This document shows positions 1 to 64,000 of a stretch of DNA of 64,000 bases, piece by piece. Position 1 is the first letter of the stretch. Every line of letters begins with the position of its first letter. The notes below the pieces were generated by a model. That model did no database searches. It was not told the DNA's origin and saw only the letters and a list, made by a program, of their open reading frames with translations. The stretch is from positions 1 through 64,000 of IMG/VR virus record IMGVR_UViG_3300030419_006472; one strand, given 5' to 3'. The stretch comes from a virus. A program made the translations under genes and the position numbers.

Positions 1-1742
1 TGATCATTTACAACACATATAGCAGGAACAATCGAAGTACCTAAATTAGCTTTAGTGTAATGAGTGTATATTTTTTTATTTAAATTTTCGAAAAATGAAT
101 AATGATTATATATTAATTTCTTTGTAGTTTTATTAAACGTAATATGATTAACTATTTCTTGAGGTAATACATATATATCAGATAATGTAAAATAATTTGT
201 ATAAAAAGCCTCATTATATAATTTTGTAGTAGTATTTTTATCTTTAAAAAGATATGTGGATGTCTTATGACCAGACGCTGGCCATACAGGGGGTCCACTA
301 TAAACATCGACTTGGTTACCTGATACTACGCTAGAGAGAGTAGTTGTAGTTATTGCTAGATAATCATGACCATCATGTAATACACTATCAAATGAAGCAA
401 TTGTTTGTGCACTAGTATTTTGAAAATCAGTTGTTAGATTAATAGGTATAGACCATTTAGAGTTAGGACCAACTCCAGGATGGTTTATTTTTCCTGTACT
501 AAAATTTAACCTAGTTATAGGTGTATCTAAAGCTGTTTTATATAGTTTATATATATTTCTATTACTGGCTATATATAAAACATTTTTTGAGGATTTACTA
601 TTAACTATCTTTTTAAAATTACTTCCTTCAGGTTTATATAATTTTCGCTGAGTAATTGTCGAAGCAGGTCTCGCTTCAGGAAATACATAAATTTCATATG
701 GTAAATATGATTCAAATATTTCTACAGGGTCTCCTATAACTCTCGAAACTGGATCATATTCAAAAATCCTACCTTTATTAGTAAGTATATAACCGCGAGG
801 ATCTGTATTTGTATTAGATAGCTCATCTACAACAATTGAAACCGGTTCCTCTGGCGACAAGCCTGTAGGGTATGTAAACAAATCACCATGTTTAATTTCT
901 TCAATAAAATTAAAATTTAAATCATATATTTTAATACTACGAGCACCATTATCTAAAATATATATTTTTTCTTTATGAATACTAAAATCAACAGGATCAA
1001 CTAGTCTGTTTTTTACTTGAGTATATTGAGTACCTCCAAGTGTTTTTAGTAAAATACGACCAGGTTTTTCATCTACCTTAGATACTCTAGCTGTAGTTCG
1101 TTTAACGGCAACATCATTAGTTAAAAGACCAGAGGCCTCGAATTTAAATAATGTCTTATGACCTCGATCTAAAACAAATAAGAACTCATCAACAATATCT
1201 ACTCCTGTAACTCGGTCAAATTTAAATGCGTTTTTATCATCTTGACTATATTCAACAAAATTACCTGATAATATTGTTGAAAGAGAAAGAGTTCTAAAAC
1301 CAGTGCTACTCTCCAGTACTGCCGAATCTCCTTTAGAATATAAAAAGTACACAAATTCATTACTATCAAGTTTTTTTGTTATATGCGTTTGAATATGACC
1401 GTACATAGAAGACAAACTATTACCAGAAGCTGGATTAAGCTCTGTTGAAACAAATGTAGGAAGGAACCTATTATCAAGATTAATGTAATGAGTATGCGCT
1501 GATGTAGGGCATTGAGATGTTACCATTTCAGCGTTAGCAATTAACCATAAATAATTCCGATAAAGTTTACGAATACTGTCATTATATACTTCTGTGACTG
1601 CAAAGTCATTATGACTAATTTTAATATCTTCTAAAGAATATGGTAAGCTAACAGCAGGAGTTTTAAGCGACCCTAGCACTCTGTTTGTAGGATAGCCAAT
1701 ACCGGTTACTGCAGTAACCTCATTGTATAGTGTATGAGCCAT
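1..1742 (-). CDS. NHL/beta-propeller-like virion protein (partial, C-terminus beyond the window)
   Basis: The reading frame stays open from an ATG at 1742 to the left edge, giving 580 codons without a stop. The protein has repeated blocks of the kind VDIVDEFLFVLDRGH, VDPVDFSIHKEKIYILDNGA and KNVLYIASNRNIYKLY, which look like NHL or six-bladed propeller repeats. Such repeats usually make a binding surface. It lies next to a fibre gene and a gp5-like spike, so I infer a tail or baseplate-associated structural protein, possibly receptor-binding. No catalytic motif was seen. A TAAATA box lies 7 bases before the ATG, which fits late expression. The exact virion role is unknown. Confidence 0.6.
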   Translation of the reverse strand, partial: MAHTLYNEVTAVTGIGYPTNRVLGSLKTPAVSLPYSLEDIKISHNDFAVTEVYNDSIRKLYRNYLWLIANAEMVTSQCPTSAHTHYINLDNRFLPTFVSTELNPASGNSLSSMYGHIQTHITKKLDSNEFVYFLYSKGDSAVLESSTGFRTLSLSTILSGNFVEYSQDDKNAFKFDRVTGVDIVDEFLFVLDRGHKTLFKFEASGLLTNDVAVKRTTARVSKVDEKPGRILLKTLGGTQYTQVKNRLVDPVDFSIHKEKIYILDNGARSIKIYDLNFNFIEEIKHGDLFTYPTGLSPEEPVSIVVDELSNTNTDPRGYILTNKGRIFEYDPVSRVIGDPVEIFESYLPYEIYVFPEARPASTITQRKLYKPEGSNFKKIVNSKSSKNVLYIASNRNIYKLYKTALDTPITRLNFSTGKINHPGVGPNSKWSIPINLTTDFQNTSAQTIASFDSVLHDGHDYLAITTTTLSSVVSGNQVDVYSGPPVWPASGHKTSTYLFKDKNTTTKLYNEAFYTNYFTLSDIYVLPQEIVNHITFNKTTKKLIYNHYSFFENLNKKIYTHYTKANLGTSIVPAICVVND

Positions 1743-1798
1743 TATTAATTATTTAACGTTTTTGCCTTGATTTAACAGATTGAAGTTGCAAAGACATT

Positions 1799-1812
1799 TG
1801 TAAATATTTATA
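1799..1812. promoter_or_regulatory. Palindromic TAAATATTTA late-promoter-like box
   Basis: The plus strand reads TGTAAATA and ends 6 bases before the ATG at 1813. The minus strand reads TATAAATA, the exact T4 late -10 consensus, pointing toward the gene starting at 1742. A second box, GTTAAATA, lies 7 bases before that start (1750-1757). Function is inferred from the match only. Confidence 0.45.
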
Positions 1813-1995
1813 ATGCCGAGGAAAAAAGTAAAAAAAGAAAGACACAAAATAACTCCTGATCTTATTTTAGATTTATACAAACACACTAAAACATTACCTG
1901 ATCCAGAAAAAGAAGAAACAGTTGAAAAAGTAAAAGGTCTCGTAAAATACATAGGCAGTGAAATTAGTATAGATTTACATGACATCAAAAATTAA
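1813..1995 (+). CDS. Small basic protein of unknown function
   Basis: This is a 60-residue, lysine-rich protein with no family I recognise. It opens with a basic run (MPRKKVKKERHK) followed by predicted helix. It overlaps the start of the phosphoribosyltransferase gene by 17 bases, so the two are probably co-transcribed. A TAAATA box ends 6 bases before its ATG. I prefer it to the overlapping minus-strand frame because of this box and the coupling to the next gene. It may bind nucleic acid, but that is only suggested by charge. Confidence 0.5.
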   Translation: MPRKKVKKERHKITPDLILDLYKHTKTLPDPEKEETVEKVKGLVKYIGSEISIDLHDIKN

Positions 1996-2458
1996 ATTAT
2001 CTTGGGAGAGTATTGAACAAGACGTATCTTTATTAACAAAAAAAGCAAAAGATTTTCATCCTACATGTATTCTCGGTGTTGCAAACGGTGGGATGATTCC
2101 TGCGACTCTCTTAGCGAAACTATTAAAAGTTGATAAATTACTTTCATGTAACTTAAAATCATATCAAGACGATGCACCACGAAGTGGTCCTCATAATATA
2201 AATGATGTAGTAAAACAAATCTCCTTTCCAACGCAAGATGAATTAATGAGAGAGAGAGTTTTAGTAGTCGACGATCTTGTTGATACAGGATTAACTCTAC
2301 AAAAAATATATAACAACTTTGTTTTATATAATGATCAATATAATATAAATTGGGATTTTGCTACATTATATTATAAACCTAAAACATCCTTCATGCCTGA
2401 TTATACAGTAAGACAATTTGACAATGATGCGTGGATTGTTTTTCCGTGGGAGAAATAA
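1979..2458 (+). CDS. Purine phosphoribosyltransferase (Gpt-like)
   Basis: This 159-residue protein belongs to the type I phosphoribosyltransferase family, which joins a free purine base to PRPP. The PRPP-binding loop is clear at about residues 94-106 (VLVVDDLVDTGLT), and the N-terminal stretch GVANGGMIPATLLAK matches xanthine/hypoxanthine-guanine transferases. Length matches the Gpt group. In a phage it would salvage bases from the degraded host. Because this phage also carries deazaguanine genes, a role with guanine-like bases is possible but unproven. It ends one base before the convergent fibre gene. Confidence 0.75.
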   Translation: MTSKIKLSWESIEQDVSLLTKKAKDFHPTCILGVANGGMIPATLLAKLLKVDKLLSCNLKSYQDDAPRSGPHNINDVVKQISFPTQDELMRERVLVVDDLVDTGLTLQKIYNNFVLYNDQYNINWDFATLYYKPKTSFMPDYTVRQFDNDAWIVFPWEK

Positions 2459-3517
2459 TTAAGTATATCCAAGCATGGTTAAAGTATGACCAGAGTTAAA
2501 TACTAAATCAGACGCATCAAAGGCAGCCCCGACTTCACCAATCCGAAACTGAAAATGAAGATTACCAGTTGTTGAGTTACTACTCAACGGGCAGAAGAAC
2601 TGTACAACTCCGCCATGTGTTAAACCACCACTACCTTCTGATCTTTCATAAGCAGCTGATAAAGTTGGTGCAGCATTATTTTGAAGAGCACCATCTCTCA
2701 CTTCAAGAAGACCATGTTTTTCATTACCCCATGTACTAGCATGACCTGGCCATAAAAACTGAAATAAACCTGTAGTGGCATTTTTAGGAACACCAGACGG
2801 GTTTGTGTATGTTAGCCAATTACATGCTGAACCAGCTCCACTATGAGTAGAAATCGTTACAGGTGATGAAAGAAATTTTAAAGTACCATCGGCGATTGCT
2901 ACAGAGTCTGTAGTAGCGGATAATTGACCACCAGCTGTAACAACAACATTTCGGTTACCAGTTCCTTTGAGACCAACTACAAACGCGCTACCACCAGTTA
3001 CACTGGTTGTTGATACTGTACCACTAAAAGTTACATCACCGGAAATATCACCACCTGAAATATAATCCCCTTTAATATCATCAGTTTGTACATGTATATT
3101 ACCAAAGGGTATACCAGAGTTAATCGATACCCAGCTAGCTGTCGCACTTGCATCAGTTGCAGTTAATAACATAACACAAGTAGCACTTGCATGAGGAGTC
3201 GAAGTTGTAACTCCATCGGCTTTATAATATTGTAATGCAGGAAAGACAGCTAAATCTCCTTGCATAGCATAACCACCTGTACCACCATCATATGCAGAAG
3301 CTTGTACTAATTTAGTATGAAAATGGCGACCTAATTCACCACCGCTAACATGAATAGTAGTTCCTACTGATCTACCGCCCGCTGTTGAACCATCCCCGAT
3401 TACTATTCTAAAGGCGTCTGTAGAATATCCGAGTTCGCCTGCGCACAACGTGGTAAGCTTTCTATCTGTATCAGTACCACGTCGTAAAAATAATCTAGCC
3501 TTCTTAACCTCTGCCAT
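2459..3517 (-). CDS. Tail fibre-like virion protein
   Basis: The 352-residue protein starts with a segment (KKARLFLRRGTDTDRKLTTL, then AGELGYSTDAFRIVIGDGST) that resembles the N-terminal attachment domain of phage fibre and tropism-determinant proteins. The rest is rich in Gly, Ser, Thr and Val with many short beta-like repeats, as in trimeric fibres. The role would be host recognition or baseplate decoration. An ATTAAATA box lies 6 bases before the ATG. It converges with the phosphoribosyltransferase gene with no gap and no visible terminator. Confidence 0.6.
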   Translation of the reverse strand: MAEVKKARLFLRRGTDTDRKLTTLCAGELGYSTDAFRIVIGDGSTAGGRSVGTTIHVSGGELGRHFHTKLVQASAYDGGTGGYAMQGDLAVFPALQYYKADGVTTSTPHASATCVMLLTATDASATASWVSINSGIPFGNIHVQTDDIKGDYISGGDISGDVTFSGTVSTTSVTGGSAFVVGLKGTGNRNVVVTAGGQLSATTDSVAIADGTLKFLSSPVTISTHSGAGSACNWLTYTNPSGVPKNATTGLFQFLWPGHASTWGNEKHGLLEVRDGALQNNAAPTLSAAYERSEGSGGLTHGGVVQFFCPLSSNSTTGNLHFQFRIGEVGAAFDASDLVFNSGHTLTMLGYT

Positions 3518-3523
3518 ATAAAA

Positions 3524-3531
3524 TATTTAAT
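3524..3531 (-). promoter_or_regulatory. Late-promoter-like ATTAAATA box
   Basis: ATTAAATA on the minus strand ends 6 bases before the ATG of the fibre gene. It matches 7 of 8 positions of TATAAATA. Confidence 0.35.
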
Positions 3532-3557
3532 ATCTAGATGTGATTAATACAAGACTT

Positions 3558-3565
3558 ATTAAATA
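3558..3565 (+). promoter_or_regulatory. Late-promoter-like ATTAAATA box
   Basis: ATTAAATA ends 6 bases before the ATG at 3572, the same spacing seen upstream of several other genes in the window. Confidence 0.35.
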
Positions 3566-3571
3566 ATTAAA

Positions 3572-3811
3572 ATGAACAAAAATGAGACCTATTATGCATT
3601 AGCTACACAACAAGGTAGCTCTATTAAGCTTGAAATTAGAGAGACAGTAAAAGGCAATGTAATTAAAACTTACAGATACCCAGGTACTCTAGAAGGTCAG
3701 CCTGTCGTTTCTGGAGATACTGTAAACCTTACGGTAGCAATAGGTTCTTATAGGAAAATGATAATCCAAAACTTAAAAACCGCAAAGAAAGTAGAACGTC
3801 GAATTCAATAG
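3572..3811 (+). CDS. Small protein of unknown function
   Basis: The 79-residue protein is predicted to be mostly beta strand (SIKLEIRETVKGNVIKTYRY) with a basic C-terminus. I do not recognise its family. It lies 16 bases upstream of the Hsp20 gene on the same strand and has its own TAAATA box, so the pair may be expressed late together. Confidence 0.5.
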   Translation: MNKNETYYALATQQGSSIKLEIRETVKGNVIKTYRYPGTLEGQPVVSGDTVNLTVAIGSYRKMIIQNLKTAKKVERRIQ

Positions 3812-3819
3812 CATAAATA
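3812..3819 (+). promoter_or_regulatory. Late-promoter-like CATAAATA box
   Basis: CATAAATA ends 8 bases before the Hsp20 ATG at 3828 and matches the T4 late consensus except at the first base. It overlaps the region just after the previous stop codon. Confidence 0.4.
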
Positions 3820-3827
3820 CTTATGTT

Positions 3828-4253
3828 ATGAATGATTTATTTAATTACTTAACAAAACCACGGGTAGCAAGATCATACAGTCCTATGTTTGATCTTTTTA
3901 ATACACTAGAGCAATCATTTACTGGACCGTTTGAATCATTTTCAAATGATAATATCCGGTTTAATGAAACTAAAGAAGGGTCAAATGTTGAAATTGATCT
4001 TCCGGGTGTAAAGAAAGAAAACCTTAAAGTCACTTACAACGATGACACGGACGTAGCTTATGTTGAAGCTAAACGAACCATTACTACAAAAACCGGTTCT
4101 AAAGAAGAAACATATAACCGATCATTTAAAATTGATGGAAATGATTTTAATGTTGAAGAACTAAAAGCAGAAATTACTGACGGTGTTTTGCGTATTAATG
4201 TTCCTAGAGCTGAACGTAAAGAACAAAAAGTAATTAACGTCGAAGTGGCTTAA
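3828..4253 (+). CDS. hsp20: Small heat shock protein (Hsp20 / alpha-crystallin family)
   Basis: This 141-residue protein has an alpha-crystallin domain at about residues 40-130, with the typical start (SNVEIDLPGVKKENLKVTYN) and the closing motif DGVLRINVPRAE. Hsp20 proteins are ATP-independent holdases that keep unfolded proteins soluble. Hsp20 genes are common in T4-like marine phages, where they may aid virion assembly. The N-terminal arm (MNDLFNYLTKP) is short. The gene ends at a strong hairpin terminator shared with the convergent spike gene. Confidence 0.92.
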   Translation: MNDLFNYLTKPRVARSYSPMFDLFNTLEQSFTGPFESFSNDNIRFNETKEGSNVEIDLPGVKKENLKVTYNDDTDVAYVEAKRTITTKTGSKEETYNRSFKIDGNDFNVEELKAEITDGVLRINVPRAERKEQKVINVEVA

Positions 4254-4277
4254 ACCCTTCTATCTAAAATAGTTACA

Positions 4278-4307
4278 GGTAGCGAAATATTAAAGTATTT
4301 CGCTACC
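4278..4307 (+). terminator. Rho-independent terminator after hsp20
   Basis: A perfect 12-bp stem, GGTAGCGAAATA with TATTTCGCTACC, encloses a 6-base loop and is followed by TTTCTTTT on the plus strand. The stop codon of the convergent spike gene lies in the loop. Confidence 0.85.
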
Positions 4308-6638
4308 TTTCTTTTCATGTGATACAGGCTGAGCTTGTGCTCGAATATGACTATTACATTCTTCACCAACACCACGAACACCGTCTTTTTCTTTATATAA
4401 CTTGAGAGGTAAATTCTTAAACGGATGAGTATGTGGATATGACTCTACTTTGTCGTCATTACTGTCATCATTTAAAGTTAATGTTATTTTACCCTTACCT
4501 GTGTTGGTTCTTCTTCTTTCATGCTCCGTTATGTTAAAATCCGCAGTAAATTCTAACCCTTCTAATAATTTAGCAAATAACGTAATCGGTTCTGTTTCCT
4601 GTATTTCGACAGGTGCAGAAATATGATGAACACTTAGTTCGCCTTCGACATGAGCACCTCCTTGAACGATGAGGTTTTGAGTAACACCTAAATTACTATC
4701 TACTAATACTTGCTTACTATGTTTATTTCGTAGTGTTAATATTTCAGCAGCAATATCAATTCTCTTTGACGACATATTAATCTCATACTCCGAACTTATA
4801 TTAACTTGTTGACCAGCAATATTTGTTATCGTACCTCCAATATCAACTCCACCCGTAGACTTAATACTAACACCTCCACTACCAACTAAAACATTCCATT
4901 TATTTCCAATATTTTGTGTATAATCTCCTCCCGGGAAATCATCTTGATGAACATATTCCAATAAAGCTGATTCTTTCTTTGTAGTAGCAACACCTTTAGT
5001 AAACACATTTACTTCATAATTTTCTATCTTACCGACTTCATCTATACGTACTGACGGGAAGTCGTTATAAACTAAACCAATATTTTCTATTTTATGCTTT
5101 GTGATGTTTACAATCTCACTACCACCAAGACCTAATTTCTTCTCAATATTAATTATTTTCTGAATCTTTGCTTGTAAATTATCTACCACAACCTTCTCTT
5201 TATCAGACGCAACATCCCAATTACCATCTTTACTAGAAGGACTCTGACCCGTACCTCCGCATACCGGGCAAACTTTTTTACCTAAAAACTGTCTTGGACT
5301 AGACGGGTCAATTAAATCGCTAAGAGTATTAGCGTACAGTGAGTCAACTTGCCCTGCATGATCAAATGAAGAATTACCGCTATCATATGCAAAATTTTGC
5401 GTTACCGATTTAAATGTATATATATTGTCCCATATCTGATCTTTTTGAAACACATCACTACAAAGCGGACATTGTGCCGGTGTACCAACTTTTCGTTGAA
5501 GCCCTGAGGTCTTTTTTATAAAATCATTAGGATCGTTTACTGGCTCAGTTCTTTGTAGCTCAAATAATTGCTTACCGTCGGCAATATCTTCCATAAGATC
5601 TCGCCATTCTTTTTGATATTCCCTATTTAAATTACCAATTTTCCTGTAATAATCTCCATTAATAATCTGATCATAGTCTCTACCAACATAGTCATTTTTA
5701 GTTCCATTAACAGTAAAAAACTCATCACCTAAAACTAATTTTTGATTATTCTTTGTTGCAAATTCTATATTAACATCGTTATTAAATTCTTTAAATGAAC
5801 CGGAATAATGAGTCAATTTTAAAGCTTCTTTAGTGTCAGTACTAACTATTTCTATAGTACCACCTTTTTGATTAATAACATACTTATTTCTATAAATGTC
5901 TGTATTATGATTATATTCAGTACTTATATTTTCATACGAACCGGGATAATCTAAATCAGAATTATATATTGACTTCCATTCGGCGGAGCCATACGTTGTC
6001 GCAAAATAAATCGGGTTATTTGGATCCCCTTCCGCAAAAAACACCCACACATGAGCACCTACATTAGGTATACTAAAACTACCTTTTGCACTATTAGAAT
6101 AAGAAGTTGGAACATAATTATATGAAAATCTATTTACATTATTAAATCTAACTTCATTTTTATCTGAAAATGCATCAGCAACTTTAAGGTCGTGATGCTC
6201 ATATTTTCTAGACGGCTTTTCACCTATACCGTCTTGGTTTAAATTATACTCACTTTCAATAGACTCCTCCGCAGGAGTCGAACTATTAACGTTATTAGAA
6301 TCCGATATTGTTGCTGTTTGAGTATATGCGTTATATCTTGCAGGAGCAACACTACCTGCTATCGGAGATGCACACTCTGCCCATGGAACTACTACTTTAA
6401 GCTCTTCTATAATATCTGTAATATCACTGTTAATATTTCTTCCGATAAATTTAAATGCTTTATCATTATTATTCTCGTCCCAGTTTTTATAAATTGTAGG
6501 TGAGACAGGAGGTACCCATACTTTTATTCTACCTCCTTTATCGGGATCATTGTTTTGTATAACTAGTCCTATATAATTACCGAAATATTTCTCAGTGTCG
6601 TTTAATCCTGCATTTGCATTTACATGTATACTACTCAT
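4290..6638 (-). CDS. Baseplate hub/spike protein, gp5-like
   Basis: The 782-residue protein begins with an OB-fold region like T4 gp5 and VgrG (NYIGLVIQNNDPDKGGRIKV at residues 21-40) and continues with SIPNVGAHVWVFFAEGDPNN at about 189-208, a hallmark of these spikes. Repeats near residues 590-680 (VSIKSTGGVDIGGTITNIAG) fit the triple-stranded beta-helix needle. No lysozyme domain was seen, unlike T4 gp5. Two Cys pairs, C390/C393 and C457/C460, could bind zinc. It follows the 6649-7797 gene by 10 bases and is likely co-transcribed. Confidence 0.75.
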   Translation of the reverse strand: MSSIHVNANAGLNDTEKYFGNYIGLVIQNNDPDKGGRIKVWVPPVSPTIYKNWDENNNDKAFKFIGRNINSDITDIIEELKVVVPWAECASPIAGSVAPARYNAYTQTATISDSNNVNSSTPAEESIESEYNLNQDGIGEKPSRKYEHHDLKVADAFSDKNEVRFNNVNRFSYNYVPTSYSNSAKGSFSIPNVGAHVWVFFAEGDPNNPIYFATTYGSAEWKSIYNSDLDYPGSYENISTEYNHNTDIYRNKYVINQKGGTIEIVSTDTKEALKLTHYSGSFKEFNNDVNIEFATKNNQKLVLGDEFFTVNGTKNDYVGRDYDQIINGDYYRKIGNLNREYQKEWRDLMEDIADGKQLFELQRTEPVNDPNDFIKKTSGLQRKVGTPAQCPLCSDVFQKDQIWDNIYTFKSVTQNFAYDSGNSSFDHAGQVDSLYANTLSDLIDPSSPRQFLGKKVCPVCGGTGQSPSSKDGNWDVASDKEKVVVDNLQAKIQKIINIEKKLGLGGSEIVNITKHKIENIGLVYNDFPSVRIDEVGKIENYEVNVFTKGVATTKKESALLEYVHQDDFPGGDYTQNIGNKWNVLVGSGGVSIKSTGGVDIGGTITNIAGQQVNISSEYEINMSSKRIDIAAEILTLRNKHSKQVLVDSNLGVTQNLIVQGGAHVEGELSVHHISAPVEIQETEPITLFAKLLEGLEFTADFNITEHERRRTNTGKGKITLTLNDDSNDDKVESYPHTHPFKNLPLKLYKEKDGVRGVGEECNSHIRAQAQPVSHEKKGSEIL

Positions 6639-6648
6639 TTTGTTTATT

Positions 6649-7797
6649 TTAATATCCGGGTGTTGGTGGGTTTGGTAGCACTCTATTACCTTCCGGTAAT
6701 ATTTTCATTCTTAATCCTGCAGCTGTTTCAACAGGTTCATCGGCCTGACGTTTTGATAATTGCATTAATCTAGCACCTCCTTTAAAACGGTGCCTAGACT
6801 TCACAATTGAACTAACAGTATTATTACTTACTTTTTGATCTTTTTGTATACTTGTATTAAGAGTACCTACAATTTGATCACTTTTATTCATAATATCTTG
6901 TTGTTTTTTATCAGGATTATTTCGCCATTGTGCTATTGTTGTGTCAGGCACTGGATCTCTTGTTGACGACTCTCCTGTACGTCTAGGAGAAGGTGGGTCT
7001 AATTCATCTATTTGATTTTTTCTTTCCGTATCTTCAAATTCCTGCTCTCTTCTTCTCTTCCCTTCTTCAAAAGCATCCATTAATTCCTTTACTTCTGCAG
7101 AAGAAGCAGGTGTTGCTTCCGGGCATATATCTCTAATCTGTCCATGTAAGCGTTGTTTAAATAATGTTAATTGATGTATTTTAATTTTCTGATACATTAA
7201 ACCACGAAGCTCTGCGTCTATTTTTTGTTCTAATTGATTACGAAACTTTCCTAAAATACCATTTAATCTATCTTCAATATTTATCAAAAAATCTATAGTA
7301 GGGAGTTTATTAATTAAGTCTCTTATAGCTTTATTAATACAGCCAAGTACTGTCTTCATAAATGTTTGCTTAAGAGCGCTTATCTGTGACGTAATATTAT
7401 CTAATACTGCACCACCTAGACTACCTAATAAATTATCTTGATCTAAACTAACTCCTGTAAATTTTTCTAAAGTACTCGTTATAGCTTCTTTAGGGGTTAG
7501 CTTTAATCCCTGTTTATATGCCACGGCTAGCTGTTTAACTTGCCGAGGTGTAACCGTAGCGATAATGCCCGTCTTTTTGTCTCCTGTTAACTGATCTGAT
7601 ATCTTAGTAGGATCTAAAATATCTGCAACTGCATCAACTTTTTTCTTAATTGCCTCTTTTATTATTTTTCCTGATATCAAAGTATTTTTAGCAAATTCTT
7701 TAAACGGTCGAATCGTTGGAATTGCGATTACTTTTCTAAAAGCCGCCACAGCACCAGCCGCAGTACTTGTAAGAGCCTTTTTAACAGATCCTGGCAT
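6649..7797 (-). CDS. Tail or baseplate structural protein of unknown type
   Basis: The frame is open from 7869, but I place the start at the ATG at 7797 (MPGSVKKALTS, 382 residues). A perfect TATAAATA box lies 8 bases upstream of it, and the longer form would overlap the divergent dpdA gene. The protein is helical, with long basic and amphipathic segments and a Pro-rich end (NRVLPNPPTPGY). I do not recognise a family. Its place just before the gp5-like gene in one transcription unit suggests a baseplate or tail part. Confidence 0.55.
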   Translation of the reverse strand: MPGSVKKALTSTAAGAVAAFRKVIAIPTIRPFKEFAKNTLISGKIIKEAIKKKVDAVADILDPTKISDQLTGDKKTGIIATVTPRQVKQLAVAYKQGLKLTPKEAITSTLEKFTGVSLDQDNLLGSLGGAVLDNITSQISALKQTFMKTVLGCINKAIRDLINKLPTIDFLINIEDRLNGILGKFRNQLEQKIDAELRGLMYQKIKIHQLTLFKQRLHGQIRDICPEATPASSAEVKELMDAFEEGKRRREQEFEDTERKNQIDELDPPSPRRTGESSTRDPVPDTTIAQWRNNPDKKQQDIMNKSDQIVGTLNTSIQKDQKVSNNTVSSIVKSRHRFKGGARLMQLSKRQADEPVETAAGLRMKILPEGNRVLPNPPTPGY

Positions 7798-7805
7798 ATT
7801 ATAAT

Positions 7806-7813
7806 TATTTATA
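7806..7813 (-). promoter_or_regulatory. T4-type late promoter box TATAAATA
   Basis: Exact TATAAATA on the minus strand ends 8 bases before the ATG at 7797. It would drive the tail gene and the gp5-like spike with gp55. Confidence 0.6.
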
Positions 7814-7814
7814 C

Positions 7815-7842
7815 TTGATCTTTGTAGTACATATGCTATAAT
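7815..7842 (+). promoter_or_regulatory. Early-type promoter for the dpdA operon
   Basis: TTGATC, a 16-base spacer and a perfect TATAAT, with only 6 bases between TATAAT and the ATG at 7849. No Shine-Dalgarno sequence precedes the ATG, which suggests a leaderless mRNA. The layout matches the promoters of queD, folE and the gene starting at 23251. Confidence 0.65.
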
Positions 7843-7848
7843 ACCTGT

Positions 7849-8667
7849 ATGACGATTAAGGTGTCTCATGAATCTCCTATTGCTCTACTACCAGAGTCAA
7901 TATTATACAACGATTATCAATATTGTTTAGTACATTTAATGGAAGAAGAACCAGAATATAGAGACTGGTTTCTCGGAAAATATAGAGCCATCAGACCAGA
8001 TGGTGAAATTCTATTAGATAATTCTATTTTTGAACTTAAGGAAGCGTTTGATTCGGAAAAATATGCACAATGGTGCGAGAAAATAAAACCAAATTATTAC
8101 ATTGTACCAGATGTATTAGAATCAGCATACGGTACAATAGCAAACTTTAAAGCATTTACACAAGATTATAGTGGTCTTCCGGGAGCAACTATCGGTGCAG
8201 TTCAAGGTAAAACATGGACGGATGTCGTTGATTGCTATAAGTTTATGTCAGAGAATGCAGATTATATTGCTATGAGTTTTGACTTTAGTATGTATAATGT
8301 AACGGGTTTTAATCGATTAATTGATAATGAAAAACTTATGCGACAAACTACAGGAAGACAAAACCTTGTAAAAAGACTTATTGATGAAGGATGGTGGGAT
8401 TGGGATAAACCACATCACTTGTTAGGTGCTTCATTGGCTAGAGAGTTTAAGTGGTACGTGAATAATAACATTTATAATATTAGAAGTCTTGATACATCTA
8501 ATCCAGTTGTAGCAGGATTATTAGGTTATCCTTATCAAGGAGATTTTGGTCTAAGTCATAAACCTAGTCAATTACTAGCACATATGATTCGAGCTCAACC
8601 TGATGATGACGCAAAAGAACTTATTAGATACAACACAAAGATGTTTAAAAGTATTATTGGACGATGA
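7849..8667 (+). CDS. dpdA: DpdA-like guanine transglycosylase (7-deazaguanine insertion into DNA)
   Basis: The 272-residue protein resembles tRNA-guanine transglycosylases reduced to their barrel. Three acidic sites align with the TGT catalytic set: D57 (LLDNSIFE), D88 (VPDVL) and D215 (SLDTSNP). It also has GAVQG (116-120) and LLGAS (191-195), which fit the base-binding loops. The TGT zinc motif for tRNA binding is missing, as in phage DpdA proteins. DpdA swaps guanine in DNA for a free 7-deazaguanine. It heads an operon with a formyltransferase and QueF, and FolE, QueD and QueE are elsewhere in the window, which strongly supports this call. The DpdA subfamily is not assigned. Confidence 0.82.
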   Translation: MTIKVSHESPIALLPESILYNDYQYCLVHLMEEEPEYRDWFLGKYRAIRPDGEILLDNSIFELKEAFDSEKYAQWCEKIKPNYYIVPDVLESAYGTIANFKAFTQDYSGLPGATIGAVQGKTWTDVVDCYKFMSENADYIAMSFDFSMYNVTGFNRLIDNEKLMRQTTGRQNLVKRLIDEGWWDWDKPHHLLGASLAREFKWYVNNNIYNIRSLDTSNPVVAGLLGYPYQGDFGLSHKPSQLLAHMIRAQPDDDAKELIRYNTKMFKSIIGR

Positions 8668-9236
8668 AGTGGATTGCATTTTTTAGTCAAACTGGTTCTG
8701 AAATTGTTAATATATCTAAGACTATCAATAGATGGCCAGATCTTGTTGTAACTAATAAACAAAATGACGAAAGTACTAATATTGAGCTTGTTCGACGAGT
8801 AAACCAACAACTAATTAATATAGTTAGATTACCAAAATGGCCAAAGGAAATGGATTATCTTAGAGCAGCAGATGCTTTAAATTATTCTATTTTAAATGAC
8901 GATTGGACAAACGATGTATTTGTAACTCTTCATGGGTATCTTAGAATATTACCTCCTGACTTTACTAGATCATCTAATATCTTTAATGGTCATCCAGGAG
9001 CTATTCATATCTATCCTGAACTTAAAGGTTTTAATCCGCAGAAAAAGGCTTGGGAAGCAAACCATATTCGAGTCGGGTGTGTTATTCATAAAGTAACCCC
9101 CGAACTCGATGATGGTCCTGTTATAGAAAAGTGTCTTATTAATAATGATTTTGATTCATACGAAGAACTAGAGAAAGCTCTTCACGTTGAATCTACAAAA
9201 CTTTGGATAAATTTTTTAAATGAAAGATTACGATGA
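8664..9236 (+). CDS. PurN-like formyltransferase, candidate DpdN (deazaguanine formylation)
   Basis: This 190-residue protein has the formyltransferase core of the GART/PurN family. The catalytic set is kept: N108 and H110 in NGHPG and D149 in VTPELDDGPVIE, as in the Asn-His-Asp triad of PurN. The start overlaps the dpdA stop codon (ATGA), so the two are translationally coupled. 7-(formylamino)methyl-7-deazaguanine is known in phage DNA and a formyltransferase, DpdN, has been predicted for it. I infer that this enzyme formylates preQ1, free or in DNA. A purine-synthesis role is less likely because no other pur gene is nearby. Confidence 0.72.
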   Translation: MKWIAFFSQTGSEIVNISKTINRWPDLVVTNKQNDESTNIELVRRVNQQLINIVRLPKWPKEMDYLRAADALNYSILNDDWTNDVFVTLHGYLRILPPDFTRSSNIFNGHPGAIHIYPELKGFNPQKKAWEANHIRVGCVIHKVTPELDDGPVIEKCLINNDFDSYEELEKALHVESTKLWINFLNERLR

Positions 9237-9570
9237 AATTAAAAAAACGGTAGAAGCAGATTACCCTCAAACATGCGCAATGTTGAAGAATTTGCTCGAA
9301 GAAGAATATAAATTGTTTATTCAGAAACAATACGATTACGGACCAGGTAACATTTCAGTTGGTCAAGACGTATCGAAACCAGAAGGACAAATAGTCGCAA
9401 AAACCGGACTAGTGTTTCGTATTCATGATAAAGTACAGAGATTGATTAATCTTATCATTGTGAAACGTACTGACGAAGCTGCCAATGAACCAATTATCGA
9501 TGCTTGGAAAGATTCAAGTTTATATTGCAAAATTGCTCAGATAGTCGATAATGGTACTTGGGGCAAATAA
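9220..9570 (+). CDS. Nmad1/DUF1599-like protein
   Basis: The 116-residue protein carries motifs that I associate with the nucleotide-modification-associated domain 1 (DUF1599) family: KQYDYGPGNI (36-45), a helix with FRIHDKVQRLINL (66-78), and NEPIIDAWKDSSLYCKIA (89-106). The acidic helices recall all-alpha NTP pyrophosphatases. The family is often found beside phage base-modification genes, and here it lies between the formyltransferase (17-base overlap) and a kinase. A role in handling the modified or normal nucleotide pool is an inference. Confidence 0.65.
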   Translation: MKDYDEIKKTVEADYPQTCAMLKNLLEEEYKLFIQKQYDYGPGNISVGQDVSKPEGQIVAKTGLVFRIHDKVQRLINLIIVKRTDEAANEPIIDAWKDSSLYCKIAQIVDNGTWGK

Positions 9571-10133
9571 TGTTAATATCTTTTACAGGAGCTCAATCTT
9601 CAGGTAAGACGACGTTACTCAATCATTGGACTGATTGCAGGAATCACTTTAAAGTAGTTCCGGAAGTTACGCGTAAGTTAAAAAGACAGGGGTTTGAGAT
9701 AAACGACGATAGTAGTAACTACGTCGATACTCAAATCGCAATATTAGCTGATCATCTAAATAATATATTTTTATATGCTAATACAGAAACAACTGGAATA
9801 GTTGTAGATACTATTTTAGATAGATGTATTATTGATGGATTTATTTATACACGATACTTTCGACGAGAAGGTAAAGTAGATGAATTTGTAGATAAGATAT
9901 TTACTTATATGCTGAAAAAGTATATTGAGAAATATGATTATATCTTTTATACTAGCCCGTATGATGTAGCTCTAATTAATGACGGAGAAAGATCTATGAG
10001 CGAGAGCTTTCGCAATAAGATTATAAAATTATATGAAGAATTAATCTTAGATAAGTATCCGAATGTTTATGTACTTGAAGGAAGTGTTGAGAGTCGCTAT
10101 AATAAGATGACAGAGATAATATATAATGAGTAA
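9570..10133 (+). CDS. P-loop nucleoside/nucleotide kinase (AAA_28/NadR-like)
   Basis: The 187-residue protein has a Walker A loop right at the N-terminus (FTGAQSSGKTT) and a kinase-type lid region with DRCIIDGFIY and YIFYTSPYD. This matches small AAA_28/NadR-type kinases. The ATG at 9570 overlaps the previous stop codon (TAATG); an upstream TTG at 9558 is possible but less likely. It sits within the deazaguanine operon, so it may phosphorylate a nucleoside used or released by the modification pathway, but the substrate cannot be read from the sequence. Confidence 0.7.
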   Translation: MLISFTGAQSSGKTTLLNHWTDCRNHFKVVPEVTRKLKRQGFEINDDSSNYVDTQIAILADHLNNIFLYANTETTGIVVDTILDRCIIDGFIYTRYFRREGKVDEFVDKIFTYMLKKYIEKYDYIFYTSPYDVALINDGERSMSESFRNKIIKLYEELILDKYPNVYVLEGSVESRYNKMTEIIYNE

Positions 10134-11094
10134 ACTCGATAATAAAAACATAAGTAAGCACCTAGGTAAAACTAGCAAATATAAATCTCAATACGATCCG
10201 AGTCTTCTCGTAAGAGAGCCTAGATCCAGTAACCGCAAACATCTTGATATTAAAGAGAAAGATCTACCTTTTGTAGGGTACGATGTATGGAACGGTTATG
10301 AAGTATCAGGACTATTAAATAACGGTGTTCCTATTAGTGCAGTTGCTAAAGTAGTATATCCATGTGATAGTAAATATATCGTCGAATCTAAATCTATGAA
10401 ACTATATTGGAATAGTTTTAATATGACTAAGCTTGGAGATACAATAGAAGAAACAGTGAGCGCTATGGAGAAGATGGCTACTGAAGATCTTAGTACGTTA
10501 CTACAAACGGAAGTTAAAGTTAAATTATTCTCTTGCGATACGGATTTAAAAGGAGTTTCTAATCCATTCTTAGAATCATATGATGCTACTCCAAATTCTT
10601 TAACGATTGTATCAACTAAAAAATATGTAAGGTTGGAGCACTACTTGACAACTGGATGGCGGTCAAAGGAGAAGATTGAGATTACTAAGTATAATGAAGA
10701 TCCTTCTATATTTGATACTAAATATACCTCTGTATCTCAGCCGAATAATCTAAATGTAATGTCTTCATTACTTAAAAGTAATTGCCGAGTTACGTCGCAA
10801 CCTGATTGGGGAGATGTATTTATTCATATAGAAGGACAATGGTTGCCTGGTGTAAGAGAATTACTTGAATATATTATTTCGTTTAGAGACGAAAACCACT
10901 TCCATGAAGAAATATGTGAAACTATATATAAACGCTTGTATGATAGGTTCTCCCCGCGGGAATTAATGATTGCGTGTCTATACGCACGAAGAGGTGGATG
11001 GGATATTAATCCAGTTAGAGCTAATAAAATAGAATTAATCGATAATATTATGTGGGATGAAACCATTCCATGGATTAAGACTATTAGACAATAA
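10126..11094 (+). CDS. queF: QueF, NADPH-dependent 7-cyano-7-deazaguanine (preQ0) reductase
   Basis: This 322-residue protein is the long, two-domain form of QueF, as in E. coli. It reduces the nitrile preQ0 to the amine preQ1. The QueF motif VESKSMKLYWNSFN lies at about 86-99. The catalytic Cys is C220 in SSLLKSNC, with D227 in QPDWG seven residues later, as in E. coli Cys190/Asp197, and H260-E261 in FRDENHFHEE. The C-terminal YARRGGWDINP also matches. It overlaps the kinase gene and ends the operon at a terminator. Its presence implies that preQ1, not only preQ0, is the base made. Confidence 0.9.
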   Translation: MSKLDNKNISKHLGKTSKYKSQYDPSLLVREPRSSNRKHLDIKEKDLPFVGYDVWNGYEVSGLLNNGVPISAVAKVVYPCDSKYIVESKSMKLYWNSFNMTKLGDTIEETVSAMEKMATEDLSTLLQTEVKVKLFSCDTDLKGVSNPFLESYDATPNSLTIVSTKKYVRLEHYLTTGWRSKEKIEITKYNEDPSIFDTKYTSVSQPNNLNVMSSLLKSNCRVTSQPDWGDVFIHIEGQWLPGVRELLEYIISFRDENHFHEEICETIYKRLYDRFSPRELMIACLYARRGGWDINPVRANKIELIDNIMWDETIPWIKTIRQ

Positions 11095-11099
11095 AAAAA

Positions 11100-11119
11100 G
11101 GGCGCTCTTTCGAGCGCCC
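11100..11119 (-). terminator. Strong terminator between queF and gp23
   Basis: An 8-bp G+C-rich stem (GGGCGCTC with GAGCGCCC) and a TTTC loop lie between convergent genes. On the minus strand a run of seven T follows it, so it should stop capsid transcription; on the plus strand it has only a weak T run. Confidence 0.9.
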
Positions 11120-11142
11120 TTCGATAATAAACAATATTCGAC

Positions 11143-12714
11143 TTACTGGAATACCGTAGATTGTGCTGCAGCAGCACCACTGTTGAACTGCAAGCCGAGA
11201 CCAGCAACAAACACAACATGGTAGTAGTTAGCTGCACCAAAGAGGTGATCAACTACACCATAACGTGTTAACATACCGACCTTCGGATAGAAGCTATTCG
11301 GATCAACCGAACGCTGTACCATAACCGGAATATAAGGACAGTAAATGATACCAGTATCATAATACTCTGGTCCTTTATAACCAAGCAATGCATACTCAAC
11401 CCTTGTGGAGGCGCCTGTATAACCTGTTCCCAAGTTATATGTAGCTTCGGTACGTGTATCGCGATAAACGTTAAAACGTCCACCAACGTTACCAACCTTA
11501 GCAACACCAACCGGTTGTGTGTTAACATTACCGTTAACGGTCATCCAAGAGAACTCAGGAAGCATCTCAAGAATGGCGCAAACACTAGGTGTTGCAACAA
11601 CAAAGTTAGCAGCACCACGACGGTTGCGAACAGCCATCCTATTAGCCTCAACGATCAACTTCTGATAGAAGTCGCGATTTCTCTCACCCTGCCAGCGAGC
11701 ATCAGCAGCTGATACCTTGTATGTGGAATAGCCAGTGTTATGACCACCACCGATAGCAGCTTGAACCATGCGAATAATCATCTCACGGTCGATTTCAGCT
11801 TGAATCTCATATGACATAGCATTTGTCAACTCAGCGTCAACATCAATACCATTCATATTCTTAAGATCCTGCTCGAGCTCAACTGACCAACGAGCGTTCA
11901 GCCTACGAGTACCAGCTTCAACAGCTGTCTTCTCGAAACTCAACTCGACGGTAGGAGCTGACTTAGCCTTATCAAGCTCGAAAGCAGACAAAGCAGCAGC
12001 AAAACCTTCGTCCTGTGAATCAAGACCAGCTGACAACCAGTGCGCTGTACCAATACCAGCAAGGGTACCAACTGACGCAGCAGCTTTAGTTCCCGCTTGA
12101 ACGGTCGAGCTACTTACACCAGTAAATGATGTACCTAAGTAGTTGTGACCCAACTCACCGTTAGGTGCGCCAGCAGAACCAGCAGCAGCTGTTCCTGCAT
12201 TATTCACTGCATCAGTGACATCACCGATATGTGAAGCAGCGCTTGTATCAGCAGCAGCTGTATTATCAATAGTATCAGCACTGTACTTATAGCGAAGAGC
12301 AAATGCGAGACCAACCGGACCACTCATTGGCTGAACACCAACGATCTCGTTAGTAATCAACTCAGGGAATGTACGGCGAATCATCGGAATAAGAATCTTC
12401 GGTAAACGTGCGTCGTTAGATGCATATGTATCCCCAGATCCATATGTACCACCGGCCTGACCAGCACCATGACCAACGCTCGAACCAAACGAGCCTTGAT
12501 TACCTGCGGCATTACCAGATGTGTTACCCTCTCTCAAACACCATTCCTCTTGGTTCTCAAGGAGAATGGCAGTGTTCATCCGCGTATGCGGATTCTCAAT
12601 AGGCGAAACTTTGTCAGAGGTATAGTCCAGAACTGGACTCCACTTCTCCAACAATTGCTCTGCTCTATTATTGTCAATATAATTAGTATTTGGACGTGTA
12701 TCTGTTTCGTTCAT
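11143..12714 (-). CDS. 23: Major capsid protein gp23
   Basis: The 523-residue protein matches the T4 major capsid protein: MIRRTFPELITNEIVGVQPM at 111-130, then the region with RWSVELEQDLKNMNGIDVDA and the C-terminal YKGPEYYDTGIIYCPYIPV and VGMLTRYG. It forms the hexamers of the head. The N-terminal 60 or so residues should be removed by the gp21 protease; L60-R61-E62 fits the L/I-x-E cleavage rule. Unlike many genes here, it has a real leader with AAAGGA 10 bases before the ATG, and a TATAAATG box upstream. It ends at a strong terminator. Codons look less A+T-biased than in the neighbours, as expected for high expression. Confidence 0.97.
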   Translation of the reverse strand: MNETDTRPNTNYIDNNRAEQLLEKWSPVLDYTSDKVSPIENPHTRMNTAILLENQEEWCLREGNTSGNAAGNQGSFGSSVGHGAGQAGGTYGSGDTYASNDARLPKILIPMIRRTFPELITNEIVGVQPMSGPVGLAFALRYKYSADTIDNTAAADTSAASHIGDVTDAVNNAGTAAAGSAGAPNGELGHNYLGTSFTGVSSSTVQAGTKAAASVGTLAGIGTAHWLSAGLDSQDEGFAAALSAFELDKAKSAPTVELSFEKTAVEAGTRRLNARWSVELEQDLKNMNGIDVDAELTNAMSYEIQAEIDREMIIRMVQAAIGGGHNTGYSTYKVSAADARWQGERNRDFYQKLIVEANRMAVRNRRGAANFVVATPSVCAILEMLPEFSWMTVNGNVNTQPVGVAKVGNVGGRFNVYRDTRTEATYNLGTGYTGASTRVEYALLGYKGPEYYDTGIIYCPYIPVMVQRSVDPNSFYPKVGMLTRYGVVDHLFGAANYYHVVFVAGLGLQFNSGAAAAQSTVFQ

Positions 12715-12730
12715 AATAGTAATTTCCTTT

Positions 12731-12738
12731 CATTTATA
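12731..12738 (-). promoter_or_regulatory. Late promoter and leader of gp23
   Basis: TATAAATG (7 of 8 to the T4 late box) lies 16 bases before the ATG. The leader contains AAAGGA, the clearest Shine-Dalgarno sequence among the head genes. Confidence 0.5.
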
Positions 12739-12801
12739 TAATAATAGTTTCCGTTGCATTGGAGAATCAGGTAGTATATACCTCAACATCAAAAATGGAT
12801 T

Positions 12802-13686
12802 TTACAATCTCATATTAGCTAATTCTTGAGCATAATGACTAGCTACGGTTTTAGGTTGCTCTACTTTCTCTTCAACAACCTCAACCTTAGCTTCTTTAGT
12901 CTTAGACTCTGTCATAGCTTCTTCTTTTAACAAATCAAGAGATTCTTGAGCCTTCTTGTCAAAGATATTGACTGTATACTCAAAGTTCTCTTCAATAAAC
13001 GCAAGATCTTTATCTTCAAAAGTCTTTCTTACGAAATTCATTTTCTTTTCATCAAAACCGGTAAGCTTCTTCTCTAAATAGAGATCCTTTTTAAGACTTT
13101 CTAGTTCTTCTGAAACTGCATTATGGGATTCAGTGAGCTCATTAAGTTCTTTCTTCTGAGCATCAATAGTCTCTTTCCCATCTTTAACTGCATCCCTAAC
13201 AGACTCGGTGGCTAATGCCATATCAACTGAAAGCATCTTGCGAATGTCGCTTAATAAATTAAATGCTCTCTTATTTGTTGTAGCTTCCTCAATTGTCTTA
13301 GTAGGAATAGCTTCATCTATATATGAATCAAGATAATCTGAAACCGACTCAACAACAGTGTCTTTCAATGAACCAGCTTCCTCATTAATAGCGGTACGAT
13401 ATCGTTGAACAACATTCTTTAATTTACGTGCTCGATCTTGATCTACTGCCTCAACAACTTTAGTGAGTTTTTTAGTGTGATCCTTATCTATAGCTTCCAG
13501 GAGCTGTTCTAACTTCTTAGAGTGCTCTTCATCTTGAGCTGTAAGAGCCGCTTCTGTCGCGATTTGAGCGCGATCTTCGGCCTTTTTATCAACTGCTTCA
13601 TTGAACACTGTTTCAATTTGTTTAAGACTGTCTTCTGTGAGGACGTCTTTACCTACTTGTTTAAGTAAATCAGATATATTGCTCAT
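12802..13686 (-). CDS. 22: Prohead core scaffold protein gp22
   Basis: The 294-residue protein is nearly all charged helix and coiled coil, rich in Glu, Lys and Ala (for example KLEQLLEAIDKDHTKKLTKV), as in T4 gp22, the main scaffold of the prohead core. It sits directly upstream of gp23 and downstream of the protease gp21, the conserved T4 order. The C-terminal end (ASHYAQELANMRL) is a conserved-looking tail in such scaffolds. It would be degraded by gp21 during maturation. The start has AAAAGGA upstream. Confidence 0.88.
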   Translation of the reverse strand: MSNISDLLKQVGKDVLTEDSLKQIETVFNEAVDKKAEDRAQIATEAALTAQDEEHSKKLEQLLEAIDKDHTKKLTKVVEAVDQDRARKLKNVVQRYRTAINEEAGSLKDTVVESVSDYLDSYIDEAIPTKTIEEATTNKRAFNLLSDIRKMLSVDMALATESVRDAVKDGKETIDAQKKELNELTESHNAVSEELESLKKDLYLEKKLTGFDEKKMNFVRKTFEDKDLAFIEENFEYTVNIFDKKAQESLDLLKEEAMTESKTKEAKVEVVEEKVEQPKTVASHYAQELANMRL

Positions 13687-13688
13687 GT

Positions 13689-13832
13689 TTAAAATAAATC
13701 CTTTTTAGTTGCTTTCGCTATTTTTTGTTTAAGTTTTTCTGCTACAACCGATTTTAGATCTGCAGTAGCATTGGCGTAATTTTTATCAATAATATTACCG
13801 ATAAACGATTTGATCTGTTTATTTTGATCCAT
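13689..13832 (-). CDS. Small prohead core protein, gp67/gp68-like
   Basis: A 47-codon frame starts at the ATG at 13832 (a second ATG at 13835 is possible) and stops 2 bases before gp22. The product is a basic helix (IIDKNYANATADLKSVVAEK, then LKQKIAKATKK). In T4 and relatives small core proteins gp67 and gp68 lie in this prohead cluster, and many marine T4-like phages have a short protein of this shape next to gp21/gp22. TAAATA lies 6 bases before the chosen ATG. The call rests mainly on position and shape. Confidence 0.6.
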   Translation of the reverse strand: MDQNKQIKSFIGNIIDKNYANATADLKSVVAEKLKQKIAKATKKDLF

Positions 13833-13863
13833 CATAATTATTTAAGTAATTTATACAATTTTT

Positions 13864-14526
13864 TTAAAAGTTTTGAATTAGTTCAATGAACTTATTCTTA
13901 AAGTATTCATCGACATCCTTACGTGGTAAGTTATTTAAACTTTCTTCAAACCTATCAAAATGCTCTTCAAATTGTCCGCTATGATTTAAAATCCATTGCT
14001 TCGACTCTAATATACCGTTAACAAAGGCATCTGAATAAGAAGGATCTGCAACACAATCAATCGCAACTAACTTCATTTCAGTAACATGACCAACATCACT
14101 ATCAGGTTCTTGATCAATCTTACCTAATGCCCTTGACGACATACCAACTCTCACACCATCTGTTACTAATTGTTTTACTATAGTACCGCATGGTGTTTGT
14201 AGGACTTTACTCTTACCATAAAAAATGTTACCGTCTTGTTTCATTTCGGTAACTATATGACATGCTCTTTCTAAGTCGACTTCAGCTGTAGTAGGATGGT
14301 TTAATTCACCCATGGCCCGATCTGTCTTAATCATTTCTTTTTGATACCGAGCTACTTCTTGAACCATATTATCTAAATCGTATACTCGTTTATTCTTATT
14401 AACTTCAGAGGCCATCATATATGGTCCTTTGATGTATAATCTAGATTCAGATTTATTATTTTTTTCCTCTACGATGTATTCAAACTCGGTTGGGTCCGTT
14501 TTCTCTACTAGCAATTTAAAGGCCAT
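13864..14526 (-). CDS. 21: Prohead maturation protease gp21
   Basis: The 220-residue protein matches the T4 prohead protease family. The catalytic His lies in GELNHPTT (about residues 73-80) and the catalytic Ser in VGMSSRALG (about 127-135). The N-terminal GPYMMASEVNKNKRVYDLD is also a family mark. It cuts gp22, gp23 and other core proteins after L/I-x-E. The C-terminal segment ends in a helix (EYFKNKFIELIQNF), perhaps an autoprocessed tail. It precedes the small core gene and gp22 in one transcription direction. Confidence 0.93.
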   Translation of the reverse strand: MAFKLLVEKTDPTEFEYIVEEKNNKSESRLYIKGPYMMASEVNKNKRVYDLDNMVQEVARYQKEMIKTDRAMGELNHPTTAEVDLERACHIVTEMKQDGNIFYGKSKVLQTPCGTIVKQLVTDGVRVGMSSRALGKIDQEPDSDVGHVTEMKLVAIDCVADPSYSDAFVNGILESKQWILNHSGQFEEHFDRFEESLNNLPRKDVDEYFKNKFIELIQNF

Positions 14527-14538
14527 AGCGCTATAAAA

Positions 14539-14546
14539 TATTTATT
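14539..14546 (-). promoter_or_regulatory. Late-promoter-like AATAAATA box
   Basis: AATAAATA on the minus strand ends 12 bases before the gp21 ATG, 7 of 8 to the T4 late consensus. Confidence 0.4.
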
Positions 14547-14553
14547 GTTTATC

Positions 14554-15015
14554 TTACTTTTTTCCGTTAAATAATTCCTTTTCTGTAAGAATTAGAAAAT
14601 TATATCCATGATCATCAGCCCATTTTTTTGCTGCTTTCCACTTAGATTGATTAACATCATATGTAGCTTGTTCATGTAAAAATGTACTTCGCTTCTTTCT
14701 CCCTCTCATAACCGGGCGTTGAGTCTGACTATATGGCTTTATTTCTACTAAGTATTTTACCTTTTTATTCCTCTCTTGTAATACTAAAGTATTATCGACA
14801 TAATATCTATGCGTTCGAGAATCTAAAGGGCTTATATAAGGAACTATAACACACTCGCTAGTCCATTCAAGTACATTTGGATTATAATCACACCACTTAA
14901 AAAAATGTAATTCCCAAGAACTTTTATATTGAGGATATTTCTTGCCAAGAAATTTTTTATTATTAATAGGCCTATATACACCCTGTTTAAATGCGCCTTT
15001 TTTATGAGGAGCCAT
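14554..15015 (-). CDS. 4: Head completion protein gp4-like
   Basis: The 153-residue basic protein resembles T4 gp4 (gp50/65), needed to finish DNA-filled heads. Family marks are the N-terminal GVYRPINNKKFLG, the segment YKSSWELHFFKWCDYNPNVL, and SECVIVPYISPLD followed by RTHRYYVD and VEIKPYSQ. The E...D...ExK pattern recalls TnsA-like nuclease folds, so a nuclease-related fold is likely. Its start shares its A with the stop of the neck gene at 15015. Confidence 0.82.
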   Translation of the reverse strand: MAPHKKGAFKQGVYRPINNKKFLGKKYPQYKSSWELHFFKWCDYNPNVLEWTSECVIVPYISPLDSRTHRYYVDNTLVLQERNKKVKYLVEIKPYSQTQRPVMRGRKKRSTFLHEQATYDVNQSKWKAAKKWADDHGYNFLILTEKELFNGKK

Positions 15016-16373
15016 TAGCCTACGAAGAACATTGGAGGGTCTGAATCTCCAAAACCAGCTGTAGCACCGGTAAAGAGCCTTTCTTCTAATTCTTTCTTTT
15101 CCTCTAACCCTTCCTGTAAAATACCAGCATCTAACCCTGTACCACCGAACAACTGAGCGTTACCGAACTTACCTCTTACTCTGCCTAATGTGATTTTAGT
15201 TAATGCGGTAGCATATTGATACACCCACGGCTCTTTAATTAAGTCTCTGAGAGATTTTTCTACATAGCAACTCAATACACCATAAAACTGTTCTCCAGTT
15301 TTAGGTTCCGGTATCATAAGTAACCGTTGCCTAACATCATCAAATTTAAAATAGCGTTTCGTTGAGAGCATTTTTTCACGCGTCTCTAACCATTGCTTTA
15401 ATATATACCAGCTAATTAAATCAAACCCATAATTACCCATTGCATAGCTGAAATAAGTTTGTTGCGCTAAAGTCTGCTCAATTGTAAATAATGTATTTAA
15501 ACTACTACTGGTCGATTCATCATAACTAAAAACGTCTATTACCTTTCTATGCTGTCTAGTAAGACCGTCAAAGTACCCTATATTACAACTCCTTGCTGTA
15601 AGGGCATCTCTAGTGGTAGTGTCACTTAACATACTCTTCCGTGTAGCAGTAACTAGCGCGTTTGTATATTCGTTACCTCTCGTAGTAAGACCAATTTGTA
15701 CGACGTTGGATCCAGAAGCTGAAAGCGAGCTTACAGCGGATACTATTGTTTGTGCTGTTGTATATACATCCCCATATTGAGTTATACTAACACTAGCAGG
15801 TCCACTACTTGCCGAAGTACATGTAATTAAAGATTTTACTACATGAGCTGATTCAGGTTCACCAGACAATGTAACTACAAATGTATATTCAGATGGATAA
15901 GTTGGAATCTCACCACAATCAAATTTAAAGACTGACGTAAATTTTCCTCCATATGCATCATAACCAGCACCAGAAATAGTAGCTGTTGTAAGTGTGGGTA
16001 ATAATGTAGATTCCCCAGCTGAAGTTTTTACATCAGCTTTACCATCAGTAGGAAATGAATAATTAGCAGATAGTTCATTTGTAAGAAGAAATAATTCACT
16101 AAGATCTAATCCTTTACCTCGAGTGTATTTAGAACTATCAACAACTAAATGCTCTAAAGTATACCCAGCAAACTTAGAAAACATTTCTATCGATTGAGCT
16201 ATATGAGTAAAAATCTGATTACCATGTAATTCTAAATTAATAGTAGGATAGCCTAAACCATAGGTTATCCTATCGGCTAGCTCTTGATAGGTGTCAACTG
16301 AATTAGCAAGATATGTAGAGTATAAGTGACTTCCTGCGTCTAAATAATCATCTGTCCATGTACTAGTGGCCAC
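15015..16373 (-). CDS. Neck protein, gp13-like
   Basis: The 452-residue protein has a start like T4-type neck proteins (YQELADRITYGLGYPTINLE) and a conserved C-terminal half (WVYQYATALTKITLGRVRGK, LFGGTGLD, GFGDSDPPMFFVG). Between them is a beta-rich insert of about 180 residues (about residues 95-275), which makes it longer than T4 gp13. It would join the portal to the tail. It starts with GTG at 16373; a CATAAATA box ends 5 bases before it. It is placed between gp20 and gp4. Assignment to gp13 rather than gp14 is tentative. Confidence 0.62.
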   Translation of the reverse strand: MATSTWTDDYLDAGSHLYSTYLANSVDTYQELADRITYGLGYPTINLELHGNQIFTHIAQSIEMFSKFAGYTLEHLVVDSSKYTRGKGLDLSELFLLTNELSANYSFPTDGKADVKTSAGESTLLPTLTTATISGAGYDAYGGKFTSVFKFDCGEIPTYPSEYTFVVTLSGEPESAHVVKSLITCTSASSGPASVSITQYGDVYTTAQTIVSAVSSLSASGSNVVQIGLTTRGNEYTNALVTATRKSMLSDTTTRDALTARSCNIGYFDGLTRQHRKVIDVFSYDESTSSSLNTLFTIEQTLAQQTYFSYAMGNYGFDLISWYILKQWLETREKMLSTKRYFKFDDVRQRLLMIPEPKTGEQFYGVLSCYVEKSLRDLIKEPWVYQYATALTKITLGRVRGKFGNAQLFGGTGLDAGILQEGLEEKKELEERLFTGATAGFGDSDPPMFFVG

Positions 16374-16378
16374 ATAAT

Positions 16379-16386
16379 TATTTATG
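16379..16386 (-). promoter_or_regulatory. Late-promoter-like CATAAATA box
   Basis: CATAAATA on the minus strand overlaps the portal stop codon and ends 5 bases before the GTG start of the neck gene. Confidence 0.35.
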
Positions 16387-18175
16387 TCGGCAACGCTGAA
16401 GTTTCGCCCCCAGCAGTGGGCTCAGGAGTAGGTGCTTCAGTATCTCCCCCACCAGCAGCAGGCGCGCCAGTACCGATTTCTGGTGGAATATCATCACCAG
16501 GACCTGGTGCTCCAGGAGCTCCTGGAGCGGGCATCGGCGCACCTCCAGCAGCTGGAGCAGGACCGCTACCGACAGCCCAGTCAGGACCGCCACCTCTGAT
16601 TTGATCTAGTTCAAACTGTAAGGCTGCATCCTTTCTAAGCCACTCTCTATTAGCTTTAATTTGCTCATCTGTCCATCCGAGATATTCTTTTTGACCAAAT
16701 CCTTGTGATATAGATTCATTAGCAACAACATTAGTAAAATTGTTGAGCTTAAGATCCATTATTTGTTGCCTGCGTAATTCAAAATAATTACGTGGCGGTG
16801 TAAACGTCAAATCAAATATGTTTTCTCTTAAATCAAAATCTTTCCATATATGTTTTAATTTAAGATGAGTAATAAATGCATCTTTTAATCCAATGGCAAA
16901 TTGATGTTGAAGTCGGACGATAAAATTAGCAAACTTTAATTCTTCTCTCAAAACAGTCGCATCGGCACTATATTGAGATGTTTCAGACTCAACTCGATTA
17001 GTAGGTACCTTAAGAGCCTTATATAACTTTTTAACGAAATATTTTAAATCATCTAATTCACCTAAATTTTGACCTCCTGGTAGTGTTTTAACTTCTGTTC
17101 CATTACTACCTTCTCTCTTCGGGAACCAATAGGCATCTAAAATAGACTGTGGATTAAATGAATCCACTCTTTTATTATCATCTAAGCTAAATGTTTTCTT
17201 ACTCCAATAATTTTGCATTAACCGTCGAATATATCCTTCAGCTTTTGGAGCGCTCATATTACCAACATCAACATTAAACACTAACCGTTCTGGAGCACGA
17301 ACTAATCGATATATAATAATTGAATCTTCAATTAAAGATAACTGTCTATATGCTCGACGGGCATTCTCAATAAACGGAATTCTAAAAGTTTTATTTTCAT
17401 TCCACGTACCAGAATTTATATATGTAATCTGATTTTTTTCCATCGGAATAAAATCTTTATCACCATGAGAATTAAATTGTTCTTCTGCATCCTTATGATG
17501 TTTAGCCTTTCTAAGTAAATATGCTTTAATGTGCATATTTTGATAGTTATCATACACTGGATCTATCGCTTGAGTAGGGACATTAATAACACCTAATATT
17601 CCTTCTTTAATATGCTTCTCGTGAATTATATTTTCAAAATAAAGCTCACCGTCAACTAACATCGACCTCACATATTCCCAACCACGTTCTTTAATATCAA
17701 ATAAATTAATAAATTTACCAAACTCATCATTAAGTTGCTTTTTTACTAACGGATCAAAATCTACTACATCTCTTAATTCTAAATTAATTATATTTCCGTG
17801 CTCATCTTCATTGAGAAAATCATCACAGATTTCATCCAATGCATCTGCCACCTCAGCAAACTGAGCCATTGTCCTATAATCTCGTAAACGCCTGTACTTA
17901 TCTACATCGAGTGTAGCATACATTAATTCATTATACATCCTATCTGCTAGGAACGAGCCTACAGGATGAGATGACTCCGGAGCCTTGGGAGCAAGAATAG
18001 AATGCTGGGCTAATAGTTCTTTACGTAATGAACCTGCTTTATAGAAATCTTTAAACTTAGGGTTCTCTTCTGTTACGTCGTCTATAATCGCCGCAGGAGA
18101 CCTATAGGGTAAATTATTTTGAATAAATTTTTGTAACCCTCTACCAAATGTACCTTTTCTTCCGTCGTCAGCCAT
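16382..18175 (-). CDS. 20: Portal vertex protein gp20
   Basis: The 597-residue protein matches T4 gp20, the dodecameric portal through which DNA is packaged. Family marks are RAPERLVFNVDVGNMSAPKA, the following YIRRLMQNYWSKK, and TLPGGQNLGELDDLKYF. I use the ATG at 18175; the frame also allows a TTG at 18184. The last 70 or so residues are extremely rich in Pro, Gly and Ala (APGAPGAPGPGDDIPP), a disordered tail that T4 gp20 does not have. It follows the 18177 gene by 1 base. Confidence 0.95.
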   Translation of the reverse strand: MADDGRKGTFGRGLQKFIQNNLPYRSPAAIIDDVTEENPKFKDFYKAGSLRKELLAQHSILAPKAPESSHPVGSFLADRMYNELMYATLDVDKYRRLRDYRTMAQFAEVADALDEICDDFLNEDEHGNIINLELRDVVDFDPLVKKQLNDEFGKFINLFDIKERGWEYVRSMLVDGELYFENIIHEKHIKEGILGVINVPTQAIDPVYDNYQNMHIKAYLLRKAKHHKDAEEQFNSHGDKDFIPMEKNQITYINSGTWNENKTFRIPFIENARRAYRQLSLIEDSIIIYRLVRAPERLVFNVDVGNMSAPKAEGYIRRLMQNYWSKKTFSLDDNKRVDSFNPQSILDAYWFPKREGSNGTEVKTLPGGQNLGELDDLKYFVKKLYKALKVPTNRVESETSQYSADATVLREELKFANFIVRLQHQFAIGLKDAFITHLKLKHIWKDFDLRENIFDLTFTPPRNYFELRRQQIMDLKLNNFTNVVANESISQGFGQKEYLGWTDEQIKANREWLRKDAALQFELDQIRGGGPDWAVGSGPAPAAGGAPMPAPGAPGAPGPGDDIPPEIGTGAPAAGGGDTEAPTPEPTAGGETSALPT

Positions 18176-18176
18176 A

Positions 18177-18647
18177 TTAATCAATTGTTATTGTTGTGTT
18201 TATATCTCTTACTATACTACCATATCCTGCTACATTCATAGGAATAATATCTATACTACCAGTAGCTGTAATCTCTGGGAATGTAACTGTTAACATATTA
18301 TAGTTATTTAATGTATAATTGCTAGTCAATAACCCACTCATAGCAGGACTTAATGTAGCTCCATCACATAAAGTTGAGAAAGAACTAAATCCCGTTAAAG
18401 GCCAATTTGTAAAATCTGCAGCACTAACAAATACATTTTGATTATTATAACAACTTATTAATACAGATTCTACAGAGTCTAAACTATAGCCTATAAATGA
18501 TTTTTGTGCTGTAAATCCGCAAGTAAGAGTTGTATATGTATTACCAGCGGTAAATTCTGGCCGTCCGGATAATGCTCGGTTGTCAAAATTACCGCTAAAA
18601 GACGTAACGTCAGTTAAGTTAGTATTATATTTTATAAACTTACTCAT
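18177..18647 (-). CDS. Virion-associated protein of unknown function
   Basis: The 156-residue protein is rich in Ser, Thr, Asn and beta-type residues and has no charged catalytic motif. The start is taken as ATG at 18647, which overlaps the end of the gp15-like gene by 8 bases; TTG at 18653 is an alternative. Lying between the gp15-like and portal genes in the same unit, it is probably structural, perhaps a neck or tail-completion part. I do not recognise its family. Confidence 0.5.
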   Translation of the reverse strand: MSKFIKYNTNLTDVTSFSGNFDNRALSGRPEFTAGNTYTTLTCGFTAQKSFIGYSLDSVESVLISCYNNQNVFVSAADFTNWPLTGFSSFSTLCDGATLSPAMSGLLTSNYTLNNYNMLTVTFPEITATGSIDIIPMNVAGYGSIVRDINTTITID

Positions 18648-19320
18648 AATCAAATGTATTTACCGGGATGTAATCTTGATCAATAACAAATATATTTTTA
18701 ACATCAGTTGTATCCCCTTTAAACAACCACCCTTTCATTGTAAAGCTAGTATCTGCTATAATTCTAGCAGGTTGTGCACCTGATACTTCAACAGGATAAT
18801 CTAAACTTATATTACCATCCCATAATACTTCAGTTCTTATTTCTAAATCATTAGCTAAATTCTGGGAAGACGGTACCTTCCAGCTTATAACAATATATGG
18901 GTTATTATAAGGTACAAAATTACTTAAAATCTGATCCATATCAGTTTGAAACTTTGTCATAATAGACATTGATATACCGATATTAACTGGTATGGGTGTT
19001 TTCATCCAGTCAGAGTCAAAACCACCAGCACTTACTGAAGGAGCTTTAGTATAATAAAAGCCCGGTATCTTATTAAAGACCCTTTCAGGATCTCTAGTAA
19101 TAGATGTATAATGAACAGCAATAGTCGGAAGTTTTAACGATTGAGATTTATTAACTATATCTTGAAGAGCCCGTTCCTTCGGACCATAATAGAACCCAGT
19201 CTGAATTCTATCAACAATAGTTTTACTTCTATTATATCTATTAATGACAATACTATTAAAAGCAGTAATAAACTGCCTTATCATGTCTTTTAGTTCAAAA
19301 CCATAATACCGGTTTTTCAT
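18640..19320 (-). CDS. 15: Tail sheath stabiliser/completion protein, gp15-like
   Basis: The 226-residue protein looks like T4 gp15, which caps the tail tube and sheath before head joining. Its N-terminal region (FITAFNSIVINRYN, then TGFYYGPKERALQDIV) and the central PIPVNIGISMSIMTKFQTDM with ILSNFVPYNNPYIVI fit the family pattern. Length is somewhat less than T4 gp15. It leads the transcription unit running into gp20. The start is supported by an AATAAATA box 6 bases upstream. Confidence 0.68.
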   Translation of the reverse strand: MKNRYYGFELKDMIRQFITAFNSIVINRYNRSKTIVDRIQTGFYYGPKERALQDIVNKSQSLKLPTIAVHYTSITRDPERVFNKIPGFYYTKAPSVSAGGFDSDWMKTPIPVNIGISMSIMTKFQTDMDQILSNFVPYNNPYIVISWKVPSSQNLANDLEIRTEVLWDGNISLDYPVEVSGAQPARIIADTSFTMKGWLFKGDTTDVKNIFVIDQDYIPVNTFDYE

Positions 19321-19325
19321 TATAA

Positions 19326-19333
19326 ATATTTAT
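19326..19333 (-). promoter_or_regulatory. Late-promoter-like AATAAATA box
   Basis: AATAAATA on the minus strand ends 6 bases before the gp15-like ATG and overlaps the stop codon of the helicase gene. It would start the late neck and head unit. Confidence 0.4.
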
Positions 19334-20970
19334 TAAATAAAACGGTCTATAAAATAATCTGGCAATAAACTTCTATATTCAGGTAGTAATTTTCTTATAC
19401 CACCAGCGTCAATGACATACGTAGTACTATAGTCATTTTCGTCTCTCGTACATCTTCCACACTGTTGAATAAACGTAGTAAACATTTTATTTGTATACCA
19501 TTTATAATCATTTTTAGACATTTCTTTTACTCGTATGTCTCCTAAATCAGGCCATGGGCATTTAATAATAATACAAAATCGAGCCGCATCACCTTTCAAA
19601 TCAACCCCAAAACTTAACGACGGGCTAGCTAATACAGTAGGTTTCGAACTTTCAGAATGCTCGGTCAATATATCTATATTATCCTTATCACCTCTTATAC
19701 GATATAACACCCTATCATTTTTTAATTCGTTTTTTAATCTCAATGTCAAAGCATTTGACTGAGTGTGAATTAAACCTTTTACATCTTTATGCTCCTTTAA
19801 AATTTGATCTACACATTCAACAACTTTAGGAAAATATCTATCAATATTCTTTTTTGAAAGTTGAATAGTACCAAATACAATTGGTGACAGTTTCGGATCA
19901 AACGATGAAGGTAAATCTATATATTTAAAATCTTGCTCTTCTATACCTAAGTTTCTCATAACACGTCTATAATCGACGAATGTAGCAGACATAAGAAGTA
20001 CCTTATCAGCATATCTAAATAAATGCTGCGCTAATACATCAACCTTTTTAGGTATTAATTGTATATATTTTTTATTATAAATAGAAGTCTTATTAACAAT
20101 ATATTCAGATTGCTGCCAAGTATCAATAATAAGAGATAAGTCGCGCTTTAAATCTGCAATAAATTTAAACTCTTTCTTTACTGCATCACTTATAGTGTCA
20201 GAATGCTTCTCAAGCATACGGAGCAATTCAACATACCTACCTTCTAACTGACGATGTAAGTTAATTAAATTATTATAAAACCGTTTTCTGTTAGATGAAT
20301 ATAATAAACTAAAACTATACCTGTTTAATTTACCCAATTCAATACTACAACTAAACCGACTAACAATTATATTTTCTAATTCCGACGCCTCGTCACATAC
20401 AATAAGCTGTCTATATTTTAAATGATCAGGTTTGTGAAAGAAGCTAGAATAATTTTCTACACTTATTTTTGCAGTTATAGATTTATTTTTAGCTTCATAA
20501 TAATCACACCTATTACAATCCCAACATTCTCTTTTTAGTTTAGAACTAAAAGTACATGGAGCAGCATCGGCAGTACTTCGATCATCTAAATTACAAACAT
20601 ATGAACCTTTACCTTTAAGAGGTTTTATGTCTTTAAAATCTTTAGTGTATTGATCTTGTAATGCTTTTGTTGTTGTTAATATCGATGTGCCGTAATTTTT
20701 ATCAATAAAATCGTCTGCATATTCATAAACTAATTTACCATTATCCCATGATGTCTCAAACGCTCTATAATCGGAAACTAATTTTGATAACCTTGACGGT
20801 AATTTTTGTAATCCGTTTGCTATTGTTTTGGCAATAAAACTTTTTCCGCAGCCAGTAGGTCCCTGCATAACAACAAACTTGTGCTCTTTAAACGCATCAA
20901 GTATATTAGGGATAGCATACTGCTGACTCGAGGATGGAGTGTATCCTTTCGGGAAGTTTTTAATACCCAT
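19333..20970 (-). CDS. XPD/DinG-like superfamily 2 DNA helicase with Fe-S-type Cys cluster
   Basis: The 545-residue protein has Walker A at 36-44 (QGPTGCGKS), the DEAH-like box as VCDEASELE (191-199), a motif with LLMSATFVD, and C-terminal motifs LASPSLSFGVDLKG and QQCGRCTRDEND. Between motifs I and II lie Cys 126, 139, 149, 152 and 155, the place where XPD and DinG helicases hold a 4Fe-4S cluster. Such enzymes unwind DNA 5' to 3'. It has its own early-type promoter, so a role in replication or repair is likely. Confidence 0.85.
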   Translation of the reverse strand: MGIKNFPKGYTPSSSQQYAIPNILDAFKEHKFVVMQGPTGCGKSFIAKTIANGLQKLPSRLSKLVSDYRAFETSWDNGKLVYEYADDFIDKNYGTSILTTTKALQDQYTKDFKDIKPLKGKGSYVCNLDDRSTADAAPCTFSSKLKRECWDCNRCDYYEAKNKSITAKISVENYSSFFHKPDHLKYRQLIVCDEASELENIIVSRFSCSIELGKLNRYSFSLLYSSNRKRFYNNLINLHRQLEGRYVELLRMLEKHSDTISDAVKKEFKFIADLKRDLSLIIDTWQQSEYIVNKTSIYNKKYIQLIPKKVDVLAQHLFRYADKVLLMSATFVDYRRVMRNLGIEEQDFKYIDLPSSFDPKLSPIVFGTIQLSKKNIDRYFPKVVECVDQILKEHKDVKGLIHTQSNALTLRLKNELKNDRVLYRIRGDKDNIDILTEHSESSKPTVLASPSLSFGVDLKGDAARFCIIIKCPWPDLGDIRVKEMSKNDYKWYTNKMFTTFIQQCGRCTRDENDYSTTYVIDAGGIRKLLPEYRSLLPDYFIDRFI

Positions 20971-20976
20971 TCACAT

Positions 20977-21004
20977 ATTATAATATTTCTATAGAGAGAA
21001 GCAA
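20977..21004 (-). promoter_or_regulatory. Early-type promoter for the helicase gene
   Basis: On the minus strand: TTGCTT, a 16-base spacer, TATAAT, then 6 bases to the ATG at 20970. It lies inside the 3' end of the next gene upstream. Confidence 0.55.
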
Positions 21005-21304
21005 GTCGTAATATTTGTTACGTTTATTTTTGATCAACCGGTTAAGTCGAGCTTTCCATATAATATCATCTCGATGTATGTGTTGTAAGGTATAATCGAA
21101 ATATATAATTTTCTTTTCAGTAATAATATTAAAAGGATATAATAACTCTACTTTCTTATTATTATTAAAAAATAATTTAATATTAAAATCCTTTATATCA
21201 TATAACATAATTTGACCAGTACCGAGAGTACGTTTTTTCGATGTAATCTTAACATCGTGAAGTAATAACTTTTTTAATGTGTTATTAATATCTTCGTACG
21301 TCAT
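20978..21304 (-). CDS. Protein of unknown function in the replication cluster
   Basis: The 108-residue basic protein (IITEKKIIYFDYTLQHIHRD) has no family I recognise. Its start overlaps the stop of the SH3-like gene (ATGA), so it is the last gene of a unit that begins with the gp62-like gene. The helicase promoter overlaps its end. Confidence 0.5.
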   Translation of the reverse strand: MTYEDINNTLKKLLLHDVKITSKKRTLGTGQIMLYDIKDFNIKLFFNNNKKVELLYPFNIITEKKIIYFDYTLQHIHRDDIIWKARLNRLIKNKRNKYYDLLLSIEIL

Positions 21305-21678
21305 GTATTCATAAAGGCCATTTTCTCACCTGCAGACATAGGTGCGATTTTTTCATTTATATATACCCAAAATGTTTCATCTGCTTCTAATGTACTAATT
21401 AAATCCACTGTGTCGCAATTTATAGTTCTATAATCTTGCATTATAATATCCCAAACTATAATTAAATTCTCTTGATTAGGATTATAATTCGGAGCTTGTC
21501 GCGGTGGGTCATAATTTAAAATAGTACGACCCTCTACGGAATTTAAAAGCTGTACATTATTAGTGCACAGCATTCGTCTAGTTGCTGGACGTCCAGGTTT
21601 AGGGTTCCGTCTTACAAACTTTACCTCACATACCTTATCTAATAATATACCTTTAAGATTAGCTAGACTGGTTATCAT
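21301..21678 (-). CDS. SH3-like beta-barrel protein conserved in T4-like phages
   Basis: The 125-residue protein has the pattern DKVCEVKFVRRNPKPGRPATR followed by MLCTNN, NSVEGR and LIIVWDIIMQDYRTINCDTV. I know this pattern from a small conserved family in T4-type phages described as an SH3-like or WYL-type barrel; the molecular role is not known. The C-terminal end MSAGEKMAFMNT is part of the same pattern. It overlaps both neighbours and is in the operon with the gp62- and GroES-like genes. Confidence 0.6.
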   Translation of the reverse strand: MITSLANLKGILLDKVCEVKFVRRNPKPGRPATRRMLCTNNVQLLNSVEGRTILNYDPPRQAPNYNPNQENLIIVWDIIMQDYRTINCDTVDLISTLEADETFWVYINEKIAPMSAGEKMAFMNT

Positions 21679-22144
21679 CGTCTTCTAAGTCCTGACAAAT
21701 TCCGAAAAAACGTTGTTCATTTAAAAATATACAATCCCTAAGAGAATTCTCATAACCTACTACTCGTAAATTATCAACCTTTATTCCCTTGTCGTCTGGA
21801 AAACAAACAACATCGCCAGGAGATGAATATTCACATCGAGGACCTACTAATATAACCCTAGCTAATCGCCATGTACGTTTAACTTGAGATAATGGAATAT
21901 GTATACCATTCCGTATAACAGACCGACCATCATTTGATAAGTCTACATATTGTGCTAAAACAATATCATCCATAACCTTACTCAACTTATATCCTTGAAG
22001 ACTAAATGTATCAGTATCTTGATATGTATCTAAATTGATTAAGCTACGCTTTACATCATGATCCAAAGCGTCCCGTTGACTATCAGTTAGATCTAACTTA
22101 TCTAATGCTTTGTCGTAATGTTTTTTCTTTATTTTCTCACTCAT
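21659..22144 (-). CDS. GroES-like co-chaperonin fold (gp31-like)
   Basis: The 161-residue protein has a central segment that reads like a chaperonin-10 barrel: VMDDIVLAQYVDLSNDGRSV, GIHIPLSQ, RLARVILVGPRCEYSSPGD, then VVCFPDDKG. T4 gp31 replaces GroES for folding gp23. The N-terminal 45 residues are a charged helix not found in GroES. If correct, it would assist folding of the capsid protein. A GATAAATA box lies 9 bases upstream. Homology is suggested by pattern only. Confidence 0.55.
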   Translation of the reverse strand: MSEKIKKKHYDKALDKLDLTDSQRDALDHDVKRSLINLDTYQDTDTFSLQGYKLSKVMDDIVLAQYVDLSNDGRSVIRNGIHIPLSQVKRTWRLARVILVGPRCEYSSPGDVVCFPDDKGIKVDNLRVVGYENSLRDCIFLNEQRFFGICQDLEDDDNQSS

Positions 22145-22517
22145 ATTTTTTAATATTTATCTTAAATGTTTCTGAATACAAATCTACCTCTCTTTGCGAC
22201 AATTCATATTGTTTACACACTCTTTCATACGCGGTTTTATCCTTTTTTATTTTTTTAGTATAGTTAATATATTTCCTTTTTGTTTTTGGAATTAAACAAT
22301 GCAGTAAATTATAATGATCAACATTTATACTAAAAACAGACCCATACATATTAACACTATTGTTTATTAATGGAACAAACCTAGCATCAGCAAATGTAAT
22401 ATATCTGTTAACTATATACGGAGAATAAATCTGCGCAGATGTTACGTCTATATCAATTTTACTTTGTTCAAATAAAATATTAGTTACAAAATCAAAAAAA
22501 TTATTCGCTTGTTTCAT
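22137..22517 (-). CDS. Clamp loader small subunit, gp62-like
   Basis: The 126-residue protein has the layout of T4-type gp62: IYSPYIVNRYITFADARFVP near residues 31-50, then a basic stretch (IPKTKRKYINYTKKIKKDK) and an acidic helix at the end. Gp62 forms the sliding-clamp loader with gp44, which is not in this window. It is shorter than T4 gp62. It starts the unit that continues with the GroES-like and SH3-like genes. The 146 bases upstream contain an imperfect duplicated element. Confidence 0.6.
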   Translation of the reverse strand: MKQANNFFDFVTNILFEQSKIDIDVTSAQIYSPYIVNRYITFADARFVPLINNSVNMYGSVFSINVDHYNLLHCLIPKTKRKYINYTKKIKKDKTAYERVCKQYELSQREVDLYSETFKINIKKYE

Positions 22518-22521
22518 ATCT

Positions 22522-22582
22522 GGAAATCCCTATAAGGATTTTTTCCCAATTTTTGCAAAAAAAATTTGGACTACGGTCGTAA
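22522..22582. repeat. Imperfect direct repeat, copy A, before the gp62-like gene
   Basis: Copy A shares with copy B the blocks GGAAATCCC, TTTTTGCRAAAAAAATTTG, GAC and CGTAA in the same order. It also holds an AAATCC...GGATTT inverted repeat. It lies 5-65 bases upstream of the gp62-like start, so it may be regulatory. Confidence 0.6.
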
Positions 22583-22614
22583 GCTAAAAAACTAAAATTA
22601 CAAATCGCCAAATA

Positions 22615-22661
22615 GGGAAATCCCCGGGTTTTTGCGAAAAAAATTTGACCGCAGTACGTAA
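22615..22661. repeat. Imperfect direct repeat, copy B, after the DUF366-like gene
   Basis: Copy B repeats the same blocks as copy A with a G+C-rich core (CCCCGGG) in an otherwise A+T-rich region. It ends just past the stop codon of the upstream gene. Confidence 0.6.
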
Positions 22662-22663
22662 CC

Positions 22664-23251
22664 TCATAGTGTTAATTTCGTTGTCGCAATAAACGCGTCA
22701 TCCGTCATGGAATAGTACAAATCCACCACAATTTTCATGAATTCCTCTACTTGATTATCGGTTAAATTAGTGGAAAACGCAAAAGATGGTGCCTTTTGAC
22801 CAGCTAGCACATTAATTGCCGTGTGACCAATCGCAACATTGTCTTTTGAATAGGTTATACTAACACTACACTTACCTTTTGGTTGTATAATGCCGTGTTG
22901 CTCAAATTCTTTATGTACGATTAAGTCATCACCATCAACTTCGATGGGAGCCTTCAAATATTTCGTCGACAACAAATTCGCAATTTGTGTGTTAAATAAT
23001 CTTTGAAAGAAAACAGCCCCAAGAGGACATAAATTAGGAAGCTCCCAACAAAAATTGACAGCGTCATCAGAGTAAATAAAATCATTGTTAAGAAGGTCTT
23101 CATTATCAATCATCCCCTCGGTTTCTACTTTCATTGGAGCACGAAACGCAATAATATTACCAATTGGGAGTGTTTTTTTACGAAAATATTTATAAGCAAA
23201 CCGACCGTGAATCAAATTTCCATCATAGATATCGATATCTTTTAAAATCAT
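22664..23251 (-). CDS. DUF366-like protein
   Basis: The 195-residue protein starts with DIDIYDGNLIHGRFAYKYF and continues with IAFRAPMKVETEGMIDNEDL, NDFIYSDDAVNFCWE and FFQRLF, a pattern that I associate with the DUF366 family of archaea and phages. Its reaction is not clear to me. Its promoter (TTGATT, 16 bases, TATAAT, 7 bases, ATG) is the same as that of folE and like those of dpdA and queD. I therefore suspect that it is expressed with the deazaguanine genes, but this is an inference. Confidence 0.6.
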   Translation of the reverse strand: MILKDIDIYDGNLIHGRFAYKYFRKKTLPIGNIIAFRAPMKVETEGMIDNEDLLNNDFIYSDDAVNFCWELPNLCPLGAVFFQRLFNTQIANLLSTKYLKAPIEVDGDDLIVHKEFEQHGIIQPKGKCSVSITYSKDNVAIGHTAINVLAGQKAPSFAFSTNLTDNQVEEFMKIVVDLYYSMTDDAFIATTKLTL

Positions 23252-23258
23252 GCTAAAT

Positions 23259-23286
23259 ATTATAGATTACCCGCAAAAATAATCAA
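23259..23286 (-). promoter_or_regulatory. Early-type promoter for the DUF366-like gene
   Basis: On the minus strand: TTGATT, 16 bases, TATAAT, then 7 bases to the ATG at 23251. It fills the 36-base gap to the divergent glycosyltransferase gene. Confidence 0.6.
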
Positions 23287-23287
23287 C

Positions 23288-24172
23288 ATGAAAGTGCAGT
23301 TATTTTCAATAATTTGTTTAGATGAAGATGAATATCCAGATTTAAATTTATATAGACATTTTATAGATCATTACAAGAGTTTAGGGATAAAAAGTAAACA
23401 CTTTAATATTATACCATGCGGGGTTGATTCATATAAGGAAAACTTCGAAAAATTTAAAAATATAAACTCCCGTCATAACATAACCACCTTAGAATTGCTC
23501 CCTAAAAAATATGACATAAAAGAGTCGCATAAAATATACTTAAATTGGCGTGATAAACTGGATCCAGAGGAGTGGGTTATTAGACCAGATCCAGATGAAT
23601 TCAACGACTACGGTCCATTCGATAAAATACAAGAATGTGCACAGTATTTGGAAGAAAATAACTATCAAGCACTACAAGGTGAATTAATGGATTGCGTTGC
23701 TAAAGATCTTGTCTTACATAAAGTACAATACCCAGAAAATTTATTCATGCAATTCCCGATCCGAGCCAATATAACAAAATTTTTTATAAACCCACTAACT
23801 GACAAGCTCTTATTATTTAAAGCGAAAGTAGAATTCCAGCAAGGACACCATCATGTTGTATGGAACCCAAAAAGAGAGGCGATAGCAAAATCAGAAGATA
23901 TTATATGGGATGAAAAGGCGTCAATCTCTGGTGTGAAAATACGATATAATACATCTGAGTATTGGAACCGACCACCGTCACCAACACCGGGAATATATGA
24001 AACAAATTTCAAAGCATTTCATTTTAAATGGACGGACGTATTAGTGCGCAGATTGGAAAACACACAACATAAAAACTTATATGTATCCTTTGGTAAAGAC
24101 AGAAAAAACACTAACGACATTATAAAGGGAAATAAATTTAATATTGTAATTAAAGAGGTCGAAACCGTGTAA
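23288..24172 (+). CDS. Glycosyltransferase (GT-A fold, GT2/GT92-like)
   Basis: The 294-residue protein begins with LFSIICLDEDEYPDLNLY and has a DxD-type metal site in VIRPDPDEFND at about residue 97-107. This fits a GT-A glycosyltransferase that uses a nucleotide sugar. Later motifs (HHHVVWNP, FKAFHFKW) fit the acceptor side of such enzymes. It is the first gene of the large glycan region. Its 3' end overlaps the convergent next gene by 23 bases. The donor and acceptor are unknown. Confidence 0.65.
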   Translation: MKVQLFSIICLDEDEYPDLNLYRHFIDHYKSLGIKSKHFNIIPCGVDSYKENFEKFKNINSRHNITTLELLPKKYDIKESHKIYLNWRDKLDPEEWVIRPDPDEFNDYGPFDKIQECAQYLEENNYQALQGELMDCVAKDLVLHKVQYPENLFMQFPIRANITKFFINPLTDKLLLFKAKVEFQQGHHHVVWNPKREAIAKSEDIIWDEKASISGVKIRYNTSEYWNRPPSPTPGIYETNFKAFHFKWTDVLVRRLENTQHKNLYVSFGKDRKNTNDIIKGNKFNIVIKEVETV

Positions 24173-25007
24173 AATCATATATCTCATCTTTCGCAAAAGA
24201 GGCAGATTTTTCAACTTTCTCTACTTCTTTTGTCCACGGGACATGAATACCAGAATCTAAACATTTTACTGCTCTACCGTAGTATTCATCTTTTGACATC
24301 TGTTTGCTGTTAACACATCGATTACCACCTGGATGATAAAAATATGGTTTCTTGAAATTATAAGTTATATCATCAGTAGTCCAGCTTACATAGTCAGAAA
24401 TATCAGATCGTATGTTTTTCAAAGTAGTATATTTTTTTAAGACTGTACCCAACCTTAACTCACTAAACATATGCTCATAAAAATATTTGTTTTTTATAAT
24501 TTCATTTCTATAATTTTTTAATGTACTGTTGTTAAAACTAACACATGTAGTCTGACCACCAGCACCATAATCGTCATCATACATAGAGACATCTCTATGT
24601 TGATCTATAAAGCTTTCGAACTTTTGAATCCAAACCCAAGCTTGACCTGGATTATTATCAACATTACAGCCTAGAAAATCTTCCCCTTCTATGTCGAAAA
24701 AGTCTAAAACCGGTATGTTGAATATAGTATCGTATTCTACGAAGAAATAATAATCATACTTCGGTTTATGTCTATATGCTTCACAAAATAATAAATCAGC
24801 TTCTGACCATTCCACTGGAAGGGCACCCTCAATACAAGAATTCGAAGGGTATTTATCCTTTTTCGCAATTAACGATCCTGGTAGTAATTTATTACCTTTA
24901 AAACCAATACTATAAATATCCCACTGAGGGTTTAACTTCCGAAGCTTTTTAAATGTATCACGTACAAACTCGTCTTCATAATGGTGTGTGTAAAAAATAG
25001 CATTCAC
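24150..25007 (-). CDS. Glycosyltransferase-like protein
   Basis: The 285-residue protein has a DxD-like site in YYFFVEYDTIFN near residue 87-98 and the motifs DFLGCNVDN and DDDYGAGGQ, which fit a GT-A enzyme. It begins MNAIFYTHHYEDEFVRDTF. I cannot assign a CAZy family. It lies convergent to the gene at 23288 and divergent from the methyltransferase at 25069. Confidence 0.55.
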   Translation of the reverse strand: MNAIFYTHHYEDEFVRDTFKKLRKLNPQWDIYSIGFKGNKLLPGSLIAKKDKYPSNSCIEGALPVEWSEADLLFCEAYRHKPKYDYYFFVEYDTIFNIPVLDFFDIEGEDFLGCNVDNNPGQAWVWIQKFESFIDQHRDVSMYDDDYGAGGQTTCVSFNNSTLKNYRNEIIKNKYFYEHMFSELRLGTVLKKYTTLKNIRSDISDYVSWTTDDITYNFKKPYFYHPGGNRCVNSKQMSKDEYYGRAVKCLDSGIHVPWTKEVEKVEKSASFAKDEIYDFTRFRPL

Positions 25008-25055
25008 AGGTAATGTAAAAAATAGTATATGTTACTTTAAAATGAAAATCCAGTG

Positions 25056-25063
25056 ATTAAATA
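25056..25063 (+). promoter_or_regulatory. Late-promoter-like ATTAAATA box
   Basis: ATTAAATA ends 5 bases before the ATG at 25069. Same spacing as in several late-type genes of the window. Confidence 0.35.
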
Positions 25064-25068
25064 TTTAT

Positions 25069-25662
25069 ATGTCAGAGACACCCCCATGGGTACCGACCGG
25101 GCCTTTCGATTTAAATAACGTTGTTTTATCTTCTTGGGAATTTATATACGATAATGGTGGTTGGGAAGAACAAGGTTCCGGACCAGGTAGTACAGTAGCT
25201 AATAGCGGTGAACTAATAACTTGGATAAAAAACTTTATAACTACTAATAACTGTTCTAGTATGGTTGACGTAGGGTGTGGCGATATGCAATGGACAGCTC
25301 AAGTATTAAAAGCAAATCCCTTAGTAGCGTATACCGGTATAGATTGGGTCTCTACTGTATGTAATACAAATAAAACCAACCACCCAACACATACATTTCT
25401 AACTCAAAATTTCATGCTTTCTACTTTTAGTAACAGTAATACGTATGACATGTTAATATGTAAAGATGTATTACAACATCAATGGAATGGTGTAGATCAA
25501 ATAATTACTAATATAGGAAATATTAATGCTGAACATTCTATCTTTATTGTACCGACAGTAGCAGACAGCATTCTAGAAAGTAAATTAGTAGCAGCAGGTT
25601 ATACATTATCTACGACAGTGTCTTCAGATGAAGAGAAAAGTATATTCTTAAAGTCTACTTAA
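25069..25662 (+). CDS. Class I SAM-dependent methyltransferase
   Basis: The 197-residue protein has SAM-binding motif I in SSMVDVGCGDMQWTAQVL (about residues 64-81), an acidic residue after strand 2 (YTGIDW), and motif IV in YDMLICKDVLQH. It belongs to the Methyltransf_12/23-like group. Substrate is probably a sugar or small metabolite, given the position in the glycan region, but nothing in the sequence proves this. Its 3' end overlaps the convergent GT25-like gene by 8 bases. Confidence 0.75.
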   Translation: MSETPPWVPTGPFDLNNVVLSSWEFIYDNGGWEEQGSGPGSTVANSGELITWIKNFITTNNCSSMVDVGCGDMQWTAQVLKANPLVAYTGIDWVSTVCNTNKTNHPTHTFLTQNFMLSTFSNSNTYDMLICKDVLQHQWNGVDQIITNIGNINAEHSIFIVPTVADSILESKLVAAGYTLSTTVSSDEEKSIFLKST

Positions 25663-26449
25663 AATAACCTGCCTGGTGATTGTCCCGTTTATACCTCTGA
25701 GGACGTGTCATATACTTTTTGCTAATTTGTTTTTCGTTGTCAATTTGACTTTCAAATATTGTATTGTCGCATAGAAATGGTCGAAAGACATATGCATTAT
25801 AAAATTTTCTAGCAAAAATATTATTAGAAAGCGATGCAGTAATACCGTCGGATGGAAGGATTATAGGGTAATATTTCCATAATAAATGCTTTGCTGTTTC
25901 TATAGTTAAAGCGTAACAAACAGTACCACCATGTTCCCTATAACCGATGTAAAAATAATCATTAAACTGCCTTCTTTTTTTACTTAAGTTCGGCTCACGA
26001 ACTCCTTCGAAATCTCTCCAAGAATGAAAATGAATGATGTCCCAGTCATCAGGTATATATTCCTTCCACTCTAATGCATTGTTACATAATTCCTCATTAA
26101 CAATAGCGTCATCTTCTATTACAAGAAAATTATTTACATTATCATCAATCGCTGTTTTATATGCTTTAAGATGACCATATGAACAACATATTTCAGCTAA
26201 AGATATTGGATGAGGAGAGCCAGAAACATGACGTGTATTGTCATATTTAGCTGACGCCTCCATCCATAATTTTTTAAACCTAAATTTTCGATTTTTTTTA
26301 CCCTTAACCGTTAGGTTATCTGGAACGATACTACGAATGAACTTATAGTTTTCAATATTACATTTTTTAAAATGATCCTTAATATACTCTTTACGCATAG
26401 GATCTCTACCCCACACTACATATATTTTATCAAATAGTGTGTCGAGCAT
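25655..26449 (-). CDS. GT25-like LPS-type glycosyltransferase
   Basis: The 264-residue protein matches the GT25 family. Marks are the start DKIYVVWGRDPMRKEYIKDH, SLAEICCSYGHLKAYKTAI and the metal site FLVIEDDAIV, then WDIIHFHSW and GGTVCYALTIETAKHLL. GT25 enzymes add galactose or related sugars to lipooligosaccharide or collagen. The length is normal. It could decorate host LPS or a phage component. Confidence 0.8.
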   Translation of the reverse strand: MLDTLFDKIYVVWGRDPMRKEYIKDHFKKCNIENYKFIRSIVPDNLTVKGKKNRKFRFKKLWMEASAKYDNTRHVSGSPHPISLAEICCSYGHLKAYKTAIDDNVNNFLVIEDDAIVNEELCNNALEWKEYIPDDWDIIHFHSWRDFEGVREPNLSKKRRQFNDYFYIGYREHGGTVCYALTIETAKHLLWKYYPIILPSDGITASLSNNIFARKFYNAYVFRPFLCDNTIFESQIDNEKQISKKYMTRPQRYKRDNHQAGYFK

Positions 26450-26467
26450 TTTTTAAAAAATAAAAAA

Positions 26468-26947
26468 CTATCGCAATAGAGTTTCTTTATAACCTAGCAT
26501 TTCCCATGTATCGGCTTCCGCGGACCAATAAACAACAATACCAATTGGAAGCTCGGCGGTATCAACAAACTCATCATTAACGATACCCTTTTTAATCTTT
26601 GATTTTTCTACAAGAAAAACCTTTTCCTTAAAGTAAATAGCTTGACACTTCCGCTTATACTTTATTTCATACGCTTCCTTATCAGGTACTTTAGTCCAGT
26701 CCCAAATTAACGGATTCCAAAAAACTGAAAGATTAGGTTTAACCTTTGCTTGAATTGTCTTAGTCCCTAAAAATGAGATTTCTTGTATATCTTTTTTACC
26801 GGGCTTATATGCAGATCCATTGTAAAAAATATCTACATTTTCGAACATACTATCAGTAAGAGGATCCTTGAGGTCACCTGGATCAACATCCTTTGTGGCG
26901 GCTCTCTTTGTTTTAGGTTTAGTCTTTGTTGTCTTAGTTGCAGTCAT
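26468..26947 (-). CDS. Protein of unknown function with Lys/Thr-rich N-terminus
   Basis: The 159-residue protein starts with a low-complexity basic stretch (MTATKTTKTKPKTKRAATKD), then a beta-rich part (KAYEIKYKRK-like strands, then ELPIGIVVYWSAEADTWEML). I do not recognise it. It lies 18 bases upstream of the GT25-like gene and is likely in the same unit. The basic tail may bind DNA or another acidic partner. Confidence 0.5.
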   Translation of the reverse strand: MTATKTTKTKPKTKRAATKDVDPGDLKDPLTDSMFENVDIFYNGSAYKPGKKDIQEISFLGTKTIQAKVKPNLSVFWNPLIWDWTKVPDKEAYEIKYKRKCQAIYFKEKVFLVEKSKIKKGIVNDEFVDTAELPIGIVVYWSAEADTWEMLGYKETLLR

Positions 26948-26990
26948 AATTAGTATTGAAATAAGTGTTCATTCTTGTAATTAATTATAC

Positions 26991-28040
26991 ATGTCAGATG
27001 ATCTTTCAACTAGGTTTTGCGACCGGCCATGGACTTTTTTAGAAATACAAGAAAAAGGATTATATAACTGCTGTCCGCGCTGGGTAAACCTTAATAAAAT
27101 AGGAGAAATTACACCAGATTTAGATTTTGCTAAAGAATGGAACAGCGAAGCTAGTAAAGCGTTTCGTCGTAGTATTCTAGATGGGTCTTTTAGTATGTGT
27201 AATAAAGAGGAATGCCCTATGATTCAAAATAAATCACTACCAAAACGTGAAGACGTATTAAATGGATCACACGGTACTAAATTACAACAAACTGTAGAAT
27301 GGGATTTAGATATAGCTGACTTACCTTCTACTATTAATCTATGTTATGATAGATCTTGTAATTTAGAGTGTCCTAGCTGTAGAAAGCAGAAAATTTTCTA
27401 TAACAAGAAAAACTATCCCCGTCAATATGAACATGCGTTACGAGTTAACGACAAATTACTAAGAATGATTCATAGTAAGCCTCATGACGTTACTCTTAAT
27501 ATTACGGGTTCTGGTGACCCATTTGGATCACCGTCGTTTTTTGAGTTAATGAAAAAAATTAACCCGCGTCTAAACCCAAAAATTACCTTAATGCTACAAA
27601 CAAACGGTGTATTATGGGATCGACAGAGATGGGCAAAATTAAAAAATATACATAATTTACAAATAAAAACTATTATTAGTTTAGATGCGGGTATAAAAGA
27701 GCATTACGATAAAGTTAGAGTAGGAGGAGACTGGGACCGATTGATGAAGAATTTAGAATTTATTAAATCTCTCCAATTACCATGGGTTAGACTAGATATG
27801 TGTGTACAAAAAAACAACTATCAAAGTATACCTGAATTTATTAAAATAGCTGAACACCATAATTTTAATTCTTATACATCTAGGATATTTAATTGGGGTA
27901 CATTTAAAGAAGATCAGTTTAACGAGCACAATATTTTTGATACAAAACACCCGGAGCATAAAAAATTACTAGAAATAATAAACAAGGAATATGATAGCCC
28001 TAGACATGATTGGGGAAACTTGACTGACTTTAGAACATGA
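26991..28040 (+). CDS. Radical SAM protein with N-terminal Cys region
   Basis: The 349-residue protein carries the radical SAM motif CNLECPSC (CX3CX2C) at about residues 122-129 and later barrel motifs such as LNITGSGDPFGSP and LQTNGVLWD. The N-terminal part has extra Cys (FCDRPWTFLEIQE, NCCPRW), which resembles an auxiliary-cluster or SPASM-type region placed before the core. It heads a plus-strand run of seven overlapping genes for glycan-like chemistry. The substrate may be a sugar or peptide; not resolved. Confidence 0.8.
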   Translation: MSDDLSTRFCDRPWTFLEIQEKGLYNCCPRWVNLNKIGEITPDLDFAKEWNSEASKAFRRSILDGSFSMCNKEECPMIQNKSLPKREDVLNGSHGTKLQQTVEWDLDIADLPSTINLCYDRSCNLECPSCRKQKIFYNKKNYPRQYEHALRVNDKLLRMIHSKPHDVTLNITGSGDPFGSPSFFELMKKINPRLNPKITLMLQTNGVLWDRQRWAKLKNIHNLQIKTIISLDAGIKEHYDKVRVGGDWDRLMKNLEFIKSLQLPWVRLDMCVQKNNYQSIPEFIKIAEHHNFNSYTSRIFNWGTFKEDQFNEHNIFDTKHPEHKKLLEIINKEYDSPRHDWGNLTDFRT

Positions 28041-29329
28041 AATTAGCAGTAGTATTATTTGGACAACCCCGATTTTGGGATTTAAGCTATAAGAGTATTA
28101 TACAAGAAACTACTTTCGATAATAGTACTACGGATTATTACTTTCACTTTTGGGATAAAATAGCGTATAATACTGACGATCCAGAATATAAATTAACCGA
28201 TACAGACAAGGCAAATATAGTAGATGCCTATAAACCTAAAAACTATTCCTTTTCTGATTATTCTATATTAGAAGAAACATGCGATGATGTATACCGTATA
28301 GTAAAAAAACAGAAAAAAGAATTAAACAAATTTTTAGATGAAAAACACGGTACACCAGAAAAAGAATTACTACCAACAGATACTATAGAAGATATTATAA
28401 ACAATGTTCGAACACTTAACAATGATAATATACAGAGACACGCCAGTCGTTTAAGGAAGACTATTTTTGAAGTCACACAACCGAAAAATTTAACATATTT
28501 TCTTGGTCAGTTTGTATCATTACAAGAGGGAGCGAAGTTGGTAGAAGAAGAAGGAGAGGAATATGATTATATTTTTAGATTAAGAACGGATGTATTATTT
28601 GTTACTCCTGACTTATATAAAAATAAAACAGATTACCTAAATGATAAACAATTATTTTATAATAGAATAGAAAATTTAGATAAAGGTATTTTCTGTAGAA
28701 CCGGGGATTTGCAAATCTGGGAAGGATCATGTCATTCAGACGATGTAGGTGTAAAAAATAAATCTGGGTTACCAAACTACGGACCTAAGGAAAGAATTTT
28801 TTGTAGTAGATTTAAGTATGCGAATAACAAAATGACAGCAAGGCCACATAAATCGAGCATAACGAAGAAGCTACATACATCGAATAGTAAAAATACAAAA
28901 TCTCATACATATAACCCTGAAACACAATACTTACACATGAAAGACTGGTTTATGGTAGGATCTGGTTCAGAAATGTTATTAAGTATGAAACAATATGTTA
29001 ACACTATTATACATTTAATTAAAAAATCTAAACAATTCCTCATAGATAACGGTATAGATAATAATTGGGCGGCTGGGGAGCTCGTATGCGGAGAAGTTTT
29101 AGGGTTAAATGGTATAAGTGCTGCAGAATTAGGTTTTGAGCATTATGGTGAAATGATTATTCCTAATCGATTTATAAAAATTGCTAATGACCATACTAAA
29201 GAATTTATTTTAAACCGACCTCATGTTAGAGTATTAGCGGATTCTGATATACCAGTAGAAGAACAATATAAGGAATTAATACAAACTTTTTATATGAAGC
29301 CTCATATGAAAGATAAAATAAACATTTAG
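28037..29329 (+). CDS. GQPRF-family putative glycosyltransferase, paralogue 1
   Basis: The 430-residue protein starts with MKLAVVLFGQPRFWDLSYK and has a DxD-like site in YDYIFRLRTDVLFV at about residues 175-188. Four other genes in the window share this layout (29332, 33841, 34791 and 35626). The middle part has an extra helical insert. I infer a GT-A type transferase, but the family function is not known to me. It overlaps the radical SAM gene by 4 bases. Confidence 0.6.
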   Translation: MKLAVVLFGQPRFWDLSYKSIIQETTFDNSTTDYYFHFWDKIAYNTDDPEYKLTDTDKANIVDAYKPKNYSFSDYSILEETCDDVYRIVKKQKKELNKFLDEKHGTPEKELLPTDTIEDIINNVRTLNNDNIQRHASRLRKTIFEVTQPKNLTYFLGQFVSLQEGAKLVEEEGEEYDYIFRLRTDVLFVTPDLYKNKTDYLNDKQLFYNRIENLDKGIFCRTGDLQIWEGSCHSDDVGVKNKSGLPNYGPKERIFCSRFKYANNKMTARPHKSSITKKLHTSNSKNTKSHTYNPETQYLHMKDWFMVGSGSEMLLSMKQYVNTIIHLIKKSKQFLIDNGIDNNWAAGELVCGEVLGLNGISAAELGFEHYGEMIIPNRFIKIANDHTKEFILNRPHVRVLADSDIPVEEQYKELIQTFYMKPHMKDKINI

Positions 29330-29331
29330 GC

Positions 29332-30579
29332 ATGCCGAAGAAAGGAATAAAAGGATTTACAGAGTGGAGTTTAGAGTCATCAGATAGACGACCTCCACCG
29401 ACAGCACCTGTTGGGTTGGCACAACCAGCTCCTGTGAAAATGAATAAAAAAAATATGAAAATAGCAATATTAATGTTTGGACAACCTAGGTTTTTAAAAC
29501 AAACTATTAATTTAATAAAGGATGAATTTGACCTACCTGGTCACGAAGTACATTATTTCGCTCATTGGTGGAATAGTATTGGGTATCTACCTAACGGTAA
29601 AGAAGAAATATATGATAAAAAAGAAATATATGATTTAGTAGAAGAAAAACTACCCAATTCAGTTCTTCCTAATAAACCATCACAGAGAAACATAATTATA
29701 CAAGATTATGAAAATTTAGATGAAACGTGTAATCATATATTAAATTTTATAAGATTACATAAACGAAATTTACCAATAAGCATAAACTGTGCAATTGAAA
29801 ATTTAAGATATAAATTCGGACAACATCAGAGTATGAAATGGGCTTTTAGACGTATTTTATCATACGAAAAAGAAAATGATTTTAAATATGATGTAGTTAT
29901 TAAAGTAAGAACAGATATTGTATATAAATCAAAAGACACATATGAAAGTGAAGAAGAGTATTATGCTGCAAAAGAAGAGTTATATACAGATTTATGCTTC
30001 AATGTTCCTCATTTAAAATGTACAGCGCTTAGATATGTAGATCTCACAGAAAGACGTAAAGATAAAGCAGGTAGTGTTGGTAAAGATAACAACATAGGTA
30101 TGTTTAGATTTTATAAAAATAATATATCGTTTGAGAGACGATCTATTATACAAAAACACAAAAATGGAACATTCGAAAAACATATAAAAACAGCCTACGA
30201 TCCGGAAAATGAATGTCATTGGATTAAGCATACTGAGGACTATAATAAAAGATTAGCATTTAATGATTGGACATTAATATGTAACCGAGATGCTGCAGAG
30301 ATAATGTATTGTAATTGGTTTGAAAATTACTTTCTTACCTTATCGAAAGATATAAAAAATAATAATACCAATAATTGGTTTATTTCTCAATCTGATCATT
30401 GTCTACAAGGTCAGATGTTACTTAATTACAACTTAGCTGCTGAAAGAATATCTCCTAGAAGAGATGCGAGATTAATTCATCCAAAAATAATAAAAAAGGA
30501 TATTAAAACTGGAGGGAAGATTAAAGCTGAATCAGAAGCTCAAATTAGAAAGGATATATTAACGCATAAATTTTCGTGA
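29332..30579 (+). CDS. GQPRF-family putative glycosyltransferase, paralogue 2
   Basis: The 415-residue protein has the core start MKIAILMFGQPRFLKQTINL at residue 42 and the site KYDVVIKVRTDIVY. Before the core lies a 41-residue Pro-rich extension (DRRPPPTAPVGLAQPAP) that the other copies lack. The extension may be real or the true start may be the internal ATG at 29455. The gene follows paralogue 1 by 2 bases, so tandem duplication is likely. Confidence 0.58.
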   Translation: MPKKGIKGFTEWSLESSDRRPPPTAPVGLAQPAPVKMNKKNMKIAILMFGQPRFLKQTINLIKDEFDLPGHEVHYFAHWWNSIGYLPNGKEEIYDKKEIYDLVEEKLPNSVLPNKPSQRNIIIQDYENLDETCNHILNFIRLHKRNLPISINCAIENLRYKFGQHQSMKWAFRRILSYEKENDFKYDVVIKVRTDIVYKSKDTYESEEEYYAAKEELYTDLCFNVPHLKCTALRYVDLTERRKDKAGSVGKDNNIGMFRFYKNNISFERRSIIQKHKNGTFEKHIKTAYDPENECHWIKHTEDYNKRLAFNDWTLICNRDAAEIMYCNWFENYFLTLSKDIKNNNTNNWFISQSDHCLQGQMLLNYNLAAERISPRRDARLIHPKIIKKDIKTGGKIKAESEAQIRKDILTHKFS

Positions 30580-31406
30580 AAAAAATTTGTCATATTAGAT
30601 GTAACGATAAGTACTGGGAGGGGTTGAATGTATATCCATTATTTTCAAAACCTAAGCACCAGTATAATTATTATCTTAATATAATTAAATTATGGGATGA
30701 TAATTTAAAAATAAAGTATTTACCTTTTAGAAAGCGTATACGAGATTTAGTTCTTGATCGTATTTTTAATATGGAGTGCTTCGATGTTGTATTAGAAAGT
30801 AATCAACACTGTGAAAAATATCTTAACGAAAACTCAAGTAGTAATATTTTATTTTTTCAACAAGACGATGATGACATCTTTTTAAAATTACCCGAAGTTA
30901 CTGAGTTAACTGAAGGTATTAATATTTTTAATTACAGTTTTTTAGATCCTGTAGGTGGTCGACGAAAGCCAGGGTATAGAAACCGAGTTTTCGGTTTTAA
31001 AAACCCAATGAACAAAATACAAAGTAATCATAGTTTAATTTTTAATAAAAATAATAATATTGATCTACAGGAACATAAAATATATAAAGCAGATCATTCA
31101 ATATATACCGAGATATTAGAACCTTTACGTATCCAACGTAAATTAGGTGCTGTGGGGAAATTAAATTCAGAGATTCCGTATAATTATAGAATTATAGAAT
31201 ACCCAATATCAATTCAATTTTATCACTTACACAGTATTTCATTATGGAAGCATCAATTTAAATTTTCTAATACTAATTATACAGAAGAAAGTCAATTTAT
31301 AAAATATGTAGAAAGATATATTAAAGAGACTGAAGATTTATATTTACAGTATAAAGACATACCGTTGTTTGAAGAGATAAACAATTTATATCGAATATTA
31401 TTATGA
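30576..31406 (+). CDS. Putative glycosyltransferase-like protein
   Basis: The 276-residue protein is not in a family I know. It has an acidic site ILFFQQDDDDIFLK near residue 90-103 and ADHSIYTEIL in the C-terminal half, which are like the metal and donor regions of some GT-A enzymes. It overlaps paralogue 2 by 4 bases and the next gene by 4 bases, so it is in the same operon. The function is inferred from context only. Confidence 0.45.
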   Translation: MKKICHIRCNDKYWEGLNVYPLFSKPKHQYNYYLNIIKLWDDNLKIKYLPFRKRIRDLVLDRIFNMECFDVVLESNQHCEKYLNENSSSNILFFQQDDDDIFLKLPEVTELTEGINIFNYSFLDPVGGRRKPGYRNRVFGFKNPMNKIQSNHSLIFNKNNNIDLQEHKIYKADHSIYTEILEPLRIQRKLGAVGKLNSEIPYNYRIIEYPISIQFYHLHSISLWKHQFKFSNTNYTEESQFIKYVERYIKETEDLYLQYKDIPLFEEINNLYRILL

Positions 31407-32167
31407 GCAAAAGAAGATGTAACACTGATAACGCCGACGTGTTTATAGGGGCATGGCATAAAACAGGTATTAACGCGATTAAATCCCTTTTTAGATTATA
31501 CAAAGAGGACGTACCAACATTCGAATTTCAATTTAAAAAGAAATTAGGAATAGGGTTTAATCATTACGTACTAGAACATAGTAAAGTCATACTTTGTATT
31601 AGAAATCCATATGAAACTATAGTCTCAGGTATGAGATACCATCAAAAAACTAAAGAAAAATGGTGTATACAGCCTCACGAAAGATATGGAGGGATAAGTT
31701 ACAAAGAACATATAAGCAATCTAGAAACTGAAGAAGAAAAATTACTATTTGAGATGAGAGAAAACGCTTATTTGACGATTACTAGCATGTATGATTTTGT
31801 AAGAGACCATTCTCAATACGAAATATATTCAAAGACTAGTAAAAATATAAAGGAAAAAACACCCGACGGGACTTGGCGTGAAAAAGGTTATAATATAAAT
31901 GATAATATTGTTTTTATAAGGCTAGAGCAATTTGAAACCGAGGAAGGACGACAAGAAATAGTTGATACTATTACTTCTCATGTACCTAATATGGATAAAG
32001 ACATATTAGCAGAATGTATTCAAGCTCATGGTAGAAAAAAATTCAATAAAACTCACGACGGTTCTGGATATACATACGACCAACATTTTACTGGTAAACT
32101 ATACCACGAATTTGATGAATTGTTTCCTGAAGATTTGTTTGAGGTTTTAGGATATCAGCGTAAATAA
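31403..32167 (+). CDS. Sulfotransferase-like protein
   Basis: The 254-residue protein has a PAPS-type layout: an N-terminal phosphate-loop-like GAWHKTG at 16-22 and the 3'-phosphate motif KVILCIRNPYETIVSGMRYH at about 61-80. These fit sulfotransferases that move sulfate from PAPS to a sugar or other hydroxyl. Sulfated glycans are common in marine systems. It sits between a putative glycosyltransferase and a radical SAM gene. A PAPS-making enzyme was not seen, so the host must supply it. Confidence 0.68.
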   Translation: MSKRRCNTDNADVFIGAWHKTGINAIKSLFRLYKEDVPTFEFQFKKKLGIGFNHYVLEHSKVILCIRNPYETIVSGMRYHQKTKEKWCIQPHERYGGISYKEHISNLETEEEKLLFEMRENAYLTITSMYDFVRDHSQYEIYSKTSKNIKEKTPDGTWREKGYNINDNIVFIRLEQFETEEGRQEIVDTITSHVPNMDKDILAECIQAHGRKKFNKTHDGSGYTYDQHFTGKLYHEFDELFPEDLFEVLGYQRK

Positions 32168-32173
32168 TTTATT

Positions 32174-33133
32174 ATGATACCATCTACGAACGAGGTTAGA
32201 ATAGAAACATCTACTGCTTGTAATGCAGGATGTGTTTTTTGCCCTCATCCTACTGAAGATTTTGTCCGTAAAAGAGAGGTAATGTCCTTAGATGATTATA
32301 AATTTTATTTAGATAAAGTATTAAACGAGATAGGGGATCAAATTCAAGAAACTACGTTTTCTGGGTTTGGTGAAATTTTTATAGACAAAGGCATTATCGA
32401 AAAGATTGCTTACGCTGGCAAAACCGACCTACTTATACATCTTTTAACAAACGGGTCTATGCTTACCCCAGAACGTATAGACAAAATATATGAAATTGGA
32501 GTTAAGGATATAAGAGTAAGTCTTCATACTACAAACCCTGATAGTTATGGTAGAGTCATGCGGTATAAATCTTCAGGATTTGATTTCGATTCAGTCATGA
32601 AAAATGTTAATTATGCTATTGAAAATAAACCAGAGGAATCTGATATTATAATTACAGCCGATATAGTTGAGGAGAATAAAGAAGATGTAGAGCAAATGAT
32701 TGAATATTTTAAAGACAGATGTTCTCTTGAAGTGTGGTATCCTCATAACTGGGTTTACGGTAAGACTTATAGAGATAAAACTAAAGAAAATACTTTAAAA
32801 TCTTGTGGCAGACCGTTTAATGGACCTATACAAATTCAAATAGACGGAGATATAATTATGTGTTGTTTTGATTTTAATAATGAACTGGTCTTAGGTAATT
32901 TTAAACGTCAAACATTAGAAGAGATATTCAACGGAAAGGTTTTTCAAGAACTTTATAATCATCATGATAATGGTACCTGCACAAAATCAGATTTTATTTG
33001 TAAAAATTGCGATCAACTTAAAGATAAAAGTGATATTGTTATATATAACAACAGGGTAGAGGATAAACAAAAACGAGCGACACAGACCAGTACGGTATTA
33101 AAAGAACTAAAACCTGAATTGAGTAATGGCTGA
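32174..33133 (+). CDS. Radical SAM/SPASM protein
   Basis: The 319-residue protein has a radical SAM motif in CNAGCVFC (CX3CX2C) near residue 16 and a C-terminal SPASM-type Cys region (CGRPFNGPIQIQIDGD, then MCCFDF and CKNCDQ). Such proteins modify peptides or sugars using an extra Fe-S cluster. It overlaps the FkbM gene by 8 bases. The substrate is unknown; a glycan or sugar nucleotide is suggested by context. Confidence 0.85.
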   Translation: MIPSTNEVRIETSTACNAGCVFCPHPTEDFVRKREVMSLDDYKFYLDKVLNEIGDQIQETTFSGFGEIFIDKGIIEKIAYAGKTDLLIHLLTNGSMLTPERIDKIYEIGVKDIRVSLHTTNPDSYGRVMRYKSSGFDFDSVMKNVNYAIENKPEESDIIITADIVEENKEDVEQMIEYFKDRCSLEVWYPHNWVYGKTYRDKTKENTLKSCGRPFNGPIQIQIDGDIIMCCFDFNNELVLGNFKRQTLEEIFNGKVFQELYNHHDNGTCTKSDFICKNCDQLKDKSDIVIYNNRVEDKQKRATQTSTVLKELKPELSNG

Positions 33134-33884
33134 ATATCAAAAGATTTCTGATTGGACCATTTTAAAAAGTGAAGAGGATACTGCCATGGTGCAGCATGCC
33201 AAAGTAGGTATAGATAACTGTGTATGGCATGAGAGATATATAGATGATATTTTATTACCATACTTTTTAACAGGTAAACGACGCACTGTAATTGATATTG
33301 GTTCTAGTTACGGTTGGATGGCTGTTTCTTTTGCAAAACATTTTGATGAAGTAAAGTGTTTTGAAGTTAGAGAGGATATAAGAGATGCTCTTAAGGAAAA
33401 TGTTAGTAGATTTTCTAATGTGGAAGTTTTTGATTGCGGTGTAAGCAGTGAGGAAAAATATGTTAGGGTAAATAAGAAGAAAGTTACAGGAGTAACTCGT
33501 ATTGCCCAGAGACGATTTAGCGACACTGGTGCACCAATTATAGGTAAAGATGAATATGTAATAGAAAAACCGCAACATAAAAACGGTATTCTAGTACGTC
33601 CGCTTGATAGCTATAATTTTGAAAATGTGGATTGTATAAAGCTTGATATTGAAGACCATGAATATTATGCAATACTCGGTGCTCAAGAGACTATAAAAAA
33701 ATGGAAACCAGTATTAATTCTTGAAATATCATTTATAAGAAGGAGACATTTAAGTTTCTTTAAACCTAGACAACGCATATTTAAATTACTAGACGACCTC
33801 GATTATCAAATAGCAGATATAAGAGGCGGTGATGTTATTTTTACACATAAGAATCTAACTCACTATGATGCGTTAGGCCTGTAA
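33126..33884 (+). CDS. FkbM-family methyltransferase
   Basis: The 252-residue protein has SAM motif I in TVIDIGSSYGWMAVSFAKHF (about 54-73) and the FkbM-type C-terminal signature LDSYNFENVDCIKLDIEDHE followed by ILGAQETIKKWKPVLILEI. FkbM enzymes make O-methyl groups on sugars and polyketides. It closes the plus-strand run, and its end overlaps the convergent GQPRF gene by 44 bases. Confidence 0.85.
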   Translation: MAEYQKISDWTILKSEEDTAMVQHAKVGIDNCVWHERYIDDILLPYFLTGKRRTVIDIGSSYGWMAVSFAKHFDEVKCFEVREDIRDALKENVSRFSNVEVFDCGVSSEEKYVRVNKKKVTGVTRIAQRRFSDTGAPIIGKDEYVIEKPQHKNGILVRPLDSYNFENVDCIKLDIEDHEYYAILGAQETIKKWKPVLILEISFIRRRHLSFFKPRQRIFKLLDDLDYQIADIRGGDVIFTHKNLTHYDALGL

Positions 33885-34788
33885 CTTCGATAGTTGTGTT
33901 TTCTTTTCTATCTATCCAAGATTTCTTACATTTATCTTTTAAATATAAGCGTATATATCTTCTTTCCTTTCCTACTAAATGTATGTTATTATATATAGCT
34001 GCATTACCCCATACAACATCCTGTTTTTTATGAGATTCGAGCTCTTTTTCTAACTTATTTACAGAGTCAAAAATAAGTGTTCTTAAATACGTTTGATACC
34101 AAGTATTAAACAAATAATACGCAGCAGATCTCGTTGCAGACATAGTGTTAATATCATACCTAATATTTTCATATATACTTTCACCTGTTAGTGTTACTCC
34201 AGGTATATATTCTTTTAATTGATGGTTTTTAAATCCGTTTAATTCCTGTACAAATTTTCGTATTTTTAAATTTGTTACTAATGCAAAATTTGTATTTATT
34301 TTATCTTCAGGAATAATGTAATTATCAAGTTTATCGCTATTGCTATAAATATAATCCGTTTTCGTTCTTATGACAACATCGTATTTAAAATTATTTTCTT
34401 GTTCATATTCTTCCATCAATGAATATGCTCTTTTATTACTAAACCATTGACCGAATTCATACCGATATTTGTCTTTTACAGCCTTAAGCAATATTTTATC
34501 ACTAACCAAAAAGGTATTTAAATTTTTAAACAAAAAAACTAAATTATCTAATTCAGAATAATCTTCAATTTTATATTTTTTAGGTTCTAAATAATGTATA
34601 TATTTTTCTAAATTATCATCAGTTGTATAATCTTTAGTTTTTTCGCATTGAGGTGAAAATCCTACAACGTTCCAAAAATGTATAAAAAAATCAACTTGTA
34701 CATTAGGAATATTAAACTCTTCTTTTATTCTTTTATATGTTAAATTTAGAAATCTAGGTTGTGCGCATAATAAAACAGCTATTCTCAT
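33841..34788 (-). CDS. GQPRF-family putative glycosyltransferase, paralogue 3
   Basis: The 315-residue protein starts MRIAVLLCAQPRFLNLTYKR and has the acidic site KYDVVIRTKTDYIYS. It is shorter than paralogues 1 and 2. It forms a three-gene tandem with 34791 and 35626 on the minus strand, whereas paralogues 1 and 2 are on the plus strand. The role is inferred as a GT-A type transferase. Confidence 0.58.
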   Translation of the reverse strand: MRIAVLLCAQPRFLNLTYKRIKEEFNIPNVQVDFFIHFWNVVGFSPQCEKTKDYTTDDNLEKYIHYLEPKKYKIEDYSELDNLVFLFKNLNTFLVSDKILLKAVKDKYRYEFGQWFSNKRAYSLMEEYEQENNFKYDVVIRTKTDYIYSNSDKLDNYIIPEDKINTNFALVTNLKIRKFVQELNGFKNHQLKEYIPGVTLTGESIYENIRYDINTMSATRSAAYYLFNTWYQTYLRTLIFDSVNKLEKELESHKKQDVVWGNAAIYNNIHLVGKERRYIRLYLKDKCKKSWIDRKENTTIEVTGLTHHSELDSYV

Positions 34789-34790
34789 GA

Positions 34791-35621
34791 TTAAAGTACC
34801 TCCAATTTAAATTGATTAGTTCTACCTACAAACCGCGGATGACTTTGGTGAAGAATCGGCCATACTCTATGTATGTTAGTATGATATAAAATATAATTTG
34901 CTAGTTCAGCGTGACTACTACCTTTCCATACTGGGACTTTATTAGTATACATACCCATACCTATAGGTATTTTAGGAAAATGTTCAAACATACTATTAAA
35001 AACAGTAGCGTTACCTAGCAAGTAAACATGGTATATCCATGGTTCTTTTCTACCTGGAACAAAAGACATTCTTTCTACAAGCAATGAATCTCTTTCAGTA
35101 ATATATTTACAGTAAAATTCTAATGTTCTATTAGTAATTGACTGATCATCAAATAAACAATCAGTTTTTACAATGAGAATTAAATCATATTTGTCTTTAT
35201 TTTTAATTACGTTAAAGCTCTGAGCCATACTGTATAATTGTGAGAAAGATGGAGTGTTTGAGTACTTAACTGCAAGTTTTATATCTTCACTAGACATAAA
35301 TTCATTACTAGGGTTGAATTTATCTATATATTTGTCAAGTACATTTTTATTTTCTATTTTATAATTTATAGGTTGAAGTACGTTTAATAGTTCTTTATGC
35401 TGTAGATTAGATTTAATAACACAGACATCCTCTAAATCTGCTTTATTTTGTATTAACTCAATCATATTTCTACATCTACGAGTAATATTATCCCATAAAT
35501 GAAAATACACATCTACATTAAATTTATTTTGATCTAAATTTTTAAACTTTTCAAGATTTTTTGCAGCGTTATTTTCCCAATTTCTCGCCTCACCATAAAA
35601 AGTTATAGCTATATTATACAT
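34791..35621 (-). CDS. GQPRF-family putative glycosyltransferase, paralogue 4
   Basis: The 276-residue protein starts MYNIAITFYGEARNWENNAA, a diverged form of the family start, and keeps YDLILIVKTDCLFD and FHLWDNITRR. It is closest in layout to the 35626 gene. Intergenic spacing to its neighbours is 2-4 bases. Confidence 0.55.
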   Translation of the reverse strand: MYNIAITFYGEARNWENNAAKNLEKFKNLDQNKFNVDVYFHLWDNITRRCRNMIELIQNKADLEDVCVIKSNLQHKELLNVLQPINYKIENKNVLDKYIDKFNPSNEFMSSEDIKLAVKYSNTPSFSQLYSMAQSFNVIKNKDKYDLILIVKTDCLFDDQSITNRTLEFYCKYITERDSLLVERMSFVPGRKEPWIYHVYLLGNATVFNSMFEHFPKIPIGMGMYTNKVPVWKGSSHAELANYILYHTNIHRVWPILHQSHPRFVGRTNQFKLEVL

Positions 35622-35625
35622 ATTT

Positions 35626-36486
35626 TTAATAATGACTATATTTTCTTTTTTGCTCGTTATAATAAGTTGGCATTTGATGCAATTTATATTTTAACGCATT
35701 ATGTAAGTGTCCGTGGACTTTGACTTTAGCATGATTTAAAATTAAATTCATAAATACTGTGTGATCGTTCGTGACGCTTAAATGAGGACCCCCTCTATAA
35801 TAATATAAATCTGGTATAATTTTTTGCGGGTAATTTTCCCATATATTTTTACCTAATGTTTTTGAGTTACCAAAAAATAATGAAAACTCAGGTATAATTA
35901 AAGTTTTATGTTTTACGCTCCATACTTCCATATTAGGTAGAAATATTTGTTCTTGAAAATTTGATCTTTCAGATACTTTTTTAATATGCGCAAAGGTAGG
36001 ATGACACCTAAATTCTACATCAGTTCTTGTTTTAATAATTAAATCGTATTTAATATTATTCTTTTCTTCATATTCTATTCTCATTAATTGATTCTTACAT
36101 AAACTATGTAATTGAGAATAACCAGGTGTATTAGAGTAGTAAATTTGATTTTTTAATATTTCTTTTGTATCATATCTAGGATTTGGTTCATTTAAATTAC
36201 AAACATAATCCCATATGTAATCTATTTCTTCATCCATTTCTTTTTTATCACCTAAATGACCTACAGTAGAAGGATATAATTTTTCTATCTCTTCTGCGGT
36301 TACATACTCTACAAATGGATCTTGAGATTTATGATTACGTTGACGTTTAGTAACATGATCCCATATATGATAAAAAACATCAACACGTACATCATATCCC
36401 TCGACAGCTTCTCTAAATTTTCTAAGACTTTCAGCTCCTATTTCTTTCATCCGCGGCTCGCCGCATATACATATTGCTATATTCAT
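35626..36486 (-). CDS. GQPRF-family putative glycosyltransferase, paralogue 5
   Basis: The 286-residue protein starts MNIAICICGEPRMKEIGAES and keeps the site KYDLIIKTRTDVEFR at about residues 143-157. The FYHIWDHVTKRQRN segment matches FHLWDNITRRCRN in paralogue 4, so these two are a recent pair. It overlaps the CMP-sugar synthetase gene by 4 bases. Confidence 0.57.
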   Translation of the reverse strand: MNIAICICGEPRMKEIGAESLRKFREAVEGYDVRVDVFYHIWDHVTKRQRNHKSQDPFVEYVTAEEIEKLYPSTVGHLGDKKEMDEEIDYIWDYVCNLNEPNPRYDTKEILKNQIYYSNTPGYSQLHSLCKNQLMRIEYEEKNNIKYDLIIKTRTDVEFRCHPTFAHIKKVSERSNFQEQIFLPNMEVWSVKHKTLIIPEFSLFFGNSKTLGKNIWENYPQKIIPDLYYYRGGPHLSVTNDHTVFMNLILNHAKVKVHGHLHNALKYKLHQMPTYYNEQKRKYSHY

Positions 36487-37136
36487 AGTGATTTTAAATA
36501 TTTTTCGGCAACAACAAAGTCTTCATGTGTATCTAAATCAATACACTCCGCTCTATCGTTAATTATATAAAAATACGGAGTAGCACCTACACGACATCTA
36601 AACCTATCATACGCACTTTTCGATATACCATATAAACCGGTTGTCTCCTTTATAACAGGTGTAGCGTCTTGAGATCTAGGTAAGATATTAGGCTGATAAT
36701 TTACAGGATGATCTTTATGCCAAAACCACCCAAATTCTTCTGTAGCTGTAAGTATAGAATCATGCTTTGAACTATGAGTTAACTTATGTACACATTCTCT
36801 AATAGTTTCTGGCTTTAAAAACGGTGCTGTAGCATATAATTGAAAGTAAAAATCGTAATGCCCTATAAAATCTATATCATAGTGAAAGACATCATTACCA
36901 TTTGCAGTGTCTAATGTGAGTTCAGGTTTACGTTTAATGCATATTACCTGATTTTTTACACAATAACTATTAATCTCAGGACTATCAGTATCTACATATA
37001 TATCATCAAAACATTCTGCTTGTATACAATGATCAATAATATACTGATATAAAGGCTTACCTCCTAAATCTTTAAAATTCTTATCCTTTACTCTAGTAGA
37101 ATTACTTTTAATTGGAATTGTCGCGCATACTTTCAT
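36483..37136 (-). CDS. CMP-sugar (acylneuraminate-type) cytidylyltransferase 1
   Basis: The 217-residue protein resembles NeuA/KdsB enzymes, which join CTP to a 2-keto-3-deoxy sugar acid. The nucleotide loop is IPIKSNSTRVKDKNFKDLGG (about 7-26), and YVDTDSPEI and QLYATAPFLKPETI fit the later family blocks. A second, different copy is at 39563. It overlaps the upstream HAD-nucleotidyltransferase gene by 29 bases. The product would feed a transferase such as the GT29-like domain at 41160. Confidence 0.8.
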   Translation of the reverse strand: MKVCATIPIKSNSTRVKDKNFKDLGGKPLYQYIIDHCIQAECFDDIYVDTDSPEINSYCVKNQVICIKRKPELTLDTANGNDVFHYDIDFIGHYDFYFQLYATAPFLKPETIRECVHKLTHSSKHDSILTATEEFGWFWHKDHPVNYQPNILPRSQDATPVIKETTGLYGISKSAYDRFRCRVGATPYFYIINDRAECIDLDTHEDFVVAEKYLKSL

Positions 37137-38508
37137 AATTAGATATAAAATTATTCAAATCCTCCGGAGTACCTAGACCCCACATTTTCGGTACATCAAA
37201 AATTTTAATATTTTTTCCATCTTCTATAGCTTCGTTAAACACAGGACAAACATAAAATTCATTATTTGTCCTAATATTTTTATCTATCATTTGCTCAGCA
37301 TATTTTACATAATCAGACCCTTTAGACCAATAATAAATACCAACCGTAGCAATATTAGATATAGGTTTCTTTTCGGCGACTTCTGTAACAAACCCATTAT
37401 CTCCTAATCTTGCATAACTCCATTTAGGATGTGTAGATTTAAAAGTTAAAATACCACCATCTACGTTATCTCCGACCATAGAATACATAAATTCATTACT
37501 GTCCCAATCTACATATTGATCAGAATTAGCCATAATTAACGGTTTATCATTATCAATAAACTCTTTAGCTAATAAAGTAGTACATGCTGCTCCCTCTGTT
37601 ATACCTTCAACTTGTACAATTGTGCATTTCGGTGCTATGTTTTCTAGTACTGTTTGTAAATGATATTTGTCATAATGAGATTTTTGGACAATAAAAATAT
37701 AATTGGCTTCAATATTTAAATTGTCCACCACTGTCTGTATCATCGGTTTACCGTTTACATCAACTAACGGCTTTGGAAAGGTGTAACCAGCTTTTTCAAA
37801 CCGTGTACCAGCACCAGCCATGGGAATTAATACATTCATATCACCACCTAACCATTTAGGTTTTATTTCTTCCATAGTCTTATCTTTATTTTTAATAAAA
37901 TTAGTTATATAATTAAATGTTACCTCTTCTGGCCCTGTTACAGGACACAGATGTGAACCACTTCTAATAGCTCCTTTTCTCCCGGTATGTGAATCTTCAA
38001 CAATTACAGTTTCATCTGGATTAGTCTTTGTATGTATCATACATCTCATATACATTTCTGCATTAGGTTTACAGAGAAACACATCTTCATTAGTTAATAC
38101 ATAATCACAATACTTAAGTACCCCTATTTTATCAAGACATGTCCATACTGTTCGACGTATTGCATTAGATGCAATTGATATTTTTAATCCTTCATCTTTT
38201 AAAAATTTAAATAACCGTTGTAAATCTAAATTCTCTTGCAAAGATTGAAGACGTTCTGTTGTAAATTGTTGTTTTAATTGCCAAATTTCATCATACTTGC
38301 TCTCTGGAAGCTGCTTGGCCTTAGTTAACAATTTAAGTTTTGCGGTAGTTGTATGACCGTCATATGAAGATAGATGCTCTTCTCGAGAAATAACATAGGA
38401 CTCACCAATTGAACGTAAGGCATCATTAAATGCGTAATAATGTAAATCTCTACTATCTAGTAAAACACCGTCAAGATCAAAAATAACGTGTTTTATATAA
38501 TTGTACAT
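37108..38508 (-). CDS. Fusion of HAD-family phosphatase and sugar nucleotidyltransferase
   Basis: This 466-residue protein has two domains. Residues 1 to about 205 are a HAD hydrolase (VIFDLDGVLLDS at 8-19, VIVEDSHTGRKGA at 168-180). Residues 224-466 are a sugar-1-phosphate nucleotidyltransferase (MNVLIPMAGAGTRFEKAG at 224-241 and FPKPLVDVNGKPMI). It could remove a phosphate from, and activate, the same sugar. The internal ATG at residue 224 could also give a separate second enzyme. Fusion in one frame is clearly seen. Confidence 0.82.
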   Translation of the reverse strand: MYNYIKHVIFDLDGVLLDSRDLHYYAFNDALRSIGESYVISREEHLSSYDGHTTTAKLKLLTKAKQLPESKYDEIWQLKQQFTTERLQSLQENLDLQRLFKFLKDEGLKISIASNAIRRTVWTCLDKIGVLKYCDYVLTNEDVFLCKPNAEMYMRCMIHTKTNPDETVIVEDSHTGRKGAIRSGSHLCPVTGPEEVTFNYITNFIKNKDKTMEEIKPKWLGGDMNVLIPMAGAGTRFEKAGYTFPKPLVDVNGKPMIQTVVDNLNIEANYIFIVQKSHYDKYHLQTVLENIAPKCTIVQVEGITEGAACTTLLAKEFIDNDKPLIMANSDQYVDWDSNEFMYSMVGDNVDGGILTFKSTHPKWSYARLGDNGFVTEVAEKKPISNIATVGIYYWSKGSDYVKYAEQMIDKNIRTNNEFYVCPVFNEAIEDGKNIKIFDVPKMWGLGTPEDLNNFISNYESMRDNSN

Positions 38509-38914
38509 AGTCGGAGCAAATACCCTTACAATTATAATTAGGAGGATTTTTCGAATTATCTACAATAATGCAATTTTCTGAAGCGTATTTACCTGGATAC
38601 GTCCAAATAAACCGCTCCGAAGTAATAGTATATTGATCTGTTTCATGCCAAAAGCAATGTATGTTACGATTTTTTAACATCATCTGTAATGCTTCTAAAT
38701 TTTTAGCATGACACCATAGATGAGGATGTTCAAGTGCATACTCCTTAATACGAATTTTCGGTTCATCATGTCCTAATAAATATTCACCGTTTATAAACCA
38801 AACATCTATCTCGCAATGAAATCCTAAGTCTAATACCGTTTGAATTTGGAGAGGTTTATTCTCTAATTTAGAATTTTTACCAGTTAAATTACCTCTATGA
38901 GAGATTAAAATCAT
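38477..38914 (-). CDS. Short glycerophosphodiester phosphodiesterase-like protein
   Basis: The 145-residue protein begins like GDPD enzymes: ILISHRGNLTG, then LENKPLQIQTVLDLGFHCEI and DVWFINGEYLLGHDEP. The catalytic His and the acidic metal sites appear to be kept. It is about half the usual GDPD length, since the C-terminal barrel part is reduced. It may cleave a glycerophosphoryl or related diester in the glycan. It overlaps both neighbours. Confidence 0.6.
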   Translation of the reverse strand: MILISHRGNLTGKNSKLENKPLQIQTVLDLGFHCEIDVWFINGEYLLGHDEPKIRIKEYALEHPHLWCHAKNLEALQMMLKNRNIHCFWHETDQYTITSERFIWTYPGKYASENCIIVDNSKNPPNYNCKGICSDYVQLYKTRYF

Positions 38915-39591
38915 TTTACATCCTCGATCCTCTTTATTCCGTCAATAAGAAAAAGTGTATCCATTGATAAAGCTAAAAACTCTGAATCCCTGTAAATGTC
39001 TAATTGATCTTCAATATTTTTAACTATGTGATAACCAAGTTTATTTCCGACTTTCGATTTTAATTTTTCTATAGCTGTTTTATATACAGGGGAATCAAAA
39101 TTACCAACACATCCTAAGCTTGCAGATAAATCATATGGTCCAACCATAAAATAATCAAAATCTACTTCTGCGATAATGCTTATATTATCTAAACCTGCCC
39201 GTGTTTCTATTTGAGCTACAACTATAGGGTCACGTTTTTTAAAATCTTTATTACCCCACTCATTCTCTCTGACTAACCCTTGCCCTCTACTACCTTTAGG
39301 TGGATAGAAACAGTAATCATAATACTCTTTAGCTTTAAAATAATTCTGTACTGTTGAAAATATAACTCCTGATACACCAGCGTCTAAACTCATTCGAATA
39401 ACAGTCTTATCTAACCAAGTAACTCTAATAAAACATAATTTGTTTTTAAGTAAACATACCTGTATACAGGTATACAGCGTCTCATTATTAAAGCATCCAT
39501 GTTCAAGATCGAAGACTACTCCGTCAAGTGTAGAGTTACATAATATCTCTGTAATTGTTGGACTAGGAAGTTGTTGCCATAAGAGTCTCAT
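38911..39591 (-). CDS. HpcH/HpaI-family aldolase
   Basis: The 226-residue protein matches pyruvate aldolases of the HpcH/HpaI family. Marks are GVVFDLEHGCFNNETL, ASGVIF-like strand in DAGVSGVIFSTVQN, VVAQIETRAGLDNI, DYFMVGPYDLSASLG. These class II enzymes join pyruvate to an aldehyde to make 2-keto-3-deoxy acids. The substrate is unknown, but it lies between two CMP-sugar synthetases, so it may make the sugar acid that they activate. Confidence 0.82.
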   Translation of the reverse strand: MRLLWQQLPSPTITEILCNSTLDGVVFDLEHGCFNNETLYTCIQVCLLKNKLCFIRVTWLDKTVIRMSLDAGVSGVIFSTVQNYFKAKEYYDYCFYPPKGSRGQGLVRENEWGNKDFKKRDPIVVAQIETRAGLDNISIIAEVDFDYFMVGPYDLSASLGCVGNFDSPVYKTAIEKLKSKVGNKLGYHIVKNIEDQLDIYRDSEFLALSMDTLFLIDGIKRIEDVK

Positions 39592-40264
39592 TAATTTTTA
39601 AACACTCCTGCCAGTTATCTTCTGTGTCAATATCAAAATTCTCAGGATGATCGACTTTAAAGAAAGCTGGATTTTTACCTACCCTATTTTTAATAGTAGT
39701 AAATACACTTTTCTTAAACATATAAAAAGCAGAATTCTCTTCATACAACGTTGGAAGTGATTGAGTTTGTTCTAGTTTTAGAGGGTTATGATTTACAGGA
39801 CAATAACCATATTCTTCCTTTCTCCATAAACGAGAATTTATTAAATTACAACTAACAACAGAATCACACTTATCATTTTCAAAAAACTTATACGCCTTCT
39901 CTAAAGTTTCTAATTTAAGGAAAGGACTAGTTACATGAATTTGACATACAACATCGCTAGGCTCTATAACTGTTGACGTCTCCGCTCCTCCACGCCACAT
40001 CCCGTTTAAAAGATTATCAATAAGCTTATTTACTGATACATCGTTACCACATAAATAATGAGGTCTCTTAAGAGTAACAACATTCCTTAAATTAACATCA
40101 TTACGAATATTATGAATTATTTCATCACTATCCGTATCAACAAAAACCCTATAATCTTTTAATTTGTAAAGTGTATGTTTGTAAAGAGGTAAACCGCTTA
40201 ATTGCCGAAAATTCTTACCAGGTACTCTCTGAGATTCATGTTTAATTGGTATAAAAATCTTCAT
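39563..40264 (-). CDS. CMP-sugar (acylneuraminate-type) cytidylyltransferase 2
   Basis: The 233-residue protein has the NeuA-type loop IPIKHESQRVPGKNFRQLSG (about 5-24), then VFVDTDSDEI and QIHVTSPFLKLETLEKAYKF. It is clearly different from the copy at 36483, so two sugars may be activated. It overlaps the aldolase gene by 29 bases, suggesting coupling. A GAAGG sequence directly precedes its ATG. Confidence 0.8.
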   Translation of the reverse strand: MKIFIPIKHESQRVPGKNFRQLSGLPLYKHTLYKLKDYRVFVDTDSDEIIHNIRNDVNLRNVVTLKRPHYLCGNDVSVNKLIDNLLNGMWRGGAETSTVIEPSDVVCQIHVTSPFLKLETLEKAYKFFENDKCDSVVSCNLINSRLWRKEEYGYCPVNHNPLKLEQTQSLPTLYEENSAFYMFKKSVFTTIKNRVGKNPAFFKVDHPENFDIDTEDNWQECLKINETLMATTS

Positions 40265-40300
40265 CCTTCTATATATAATTACAATAGTTTGTCAAATAAT

Positions 40301-41194
40301 CTATAACAAATAATTTTTACCTTTCAAGTCTTCTATATCTTTTTCGAAATACAAATATTTTATAATAGATTTAATTTTAGATTTTGTTATATCAGGTGGG
40401 TTATTAATAAGTTCCGCTGGCCACGCCTTAACCCACTGAGATTTTTCTGGTTTTTTAATCCATGTACCGTTCCATTTATTAAAAAAATACATCCAAGCAT
40501 ATTCTTTATATATACCAGATCTAGTTTTCCAAATTTCTTGATGCTCGGAGTCATCTGCTCTTCGCTTTAACGTTTCATCTCCTCTAAAACCTTGTTCTTT
40601 AACAAATACTCGATCAGCTACTGTGTCTAATTCAAGAGCATCAGTGTTATTCAATTCAATACCATGTAGGATGTCATTAATACACGATTTTTCTTTATTA
40701 AAAATTAAAGCTCGTAACCAATAATCTGCTTCTTTATACTGTACTCCAAAGAAATTTTCATCCCAAATGCCAATCTTCTTAACAGCTGCTGGTGTATAGC
40801 TTACTAAATTATCGCCAAACTTACCTACGATAAAATTATACTTCTTATGCATTTTTAAAAGATTACTACACCAGTTAGGATGAACACTTGTATCATTTTG
40901 CATTGTGACTAGATACTCACAATCTGGTTTATTGAGATCTTTAAACCCATTAATTAAAGCTTGGTTCCAATTTTCAGCTAAATTACCGTTAGACCAATCT
41001 GGTCTAAGGACGTTATGTAATACATTAACTTTGTCTTTAAATTGCGAATTAAGTTTAAAGTCGGTATGATTGTTAATTATATTAACTTCTGTATTTGGTA
41101 TTTGAGAGAAATCAGATTTAAATAATTTTTCTAATGTATCATTTAAAACATCTGATCTCTTATACGTTACTATATAAATCTTGAGTTTTTTCAT
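40301..41194 (-). CDS. GT2-type glycosyltransferase
   Basis: The 297-residue protein begins LKIYIVTYKRSDVLNDTLEK and has the site YLVTMQNDTSVHPNW at about residues 94-108, where NDT replaces a classic DxD. The layout fits GT-A enzymes of family 2. It overlaps the dehydrogenase/GT29 fusion gene by 35 bases. Confidence 0.72.
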   Translation of the reverse strand: MKKLKIYIVTYKRSDVLNDTLEKLFKSDFSQIPNTEVNIINNHTDFKLNSQFKDKVNVLHNVLRPDWSNGNLAENWNQALINGFKDLNKPDCEYLVTMQNDTSVHPNWCSNLLKMHKKYNFIVGKFGDNLVSYTPAAVKKIGIWDENFFGVQYKEADYWLRALIFNKEKSCINDILHGIELNNTDALELDTVADRVFVKEQGFRGDETLKRRADDSEHQEIWKTRSGIYKEYAWMYFFNKWNGTWIKKPEKSQWVKAWPAELINNPPDITKSKIKSIIKYLYFEKDIEDLKGKNYLL

Positions 41195-42758
41195 TAAATT
41201 CCTCTCTACTAAGAGCTTTTAAATTCAAAATTTTAGTTAATACGTCATCTAAAATAACTTTGGGATTATCTTTTAAATGTTTACGAGAATACTCCCATTG
41301 ATTTACTTGATTATGGCGTTTAGATGCAAAACATTGCTTAGCAAATTCCTCTTCATCTCTCGTACAACCTTCTTTATAGCCTGGTGTAAAGTTATCTAAA
41401 TAAAAACTAAACCCAGTAATATAAAGAGATTCAACACCACGATGTAACAGATCAAATATCGCTGCAAAACCAGTATTAGCTCTACAAGCTACTCCTTTGT
41501 TTAGTTCTCCATACAATCTATAATCCATTACATGAAAGTTAAAATTGTTTGCTATTTTAGTTACGGTTTGTGAATTGACCATCGGACTCAACCTGTTACT
41601 ATGGCAATTACCTTTAACATCAGAATGTGGTATTGTACATACCCACTGTATGTTATGATCTTTAAGTCTATTAATATCTATTATACCTCCATTATCTTTA
41701 TGCTCTATAAGACAATTATAAAATACATCTGTTTTAGAGCCGATATATGGTTTGTACTTATCTATGACATCTAACCCTCTGTTCAATCTTACTACGACGT
41801 CAAATTCGTTATCTATTTTTTCACCAAAACCATAGAACGGTTTAGTAGTAACATACTGTGCTGGACCAATAATAATAACTTTCTTACCTTTTAAAAAGTT
41901 AGAATACGATGCCGCCGCATCCTCTATCGCTCTATCCAGTTTTGGGTTTTTATCCGCCTGCTCCTCCTGTTTTTTTAATTTTTGCAGATAATGCGATTTA
42001 AAATCTTCGTAACAACCTTCAATAAACTCTATACTAGAACTAGCTATATGAGGTGTCATGAAAAACTTATCACTTTTAAATTCAGTAAGCTTACCTGTAT
42101 ACGGCTCTTCCCAAAAAGCATCAAACGCGGCACGCATGTTAGTAATTTTTAAGTGATGGTAAAGATCATCTTCATTAACTAAAGGACCACGAGCCGTATT
42201 AATTAAAATAGCATCAGATTTAAATCTCTTAAGATTTTCTTTATTAATAAAATTCTTATTTTGAGGAGTATAAGGTATATGAAGAGTAACTATATCAGCT
42301 TTACTGTAATCAGGAGGCCTATCATCATTTAAAATATCATAAGTTAATATATTTTTAATAAACGGAGCCATTTTATGTTTAACTCTTTGTCCTATATTCC
42401 CTAGACCGACAATAAGAAGAGTCTTATTTGTAAGAACGTGTCTTTGAGTACTACTCCATGATGTTAAGTCTCCTATACCGTCATATAACATTTTAAATAT
42501 TAAACTACAAGTAAAATTTGCAGTTTCTTCATAGATATAATTCTTAGTTTTTACTGAAGGAAACTCTACTTGTATGTCAGAAGGAAAATTTACATTATCT
42601 GTACCAACACCTGCACGAAAAACAAACTTAACATTAGGGAATAATTTTATATCTATAGGCGGAGCACCTAATATAATTGACGTAGCTTTACTTGGAGTAG
42701 TTGTTACTAGCTCTTTTGGTAAAAGAGAATCAAAAAGTGATGTATTGGTCCAAATCAT
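41160..42758 (-). CDS. Fusion of D-2-hydroxyacid dehydrogenase and GT29-like sialyltransferase domain
   Basis: This 532-residue protein has two parts. Residues 1-260 form a D-isomer 2-hydroxyacid dehydrogenase: NAD loop GLGNIGQ (118-124), catalytic R190 in INTARGPLV, E217/E218 in WEEP and H237 in TPHIA. Residues 292 to about 460 look like a GT29 sialyltransferase: VIIIGPA (294-300), FDVVVRLNRG (319-328), YIGSKTDVFYN (338-348) and NTGFAAIFDLLHRG with YITGFSFY (428-453). GT29 uses CMP-sialic acid, which fits the two nearby CMP-sugar synthetases. I know of no standard enzyme with this domain order. Confidence 0.75.
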   Translation of the reverse strand: MIWTNTSLFDSLLPKELVTTTPSKATSIILGAPPIDIKLFPNVKFVFRAGVGTDNVNFPSDIQVEFPSVKTKNYIYEETANFTCSLIFKMLYDGIGDLTSWSSTQRHVLTNKTLLIVGLGNIGQRVKHKMAPFIKNILTYDILNDDRPPDYSKADIVTLHIPYTPQNKNFINKENLKRFKSDAILINTARGPLVNEDDLYHHLKITNMRAAFDAFWEEPYTGKLTEFKSDKFFMTPHIASSSIEFIEGCYEDFKSHYLQKLKKQEEQADKNPKLDRAIEDAAASYSNFLKGKKVIIIGPAQYVTTKPFYGFGEKIDNEFDVVVRLNRGLDVIDKYKPYIGSKTDVFYNCLIEHKDNGGIIDINRLKDHNIQWVCTIPHSDVKGNCHSNRLSPMVNSQTVTKIANNFNFHVMDYRLYGELNKGVACRANTGFAAIFDLLHRGVESLYITGFSFYLDNFTPGYKEGCTRDEEEFAKQCFASKRHNQVNQWEYSRKHLKDNPKVILDDVLTKILNLKALSREEFNEKTQDLYSNV

Positions 42759-43501
42759 TAATATTCAAGATAATTCTCTAAGCAATATTGTAATGCTGAA
42801 TCGAGATTTTTTTGTTTATGATGCATATGAAGAATTCTCTCTCTAAGATGCTCATGACCAAATTCATGATGAAACGTTCTTTGTTTTTCTCTGTTCTGTT
42901 TACTTCTAGCATTATACTCTGGAGGTAAAATATATAATCTAGCTTTTGATTCCCATAAGGAAACTCTAAATGTAGGTTGATCATATGGGCAAACGTTGTA
43001 ATACTTACGATAATATTTCGGCCAAAGATCAAATAAGTTATCTATATTATCACACTTTTTAAATCCTAAAACACCAGTATTAACTTCTGAAAAAGCATAT
43101 GGGATGTTTTTATATTCAGGTATACATTTTGAATATTTTTCTCTCTTTCTAGCCAAACAGTGAGTAATAACTAGCTCATATTCATCTAACATATCAAATA
43201 TGTCGTATACATTATAGTTAAAAACCGTGTCTGTATCAAGAAACAATGTCTTTTCATATGGAGAATGTTTAAGTACATCAACCTTTGCTCTTAATATCTG
43301 GCAATTAATTTGTATACATTGATCAATACCTGGTACTAACTTTAATAACTCATCTGGCTTCATATCAGAAAAGCAAGTAATATGAAGATCAGGATGAAAC
43401 TTTCTAAAAGACTCTACAGAGATACTTAATTCTCTAAAAAATTCCATATTACCCAGTGCATTATAAACTGTATAAATTATACCTTTATCCCTTTTTTCCA
43501 T
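42758..43501 (-). CDS. GT8-like glycosyltransferase
   Basis: The 247-residue protein has the GT8-type metal site KTLFLDTDTVFN at about residues 84-95 and a matching later motif VNTGVLGFKKCD. The final His-rich motif ILHMHHKQK resembles the donor-binding His of this group. The stop codon overlaps the start of the next gene (TAATG). The sugar donor is not known. Confidence 0.72.
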   Translation of the reverse strand: MEKRDKGIIYTVYNALGNMEFFRELSISVESFRKFHPDLHITCFSDMKPDELLKLVPGIDQCIQINCQILRAKVDVLKHSPYEKTLFLDTDTVFNYNVYDIFDMLDEYELVITHCLARKREKYSKCIPEYKNIPYAFSEVNTGVLGFKKCDNIDNLFDLWPKYYRKYYNVCPYDQPTFRVSLWESKARLYILPPEYNARSKQNREKQRTFHHEFGHEHLRERILHMHHKQKNLDSALQYCLENYLEY

Positions 43502-44117
43502 TTTTAAAAAAACCTACCTTTCCTTCTACGATTTTAAATAAATTTTCTTTCCCGAAATAATGATCTGAATATGTTTTTTCAATGCCTCTATTATAATCAT
43601 CTATAACAATAATGCCATCTTCTTTTATCAATGAATAAGCGGAAAAAATACTACTCATCCGACCTGGTCCATCATATGGCCGTGGTGGTTGATGACCTAA
43701 CGGGCCATCTACAATTATAAAATCCCATAAAACATCCGTAACTTCAGAGGGTAAATCAATTTTAATTTCTTCCTCGTCAAAAAATGAATCATCTCTAACA
43801 CCGAGATTTATTTGATGATAATCTTGTATCTTTGTTTTATAATTTATATGATGTACCGTTAATTCATTAGTATTCTCAAAATATGAACAATCTTCTGTGC
43901 TTTTATTTGAAATTTTATCTATCCAAGATTGATCATTTTCTAAAAAAACTGTTACACCCTTAATGTTTAAGTTTTGCCACAAATGAGAGTCGTCTCCTAA
44001 ACCGAAAACTAATAAATTACAAGGACAGTGTGGCTCTAACTCTTTAGCTATTTCAGTATACTGAACATGACTCATTAAACCACGACCATATTTTGAAACT
44101 AATTCTTTATAACTCAT
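43485..44117 (-). CDS. IRX15/GXM-like (DUF579) polysaccharide methyltransferase
   Basis: The 210-residue protein resembles the plant IRX15/GXM family, which puts 4-O-methyl groups on glucuronic acid in xylan. Marks are NLLVFGLGDDSHLW (34-47), VFLENDQSWI (57-66), FIIVDGPLGH, PGRMSSIFSAYSLIKED and VIDDYNRGIEKTYSDH. The SAM site is the first block. Finding this fold in a phage points to methylation of an acidic sugar. Overlaps with both neighbours show co-transcription. Confidence 0.7.
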   Translation of the reverse strand: MSYKELVSKYGRGLMSHVQYTEIAKELEPHCPCNLLVFGLGDDSHLWQNLNIKGVTVFLENDQSWIDKISNKSTEDCSYFENTNELTVHHINYKTKIQDYHQINLGVRDDSFFDEEEIKIDLPSEVTDVLWDFIIVDGPLGHQPPRPYDGPGRMSSIFSAYSLIKEDGIIVIDDYNRGIEKTYSDHYFGKENLFKIVEGKVGFFKNGKKG

Positions 44118-45072
44118 TTAGCTGTGTATATATTCTCTTCGCCCATACTAACGGATCATAAAGCCTGTCAAATTCTTGTTTCGCCTTTAATGCCATTTCG
44201 TTTCTCTTCTTAGAAGATGATAGCTGTCTAAATGCTTTTAGCCATCCGTGTTTATCTGCGGCAATTAAGCCGTGCTCAGGGTTTCCTAGAATATGTAAGT
44301 TACTCGGAGTCAGATCTGTTACAACAGGTAGACCTAACTGATGAAAAACAAACGCTCTACCGCTGTTAGATTTGTTTTTAAACCTAACTACATAATCCGT
44401 ATCATATGCTCCAGTATCAATAACCTGATCTCGTTTATAATCATCTACATATGTAGCATTAGGACATAATCCTATATCAGCCGATAAAATATCCTGAGCT
44501 ATTGTACCTGCATTCCATTGTTTATATTTTATTTTTATATCTGGTCGACCTATTTGCCAGTCAAACTCCGGATGTCCGTGAATAATAAGCAGCTCAATTT
44601 CTCTCTCTTTGGAAAATTCTTCTAATGCTAGTTTAACATGCGGGTCAAACTTAGCTAAATGAGGGTAGTGACCATGAAAGCAAAAGCGTAATACGTCTGT
44701 ATCAGTGTGTTCTTTTATATCTTTATTTTGAAATAGCTCTTCAATTAGTGGATATAGTAATACGTTTTTGTTTGTCGATAAACTCGCCTGTTCTTCTATT
44801 GACCCTACGATAAGAAAATCACAGTAGTCATAAGTATCTACTTTCGGATTTATCAACCCTACCTTTTTCCACGGGCATTGTTGTTTTACAGCACGTGCTA
44901 TGTTTATCTCACCCTTTACAACAATAACAATCTCTTCATCTCCAATATCATGAGCAATCTGAGAGGGTATATTTAATTGTTGAAAATAATTATTAAGATC
45001 ATGAATCCAGATCCTGTAAGAACCTGTGTTGAAGTCACGATGATTTGTAAGAAATGTTATTCTTTTCTCCAT
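44107..45072 (-). CDS. GT-B type glycosyltransferase
   Basis: The 321-residue protein starts with RITFLTNHRDFNTGSYRIWI and has a C-terminal donor-type region: DIGLCPNATYVDDYK, then NKSNSGRAFVFHQLGLPVVT, where the GT4-like E is not obvious. The layout is that of a GT-B transferase. It overlaps the methyltransferase genes on each side. Confidence 0.6.
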   Translation of the reverse strand: MEKRITFLTNHRDFNTGSYRIWIHDLNNYFQQLNIPSQIAHDIGDEEIVIVVKGEINIARAVKQQCPWKKVGLINPKVDTYDYCDFLIVGSIEEQASLSTNKNVLLYPLIEELFQNKDIKEHTDTDVLRFCFHGHYPHLAKFDPHVKLALEEFSKEREIELLIIHGHPEFDWQIGRPDIKIKYKQWNAGTIAQDILSADIGLCPNATYVDDYKRDQVIDTGAYDTDYVVRFKNKSNSGRAFVFHQLGLPVVTDLTPSNLHILGNPEHGLIAADKHGWLKAFRQLSSSKKRNEMALKAKQEFDRLYDPLVWAKRIYTQLNEL

Positions 45073-45656
45073 AGTATGTTAACTTTTTTATTATTATCAG
45101 GGTTATCAAATATTTTTACAATAGTCAGACCGTAACCATAAGGTAATGTTGTTCCATCGTGTTTATATTTTTTAATTAAATCGCTATTTGCTAGACCTCG
45201 TCTCATTTCAGGACCAAGATCATAATGAGCTGTATCATGTACTAAAACTAATCCTCCACTTTTAACATATGGAGCTATATTATTTAAATCTTTAGTAACT
45301 TCTACATCAGTATGAGAACCATCGTGTAGTACAACATCATAACATTCACTATGATCTAAAGTAGGTACAACATCTAAAGAGTCTCCTAGGCAAAACGACC
45401 ATATATCCTTACTATCAGCTACAAAATCATCAGGAATATCTTCTCGCTCAGATAAAGGCCTTTTATCTACACTGGTTATCTTACCACCAGTTACCTTTAA
45501 CGCTTCAACCATTGATCGAGTCGAAAAACCACAACCAAATTCAAATACATTCTTGGACTCCATTCCTAAAACAATAGAATATAAGGTGAGATAATGTCTT
45601 GTTAATCCTGTATCATTTAAATGATGTTTTTGTACTATAAAATTTAAATCGTGCAT
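45057..45656 (-). CDS. SAM-dependent methyltransferase (Methyltransf_24-like)
   Basis: The 199-residue protein has SAM motif I in NVFEFGCGFSTRSMVEAL (about 37-54), an acidic residue in ITSVDKRP, and YDVVLHDGSHTDVEV and GGLVLVHDTAHYD, which fit the class of sugar and secondary metabolite methyltransferases called Methyltransf_24. It lies 7 bases downstream of the GT/methyltransferase fusion gene. Confidence 0.75.
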   Translation of the reverse strand: MHDLNFIVQKHHLNDTGLTRHYLTLYSIVLGMESKNVFEFGCGFSTRSMVEALKVTGGKITSVDKRPLSEREDIPDDFVADSKDIWSFCLGDSLDVVPTLDHSECYDVVLHDGSHTDVEVTKDLNNIAPYVKSGGLVLVHDTAHYDLGPEMRRGLANSDLIKKYKHDGTTLPYGYGLTIVKIFDNPDNNKKVNILWRKE

Positions 45657-45663
45657 ATTACTT

Positions 45664-47331
45664 TTATGTTTTTTTAATTACAACCTCTTTGTTAAGTGTT
45701 AGAAATTCTTGATAAGTAATATCACTCTCATTAATCACTTCTGTATTAGGAGGTAATAGATCAAAAAAATCAGTTTGAATGTTTTTTATGTCATAAACAG
45801 CATACTTATCATTATCCATAAAAAGCTGTAAATGCAATAACGCAAAACCACCTGGCTTTAATACTCGTATCATCTCAGAGCAAAATTTCGAAGGATATAA
45901 TGCATGATCAAGAACATTAGTAAAAATAAAATCAAATGTCTCGTCTTTAAAATCTAAATTATGAAAGTCACCTTCAATAACTAATGGCTCACATGCAACT
46001 AAATCTACACCTATTGCATCTTTATTTAAATCCTTTAAAGCTTGAACCTCCTGACCTGTTCTCGCACCAATACATAAACACTTATTACCAATATACTTTA
46101 TATTTTTATCAAAAACTTTTCTAAACCCTGAAGTTTTATAATCCCATTCTTTGGTTAACCAGGTTTTTCTTTTTTCAGGGTCATTAGTTTTCTCTTTCTG
46201 TAACTCTACGTAATCTTCATACTTATTAAAAGATCGATTTGTGTGAGGAGCGCGAATTTGTTCTAATAAATTTACAACACGTGTAGCATATTGTTCTTGA
46301 GTAAAGTCTCGAGTATACTCAAGACCTTTCTTAACAAGTTTATTTCTCTCTTCATCGTTTTCTAAATAGTAAACAAGCTTTTTAATAATTTCCTGATCAG
46401 ACATTTGCATGTTTATTTCAATTAAAAATGATTTTAATTTTTTAACATCTTCAGGATGATCATCATACAAATCTCCCGCTAAAGCAGTACCACACATAGG
46501 TACTTCTATATACTTTCCAAATCTAGAATTAGGTGCTCCGCTATCAGTAATAATAATTTTAGCTGAATTTATTTTATTAGCAAAATCAATTGCATACTTA
46601 TCAGTATATGCATCGGAGTGTGAGCCACCGACATGAGGAATAACACCACACTTATACTTAGACGGCATAAGATTGAGTAATCTTGCCATTCTAGCTCGTA
46701 GAGGGTAATGTTCCCCTAACATAGTTGTAACGTTTGTTGCACCTACTAACGCAACATCATATTTCTTCTCTATTTCAGGTTTAGGTTTAAATATACTCGC
46801 TTCGGCGCTATGAGGAATCCACGTCATACATTTAATATTTTTAAATAATTTTGAATATAGTGTAGCATGTTCTGGGGAGGACTTAAAAAACTCTAATAAT
46901 CTTCTATATTCTACGTAATCATTATAATGATGACATATAACAACATTAGCATTACTGTCGGTTATTTCTTTTAACGTCCATTCTTTGTCGTACATTTCAT
47001 TATATCGAATACATTTATAAAACTTTATTTCTTCAAAACCAGATATCTCTAAAGGTTTATACCCGATAACCAAATGACAAACTGTAACCTGTTGATTAGT
47101 TCCTTCAATACGCTTTCCTTCAATAATATTATAAATATTATCTTGTGGAGATAAATTAGAATCCCAATTATCCCATCCAGGACCGGTATATATCCCGTTG
47201 ACATTAGTATGGTTAAACAGAGCGCGTATAGAATGGAATCTAATACGAGACATTTTAGTATCGAAATACTCTTTTTTAATTAAAAATACTATATTATACT
47301 GATCAGTTTGTTCTTCTAATGTCAACAGCAT
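45664..47331 (-). CDS. Fusion of GT-B glycosyltransferase and class I methyltransferase
   Basis: The 555-residue protein has an N-terminal and central glycosyltransferase part, with WIPHSAEASIFKP, YDVALVGATN and NSRFGKYIEVPMCGTALAGD, typical of GT-B enzymes that close with DFTQEQYATRVVNLL near residue 345. From about residue 420 a methyltransferase follows: IGNKCLCIGARTGQEV, AIGVDL and FIFTNVLDHALYPSKFC. It may add and methylate a sugar in one step. It overlaps the GT32-like gene by 29 bases. Confidence 0.72.
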   Translation of the reverse strand: MLLTLEEQTDQYNIVFLIKKEYFDTKMSRIRFHSIRALFNHTNVNGIYTGPGWDNWDSNLSPQDNIYNIIEGKRIEGTNQQVTVCHLVIGYKPLEISGFEEIKFYKCIRYNEMYDKEWTLKEITDSNANVVICHHYNDYVEYRRLLEFFKSSPEHATLYSKLFKNIKCMTWIPHSAEASIFKPKPEIEKKYDVALVGATNVTTMLGEHYPLRARMARLLNLMPSKYKCGVIPHVGGSHSDAYTDKYAIDFANKINSAKIIITDSGAPNSRFGKYIEVPMCGTALAGDLYDDHPEDVKKLKSFLIEINMQMSDQEIIKKLVYYLENDEERNKLVKKGLEYTRDFTQEQYATRVVNLLEQIRAPHTNRSFNKYEDYVELQKEKTNDPEKRKTWLTKEWDYKTSGFRKVFDKNIKYIGNKCLCIGARTGQEVQALKDLNKDAIGVDLVACEPLVIEGDFHNLDFKDETFDFIFTNVLDHALYPSKFCSEMIRVLKPGGFALLHLQLFMDNDKYAVYDIKNIQTDFFDLLPPNTEVINESDITYQEFLTLNKEVVIKKT

Positions 47332-48052
47332 CGTACTTTTGTTTTAATTGTTCATAAATTGATGTTTCAGGGAATTGTCCGTGCTTATCTATACCTAACC
47401 TACGCCATGCTTCATTCCATAAATGTAATCCGTATATACTATTACTAGGCTTCATTACTTTACCTGGAGTGATGAATAAATTTGATCTAAAGGGAGCAAT
47501 AAAACAAAAAGTATGTATAGGTTTAATATACTCATTATAATTAAATTTGTTTACAGCTTCATTCAATAACCTAGGACCGACAATTCCCCACTCTAATGTT
47601 TTTTTATCTTTCTTTAAACACTCATTATAACAATAATCCATTAACTTATCTCCCTTCGGACATTTAATGGCTCCTGTGTTTAATATAGGCTTATGTGTAT
47701 CGTAGTCTTCCTCTGAGCAAAATACATATTCGTCTTCAAAGTCCCATGGTTGTAAGCAGACCATATCAGTATCAACCCACCAGCCTCCCTTTTCGTACAA
47801 TAGTTTATACCGAAAATAATTAGAAAAAGCAGAATATGAACCCTTACCAGGCCCTACTTGATAAGCAAAAACATCTTCTTTAGGAAGAATATCCTTACCG
47901 TCTTTTATGATAACACCATCTGGTACATTCTTTATGTCTTCATAACAATATAAATGAATTTCCATATCGTTTTTAACAAACGAATTTAAAGACAAAATCT
48001 CCATACATGAAAGTGTATCTCCGATCCATAATGTTTGAATAATATTGCTCAT
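47303..48052 (-). CDS. GT32-like glycosyltransferase
   Basis: The product is 249 residues from the ATG at 48052 (MSNIIQTLWIGDTLS); the frame extends to 48100, but the chosen ATG overlaps the upstream stop codon as ATGA. The GT32/capsular DxD motif is FRYKLLYEKGGWWVDTDMVC. NTGAIKC and LHLWNEAWRRLG are also family marks. Such enzymes add sugars to mannose or LPS-type acceptors. Confidence 0.8.
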   Translation of the reverse strand: MSNIIQTLWIGDTLSCMEILSLNSFVKNDMEIHLYCYEDIKNVPDGVIIKDGKDILPKEDVFAYQVGPGKGSYSAFSNYFRYKLLYEKGGWWVDTDMVCLQPWDFEDEYVFCSEEDYDTHKPILNTGAIKCPKGDKLMDYCYNECLKKDKKTLEWGIVGPRLLNEAVNKFNYNEYIKPIHTFCFIAPFRSNLFITPGKVMKPSNSIYGLHLWNEAWRRLGIDKHGQFPETSIYEQLKQKYDAVDIRRTN

Positions 48053-48852
48053 AACTCTAATTGATCTCTCCAAATCCTTAAAATACCAACATTCGACCAC
48101 AAACTTTGTTCTATAATATTTTCATTACCATGAAAATTTACATCAGTTAACTTACACTCATCAGATACAAGAGAGGCATTTTCGGATAATGACGAATGAT
48201 ACACGTCAGTTATGGTATCATATATTGTTTGTTTCTCTTCTACATAACCAATTAGTTTAACTTGTTTAGAATATTTCTCAATAACAGGTCTTACATCACT
48301 TTCATAATAATCAGGATCATTAATTGTACCGTATATTCGAATATCAGTATGACCGTCTTTTATGGCTCTCTCTATAGAAACATGTACTTGTTTATTTTTA
48401 TCGATACTGCCTATAATACCGGCAATTTTTTGTTTAGGTTTGTTACAGGGTTTTAAATCTTCATTTACATTACCGCAAATAAACCAAGATAAATTTTTTA
48501 TTGTATGAGCTTCGTGCCATAGTAACTGCTGTTTATTTAAAAAATGTATTTTATCAAAAATATGAACAGGTGTTTGCTTTAACGGATATAGATCTTTTTC
48601 GTGTAAACTTAAAATAAATTTATCAACATTAGGTCTAGTTTTTCTTACATGTAAAAAGTGATATATAACTTTATCTGATTCTTTCGTGGTCGCAGTCTGT
48701 AACTTTGCACCATTACATTTATCGAGATGCCAGTCGTGAGGACCGTACATTATACATTCATGACCGTTGTTATTAAATAAGTTGCATAAATTAATAAATG
48801 CTGTAGTAGAACCACCGGGATTACTCCATCCTGTAAATATTTTTATCACCAA
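48049..48852 (-). CDS. Glycosyltransferase of GT4/GT1 type
   Basis: The 267-residue protein begins with the glycine loop IKIFTGWSNPGGSTTAFINL and has IAGIIGSIDKNKQVHVSIER and VKLIGYVEEKQTIYDTI, as in GT-B enzymes. It starts with GTG at 48852; no ATG is in range. It begins the long minus-strand glycan run. There is a 54-base gap to the divergent PhoH gene. Confidence 0.65.
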   Translation of the reverse strand: MVIKIFTGWSNPGGSTTAFINLCNLFNNNGHECIMYGPHDWHLDKCNGAKLQTATTKESDKVIYHFLHVRKTRPNVDKFILSLHEKDLYPLKQTPVHIFDKIHFLNKQQLLWHEAHTIKNLSWFICGNVNEDLKPCNKPKQKIAGIIGSIDKNKQVHVSIERAIKDGHTDIRIYGTINDPDYYESDVRPVIEKYSKQVKLIGYVEEKQTIYDTITDVYHSSLSENASLVSDECKLTDVNFHGNENIIEQSLWSNVGILRIWRDQLEL

Positions 48853-48889
48853 TAACTGTTAATTATTGATTTCCATCTAGGTAAATTGC

Positions 48890-48897
48890 AATAAATA
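48890..48897 (+). promoter_or_regulatory. Late-promoter-like AATAAATA box
   Basis: AATAAATA ends 9 bases before the PhoH ATG at 48907. Confidence 0.35.
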
Positions 48898-48906
48898 TTT
48901 AAAGAT

Positions 48907-49707
48907 ATGGCTAGAAAAGGACGTTCCGCGTCGGTTTCTAACTCAACTAAAAAGACTGCATTAAGTGGCAGACGAGTTAGTAAGAAAAAATTAGTTAACA
49001 ATAAGGAAATTAAAGAAAGTATAGAAAAAAATACATTCCTAAATTTTGATGTTAAACAAAAATATGAAATAACACCCGTTCACGAACAATTCCTTGAGAC
49101 ATGTTTTAAGGATATATGTAGAATGGCGTTAGTCGACGGACCTGCCGGGTCGGCAAAGACATATTTATCAGTATATGTCGCATTACAATTATTACGTACA
49201 CAAAAAGTACAAGAAATTATCTACATACGAAGTATTGTAGAGTCAGCATCAAAAAGCATGGGGTCGTTACCAGGAGAAGTTGATGATAAATTTTTACCGT
49301 GGTGTTTTCCGTTATTTGAAAAATTAAATGAATTTTTAGATAAGTCTTTATCTTCTAGCCTAATAACTGAACAATATATTAAATGTGTACCGGTAAACTA
49401 CGTACGTGGTTTAACGTTTAACAACGCTTGTGTTTTAATTGATGAAGCGCAAAACTTAACCTCCGGGGAATTAACTACAATTTTAACACGGTTTGGCGAA
49501 AATACGAAATATATAATAACCGGAGATACACAGCAAAGTGATATAGGAAGTAAGACTGGTTTTAAGTCGATTTTAAATGCATTTAATACAGAGGAGTCCT
49601 ATAAACACGGTATATGTACGTTTAAATTTAATGAATTAGATATTGTACGATCTGAAATATTAAAATATATTGTAAAAGTGCTGAGAGATTTAAAGATGGA
49701 AGCTTAA
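48907..49707 (+). CDS. phoH: PhoH-like P-loop ATPase
   Basis: The 266-residue protein has a PhoH domain after a basic N-terminus of about 60 residues. Walker A is ALVDGPAGSAKTYLSVYVAL (about 76-95), then KSMGSLPGEVDDKFLPW, Walker B ACVLIDEAQNLT and KYIITGDTQQSDIG. PhoH ATPases/nucleases are common in marine phages, with an unsettled role in phosphate stress or RNA metabolism. It lies between the glycan region and the deazaguanine genes and is convergent with the next gene. Confidence 0.9.
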   Translation: MARKGRSASVSNSTKKTALSGRRVSKKKLVNNKEIKESIEKNTFLNFDVKQKYEITPVHEQFLETCFKDICRMALVDGPAGSAKTYLSVYVALQLLRTQKVQEIIYIRSIVESASKSMGSLPGEVDDKFLPWCFPLFEKLNEFLDKSLSSSLITEQYIKCVPVNYVRGLTFNNACVLIDEAQNLTSGELTTILTRFGENTKYIITGDTQQSDIGSKTGFKSILNAFNTEESYKHGICTFKFNELDIVRSEILKYIVKVLRDLKMEA

Positions 49708-49881
49708 AGCTTTACGAATTCTTTCTAATAATGTTTTTTTGTTTTGACCACTTTCAACTAGTCGAGAATATTCTAATTTAAATGCATCAATAAATTCTTG
49801 TGATAATTCAAATTTACGTGGATAAAATGAACGCACCTGTCTAGTCATATATCGTTCACATAATTTATCATAATCCGTCAT
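49690..49881 (-). CDS. Small protein of unknown function
   Basis: The 63-residue basic helical protein (DYDKLCERYMTRQVRSFYPR) is of no family I recognise. Its end overlaps the PhoH end by 18 bases. An AATAAATA box lies 5 bases before its ATG. It may be part of the late set and is 4 bases downstream of the kinase gene. Confidence 0.5.
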   Translation of the reverse strand: MTDYDKLCERYMTRQVRSFYPRKFELSQEFIDAFKLEYSRLVESGQNKKTLLERIRKALSFHL

Positions 49882-49885
49882 ATAA

Positions 49886-50644
49886 TTATTTATTCATACG
49901 ACTCGCCTTATCTTTCTCGATTTGCTCTTCTAATGCTTTTCGTAAATGAGAATGCTCTGTAGGATCTACATCTGCCCACGCACCACTTAATGCTTTCATG
50001 TCAGATAGCATATCTTCATCGATAAGATCTCCCCCAGGATGTATATCTCCCTCAGCATCAATATAAAGTTTAAGTATTTGTATACGTTCTCTCTGACTGC
50101 CAAATACTTCTATAATACCAGGTTTATCATCTTTAATAAAAAACACACTTGAATCATTATTCATGTATTCTCGGTGCATAGCTTTAAAGATATTATCTAC
50201 TTCCTCTATAACTTTAAGGTTAGTGTCCCGTAGATCATCTTCTGTTAATTCAACAGGAGCGACCTTTGTTATAGGTGTGAAAAATATAATATCTAAATCA
50301 CGAAAACTCTCTCTAACGAGAGGAATACATTCCTGTACAAAATCATCATCTATATCTAACTCGGTCTGTTCGGTTGCCCACATGCTATATACAAGATTAT
50401 CTAATGGACATCTATCAAAAATTACATTATCAGAGCTACGATATTTCTTTTGCTCTTTAATCATAAAATCTAATATTTTCTTTTGTGTTTTTTTATTAGT
50501 TTTTGATGAATGCTCGAGATCATTTTCTTTAATAATGTCTCTATACGTCTTTTTAGGGGTAGTGTAACTCGGCCATTGCTCTAAGAAGTCTTTAATTAAA
50601 GTAGTTTTACCCTGACACGCAGTTCCACTAATTGCAATCCTCAT
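49886..50644 (-). CDS. P-loop nucleotide kinase-like protein (AAA_28)
   Basis: The 252-residue protein has Walker A in IAISGTACQGKTTLIKDFLE (3-22), a kinase-type DR motif VIFDRCPLDNLVYSMW and IIFFTPITK. The C-terminal 55 residues (DPTEHSHLRKALEEQIEKDK) are helical and charged. It lies 20 bases downstream of queE and may be co-transcribed; a TATAAATA box is 9 bases upstream. It resembles the kinase in the dpdA operon in layout. The substrate is unknown. Confidence 0.7.
   Translation of the reverse strand: MRIAISGTACQGKTTLIKDFLEQWPSYTTPKKTYRDIIKENDLEHSSKTNKKTQKKILDFMIKEQKKYRSSDNVIFDRCPLDNLVYSMWATEQTELDIDDDFVQECIPLVRESFRDLDIIFFTPITKVAPVELTEDDLRDTNLKVIEEVDNIFKAMHREYMNNDSSVFFIKDDKPGIIEVFGSQRERIQILKLYIDAEGDIHPGGDLIDEDMLSDMKALSGAWADVDPTEHSHLRKALEEQIEKDKASRMNK
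49887..49894 (-). promoter_or_regulatory. Late-promoter-like AATAAATA box
   Basis: AATAAATA ends 5 bases before the ATG at 49881 and overlaps the kinase stop codon region. Confidence 0.35.
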
Positions 50645-50653
50645 ATTAATTAA

Positions 50654-50661
50654 TATTTATA
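50654..50661 (-). promoter_or_regulatory. T4-type late promoter box TATAAATA
   Basis: Exact TATAAATA on the minus strand ends 9 bases before the ATG at 50644, between queE and the kinase gene. Confidence 0.45.
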
Positions 50662-50664
50662 TAG

Positions 50665-51426
50665 TTACACTTTTAAGGCCATATCCCATACTAGTAAATG
50701 TAGCCTAGGGCTAAAATTAAAGTGATGCTTTTTAGCTAATTCTGCAACCATAGGAGCAACTTCAATATGCTCTTTTCTACTACCAGCGCAAGGCATTAAC
50801 CAAACACGACCTGTAGGTATATCAAATTTATCAACATACTTTTTCATCACTTCATCTAAATCTGATTCTTTACTTATGACGAATTTAAAACCAGATCCTT
50901 GATTTGCATGCCATTCTAGTACATTAGGTTTATATCTCCTATTTTCTGGGTCACCATTATTACTAAGCTTAGGAGAAGTAGTAAATGTAGCACCAATTCT
51001 AACCCATTCTTTATCTGGCATAATTGTAGCGTTGGTTTCAAAATCAATTCTAGGTACCCAACCCCATTCTACCTCCATATATGCTAAAAACCTAAGCAAC
51101 GCAGGCTGCTGTACTAAGGGCTCACCACCTGTAATCTTCCATATAGCTCCGTTATATAAATGCTTTTCAAAACCTTCCTGTTCTAAGTGTTGTAATAAAT
51201 CAGCATTTGTAATTCTATTCTTAACGCTCCAAGATATATAACTATCACAACCATTGGGAGAATCTTCTGAAGCGAAACCTTGACATGTAAGGTTACACAT
51301 AGATAATCGCATAAATACCGAAGGGTATCCTACAAACTCTCCTTCTCCTTCCACAGTATAAAATACTTTATCGTCAGATAATAGTATTGTCTTATCACTA
51401 AGATCGTCTTTATAAAGATTTGTCAT
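50665..51426 (-). CDS. queE: QueE, 7-carboxy-7-deazaguanine synthase
   Basis: The 253-residue radical SAM enzyme turns 6-carboxytetrahydropterin into 7-carboxy-7-deazaguanine. The N-terminal VFYTVEGEGEFVGYPSVFMR (21-40) and ITGGEPLVQQPALL (98-111) are QueE marks. The cluster Cys are C44, C48 and C60, spaced CX3CX11C, unlike the common CX3CX2C. Length and the C-terminal LMPCAGSR motif fit. It overlaps the small gene after queD by 17 bases, so queD and queE form a unit. Confidence 0.85.
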   Translation of the reverse strand: MTNLYKDDLSDKTILLSDDKVFYTVEGEGEFVGYPSVFMRLSMCNLTCQGFASEDSPNGCDSYISWSVKNRITNADLLQHLEQEGFEKHLYNGAIWKITGGEPLVQQPALLRFLAYMEVEWGWVPRIDFETNATIMPDKEWVRIGATFTTSPKLSNNGDPENRRYKPNVLEWHANQGSGFKFVISKESDLDEVMKKYVDKFDIPTGRVWLMPCAGSRKEHIEVAPMVAELAKKHHFNFSPRLHLLVWDMALKV

Positions 51427-51559
51427 TTAAATATAAGTCTTTTATGTCACGGGACTTCGGTTCTACTTCCTTCTTCTTAGGCTTGTCCCATTTTATATCG
51501 TCCCAGTTATCATTGACTTTACTGGTATCCTCTTTTCGGCGCTTACTACCTTTACTCAT
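51410..51559 (-). CDS. Small charged protein between queD and queE
   Basis: The 49-residue product starts at the ATG at 51559 (MSKGSKRRKED), 2 bases after the queD stop; the frame extends further but would run into queD. It is very rich in Lys, Asp and Glu (WDDIKWDKPKKKEVEPKSRD) and probably disordered. The overlap with queE suggests translational coupling. Function is unknown. Confidence 0.5.
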   Translation of the reverse strand: MSKGSKRRKEDTSKVNDNWDDIKWDKPKKKEVEPKSRDIKDLYLNDKSL

Positions 51560-51561
51560 TA

Positions 51562-52041
51562 TTAATCTACTGTAGCTGAAAGTGCAGACCATACTGCAGT
51601 TGTATCTTCTACTTCATAAATAGCAGAATTATTTTCATGTTCGAAAACTTCTACTCTTTTACACCAACATCTATCATCAGTTAGTTCTTTTACATACTCA
51701 TCAGCAGTTCGCCAGCAATATTCAGCAAACTTTTCAATACCAACACCATCCATAATTCTTAAATCTACAATATCATCGTCGTTTAACATCTTAAAGGCTC
51801 TTATTGCAGGGTCGTCGGCGGCAATTACAGTGGTGTGATCGAATTGATGTTGGAGTTTCTTTTTAAGATCTTTTAATCCACCGAAGTCAACAACCCAATT
51901 ATTCTCATCTAACTCTTTAGCTCCAAACCAAAATTTACCAACCAACCGATAACCGTGTACAAACCGGCAATGCGATGTAGCTTTAGGCTGTCTGAACGCA
52001 CAACTACCTAATTCAATAATTTTAGTACTAGAAAAACTCAT
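51562..52041 (-). CDS. queD: QueD, 6-carboxytetrahydropterin synthase
   Basis: The 159-residue protein is of the QueD/PTPS family, which turns dihydroneopterin triphosphate into 6-carboxytetrahydropterin. Marks are CAFRQPKATSHCRFVHGYRL (14-33) with C25, DFGGLKDLKKKLQHQFDH (52-69) and the late FEHENNS (133-139). Zinc is usually held by three His with an HGH pair; here HGY is seen and the first His appears replaced by F16, with H24 nearby. This looks like a phage-type variant. It has a near-perfect early promoter. Confidence 0.82.
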   Translation of the reverse strand: MSFSSTKIIELGSCAFRQPKATSHCRFVHGYRLVGKFWFGAKELDENNWVVDFGGLKDLKKKLQHQFDHTTVIAADDPAIRAFKMLNDDDIVDLRIMDGVGIEKFAEYCWRTADEYVKELTDDRCWCKRVEVFEHENNSAIYEVEDTTAVWSALSATVD

Positions 52042-52047
52042 AAAATA

Positions 52048-52075
52048 ATTATATATTATTCTTCTTTTTTGTCAA
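52048..52075 (-). promoter_or_regulatory. Consensus early promoter for queD-queE
   Basis: On the minus strand: perfect TTGACA, 16-base spacer, perfect TATAAT, then 6 bases to the ATG at 52041. No Shine-Dalgarno sequence is present. It is the best sigma70-type promoter in the window. Confidence 0.75.
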
Positions 52076-52304
52076 GTTTTAATTCTATGGATTGTAAGAC
52101 GTTATTAAAATTATCAACTACCCAACACACACCAGCACTGACAAACGGAAACAATATATAATCGTTTTTACTTACGAAATATACAATAACACCTGACCAG
52201 AAACCTAAACATAAGCTACATTTAAATAACTCTCGTAAAAACGGTATTTTAGTAAGAATTTTTCTAGGAAAATTAAGTATTGTACCGTATTTGAGAATGA
52301 ACAT
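52056..52304 (-). CDS. Small membrane protein with CSLCLGFWSG motif
   Basis: The 82-residue protein has a CxxCxGFWSG motif (FKCSLCLGFWSGVIVYFVSK, about 28-47) and two hydrophobic helices, one at about 36-46 and one at 50-64. This matches short DUF1360-like phage membrane proteins, whose role is unknown. Its tail is lysine-rich (LKLDKKEE). The promoter of queD lies inside its 3' end. Confidence 0.55.
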   Translation of the reverse strand: MFILKYGTILNFPRKILTKIPFLRELFKCSLCLGFWSGVIVYFVSKNDYILFPFVSAGVCWVVDNFNNVLQSIELKLDKKEE

Positions 52305-52339
52305 TAACCCAATACAGGCTAATATATCAATAATAATTG

Positions 52340-52513
52340 TTATTTATCCTCCTTTAACAGATCCTTTAAAGCTTTAGTAATTAATTTAGCTTGTGAAACG
52401 TCCATTTTTACAGTATTATTATCATCGTCTGTAATATGAACGGTTTTTTTATCTTCTAGCAAAGATAATGTAGGGCAACACGCTTTACCGCCGCACAATA
52501 AGATAGATTTCAT
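52340..52513 (-). CDS. Small CGGKxCCP protein
   Basis: A 57-codon frame from the ATG at 52513 begins MKSILLCGGKACCPTLSLLE and ends in a helix (QAKLITKALKDLLKEDK). The Cys motif C7, C12, C13 may hold a metal. An AATAAATA box lies 5 bases before the ATG, which supports a real gene. I recall short proteins of this look from T4-like phages, but know no function. Confidence 0.55.
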   Translation of the reverse strand: MKSILLCGGKACCPTLSLLEDKKTVHITDDDNNTVKMDVSQAKLITKALKDLLKEDK

Positions 52514-52518
52514 GTAAC

Positions 52519-52526
52519 TATTTATT
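52519..52526 (-). promoter_or_regulatory. Late-promoter-like AATAAATA box
   Basis: AATAAATA on the minus strand ends 5 bases before the ATG at 52513. Confidence 0.35.
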
Positions 52527-52531
52527 TCTAT

Positions 52532-52639
52532 TTACCAGAAAGGATATGTATTATCATCATCATCGTCTTTTTTAAGCTTTTGTAATATCCATTGCTTAAT
52601 TTGAAGGTATCTTAATTTTATCTTATAAAAAACTGTCAT
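52532..52639 (-). CDS. Very small basic-acidic protein
   Basis: A 35-codon frame starts at the ATG at 52639, which overlaps the stop of the SGNH gene (ATGA), and has AAAGGA about 7 bases upstream. The product is a basic helix followed by five Asp and NTYPFW. Function is unknown. The coupling to the SGNH gene and the ribosome site support translation. Confidence 0.45.
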   Translation of the reverse strand: MTVFYKIKLRYLQIKQWILQKLKKDDDDDNTYPFW

Positions 52640-53412
52640 AAATGTTCCTTTATTTTATCTGCTATTAGCTTGGCCCCAAGTTGGTTTACATGTCGATGAT
52701 CCTCAGTCAATGTTGGATTATGGGATTTAAACCAACTGGTGTGAAAATTATTCTCATTAATATAAACAATATTATTTATATCACAATATTCGGATAATGT
52801 TTCTTTATAAAAATCTTTTGAAAATTCATGAATAAAAGGATGTATAGTTTCTTCGTAACGTAAAAATATTATTTTAATTTCAGGAAATTTATCACGAATA
52901 AGGTCAACATTATATTTTACAGCTCTTATCGCTTTTTCATAAAATAAATCACGACGAGACATAATATCATATATGTCTTGCATAGTAATTTTAGATTTTT
53001 TAGGCGATAGATCGTTTCCAAACTTTAACATAGTCCATAAAAACTCTGATCCATATATGTCAGTCTTTTGGTCATGGCCAATCCGATCTGGGTGACGCAA
53101 TCTCCCTTTTTTAATTTTTACATTATATTTTTTAGATAAATATTCTTTTATCTCTATAGGCGCTGAATAAAAATCATCTATTGAATAATTTTTACATAAT
53201 GGTTGTCTTGCTGGAGACGGTACTTGCCAGATAAAATGAGTTAGTTTAAGATGGTATTTATTAGTTAAAAACTCTTTAACCCGTGTTACGTCGATGCCAG
53301 AACCACGTTCAGCAATACTGTGTACCTTCCCTGGTAAGTAACGCCAATACGCCTGCATCGCGCCAACCCCAAAGGAAATAGAAAATGAACAACCGTTATT
53401 TAAAATAATCAT
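52636..53412 (-). CDS. SGNH-like hydrolase, array member 1
   Basis: The 258-residue protein has the array pattern: N-terminal NNGCSF with a candidate nucleophile Ser, then SIAERGSGID, LTHFIWQVPSPARQP, IKIIFLRYEETIHPF and the end EDHRHVNQLGAKLIADK. The Ser at the start and the DxxH at the end are laid out as in SGNH/GDSL hydrolases, but the block III GxND is replaced by the QVPSPxRQP motif. No signal peptide is seen. It is the last gene of the array in the direction of transcription. Confidence 0.65.
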   Translation of the reverse strand: MIILNNGCSFSISFGVGAMQAYWRYLPGKVHSIAERGSGIDVTRVKEFLTNKYHLKLTHFIWQVPSPARQPLCKNYSIDDFYSAPIEIKEYLSKKYNVKIKKGRLRHPDRIGHDQKTDIYGSEFLWTMLKFGNDLSPKKSKITMQDIYDIMSRRDLFYEKAIRAVKYNVDLIRDKFPEIKIIFLRYEETIHPFIHEFSKDFYKETLSEYCDINNIVYINENNFHTSWFKSHNPTLTEDHRHVNQLGAKLIADKIKEHL

Positions 53413-54341
53413 AAATACTCTTTTATTTTATTTGCTATTAGTTCTGCACCGGCGCGATTAGGGTGTCTTTTATCATCACATAATTTTTTATCTTTAAACC
53501 ATTTTGTATTAAAATTTTCTTCATAGATATATGTAACATTATTGTCTTTACAATACTCAGATAAAGTATTTTTAAACCAATCCTTTGCGTATTCATGAAC
53601 TAAGGGTATTTTAGTTTCTTCATACCGTAAAAATATAATTTTTACATCTGGCCATTTATCGCGAAGTATATTAACATTTTCATTTACACCGTTAAGTGCC
53701 TTTTTTAAATATCTTTCACGGGTCTCGAGCCCGAAAATTTTATGTTCATGTCGTAGTTGATGCCATAAAAAATTATCTTGTAAGTATTTTGTCTTCTGAA
53801 CTTCTTCCCACGAACCCTCCATATATTTTTCCCCACACCCAAACCTCTTAAACCGACGACCTAGGAGCCTAAGGACGTCTGTTAAGCGTTCGCTGTAACC
53901 TGTTGAGTGGTTAAGAGCTCGTTCTGTGTACTTAGGAGCATTCTCCGAAATTTCCCAAAGCTCATCTATTTGTAAGGTAGCTTTATAAAACTCTTCATCA
54001 TCTTTTAATTCTTCAAATATCGGCTGTCTAGTAGGATGAGGGATTTGATAAATATAATGAGTTAATTGTTTGTTTTTTTTACGCCAACGAGCATCTACCT
54101 CATCTAAAAACCTCTTAGTCCGTGTTACGTCAATACCGGATCCGTGTTTGGCAATATTGTGTATTTCTCCTGGTAAATAATCACAATATGATGTTATGTA
54201 CCAATCAGTGTTGCGCCGGACTTTCGGTTTTTTAGGTGAAGAATGTTTATCTTTCCGTAGCAATTGTTGTCCTTTACCGTTTTTAGCATATTTAATTTTG
54301 CTTTTAGCCGAAAATGAACAACCGTTATTAAGAATAACCAT
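53409..54341 (-). CDS. SGNH-like hydrolase, array member 2
   Basis: The longest member, 310 residues. It has NNGCSFSAKSK, NIAKHGSGIDVT, THYIYQIPHPTRQP and the end DDKRHPNRAGAELIANK, keeping Ser, Asp and His. It has a 50-residue insert near residues 125-180. It is closest to member 1 in the NNGCSF start and GSGIDVTR block, so this pair probably arose by a recent duplication. An AATAAATA box is 5 bases before the ATG. Confidence 0.65.
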   Translation of the reverse strand: MVILNNGCSFSAKSKIKYAKNGKGQQLLRKDKHSSPKKPKVRRNTDWYITSYCDYLPGEIHNIAKHGSGIDVTRTKRFLDEVDARWRKKNKQLTHYIYQIPHPTRQPIFEELKDDEEFYKATLQIDELWEISENAPKYTERALNHSTGYSERLTDVLRLLGRRFKRFGCGEKYMEGSWEEVQKTKYLQDNFLWHQLRHEHKIFGLETRERYLKKALNGVNENVNILRDKWPDVKIIFLRYEETKIPLVHEYAKDWFKNTLSEYCKDNNVTYIYEENFNTKWFKDKKLCDDKRHPNRAGAELIANKIKEYL

Positions 54342-54346
54342 AGAAA

Positions 54347-54354
54347 TATTTATT
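54347..54354 (-). promoter_or_regulatory. Late-promoter-like AATAAATA box
   Basis: AATAAATA on the minus strand ends 5 bases before the ATG at 54341, inside the array. Confidence 0.35.
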
Positions 54355-55147
54355 ATAAGTTTTTCTTTATTCTATTTGCGATTAATTTCGAACCTTCAAT
54401 ATTAGGGTGTACTTTGTCAATGGTTAAATTATGACGGTAAAACCATAAAGTGTTAAATTGTTTTTCATATATATACGTTATATCGTTATCCTCGCAATAA
54501 TTTGGTAGTAATTGTTTATAAAAATCTTTACAAAATTCAGCAATTAAAGGATTTCGACCTTCCTCATAACGTAAAAATATAATTTTTACATCAGGATGTT
54601 CTCGTCTGACGATATTAACATTATTATTAACTTTACTTAAAGCTTTATTTAAAAATAAATGCCTATTATTGAATTCTTCTACATTGCCTCCCTTAAGTAA
54701 CCGCCATAATGTTCTATTTTTTTTACCTACAGACCATAGATTATCCTTGTGCTTTCCACAAAAGGGCCACGCATAAGGATCGTTTAATTGTTTTGGTTGT
54801 CTGGCGGGGCTCGGTACTTGATAGATAAAATGTGTTAAACGGATATTTTTATTTCGTGTAATAAACTTCGATATATCTTGACTTTGAATACCGCTAGCTG
54901 GTCTTCCTATATTATATGTTGTCTCAGGGAGGTAATTAGTATAAGAGACATACGGGTTCAGTATAAACTCATTTAATTTAATAGTAATTTCATCTGCAAG
55001 CGCAGACGCTGGATGACCATTAGCATAATCTGCAGGTATAAAACTAGGACCTGGTACGGTACTATCATCTATTCCGTCAACAGTGATATCGCTAGTATGA
55101 TTCCAACCAGCTGTAAACGAACAACCTGCACATAATATATTATACAC
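54353..55147 (-). CDS. SGNH-like hydrolase, array member 3
   Basis: The 264-residue protein has ILCAGCSFTAGW, YNIGRPASGIQ, LTHFIYQVPSPARQP and the end DKVHPNIEGSKLIANR, keeping Ser, Asp and His. It starts with GTG at 55147, overlapping the TAG stop of member 4. A stretch of about 40 residues after the N-terminal motif (SDITVDGIDDSTV) is unique to this copy. Confidence 0.65.
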   Translation of the reverse strand: MYNILCAGCSFTAGWNHTSDITVDGIDDSTVPGPSFIPADYANGHPASALADEITIKLNEFILNPYVSYTNYLPETTYNIGRPASGIQSQDISKFITRNKNIRLTHFIYQVPSPARQPKQLNDPYAWPFCGKHKDNLWSVGKKNRTLWRLLKGGNVEEFNNRHLFLNKALSKVNNNVNIVRREHPDVKIIFLRYEEGRNPLIAEFCKDFYKQLLPNYCEDNDITYIYEKQFNTLWFYRHNLTIDKVHPNIEGSKLIANRIKKNL

Positions 55148-55944
55148 TATAAATACTCTTTTATTTTATCTGCTATCAGCTTGGCTCCTGCTTTATTGGG
55201 ATGGATTCCAAGTTTGTGTTTTTTAAACCATCTTGTATTAAAATTCTCTTCATAGATATATGAAAAATTATTTTTTTCACAATAGTTAGCTAGTGTGTTT
55301 TTATAAAAATTTTTAGTAAATTCATATTGTAAGGGCTTTCTCGTATCCTCGTACCGTAAAAATATTATTTTAGCATTAGGGTGATTTTCTCGAATTAAAT
55401 TAACATTAATGTTAACTACATCTATAGCTTTTTTATGATATTCCTCTATTTTATCAAAAACCTGTAAATTAGGTTTTCTTAATTCATTATATATTGTTTT
55501 TTCAAAATCATTATCAGGTGTACGCCGCGTTCCCTCATTAATACTTACTTCTTCCAATTTACCATCATAATGTACGTAAGTATGACCGTTTATAAATGCG
55601 TATTTATCACGACCTCCAATTCTAAGTCTAAAATGATCTTCATTGTAATTATTCAAATCTACGGGTTGGCGAGTAGGACTAGGTACTTGATAAATAACGT
55701 GTGTCAATTTTACGTCTCTATTTTGATCAAAAAACAGTCTAAAATATCTGGGAGAAATTCCAAGTCCCCATTTACCAATATTATATGTTTTACCAGGTAA
55801 ATAATTGGCATATGGATACCAGCGAGGATTTAATGGGTCATCGTCCACCAGCTCAACGGAAGTCTTACGATCAACGTATGTTACTTCGCGTTTATAATTA
55901 CCGTGAGTAAAAGAACAGCCAGCACATAATATATTATACATCAT
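55147..55944 (-). CDS. SGNH-like hydrolase, array member 4 (Asp of DxxH replaced)
   Basis: The 265-residue protein has ILCAGCSFTHG, YNIGKWGLGISP, LTHVIYQVPSPTRQP and LGIHPNKAGAKLIADK. The Asp expected three residues before the His is Gly here, so the usual DxxH is not kept. The start may be the first or second ATG (MMYN). The stop of member 4 shares a base with the GTG of member 3. Closest in layout to member 6. Confidence 0.6.
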   Translation of the reverse strand: MMYNILCAGCSFTHGNYKREVTYVDRKTSVELVDDDPLNPRWYPYANYLPGKTYNIGKWGLGISPRYFRLFFDQNRDVKLTHVIYQVPSPTRQPVDLNNYNEDHFRLRIGGRDKYAFINGHTYVHYDGKLEEVSINEGTRRTPDNDFEKTIYNELRKPNLQVFDKIEEYHKKAIDVVNINVNLIRENHPNAKIIFLRYEDTRKPLQYEFTKNFYKNTLANYCEKNNFSYIYEENFNTRWFKKHKLGIHPNKAGAKLIADKIKEYL

Positions 55945-56660
55945 ATATATATTTTTATTTTATCTGCAATTATCTTAACTCCCTCACCGTCAGGATGTGT
56001 TTGGTCAGTCGTCATTCCATTTTTGTTAAACCATTTTGAATTAAAATCTTCTTCATATATATACGTAATATCGTTTTTCATGCAATATTCACTTAAATTA
56101 TTTTTATACCAATCTTTACAAAATGCACTGAGTAATGGAATAGTAGTTATTTCATAACGGAGAAATATAATTTTAATCCCTGGGTAGTTTTCACGTATAA
56201 ACTTAACGTTAATATCTACGTTGTTCATAGCTTTATCTAAATATTTTTCATGATTAGTAAAAATCTCCGTAATATGTTTGCTTCTTAAAATTTTATTTTC
56301 TATTAATAAATTCCATATATTTTTTTTATTTAAAATTGAATTTTTATAACCGTGGATTATTTTTCTTTCGTCCTCTACAGCTTCTCTAATATGAAAACAC
56401 TCCGGAGCGTTTTCGTTTATGTCTAAAGGCTGACGCGCAGGAGATGGTACTTGATAAATAAAATGTGTTAAATCTATATCTTTATTTTCTTGAACGAATT
56501 TCTCAATTAAATGCTTTGTAATACCTGCGCCAGCTTCTCCGATGTTATATACAAACTCCGGTAAATGATTAGCATATGAATAACCTCCGAAAGTATTACC
56601 TGTAGGGAGCCTTTCGCATTTTGTAAACGAACAACCGGCGCATAATATATTATACATCAT
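55941..56660 (-). CDS. SGNH-like hydrolase, array member 5
   Basis: The 239-residue protein has ILCAGCSFTKCE, YNIGEAGAGITK, LTHFIYQVPSPARQP and DQTHPDGEGVKIIADK, keeping Ser, Asp and His. It is the shortest member. A GAGGAAAA sequence lies upstream of its ATG. It overlaps members 4 and 6 by a few bases. Confidence 0.65.
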   Translation of the reverse strand: MMYNILCAGCSFTKCERLPTGNTFGGYSYANHLPEFVYNIGEAGAGITKHLIEKFVQENKDIDLTHFIYQVPSPARQPLDINENAPECFHIREAVEDERKIIHGYKNSILNKKNIWNLLIENKILRSKHITEIFTNHEKYLDKAMNNVDINVKFIRENYPGIKIIFLRYEITTIPLLSAFCKDWYKNNLSEYCMKNDITYIYEEDFNSKWFNKNGMTTDQTHPDGEGVKIIADKIKIYI

Positions 56661-57427
56661 AAATTTTCCTCTATCTTATCTGCTATTAGCCTAGCTCCTG
56701 CTCTATTAGGGTGTGAGCCATAGTTATTTCGCTTAAACCACTTTGTACCGAAATTTTTTTCATTAATATACGGTATATCGTTTTTCTCACAATAATTAGT
56801 TAGTACTTTTTTATAAAAATTCCTGCTAAATTCATATATTAACGGTTTTATTGTATGTTCAAATTTTAAAAATATTATCTTAGCATTAGGATAAGTTTCT
56901 CGAATTAAATCAACACTTTTGTTAACCATGTATAAGGCTTTTTTATGATATTCCTCTATTTTATCAAAACCTTGCAAACTCGAGTTAAAATGATTTTTAG
57001 AAACCGCTAACTGCATCCATAATGATTTTATTCCAAAGCTTGCACCTAAGGCTCTAAAATGATTTTCATTATAATCACTTAAATCTACGGGTTGACGAGT
57101 CGGACAAGGTACTTGATAAATAAAATGTGTTAAATTTATATCTGGTTTTACTTTTATAAACTTTTTGAGATACTTAGGAGAAATACCAAAACCACGTTTT
57201 CCAATGTTAAATACATGACCTGGTAAATAACTTGCATACGGAAATTCTTCTGTACCTTTATGACAGTGTGTAAACGAGCAACCACTACATAATATGCAAT
57301 AATTTTTATCAGAAGGATTTATGGTCTCTAAACACAATGGAGATTTTTCGCAAAATGTTGTATGTCCTATATATTCGTGATTTCTATATATTTTCTTTGT
57401 GCTCAGATCCGATCTCTCAACAACCAT
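56657..57427 (-). CDS. SGNH-like hydrolase, array member 6 (Asp of DxxH replaced)
   Basis: The 256-residue protein has a 45-residue N-terminal extension before LCSGCSFTHCH, then FNIGKRGFGISP, LTHFIYQVPCPTRQP and YGSHPNRAGARLIADK. The Asp before the final His is Gly in NYGSHPN. It is the first gene of the array in the direction of transcription, with an ATTAAATA box 5 bases before the ATG. The extension holds Cys in TTFCEKSPLCLE and in YCILCSGC. Confidence 0.6.
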   Translation of the reverse strand: MVVERSDLSTKKIYRNHEYIGHTTFCEKSPLCLETINPSDKNYCILCSGCSFTHCHKGTEEFPYASYLPGHVFNIGKRGFGISPKYLKKFIKVKPDINLTHFIYQVPCPTRQPVDLSDYNENHFRALGASFGIKSLWMQLAVSKNHFNSSLQGFDKIEEYHKKALYMVNKSVDLIRETYPNAKIIFLKFEHTIKPLIYEFSRNFYKKVLTNYCEKNDIPYINEKNFGTKWFKRNNYGSHPNRAGARLIADKIEENL

Positions 57428-57432
57428 AGAAG

Positions 57433-57440
57433 TATTTAAT
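57433..57440 (-). promoter_or_regulatory. Late-promoter-like ATTAAATA box for the SGNH array
   Basis: ATTAAATA on the minus strand ends 5 bases before the ATG at 57427, at the head of the six-gene array. Confidence 0.4.
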
Positions 57441-57443
57441 GAG

Positions 57444-57471
57444 TTGATTTATAATTCAAATATGTTATAAT
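57444..57471 (+). promoter_or_regulatory. Early-type promoter for folE
   Basis: TTGATT, 16-base spacer, perfect TATAAT, then 7 bases to the ATG at 57479. The TATAAT overlaps an upstream ATG at 57470, so that upstream start is unlikely to be used. Confidence 0.7.
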
Positions 57472-57478
57472 GATTCAT

Positions 57479-58117
57479 ATGAATGAGGATTTACTTCGAT
57501 ACGCTAACGGTAATAAACCGCGAACACAAGAAGAGAGAGAAGCGATAATTGATAAAGCTGCTGCAGCGTATGAAAAATATATGGATGCATTAGGCTTTGA
57601 TTGGAGAAATGATCCTAATAGCGCAGACACTCCAAGACGGGTAGCTAAGGCATTTGTTAATGATCTAGCAGAAGGATGTTATAGTAATTCACCGAAAATT
57701 ACAGCATTTGATAATGTTGATAAGTACGATGGTTTAGTATTTCAAGGTAATATTAAAGTTAATTCTTTTTGCTCACATCATCACTTACCGTTTATTGGTC
57801 AAGCTCATGTATCTTATATACCTGGAAAAGACGGTAAGGTAATCGGTTTAAGTAAAATTAATCGTATTGTTGAATGGTTTTCAAGACGACCACAAGTACA
57901 AGAAAACTTAACTATGCAAATTCATAATTATATGAATGAAGTATGTAAGGGAAATAAAGGTATTGCAGTTCTAGTATCAGCTAATCATACATGCGCCGGT
58001 CTTAGAGGTGTTAAGCATGATAGTATTATGAAAACTGCTAGAATGTCAGGAGCGTTTTTAGATAAAACAGATTTAACTCGTCAAGAGTTTTATGACTTTG
58101 TCAGAGATTTAAAATAA
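57479..58117 (+). CDS. folE: FolE, GTP cyclohydrolase I
   Basis: The product is 212 residues from the ATG at 57479; the upstream ATG at 57470 lies within the -10 box. GTP cyclohydrolase I makes dihydroneopterin triphosphate from GTP, the first step toward deazaguanine and folate. Marks are the zinc site SFCSHHHLPFIGQAHVSYIP, GLSKINRIVEWFSRRPQVQE and TCAGLRGVKHDSIMKTARMS. Length is normal. With QueD and QueE it gives the path to 7-carboxy-7-deazaguanine. Its promoter matches those of dpdA and queD. Confidence 0.93.
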   Translation: MNEDLLRYANGNKPRTQEEREAIIDKAAAAYEKYMDALGFDWRNDPNSADTPRRVAKAFVNDLAEGCYSNSPKITAFDNVDKYDGLVFQGNIKVNSFCSHHHLPFIGQAHVSYIPGKDGKVIGLSKINRIVEWFSRRPQVQENLTMQIHNYMNEVCKGNKGIAVLVSANHTCAGLRGVKHDSIMKTARMSGAFLDKTDLTRQEFYDFVRDLK

Positions 58118-59284
58118 TTACTGAAGAGAATCAAAAACTTGTTTAACTTCCTCAGGACTGACGTGCTCCGGTATGTCAGTCCTTATTTTTTCAAAATCGT
58201 CAAAGTTATCTCTAATATTACTAGCACTATAAGGACGACCAGATGCATTTGTACTAACATTAACAGCAGTCTGTTCCGGGTCGAGGATATTTAAACCTAA
58301 TCCTTCTTTCTCGGCCCATGGACGCGCATATGACCAGCGCTTCCAATCATTATCTTTTGTACTAGCTCCTAAAACTACCGTTGTTCCGGCATCTAATGTC
58401 TTAAGAGATTCATACGCTGCCGTAACTGGGGACGGATATTCAGAAATACTTACTGTTACATTATTAAGAGGTTCAACGTATAGTTCAAAAATTTGTGCTG
58501 CAGCAGATGGAGTAATTACTTTACCGTCTTTAGTTCTTCTCTCACTCTTAGCAGACGGTGCAGAAATTAAAACATGTACATGACCATCAGGATAGGCTCG
58601 GCTATAATGTTCGACCATTTCATAATGACCTTTATGAGGTGGTTTAAAGCTACCAGGAACAAGAACAACTACTTTATCGTTTTTTTTTAATAGATCCTCA
58701 AGGACCATGTCTGCTTTATTAACAAAACTTTCAGTATATCCTTGATCGACTAGTATCTTGTGTACAATTTTAGCTACCTTTTTAGCAGTTTCTGGTTCAG
58801 CATCTTTATTAATAAGTTCTCTATCAGCGTCTGATAGTAATACATCATCTAAGTCAATATGTAATGCTTTACGAGCAAGATTTACTAAAAATGTTTCTCC
58901 TTCTGTCGTTAACGGTTCAGCTGGCTCTTGAACAGGATCCGGTAACGGTGGAACTCCAACTCCAGGAGGCGGAATAGCTGGTTCAAATTCACCACCAACA
59001 GGTGGTCCTTGTCTAGGAACAAATTCATCTCCTGGAGCCTCGATGAGCATTGAGTTAATTACTTCTGTTGAAGAATTTAAGGCCTGTATATCCTGTTGAA
59101 CCTTGGTTTGGAGCTTTTTAGTTCTTTCATCATCATCTTTTAATGCTTGCTTTTCATCATCAGTAAGATCATTAGGTGTCTCCTTCTGCTTTTTTCTTAG
59201 GTTAGCGAGGGTTTGAGTCTCAGTAGAGTGTGTATCATCATGACCTGTTGTCAATTCAGCGATTTTTTTAAGAAACTTACTCAT
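58118..59284 (-). CDS. Late-expressed protein with cytidylyltransferase/NMNAT-like domain
   Basis: The 388-residue protein has a helical, charged N-terminus (to about residue 100), a Pro-rich linker (PAIPPPGVGVPPLPDPVQEP) and a C-terminal nucleotidyltransferase domain with VLVPGSFKPPHKGHYEMVEH near 207-226 (the HxGH-type site as HKGH) and GRPYSASNIRDNF near the end. NMNAT and cytidylyltransferase enzymes share this site. An exact TATAAATA box lies 6 bases before the ATG, so it is probably late. It may be packaged in or attached to the virion, which would be unusual for such an enzyme. Confidence 0.68.
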   Translation of the reverse strand: MSKFLKKIAELTTGHDDTHSTETQTLANLRKKQKETPNDLTDDEKQALKDDDERTKKLQTKVQQDIQALNSSTEVINSMLIEAPGDEFVPRQGPPVGGEFEPAIPPPGVGVPPLPDPVQEPAEPLTTEGETFLVNLARKALHIDLDDVLLSDADRELINKDAEPETAKKVAKIVHKILVDQGYTESFVNKADMVLEDLLKKNDKVVVLVPGSFKPPHKGHYEMVEHYSRAYPDGHVHVLISAPSAKSERRTKDGKVITPSAAAQIFELYVEPLNNVTVSISEYPSPVTAAYESLKTLDAGTTVVLGASTKDNDWKRWSYARPWAEKEGLGLNILDPEQTAVNVSTNASGRPYSASNIRDNFDDFEKIRTDIPEHVSPEEVKQVFDSLQ

Positions 59285-59290
59285 CTTAAT

Positions 59291-59298
59291 TATTTATA
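59291..59298 (-). promoter_or_regulatory. T4-type late promoter box TATAAATA
   Basis: Exact TATAAATA on the minus strand ends 6 bases before the ATG at 59284. Confidence 0.55.
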
Positions 59299-59836
59299 GC
59301 AGCGAAAGCTTATTTCTTATATCATTGAAATATGTTTTATCTAAAAATGTTAACTCATAACGCTTACAAAAATATTGTAACTTACTAAAATAAAACTTAC
59401 CGATTTGTATCTTTTTAAGTTTTCTCATTAACAATATAATTAACTCTGTTGAAACACCATCACATTTAAGTGTTTTCTTAAATTCTTTAAAGGATAATGG
59501 TTCGCGTATTATAATAACCGGAAATTTCTTCGCAAAAACGTTTAAAAAGGGAATATACTCTTTATTAAGCATGTTAGTAATATCGAAATATATTACCGGT
59601 TTTTTCTTATTATTACAAATTTTTAATACCTCACAAGTATAATGTATAAAATAATGAAATATATATTTTTTATGCTGTTTGTTATTAAACTTTAACTCAC
59701 TATCAAATTCAGATATCTTATCAATCGATGAATTATGAATATATTCTATTACCGGAGTAAAATTAACAATATTGAAAAAAGAATTAGGTAACTTATAACT
59801 CTGGTGGTGGATTTTCGTTAAGTTTTCTAATTGCAT
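59294..59836 (-). CDS. Protein of unknown function
   Basis: The 180-residue, Lys- and Phe-rich protein (HYFIHYTCEVLKICNNKKKP, then VIYFDITNML and FPVIIIREPLSF) has no family I know. The DITN stretch and strand-like IIIRE might form a Rossmann-type core. Its start overlaps the nuclease gene by 44 bases, so it is in the same unit, between the nuclease and the nucleotidyltransferase. Confidence 0.5.
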   Translation of the reverse strand: MQLENLTKIHHQSYKLPNSFFNIVNFTPVIEYIHNSSIDKISEFDSELKFNNKQHKKYIFHYFIHYTCEVLKICNNKKKPVIYFDITNMLNKEYIPFLNVFAKKFPVIIIREPLSFKEFKKTLKCDGVSTELIILLMRKLKKIQIGKFYFSKLQYFCKRYELTFLDKTYFNDIRNKLSLL

Positions 59837-60296
59837 CTACATTATTTTTCCAAAAATCGTCATACTTAATTATAATATAATTCTTTGTATAACGCAAGTA
59901 ATTTTCAAAACGGAAATAATGAGCTATATCTTTGTGAAATAGTAAATAGCTACCTTTTCTGGTTACTTTAATTATTAAAAACCATAACCTACCGCTCTCT
60001 GCTTGTTTAATCCATTTATCTAATGTTTTATTTTCAGTAAATAACCTATGATATTCAAACGTTTTATAATTCTTACATTCTAATTTAAATTTAGACATGC
60101 ACGGAGGTACCATTATATCTCCATCCATCATACGTTTTTGATCTTCGGTTAATTGATCAAGTCGGTGAAAATTAGCGCCTCCAGTATAGGCTCCGGAATT
60201 TGGAACTCTAATAAAATTTTCATTAAAAACTTCACTTAAATCCTTAGCAACTTCTCTCTCCCATGCGTTACCCTTCTGTTTGGCTGCGCTAGGCAT
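59793..60296 (-). CDS. PD-(D/E)XK nuclease-like protein
   Basis: The 167-residue protein fits the restriction-fold nuclease pattern seen in Holliday-junction resolvase- and RecB-like enzymes: KGNAWEREVAKDLSEVF (8-24), VPNSGAYTGG (32-41), then MDGDIMVPP and KLECKNYK, where D and E-x-K would bind metal. A role in DNA repair or packaging is likely, near uvsY and gp47 but on the other strand. It overlaps the next gene by 44 bases. Confidence 0.68.
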   Translation of the reverse strand: MPSAAKQKGNAWEREVAKDLSEVFNENFIRVPNSGAYTGGANFHRLDQLTEDQKRMMDGDIMVPPCMSKFKLECKNYKTFEYHRLFTENKTLDKWIKQAESGRLWFLIIKVTRKGSYLLFHKDIAHYFRFENYLRYTKNYIIIKYDDFWKNNVDAIRKLNENPPPEL

Positions 60297-60331
60297 ATAT
60301 AGTTACTTATCAATTAGCTAGATTTTGCAAG

Positions 60332-60865
60332 TTAAATTGTAAAATTTTTAATAATACCATGATATTCGAATGTACTATTATCATCAATTACATTTTCGTC
60401 ATTATACAATTTGTTTAAATTTAAAGTGTTAATAGGAATAGATAAAACAACAATTTGTTTTAACCAAGAATCTGGAACTATATCGCTTGTTTCAGCATAA
60501 CTATAAGCAACATCAGGGTCTTTAGCTAAATAAACCACCCCAGGCTTACTATCTTCCCATTTCGCTTGAACTCTAGACCCTCCTAAACCGTTTTTTTGTA
60601 TACTCTTTAATAAAGGTTTATACGTTGCGTGATACAATATATCATTACTTTCGTTTAGTTTTTTTTTACGCTTCTTTTTTGCTTTACCTTTACGTGTAAT
60701 AGTATCACCTAATATCTTAGGCATTCTTGCATCACCAGGGGCATATGAATCTGCAGTAGTAAAATCTCCTGCGCCTTGCGCTCCCGTCGGACCTATATTA
60801 GCAGACGCAACGGTATTATCAGTTAGATATTGTGTAACTGCTTGATCGAATAACTTAAGAGGCAT
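60332..60865 (-). CDS. ADP-ribosyltransferase-like protein with gp23-like N-terminal motif
   Basis: The 177-residue protein has a C-terminal part like small ADP-ribosyltransferase folds: ILYHATYKPLLKSIQKNGL (76-94) and PGVVYLAKDPDVAYSYAE (108-125). The H-Y type NAD site is suggested by YHAT and the YLAKD block. N-terminally it has SYAPGDARMPKIL (40-52), nearly the same as TYASNDARLPKIL in gp23 (96-108), then a very basic run (KGKAKKKRKKK). A late box (GATAAATA) is 6 bases upstream. The pattern suggests a late protein that may travel in the head, like T4 Alt, but this is an inference. Confidence 0.65.
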   Translation of the reverse strand: MPLKLFDQAVTQYLTDNTVASANIGPTGAQGAGDFTTADSYAPGDARMPKILGDTITRKGKAKKKRKKKLNESNDILYHATYKPLLKSIQKNGLGGSRVQAKWEDSKPGVVYLAKDPDVAYSYAETSDIVPDSWLKQIVVLSIPINTLNLNKLYNDENVIDDNSTFEYHGIIKNFTI

Positions 60866-60871
60866 ATTAAG

Positions 60872-60879
60872 TATTTATC
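60872..60879 (-). promoter_or_regulatory. Late-promoter-like GATAAATA box
   Basis: GATAAATA on the minus strand ends 6 bases before the ATG at 60865. Matches 7 of 8 to the T4 late box. Confidence 0.45.
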
Positions 60880-60896
60880 GCATAACGGTTAATAAG

Positions 60897-60923
60897 TTGA
60901 CTTTTTTTAAAAAACGGTATAAT
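60897..60923 (+). promoter_or_regulatory. Early-type promoter for uvsY
   Basis: TTGACT, a 15-base spacer, TATAAT, then 6 bases to the ATG at 60930. No Shine-Dalgarno is seen. Confidence 0.6.
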
Positions 60924-60929
60924 AAATAA

Positions 60930-61334
60930 ATGGAGATTGGTGATATTATCAATCAGTATCTTAAAGAAGCAAGTATAGATACAAATTTAGATCGATTAGA
61001 AGTTACATCTACGCAAGAACAGCTAGTTGCTAATAAGCATAAGTGGTCGGCTAGATTAATTAATCATAAAATTAAATTAAATAATTTTAAATCTGAACGA
61101 TCTACTCTCCTAGAAAAATATATAACTGATTATCAAGATAAAGAACCCGTACGGGTAAATAAATCAATTGCTCAAAAAGCCGTTGAGAATAAAAAAGAAA
61201 TTAAAAGTATAGATCGGAAAATTGAAAATGAAATTCTGATTATTAGTTTCTTAGAAAATATATATAAAAACATAAGCTTCGCAACAAATGATATAAAAAA
61301 TTTAGTAGAGTTAATGAAACTCGAAACTCAATGA
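60930..61334 (+). CDS. uvsY: UvsY-like recombination mediator
   Basis: The 134-residue protein is basic and helical with coiled-coil parts (KLNNFKSERSTLLEKYITDY) and a conserved-looking KSIDRKIENEILIISFLENI followed by DIKNLVELMKLE. This matches UvsY of T4, which loads UvsX recombinase on single-stranded DNA. It lies directly before UvsW, as in T4-like genomes, with a 4-base overlap. Sequence similarity in this family is low, so synteny is part of the argument. Confidence 0.7.
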   Translation: MEIGDIINQYLKEASIDTNLDRLEVTSTQEQLVANKHKWSARLINHKIKLNNFKSERSTLLEKYITDYQDKEPVRVNKSIAQKAVENKKEIKSIDRKIENEILIISFLENIYKNISFATNDIKNLVELMKLETQ

Positions 61335-62782
61335 TTGATATAACATTAAATTCAAACTCTCAAGCTGTATTAAAGGGACCTGAGTTAGATATTATTAGAG
61401 AGCATTTTAGTGTAAAAAATGAAAATGCGCATTTTCAAAGAAGATTTGGAAGGTTTGTACCTCCACGAACTTATGTAATTACTCAACAAGGAAAAACTGA
61501 TGTTGGTCTTTTGGCTGAAATTGCAAAGCTTTGCAAAACAAAAGATATAAAAATTAATTTTTCTAAAGATATAAAAAATTCACTTATACCAACATTACGT
61601 AAAGATAATATTATTGACTATGATTTAAATTTAAAATTTAGAGATTATCAACAGGATATAATTACTAAATGTATTAATCAAGGACGTGGTACAATAATAT
61701 TAGCTACTGCAGGAGGTAAGACTTTAACCATGGCAGGGCTATTAGAATTTTATTATCAAAATTACAGTAAAAATTTTAAAGGGTTAATTATTGTACCTGA
61801 TTTAGGATTAGTAAATCAAACAACTTCTGATTTCGAAGAATATGGAGTATCCTTTTCGACTACCAAATATACAGGTAAAGATGAATTAATATTGTCTCGC
61901 AATATTATTATAGCTAATCTAGGCATACTACAAAGTTCGAAGCAAGATATTTCATGGATAGAGCATATTGATTTTTTAATTGTAGACGAGGTACATAAAG
62001 TAAGGAGAGGTAATAAAATAAATAATATTCTTAAAAAAATTACTACTCCTCACCGTTTCGGTTTCACGGGAACGTTACCAGATGATCTACTCGACAAATG
62101 GAATATTCTAGGAAAGATAGGGCCGCAATTATTCGAAAAGAAAGCTCATGAATTAAGAGATGAAAATTATGTTGTACCAGCAAAGGTACATGTCTTAGAA
62201 TTAGCTTATAACACTCCCTCGACTGAAATCTATCAAGGAAATAATTCCAATGCGTATTATTTACAAGAGAGTGAATTTATACGAAGGAACTCTTTTAGGA
62301 ACAATTTGTTAGCTAAATTAGCAGATAAATTAGATAATAATGCATTAATTCTAATCGATTATATAGAGCACGGGGAACTATTGTTCAACACCCTGACTGA
62401 GATTTGTAAAAATAAACAAATATATTTTATTAGAGGTGACGTGGAGGTGAAAGAGCGTAAAAAAATACAAGAATTAATGGAGCGTCAAAAAGATATAATA
62501 ATTATAGCTATATCAAAAATATTTTCTACAGGTATTAATATTAAAAATTTACATTATTTAATATTTGCTAGCGGTGGAAAAGCAAAAATAAAAATTATAC
62601 AAAGTATAGGTCGAGGCCTGCGCTTGCATAATGATAAGAAAGAGCTTATAATCTTTGATATCGCTGATAATCTACGTTATGGTCAACGTCACGTAGAGCA
62701 ACGATTATCACTATATGATAGTGAACATATAAAATATAAATTTACCCAGTATCATGAAACCAAAGACAAAGAAACCAAATAA
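61331..62782 (+). CDS. uvsW: UvsW-like DNA/RNA helicase
   Basis: The 483-residue protein has superfamily 2 helicase motifs: Q-region FRDYQQDII, motif I ILATAGGKTLTMAGLLEFYY, motif II FLIVDEVHKVRRG, motif III FGFTGTLPDD, and motif VI QSIGRGLRLHNDK. UvsW of T4 unwinds R-loops and branched DNA and shuts off origin-driven replication late in infection. The length matches. It overlaps gp55 by 29 bases, coupling recombination and late transcription genes. Confidence 0.9.
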   Translation: MIDITLNSNSQAVLKGPELDIIREHFSVKNENAHFQRRFGRFVPPRTYVITQQGKTDVGLLAEIAKLCKTKDIKINFSKDIKNSLIPTLRKDNIIDYDLNLKFRDYQQDIITKCINQGRGTIILATAGGKTLTMAGLLEFYYQNYSKNFKGLIIVPDLGLVNQTTSDFEEYGVSFSTTKYTGKDELILSRNIIIANLGILQSSKQDISWIEHIDFLIVDEVHKVRRGNKINNILKKITTPHRFGFTGTLPDDLLDKWNILGKIGPQLFEKKAHELRDENYVVPAKVHVLELAYNTPSTEIYQGNNSNAYYLQESEFIRRNSFRNNLLAKLADKLDNNALILIDYIEHGELLFNTLTEICKNKQIYFIRGDVEVKERKKIQELMERQKDIIIIAISKIFSTGINIKNLHYLIFASGGKAKIKIIQSIGRGLRLHNDKKELIIFDIADNLRYGQRHVEQRLSLYDSEHIKYKFTQYHETKDKETK

Positions 62783-63194
62783 AAAAACATATTACGTTAA
62801 TCCAAAACAATTTTTACAACAACTAACAGAATATTATGAAACAGACGATTTAATCGACGAACTAGCTGAGTCGGTTTACAAAATCGCTGTTGGTTTAAGT
62901 TATTCTCCAAACTTTATAAACTATAGTTATAAAGATGAAATGATAGGTGATGCGGTTGTAAAAATGATAGCAGCTGTAAAAAATAAAAAATTTAATCTTG
63001 ATTCTGAGTCAAACCCGTTTTCATATTTTACTACTATCGCATATCATGCGTTTATTAACAGAATAAAGAAGGAAAAAAAATATCGAGAAACAATTAATGA
63101 TTATCAAGAGCAAGTATATGGATCTTTAGCTAATGAAGAAAAAATTGTTAATAAACAACCAGTTAAAGATTACGATCAAGAATTATACACATAA
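62754..63194 (+). CDS. 55: Late sigma factor gp55
   Basis: The 146-residue protein fits T4 gp55, the divergent sigma that directs host RNA polymerase to TATAAATA late promoters. The core region has ESNPFSYFTTIAYHAFINRI followed by KKEKKYRE, the sigma region 2-like segment. The basic N-terminus (MKPKTKKPNKKTYYVNPKQF) and acidic tail fit. Its presence supports the reading of the TAAATA boxes in this window as late promoters. It shares its last base with the start of gp47. Confidence 0.85.
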   Translation: MKPKTKKPNKKTYYVNPKQFLQQLTEYYETDDLIDELAESVYKIAVGLSYSPNFINYSYKDEMIGDAVVKMIAAVKNKKFNLDSESNPFSYFTTIAYHAFINRIKKEKKYRETINDYQEQVYGSLANEEKIVNKQPVKDYDQELYT

Positions 63195-64000
63195 TGGTAA
63201 CCGAAAACAATAAAAAAATCGGTTTCTTCTCCGATTTACATATTGGCATACATCAAAACAGTGAAAAATGGCATGATGTGGCGTTTGAGTGGGCGAAATG
63301 GTTTACGTCGGAGTTAAAAAAGGAGAAAATCACTAAAATAATATTTGGCGGGGATTTTTTTCACTATAGAGATGAAATAAACGTTAAATCCTTACACTTT
63401 GCAAATAATTTACTGGATTTATTTAATGGTTTTGAAATATTCATGATTCCCGGTAATCATGACGCATATTACAAGGATAACTCAAACGTACATTCGCTAT
63501 CTATTTTAAGTAACAGGCATAATATTCATATTATTAACGAACCAAGCGTGCAAAATATGTTCGGGTTTAATATTTGCTTTTGTCCGTGGGGAACTAGTAT
63601 AAATGAGATTTCAGAATCTGATTTAATAATCGGACATTTTGAAATTGAAAATTTCAATTTTAATAGCTTTAAAGTATGTGAATCAGGTATTCAATCATGC
63701 GACTTACTAACAAAATCCAACCTTATACTATCTGGTCATTTTCACAAACGTCAGCGTCGAAAATATTCAAACGGAGAGATAATTTATGCAGGAAATCCGT
63801 TTGAAATGGATTTTAATGATATACAAGACCAGAAAGGCTTTTATATTCTTGATCTTAGCGAACAAAACATAAAATACACTTTTGTTGAAAATAAAATATC
63901 ACCTATTCATGTAAAAGTAAACTTAAGTGAACTCGAAAAACTAAAAACAATCGCAAAAGAGGTCGGTTGGTCGAAGTTAGCTATAAAAATTGTTATTGAT
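63194..64000 (+). CDS. 47: Recombination endonuclease gp47 (SbcD/Mre11-like), partial
   Basis: The gene starts at the ATG at 63194 and is open to the right edge (269 codons). Phosphoesterase motifs are clear: FFSDLHIGIH (D14, H16), GGDFFHYRD, IPGNHDAYY and LSGHFHKRQ. Gp47 forms a nuclease with gp46 that processes ends for recombination-dependent replication and host DNA breakdown. Gp46 is expected just beyond the window. The C-terminal part is missing only because the window ends. Confidence 0.92.
   Translation, partial: MVTENNKKIGFFSDLHIGIHQNSEKWHDVAFEWAKWFTSELKKEKITKIIFGGDFFHYRDEINVKSLHFANNLLDLFNGFEIFMIPGNHDAYYKDNSNVHSLSILSNRHNIHIINEPSVQNMFGFNICFCPWGTSINEISESDLIIGHFEIENFNFNSFKVCESGIQSCDLLTKSNLILSGHFHKRQRRKYSNGEIIYAGNPFEMDFNDIQDQKGFYILDLSEQNIKYTFVENKISPIHVKVNLSELEKLKTIAKEVGWSKLAIKIVID

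Follow-up and report, generated by a model that had tools for sequence, protein, structure and literature searches.

The uncultured, T4-like phage studied here probably makes its own modified guanine, of the formyl-preQ1 type, and installs it in its DNA. The window, i.e. the whole stretch of 64,000 nucleotides that was analyzed, contained an operon (7849-11094) of five overlapping genes for a DpdA-type transglycosylase, a formyltransferase, an NMAD1-like protein, a P-loop nucleotide-kinase-like protein and QueF (Table 1). An initial annotation had named the DpdA-like, formyltransferase and QueF genes of the operon and FolE, QueD and QueE elsewhere, and all of these were recovered in place, the DpdA-like gene by its similarity and fold and the others by Pfam and PHROG matches; the genes at 9220-9570 and 9570-10133 had been left unnamed. 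The pathway had been described as near-complete. Its gene set was real, and since the contig of 114,716 bases also carries queC, beyond the limits of the window, and thus encodes FolE, QueD, QueE, QueC, QueF and DpdA together, the predicted 7-deazaguanine pathway is in fact complete.

The gene order of the operon was seen again in dozens of independent contigs, and the arrangement is therefore not due to chance. The same block was also present in contigs binned with bacteria; in one of these (L153), the ORFs read out as the full gene set.

Table 1. Genes assigned to the predicted modification pathway and associated ORFs
Feature	Position	Strand	Basis and remarks
DpdA, CP220/immuto subfamily, guanine / 7-deazaguanine transglycosylase (predicted)	7849..8667	+	272 aa; similarity, fold, conserved residues
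Formyltransferase, PurN-like fold	8664..9236	+	PF00551 8.5e-11; 4-base overlap with dpdA
NMAD1/DUF1599-like protein	9220..9570	+	116 aa, all-helical; PF07659 via family members
P-loop nucleoside/nucleotide-kinase-like, AAA_28 (NadR/TMK/dNK-like)	9570..10133	+	187 aa; PF13521 5.5e-15
QueF, two-domain preQ0 reductase (preQ0 to preQ1)	10126..11094	+	PF14819 5.5e-33, PF14489 3.7e-17
FolE, GTP cyclohydrolase I	57470..58117	+	PF01227 8.9e-47
QueD, 6-carboxytetrahydropterin synthase	51562..52041	-	PF01242 1e-17
QueE, 7-carboxy-7-deazaguanine synthase	50665..51426	-	PHROG QueE 2.3e-45
QueC	71446-72156		PF06508 1.1e-59; outside window
Second AAA_28 kinase-like protein	49886..50644	-	PF13521 3e-14; directly downstream of queE (association only)
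Phosphoribosyltransferase-like ORF	1979..2458	+	Possible guanine salvage (association only)

Pathway enzymes and transglycosylase

The enzyme identities and the pathway order proposed earlier were both supported. QueC scored 169.8 against TIGR00364, above the equivalog cut-off of 150.3. QueE and QueD were diverged and fell below the NCBIfam equivalog cut-offs but well within phage families. QueF reached 249.9 bits (3.3e-74) against TIGR03138, for which the cut-off is 293, and carried both the NADPH motif E(S/L)K(S/A)xK(L)(Y/F/W), as ESKSMKLY at residue 87, and the active-site Cys motif CxVTxQPDW, as CRVTSQPDW at 220. CP220, CC_R7 and the G008 record likewise have a second AAA_28 kinase gene. 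The phosphoribosyltransferase-like ORF was supported by a PF00156 match in a 99%-identical genome (G001:19017-19421), and genes of this kind occurred in other DpdA loci as well.

The protein encoded at 7849 had no significant Pfam or NCBIfam match. Sequence and profile searches against the PDB returned nothing either, so that the fold search alone settled the assignment as DpdA. With the AlphaFold2 model (pLDDT 92.8), Foldseek found TGT structures best (E 2.4e-9), together with the DNA preQ0 insertase DpdA 7ui4 (1.2e-5). Asp57, Asp88, Asp215, Gln119 and Gly120 were invariant among 26 relatives, the three Asp residues also across a wider set (n=14), and the protein aligned with the DpdA1 motifs LDSGAF and DSSSW. 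We take the invariant residues to be the TGT catalytic and base-binding positions, as matched by motif and not by superposed coordinates. A TGT-type barrel with catalytic-type Asp residues places the protein in the TGT/DpdA superfamily. No conserved cysteine cluster, as in the zinc subdomain of tRNA-TGT, was found among the (nearly) invariant columns. The fold, the missing cluster and 45% identity to the Flavobacterium phage immuto protein named 'DNA guanine transglycosylase, DpdA' bear out the initial view of a DpdA-type enzyme as opposed to a tRNA TGT or an unrelated barrel.

The comparison with DpdA subfamilies that had been suggested was carried out with hhalign. It gave 2.6e-66 for the CP220/CC_R7/immuto set, as against 0.0024 at a probability of 12%, i.e. 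no clear similarity, for DpdA1 of 9g and CAjan. Judged by profile, the protein belongs with those of Campylobacter CP220 and Flavobacterium immuto and not with the CAjan/9g family. This subfamily is presumably DpdA3; this name and DpdN, for a dPreQ1 formyltransferase, are said to have been introduced by Cui et al. 2023. At least 589 relatives of this DpdA were found in one scan.

Formyltransferase and predicted end product

The formyltransferase was 40% identical to the immuto gene at the same place. It kept Asn-x-His at 108 and DDGPV at 149, i.e. an Asn/His/Asp catalytic set as judged by motif only, and was linked to QueF and DpdA. It is presumably of the kind called DpdN. Its proposed substrate is the aminomethyl group of preQ1 or dPreQ1; it could also act on another amine. 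At 70% clustering, 16 loci carried the formyltransferase and QueF, one the formyltransferase only (L064, whose contig breaks off), four QueF only and nine neither (P 4e-4, Fisher, a value that ignores shared ancestry). Since the formyltransferase was almost confined to QueF-bearing loci, the predicted end product is most likely formyl-preQ1. The preQ1-type base proposed at first is thus retained insofar as preQ1 would be made via QueF, but the formyltransferase points to the formylated form instead.

The model of the NMAD1-like protein was of low confidence (58.7), and the PDB profile search with it was empty; PF07659 was matched by two members of its family (best E 0.0023). The protein was confined to loci with the formyltransferase, for which reason a role as general dGTP pyrophosphatase was rejected.

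In the proposed mechanism, FolE, QueD, QueE and QueC would convert GTP into preQ0, and QueF would convert preQ0 into preQ1. By the action of DpdA, the 7-deazaguanine would take the place of guanine, and its exposed aminomethyl group would be capped by the formyltransferase to give 2'-deoxy-7-(formylamino)methyl-7-deazaguanosine. Replacement would probably concern all or nearly all G positions, and the modified G would block restriction enzymes and other proteins reading guanine N7. Sequence and fold establish which genes are present, that the set is complete, the catalytic-type residues of DpdA and QueF and the operon; what the formyltransferase acts on and at which step, how much G is replaced and the gain against restriction are inferred. 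Bacterial restriction enzymes are known to be warded off by modified guanine, and for 7-deazaguanine such protection was demonstrated with CAjan and in E. coli (PMC6884629). Where the initial annotation had guanine partly or wholly replaced, the CP220 subfamily favours 'wholly' and 'partly' less so: in CP220 and CPt10, 100% of dG is present as dADG (PMC8306585). This value is carried over by subfamily and not by product, CP220 being devoid of QueF and the formyltransferase.

The kinase beside DpdA and the level of base exchange

The operon kinase (start taken as ATG 9570; the ORF list has TTG 9558) matched PHROG 2107 'thymidylate kinase' (3.5e-23) and profiles of TMK, dNK, dGK and NadR. At 70% clustering, a kinase of this type was located no more than 3.5 kb from a CP220/immuto-type DpdA in 24 of 30 lineages. 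In Bacillus BSP7 and Weizmannia Youna2 a PHROG 761 'thymidylate kinase' overlapped dpdA, and in Aeromonas Ahp1 it was adjoined by a deoxynucleotide kinase of the T4 gp1 type, which is diverged and present in addition to a full-length copy. Counting all three types, 27/30 lineages had a kinase beside DpdA, compared with 0/13 DpdA1/DpdA2-type loci; as DpdA1 loci in IMG/VR were too few, this control set was drawn from annotated phage records. L058 and L091 had no kinase near DpdA. The pair was kept without QueF or formyltransferase in CP220, CC_R7 and L028, and when the search was turned round and seeded with the kinase, 38 of 41 loci carried a CP220/immuto-type DpdA within 2.5 kb. This near-constant link may be a new element.

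Several further roles and partners were discarded. PF03819 MazG, which would remove normal dNTPs, was absent in 8 genomes and was rejected as a shared partner; the MazG-like PF01503 was found only in immuto. The HD-domain neighbour in CP220 was rejected as a dGTPase, being fused to a polynucleotide-kinase-like AAA_33 domain. Phosphorylation of the base by the kinase, comparable to hypermodified-thymidine phages, was set aside since CP220, with the same kinase, was reported to contain plain dADG.

By linkage, a dedicated nucleotide kinase is tied to a base-swapping enzyme, as expected for replacement at the nucleotide level. DpdA might swap the base on a free deoxynucleotide (e.g. dGMP), the kinase phosphorylate the product and the polymerase use the triphosphate, which is conceivable but doubtful. 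The gene list and the end product would be the same as in our main reading, which would differ from this one solely in the sequence of steps and in what DpdA acts on. G would be replaced before polymerization and replacement would therefore be complete, which agrees with the reported 100% in CP220 versus about 0.1-32% in other DpdA phages. The kinase counts given above, for DpdA loci, kinase-seeded loci and pairs without QueF or formyltransferase, point in the same direction, as does the somewhat more acidic nature of CP220/immuto-type DpdA compared with DpdA1; moreover, a modified-dGTP route has already been proposed for Campylobacter phages (PMC6884629). However, known DpdA enzymes act on DNA, no general dGTP-removing enzyme was linked in the 8 genomes, the NMAD1-like protein tracked the formyltransferase and not DpdA generally, and L058 and L091 go without a nearby kinase. 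Insertion by DpdA3 is reportedly post-replicative as well (Cui et al. 2023), which also speaks against exchange in the nucleotide pool. For the whole subfamily, we regard synthesis of DNA from 7-deaza-dGTP analogues, supplied by DpdA acting on free deoxynucleotides and a dedicated kinase, as a speculative proposal. If true, DNA with 7-deazaguanine would have a second, pre-replicative origin, and the complete replacement of G would be explained.

With DpdA acting on DNA, the kinase could serve salvage, a role that is likewise uncertain and rather unlikely: every swap frees one guanine, which a phosphoribosyltransferase and the kinase might return to GTP and so to FolE. Consistent with this, a phosphoribosyltransferase gene lies close to the pathway in this phage as well as in immuto, L058, L153 and L154, and L060 has an inorganic pyrophosphatase gene. 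But CP220, CC_R7, BSTP12, Youna2 and Ahp1 have no phosphoribosyltransferase despite the linked kinase, which in Ahp1 is a member of the deoxynucleotide kinase family, and the kinase profile is closer to TMK/dNK/NadR than to guanylate kinase. It is very improbable that the genes merely raise preQ1 for queuosine in host or phage tRNA, even though FolE, QueD, QueE, QueC and QueF have this role in bacteria and also occur in phages that have no DpdA (PMC6884629). The transglycosylase belongs to a subfamily of phage DpdA enzymes associated with full modification of the DNA and is short compared with the about 340-390 aa of the matched TGT chains, no tRNA genes were found in the window, and a formyltransferase plays no part in queuosine. 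Cyanophages carry PurN-like genes, and the formyltransferase could be such an auxiliary metabolic gene of purine synthesis placed in the operon by chance. This is improbable, as its score of 42 bits is far from the 150 required for a PurN equivalog, and the gene overlaps dpdA and occurs with QueF, almost never without it.

Comparison with known systems

The initial annotation was not aware of this gene set in one T4-like marine phage, but novelty of the set was not supported: the isolated immuto phages (vB_FspM_immuto 3-5A, 2-6A and 13-6C) already carry the same genes, queD, queE, folE, dpdA, formyltransferase, kinase and queF all being shared. Besides the identities for DpdA and the formyltransferase mentioned above, QueF was 43% identical. 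In immuto the genes form one block, with a DNA polymerase A nearby and the MazG-like gene before dpdA, whereas in this phage they lie in three places and the NMAD1-like gene is inside the operon. The CP220/CPt10 group shares the DpdA subfamily (40%) and the kinase family directly after it, but QueF is absent, dpdA has no formyltransferase gene beside it and the product is dADG.

DpdA1 phages (9g, CAjan, Dp-1) have FolE, QueD, QueE, QueC and a TGT-like DpdA in common with this phage, and Dp-1 contains dPreQ1 (PMC6884629). They differ in partial replacement, a marginal profile match to this DpdA, the absence of the kinase and the location of dpdA beside clamp/polymerase or ParB-like genes. The DpdA2 phages Vibrio nt-1 and VH7D are T4-like and carry FolE, QueC and a QueF 41% identical to the one found here, but a larger, different DpdA2 (458-aa candidate in VH7D) without a kinase nearby; in nt-1 the modification was reported to be very low. 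Cyanophage S-2L (PurZ, DatZ; PMC8342488), in which substitution by 2-aminoadenine is complete and takes place at the nucleotide level, is a possible analogy only, its enzymes and base being unrelated.

The formyl-preQ1-type pathway preferred here is predicted, as a complete set, for a widespread uncultured T4-like lineage. The link of kinase and DpdA frames the testable question of whether the exchange of G takes place in DNA or among free nucleotides, on which depend the route to 100% replacement and the usability of the enzymes for fully substituted DNA in vitro. Cultured examples were found among Campylobacter, Flavobacterium, Bacillus and Weizmannia phages.

Gene layout and identity of the transglycosylase

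The operon 7849-11094 contains five genes on the + strand, each end overlapping the next start (see table). The pathway had been described as near-complete in the initial annotation. The operon genes as well as FolE, QueD and QueE were indeed present, and since QueC was located on the same contig of 114,716 bases, the route from GTP to preQ1 is therefore complete. The operon and QueC were also found in a near-identical relative (L004, i.e. genome G001 with 200,819 bases).

Features of the window and its contig
Feature	Position	Strand	Remark
dpdA	7849-8667	+	
formyltransferase	8664-9236	+	
116-aa gene	9220-9570	+	NMAD1/DUF1599-like
P-loop kinase-like gene	from 9570	+	ATG 9570 is the best start
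queF	10126-11094	+	
AAA_28 kinase no. 2	49886-50644	-	
QueE	50665-51426	-	
QueD	51562-52041	-	
six paralogous genes	52636-57427	-	239-310 aa
FolE	57470-58117	+	
QueC	71446-72156		contig position, outside the window

No fitting family was found for the 7849 protein in Pfam and NCBIfam. It was 45% identical to the annotated DpdA of Flavobacterium phage immuto; in Campylobacter phage CP220, a protein annotated as hypothetical shared 40% identity with it. The best PDB matches of its AlphaFold2 model (pLDDT 92.8) were tRNA-guanine transglycosylases, with the DNA preQ0 insertase DpdA (7ui4) also among the matches. Asp57, Asp88, Gln119 and Asp215 were invariant in 26 relatives; by motif, we take them to correspond to the catalytic and base-binding residues of TGT. 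The comparison with DpdA subfamilies proposed initially was carried out: profile comparison placed the protein firmly with those of CP220, CC_R7, immuto and Bacillus (E 2.6e-66), whereas the match to the CAjan/9g type was marginal (E 0.0024). The CP220/immuto subfamily was reportedly named DpdA3 by Cui et al. 2023 and tied to complete replacement of G. Published data agree with part of this: in CP220 and CPt10, dADG stands in place of 100% of dG (PMC8306585). Replacement is only partial in phages of the 9g, CAjan, Dp-1 and nt-1 types, and the Campylobacter phages were listed in 2019 as lacking DpdA (PMC6884629).

The initial annotation was not aware of this gene set in one T4-like marine phage; however, it is already present in the immuto phages in GenBank. 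The contig belongs to a T4-like lineage, and its capsid protein was closest to cyanophage T4-likes (~31%). The system is thus of a known kind, with a neighbourhood that is partly new.

Formyltransferase, QueF and the predicted base

Both halves of QueF were present, with its motifs for NADPH and for the active-site Cys, and the base to be expected is therefore preQ1. Adjoining dpdA, the formyltransferase showed a PurN-like fold with a score far under the PurN cut-off and 40% identity to the immuto gene at the same place.

Locus counts are based on profiles built in this analysis and 70% clustering and, for IMG/VR, refer to the matches listed (at most 80 loci per scan). Among the listed loci (70% DpdA clustering), 16 carried both genes, four QueF only and nine neither; a formyltransferase without detected QueF occurred in one locus, L064, where the contig ends (P 4e-4, Fisher, shared ancestry ignored). 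QueF would make the acceptor amine on which the formyltransferase would act. This would account for the co-occurrence and makes 7-(formylamino)methyl-7-deazaguanine the most likely product. Where dpdA, kinase and queF occur and the formyltransferase does not (e.g. L073, L089, L152), dPreQ1 should be present instead.

The NMAD1/DUF1599-like protein was found in 8 of 23 listed loci with the formyltransferase and in 0 of 21 without it (80% clustering). Additional genes in the same operon of relatives were an inorganic pyrophosphatase (L060:8230-8742) and an ornithine cyclodeaminase-like gene (L064:9395-10321).

Linkage of the kinase to DpdA

In 24 of the 30 lineages (70% clustering, loci listed), dpdA had a kinase belonging to a single P-loop family no more than 3.5 kb from it. 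Conversely, a kinase-seeded search gave 41 listed loci, 38 of them with a CP220/immuto-type DpdA at most 2.5 kb away, and the pair was also found on three contigs binned with bacteria. Among the six other lineages of the 30, no kinase was found near dpdA in L058 and L091, nor in L064 with its early contig end. In Bacillus phage BSP7 and Weizmannia phage Youna2 a 'thymidylate kinase' gene of another family overlaps dpdA; this family assignment was tested on Youna2 and the matching gene of BSTP12. In Aeromonas phage Ahp1, a T4 gp1-type deoxynucleotide kinase adjoins a more distant DpdA-like gene. This kinase (L048:5882-6451) is a diverged second copy, the full-length one being located elsewhere in the genome.

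Beside dpdA in 13 control loci, hand-picked from a ranked list (9g/CAjan type or the DpdA2 candidate of Vibrio phage VH7D), no kinase was found; the neighbours were clamp and polymerase or ParB-like genes. Among DpdA1-type phages (L141, L142, L143, L144), dpdA adjoins or is close to a ParB-like gene where the host is Gram-positive or Cellulophaga, and adjoins clamp and polymerase in the Queuovirinae type.

CP220, CC_R7 and locus L028 kept the kinase-DpdA pair without QueF and formyltransferase. By gene content, the kinase is thus a partner of the CP220/immuto-type DpdA rather than of the steps that make preQ1 or add the formyl group.

Possible use of the kinase

Two routes fit the kinase, and they concern its use only; both share gene list and end product with the main reading and are compatible with it. 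The base may be swapped on the free deoxynucleotide, which is then phosphorylated and polymerised, or guanine released from DNA may go back to GTP by salvage. The former is favoured over salvage by the Ahp1 kinase family, which is a deoxynucleotide kinase, by the complete replacement of G in CP220 and by the lack of phosphoribosyltransferase genes in CP220, CC_R7, BSTP12, Youna2 and Ahp1. However, the known chemistry of DpdA takes place on DNA, insertion is said to have been concluded to be post-replicative by Cui et al., and a linked dGTP-removing enzyme was not found (PF03819 MazG looked for in eight genomes). A modified-dGTP proposal for Campylobacter phages was already mentioned in 2019 (PMC6884629), so the general idea of modification in the pool is not original here; our data add that the linked kinase and DpdA may be the machinery behind it.

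A second kinase, of the AAA_28 family, immediately follows queE, and two kinases of that family are also present in CP220, CC_R7 and a 209-kb relative. The six paralogous genes form a head-to-tail array. No Pfam match was found for them; they carry N-terminal (N)NGCSFS / CAGCSFT motifs and are SGNH-hydrolase-like by eye.
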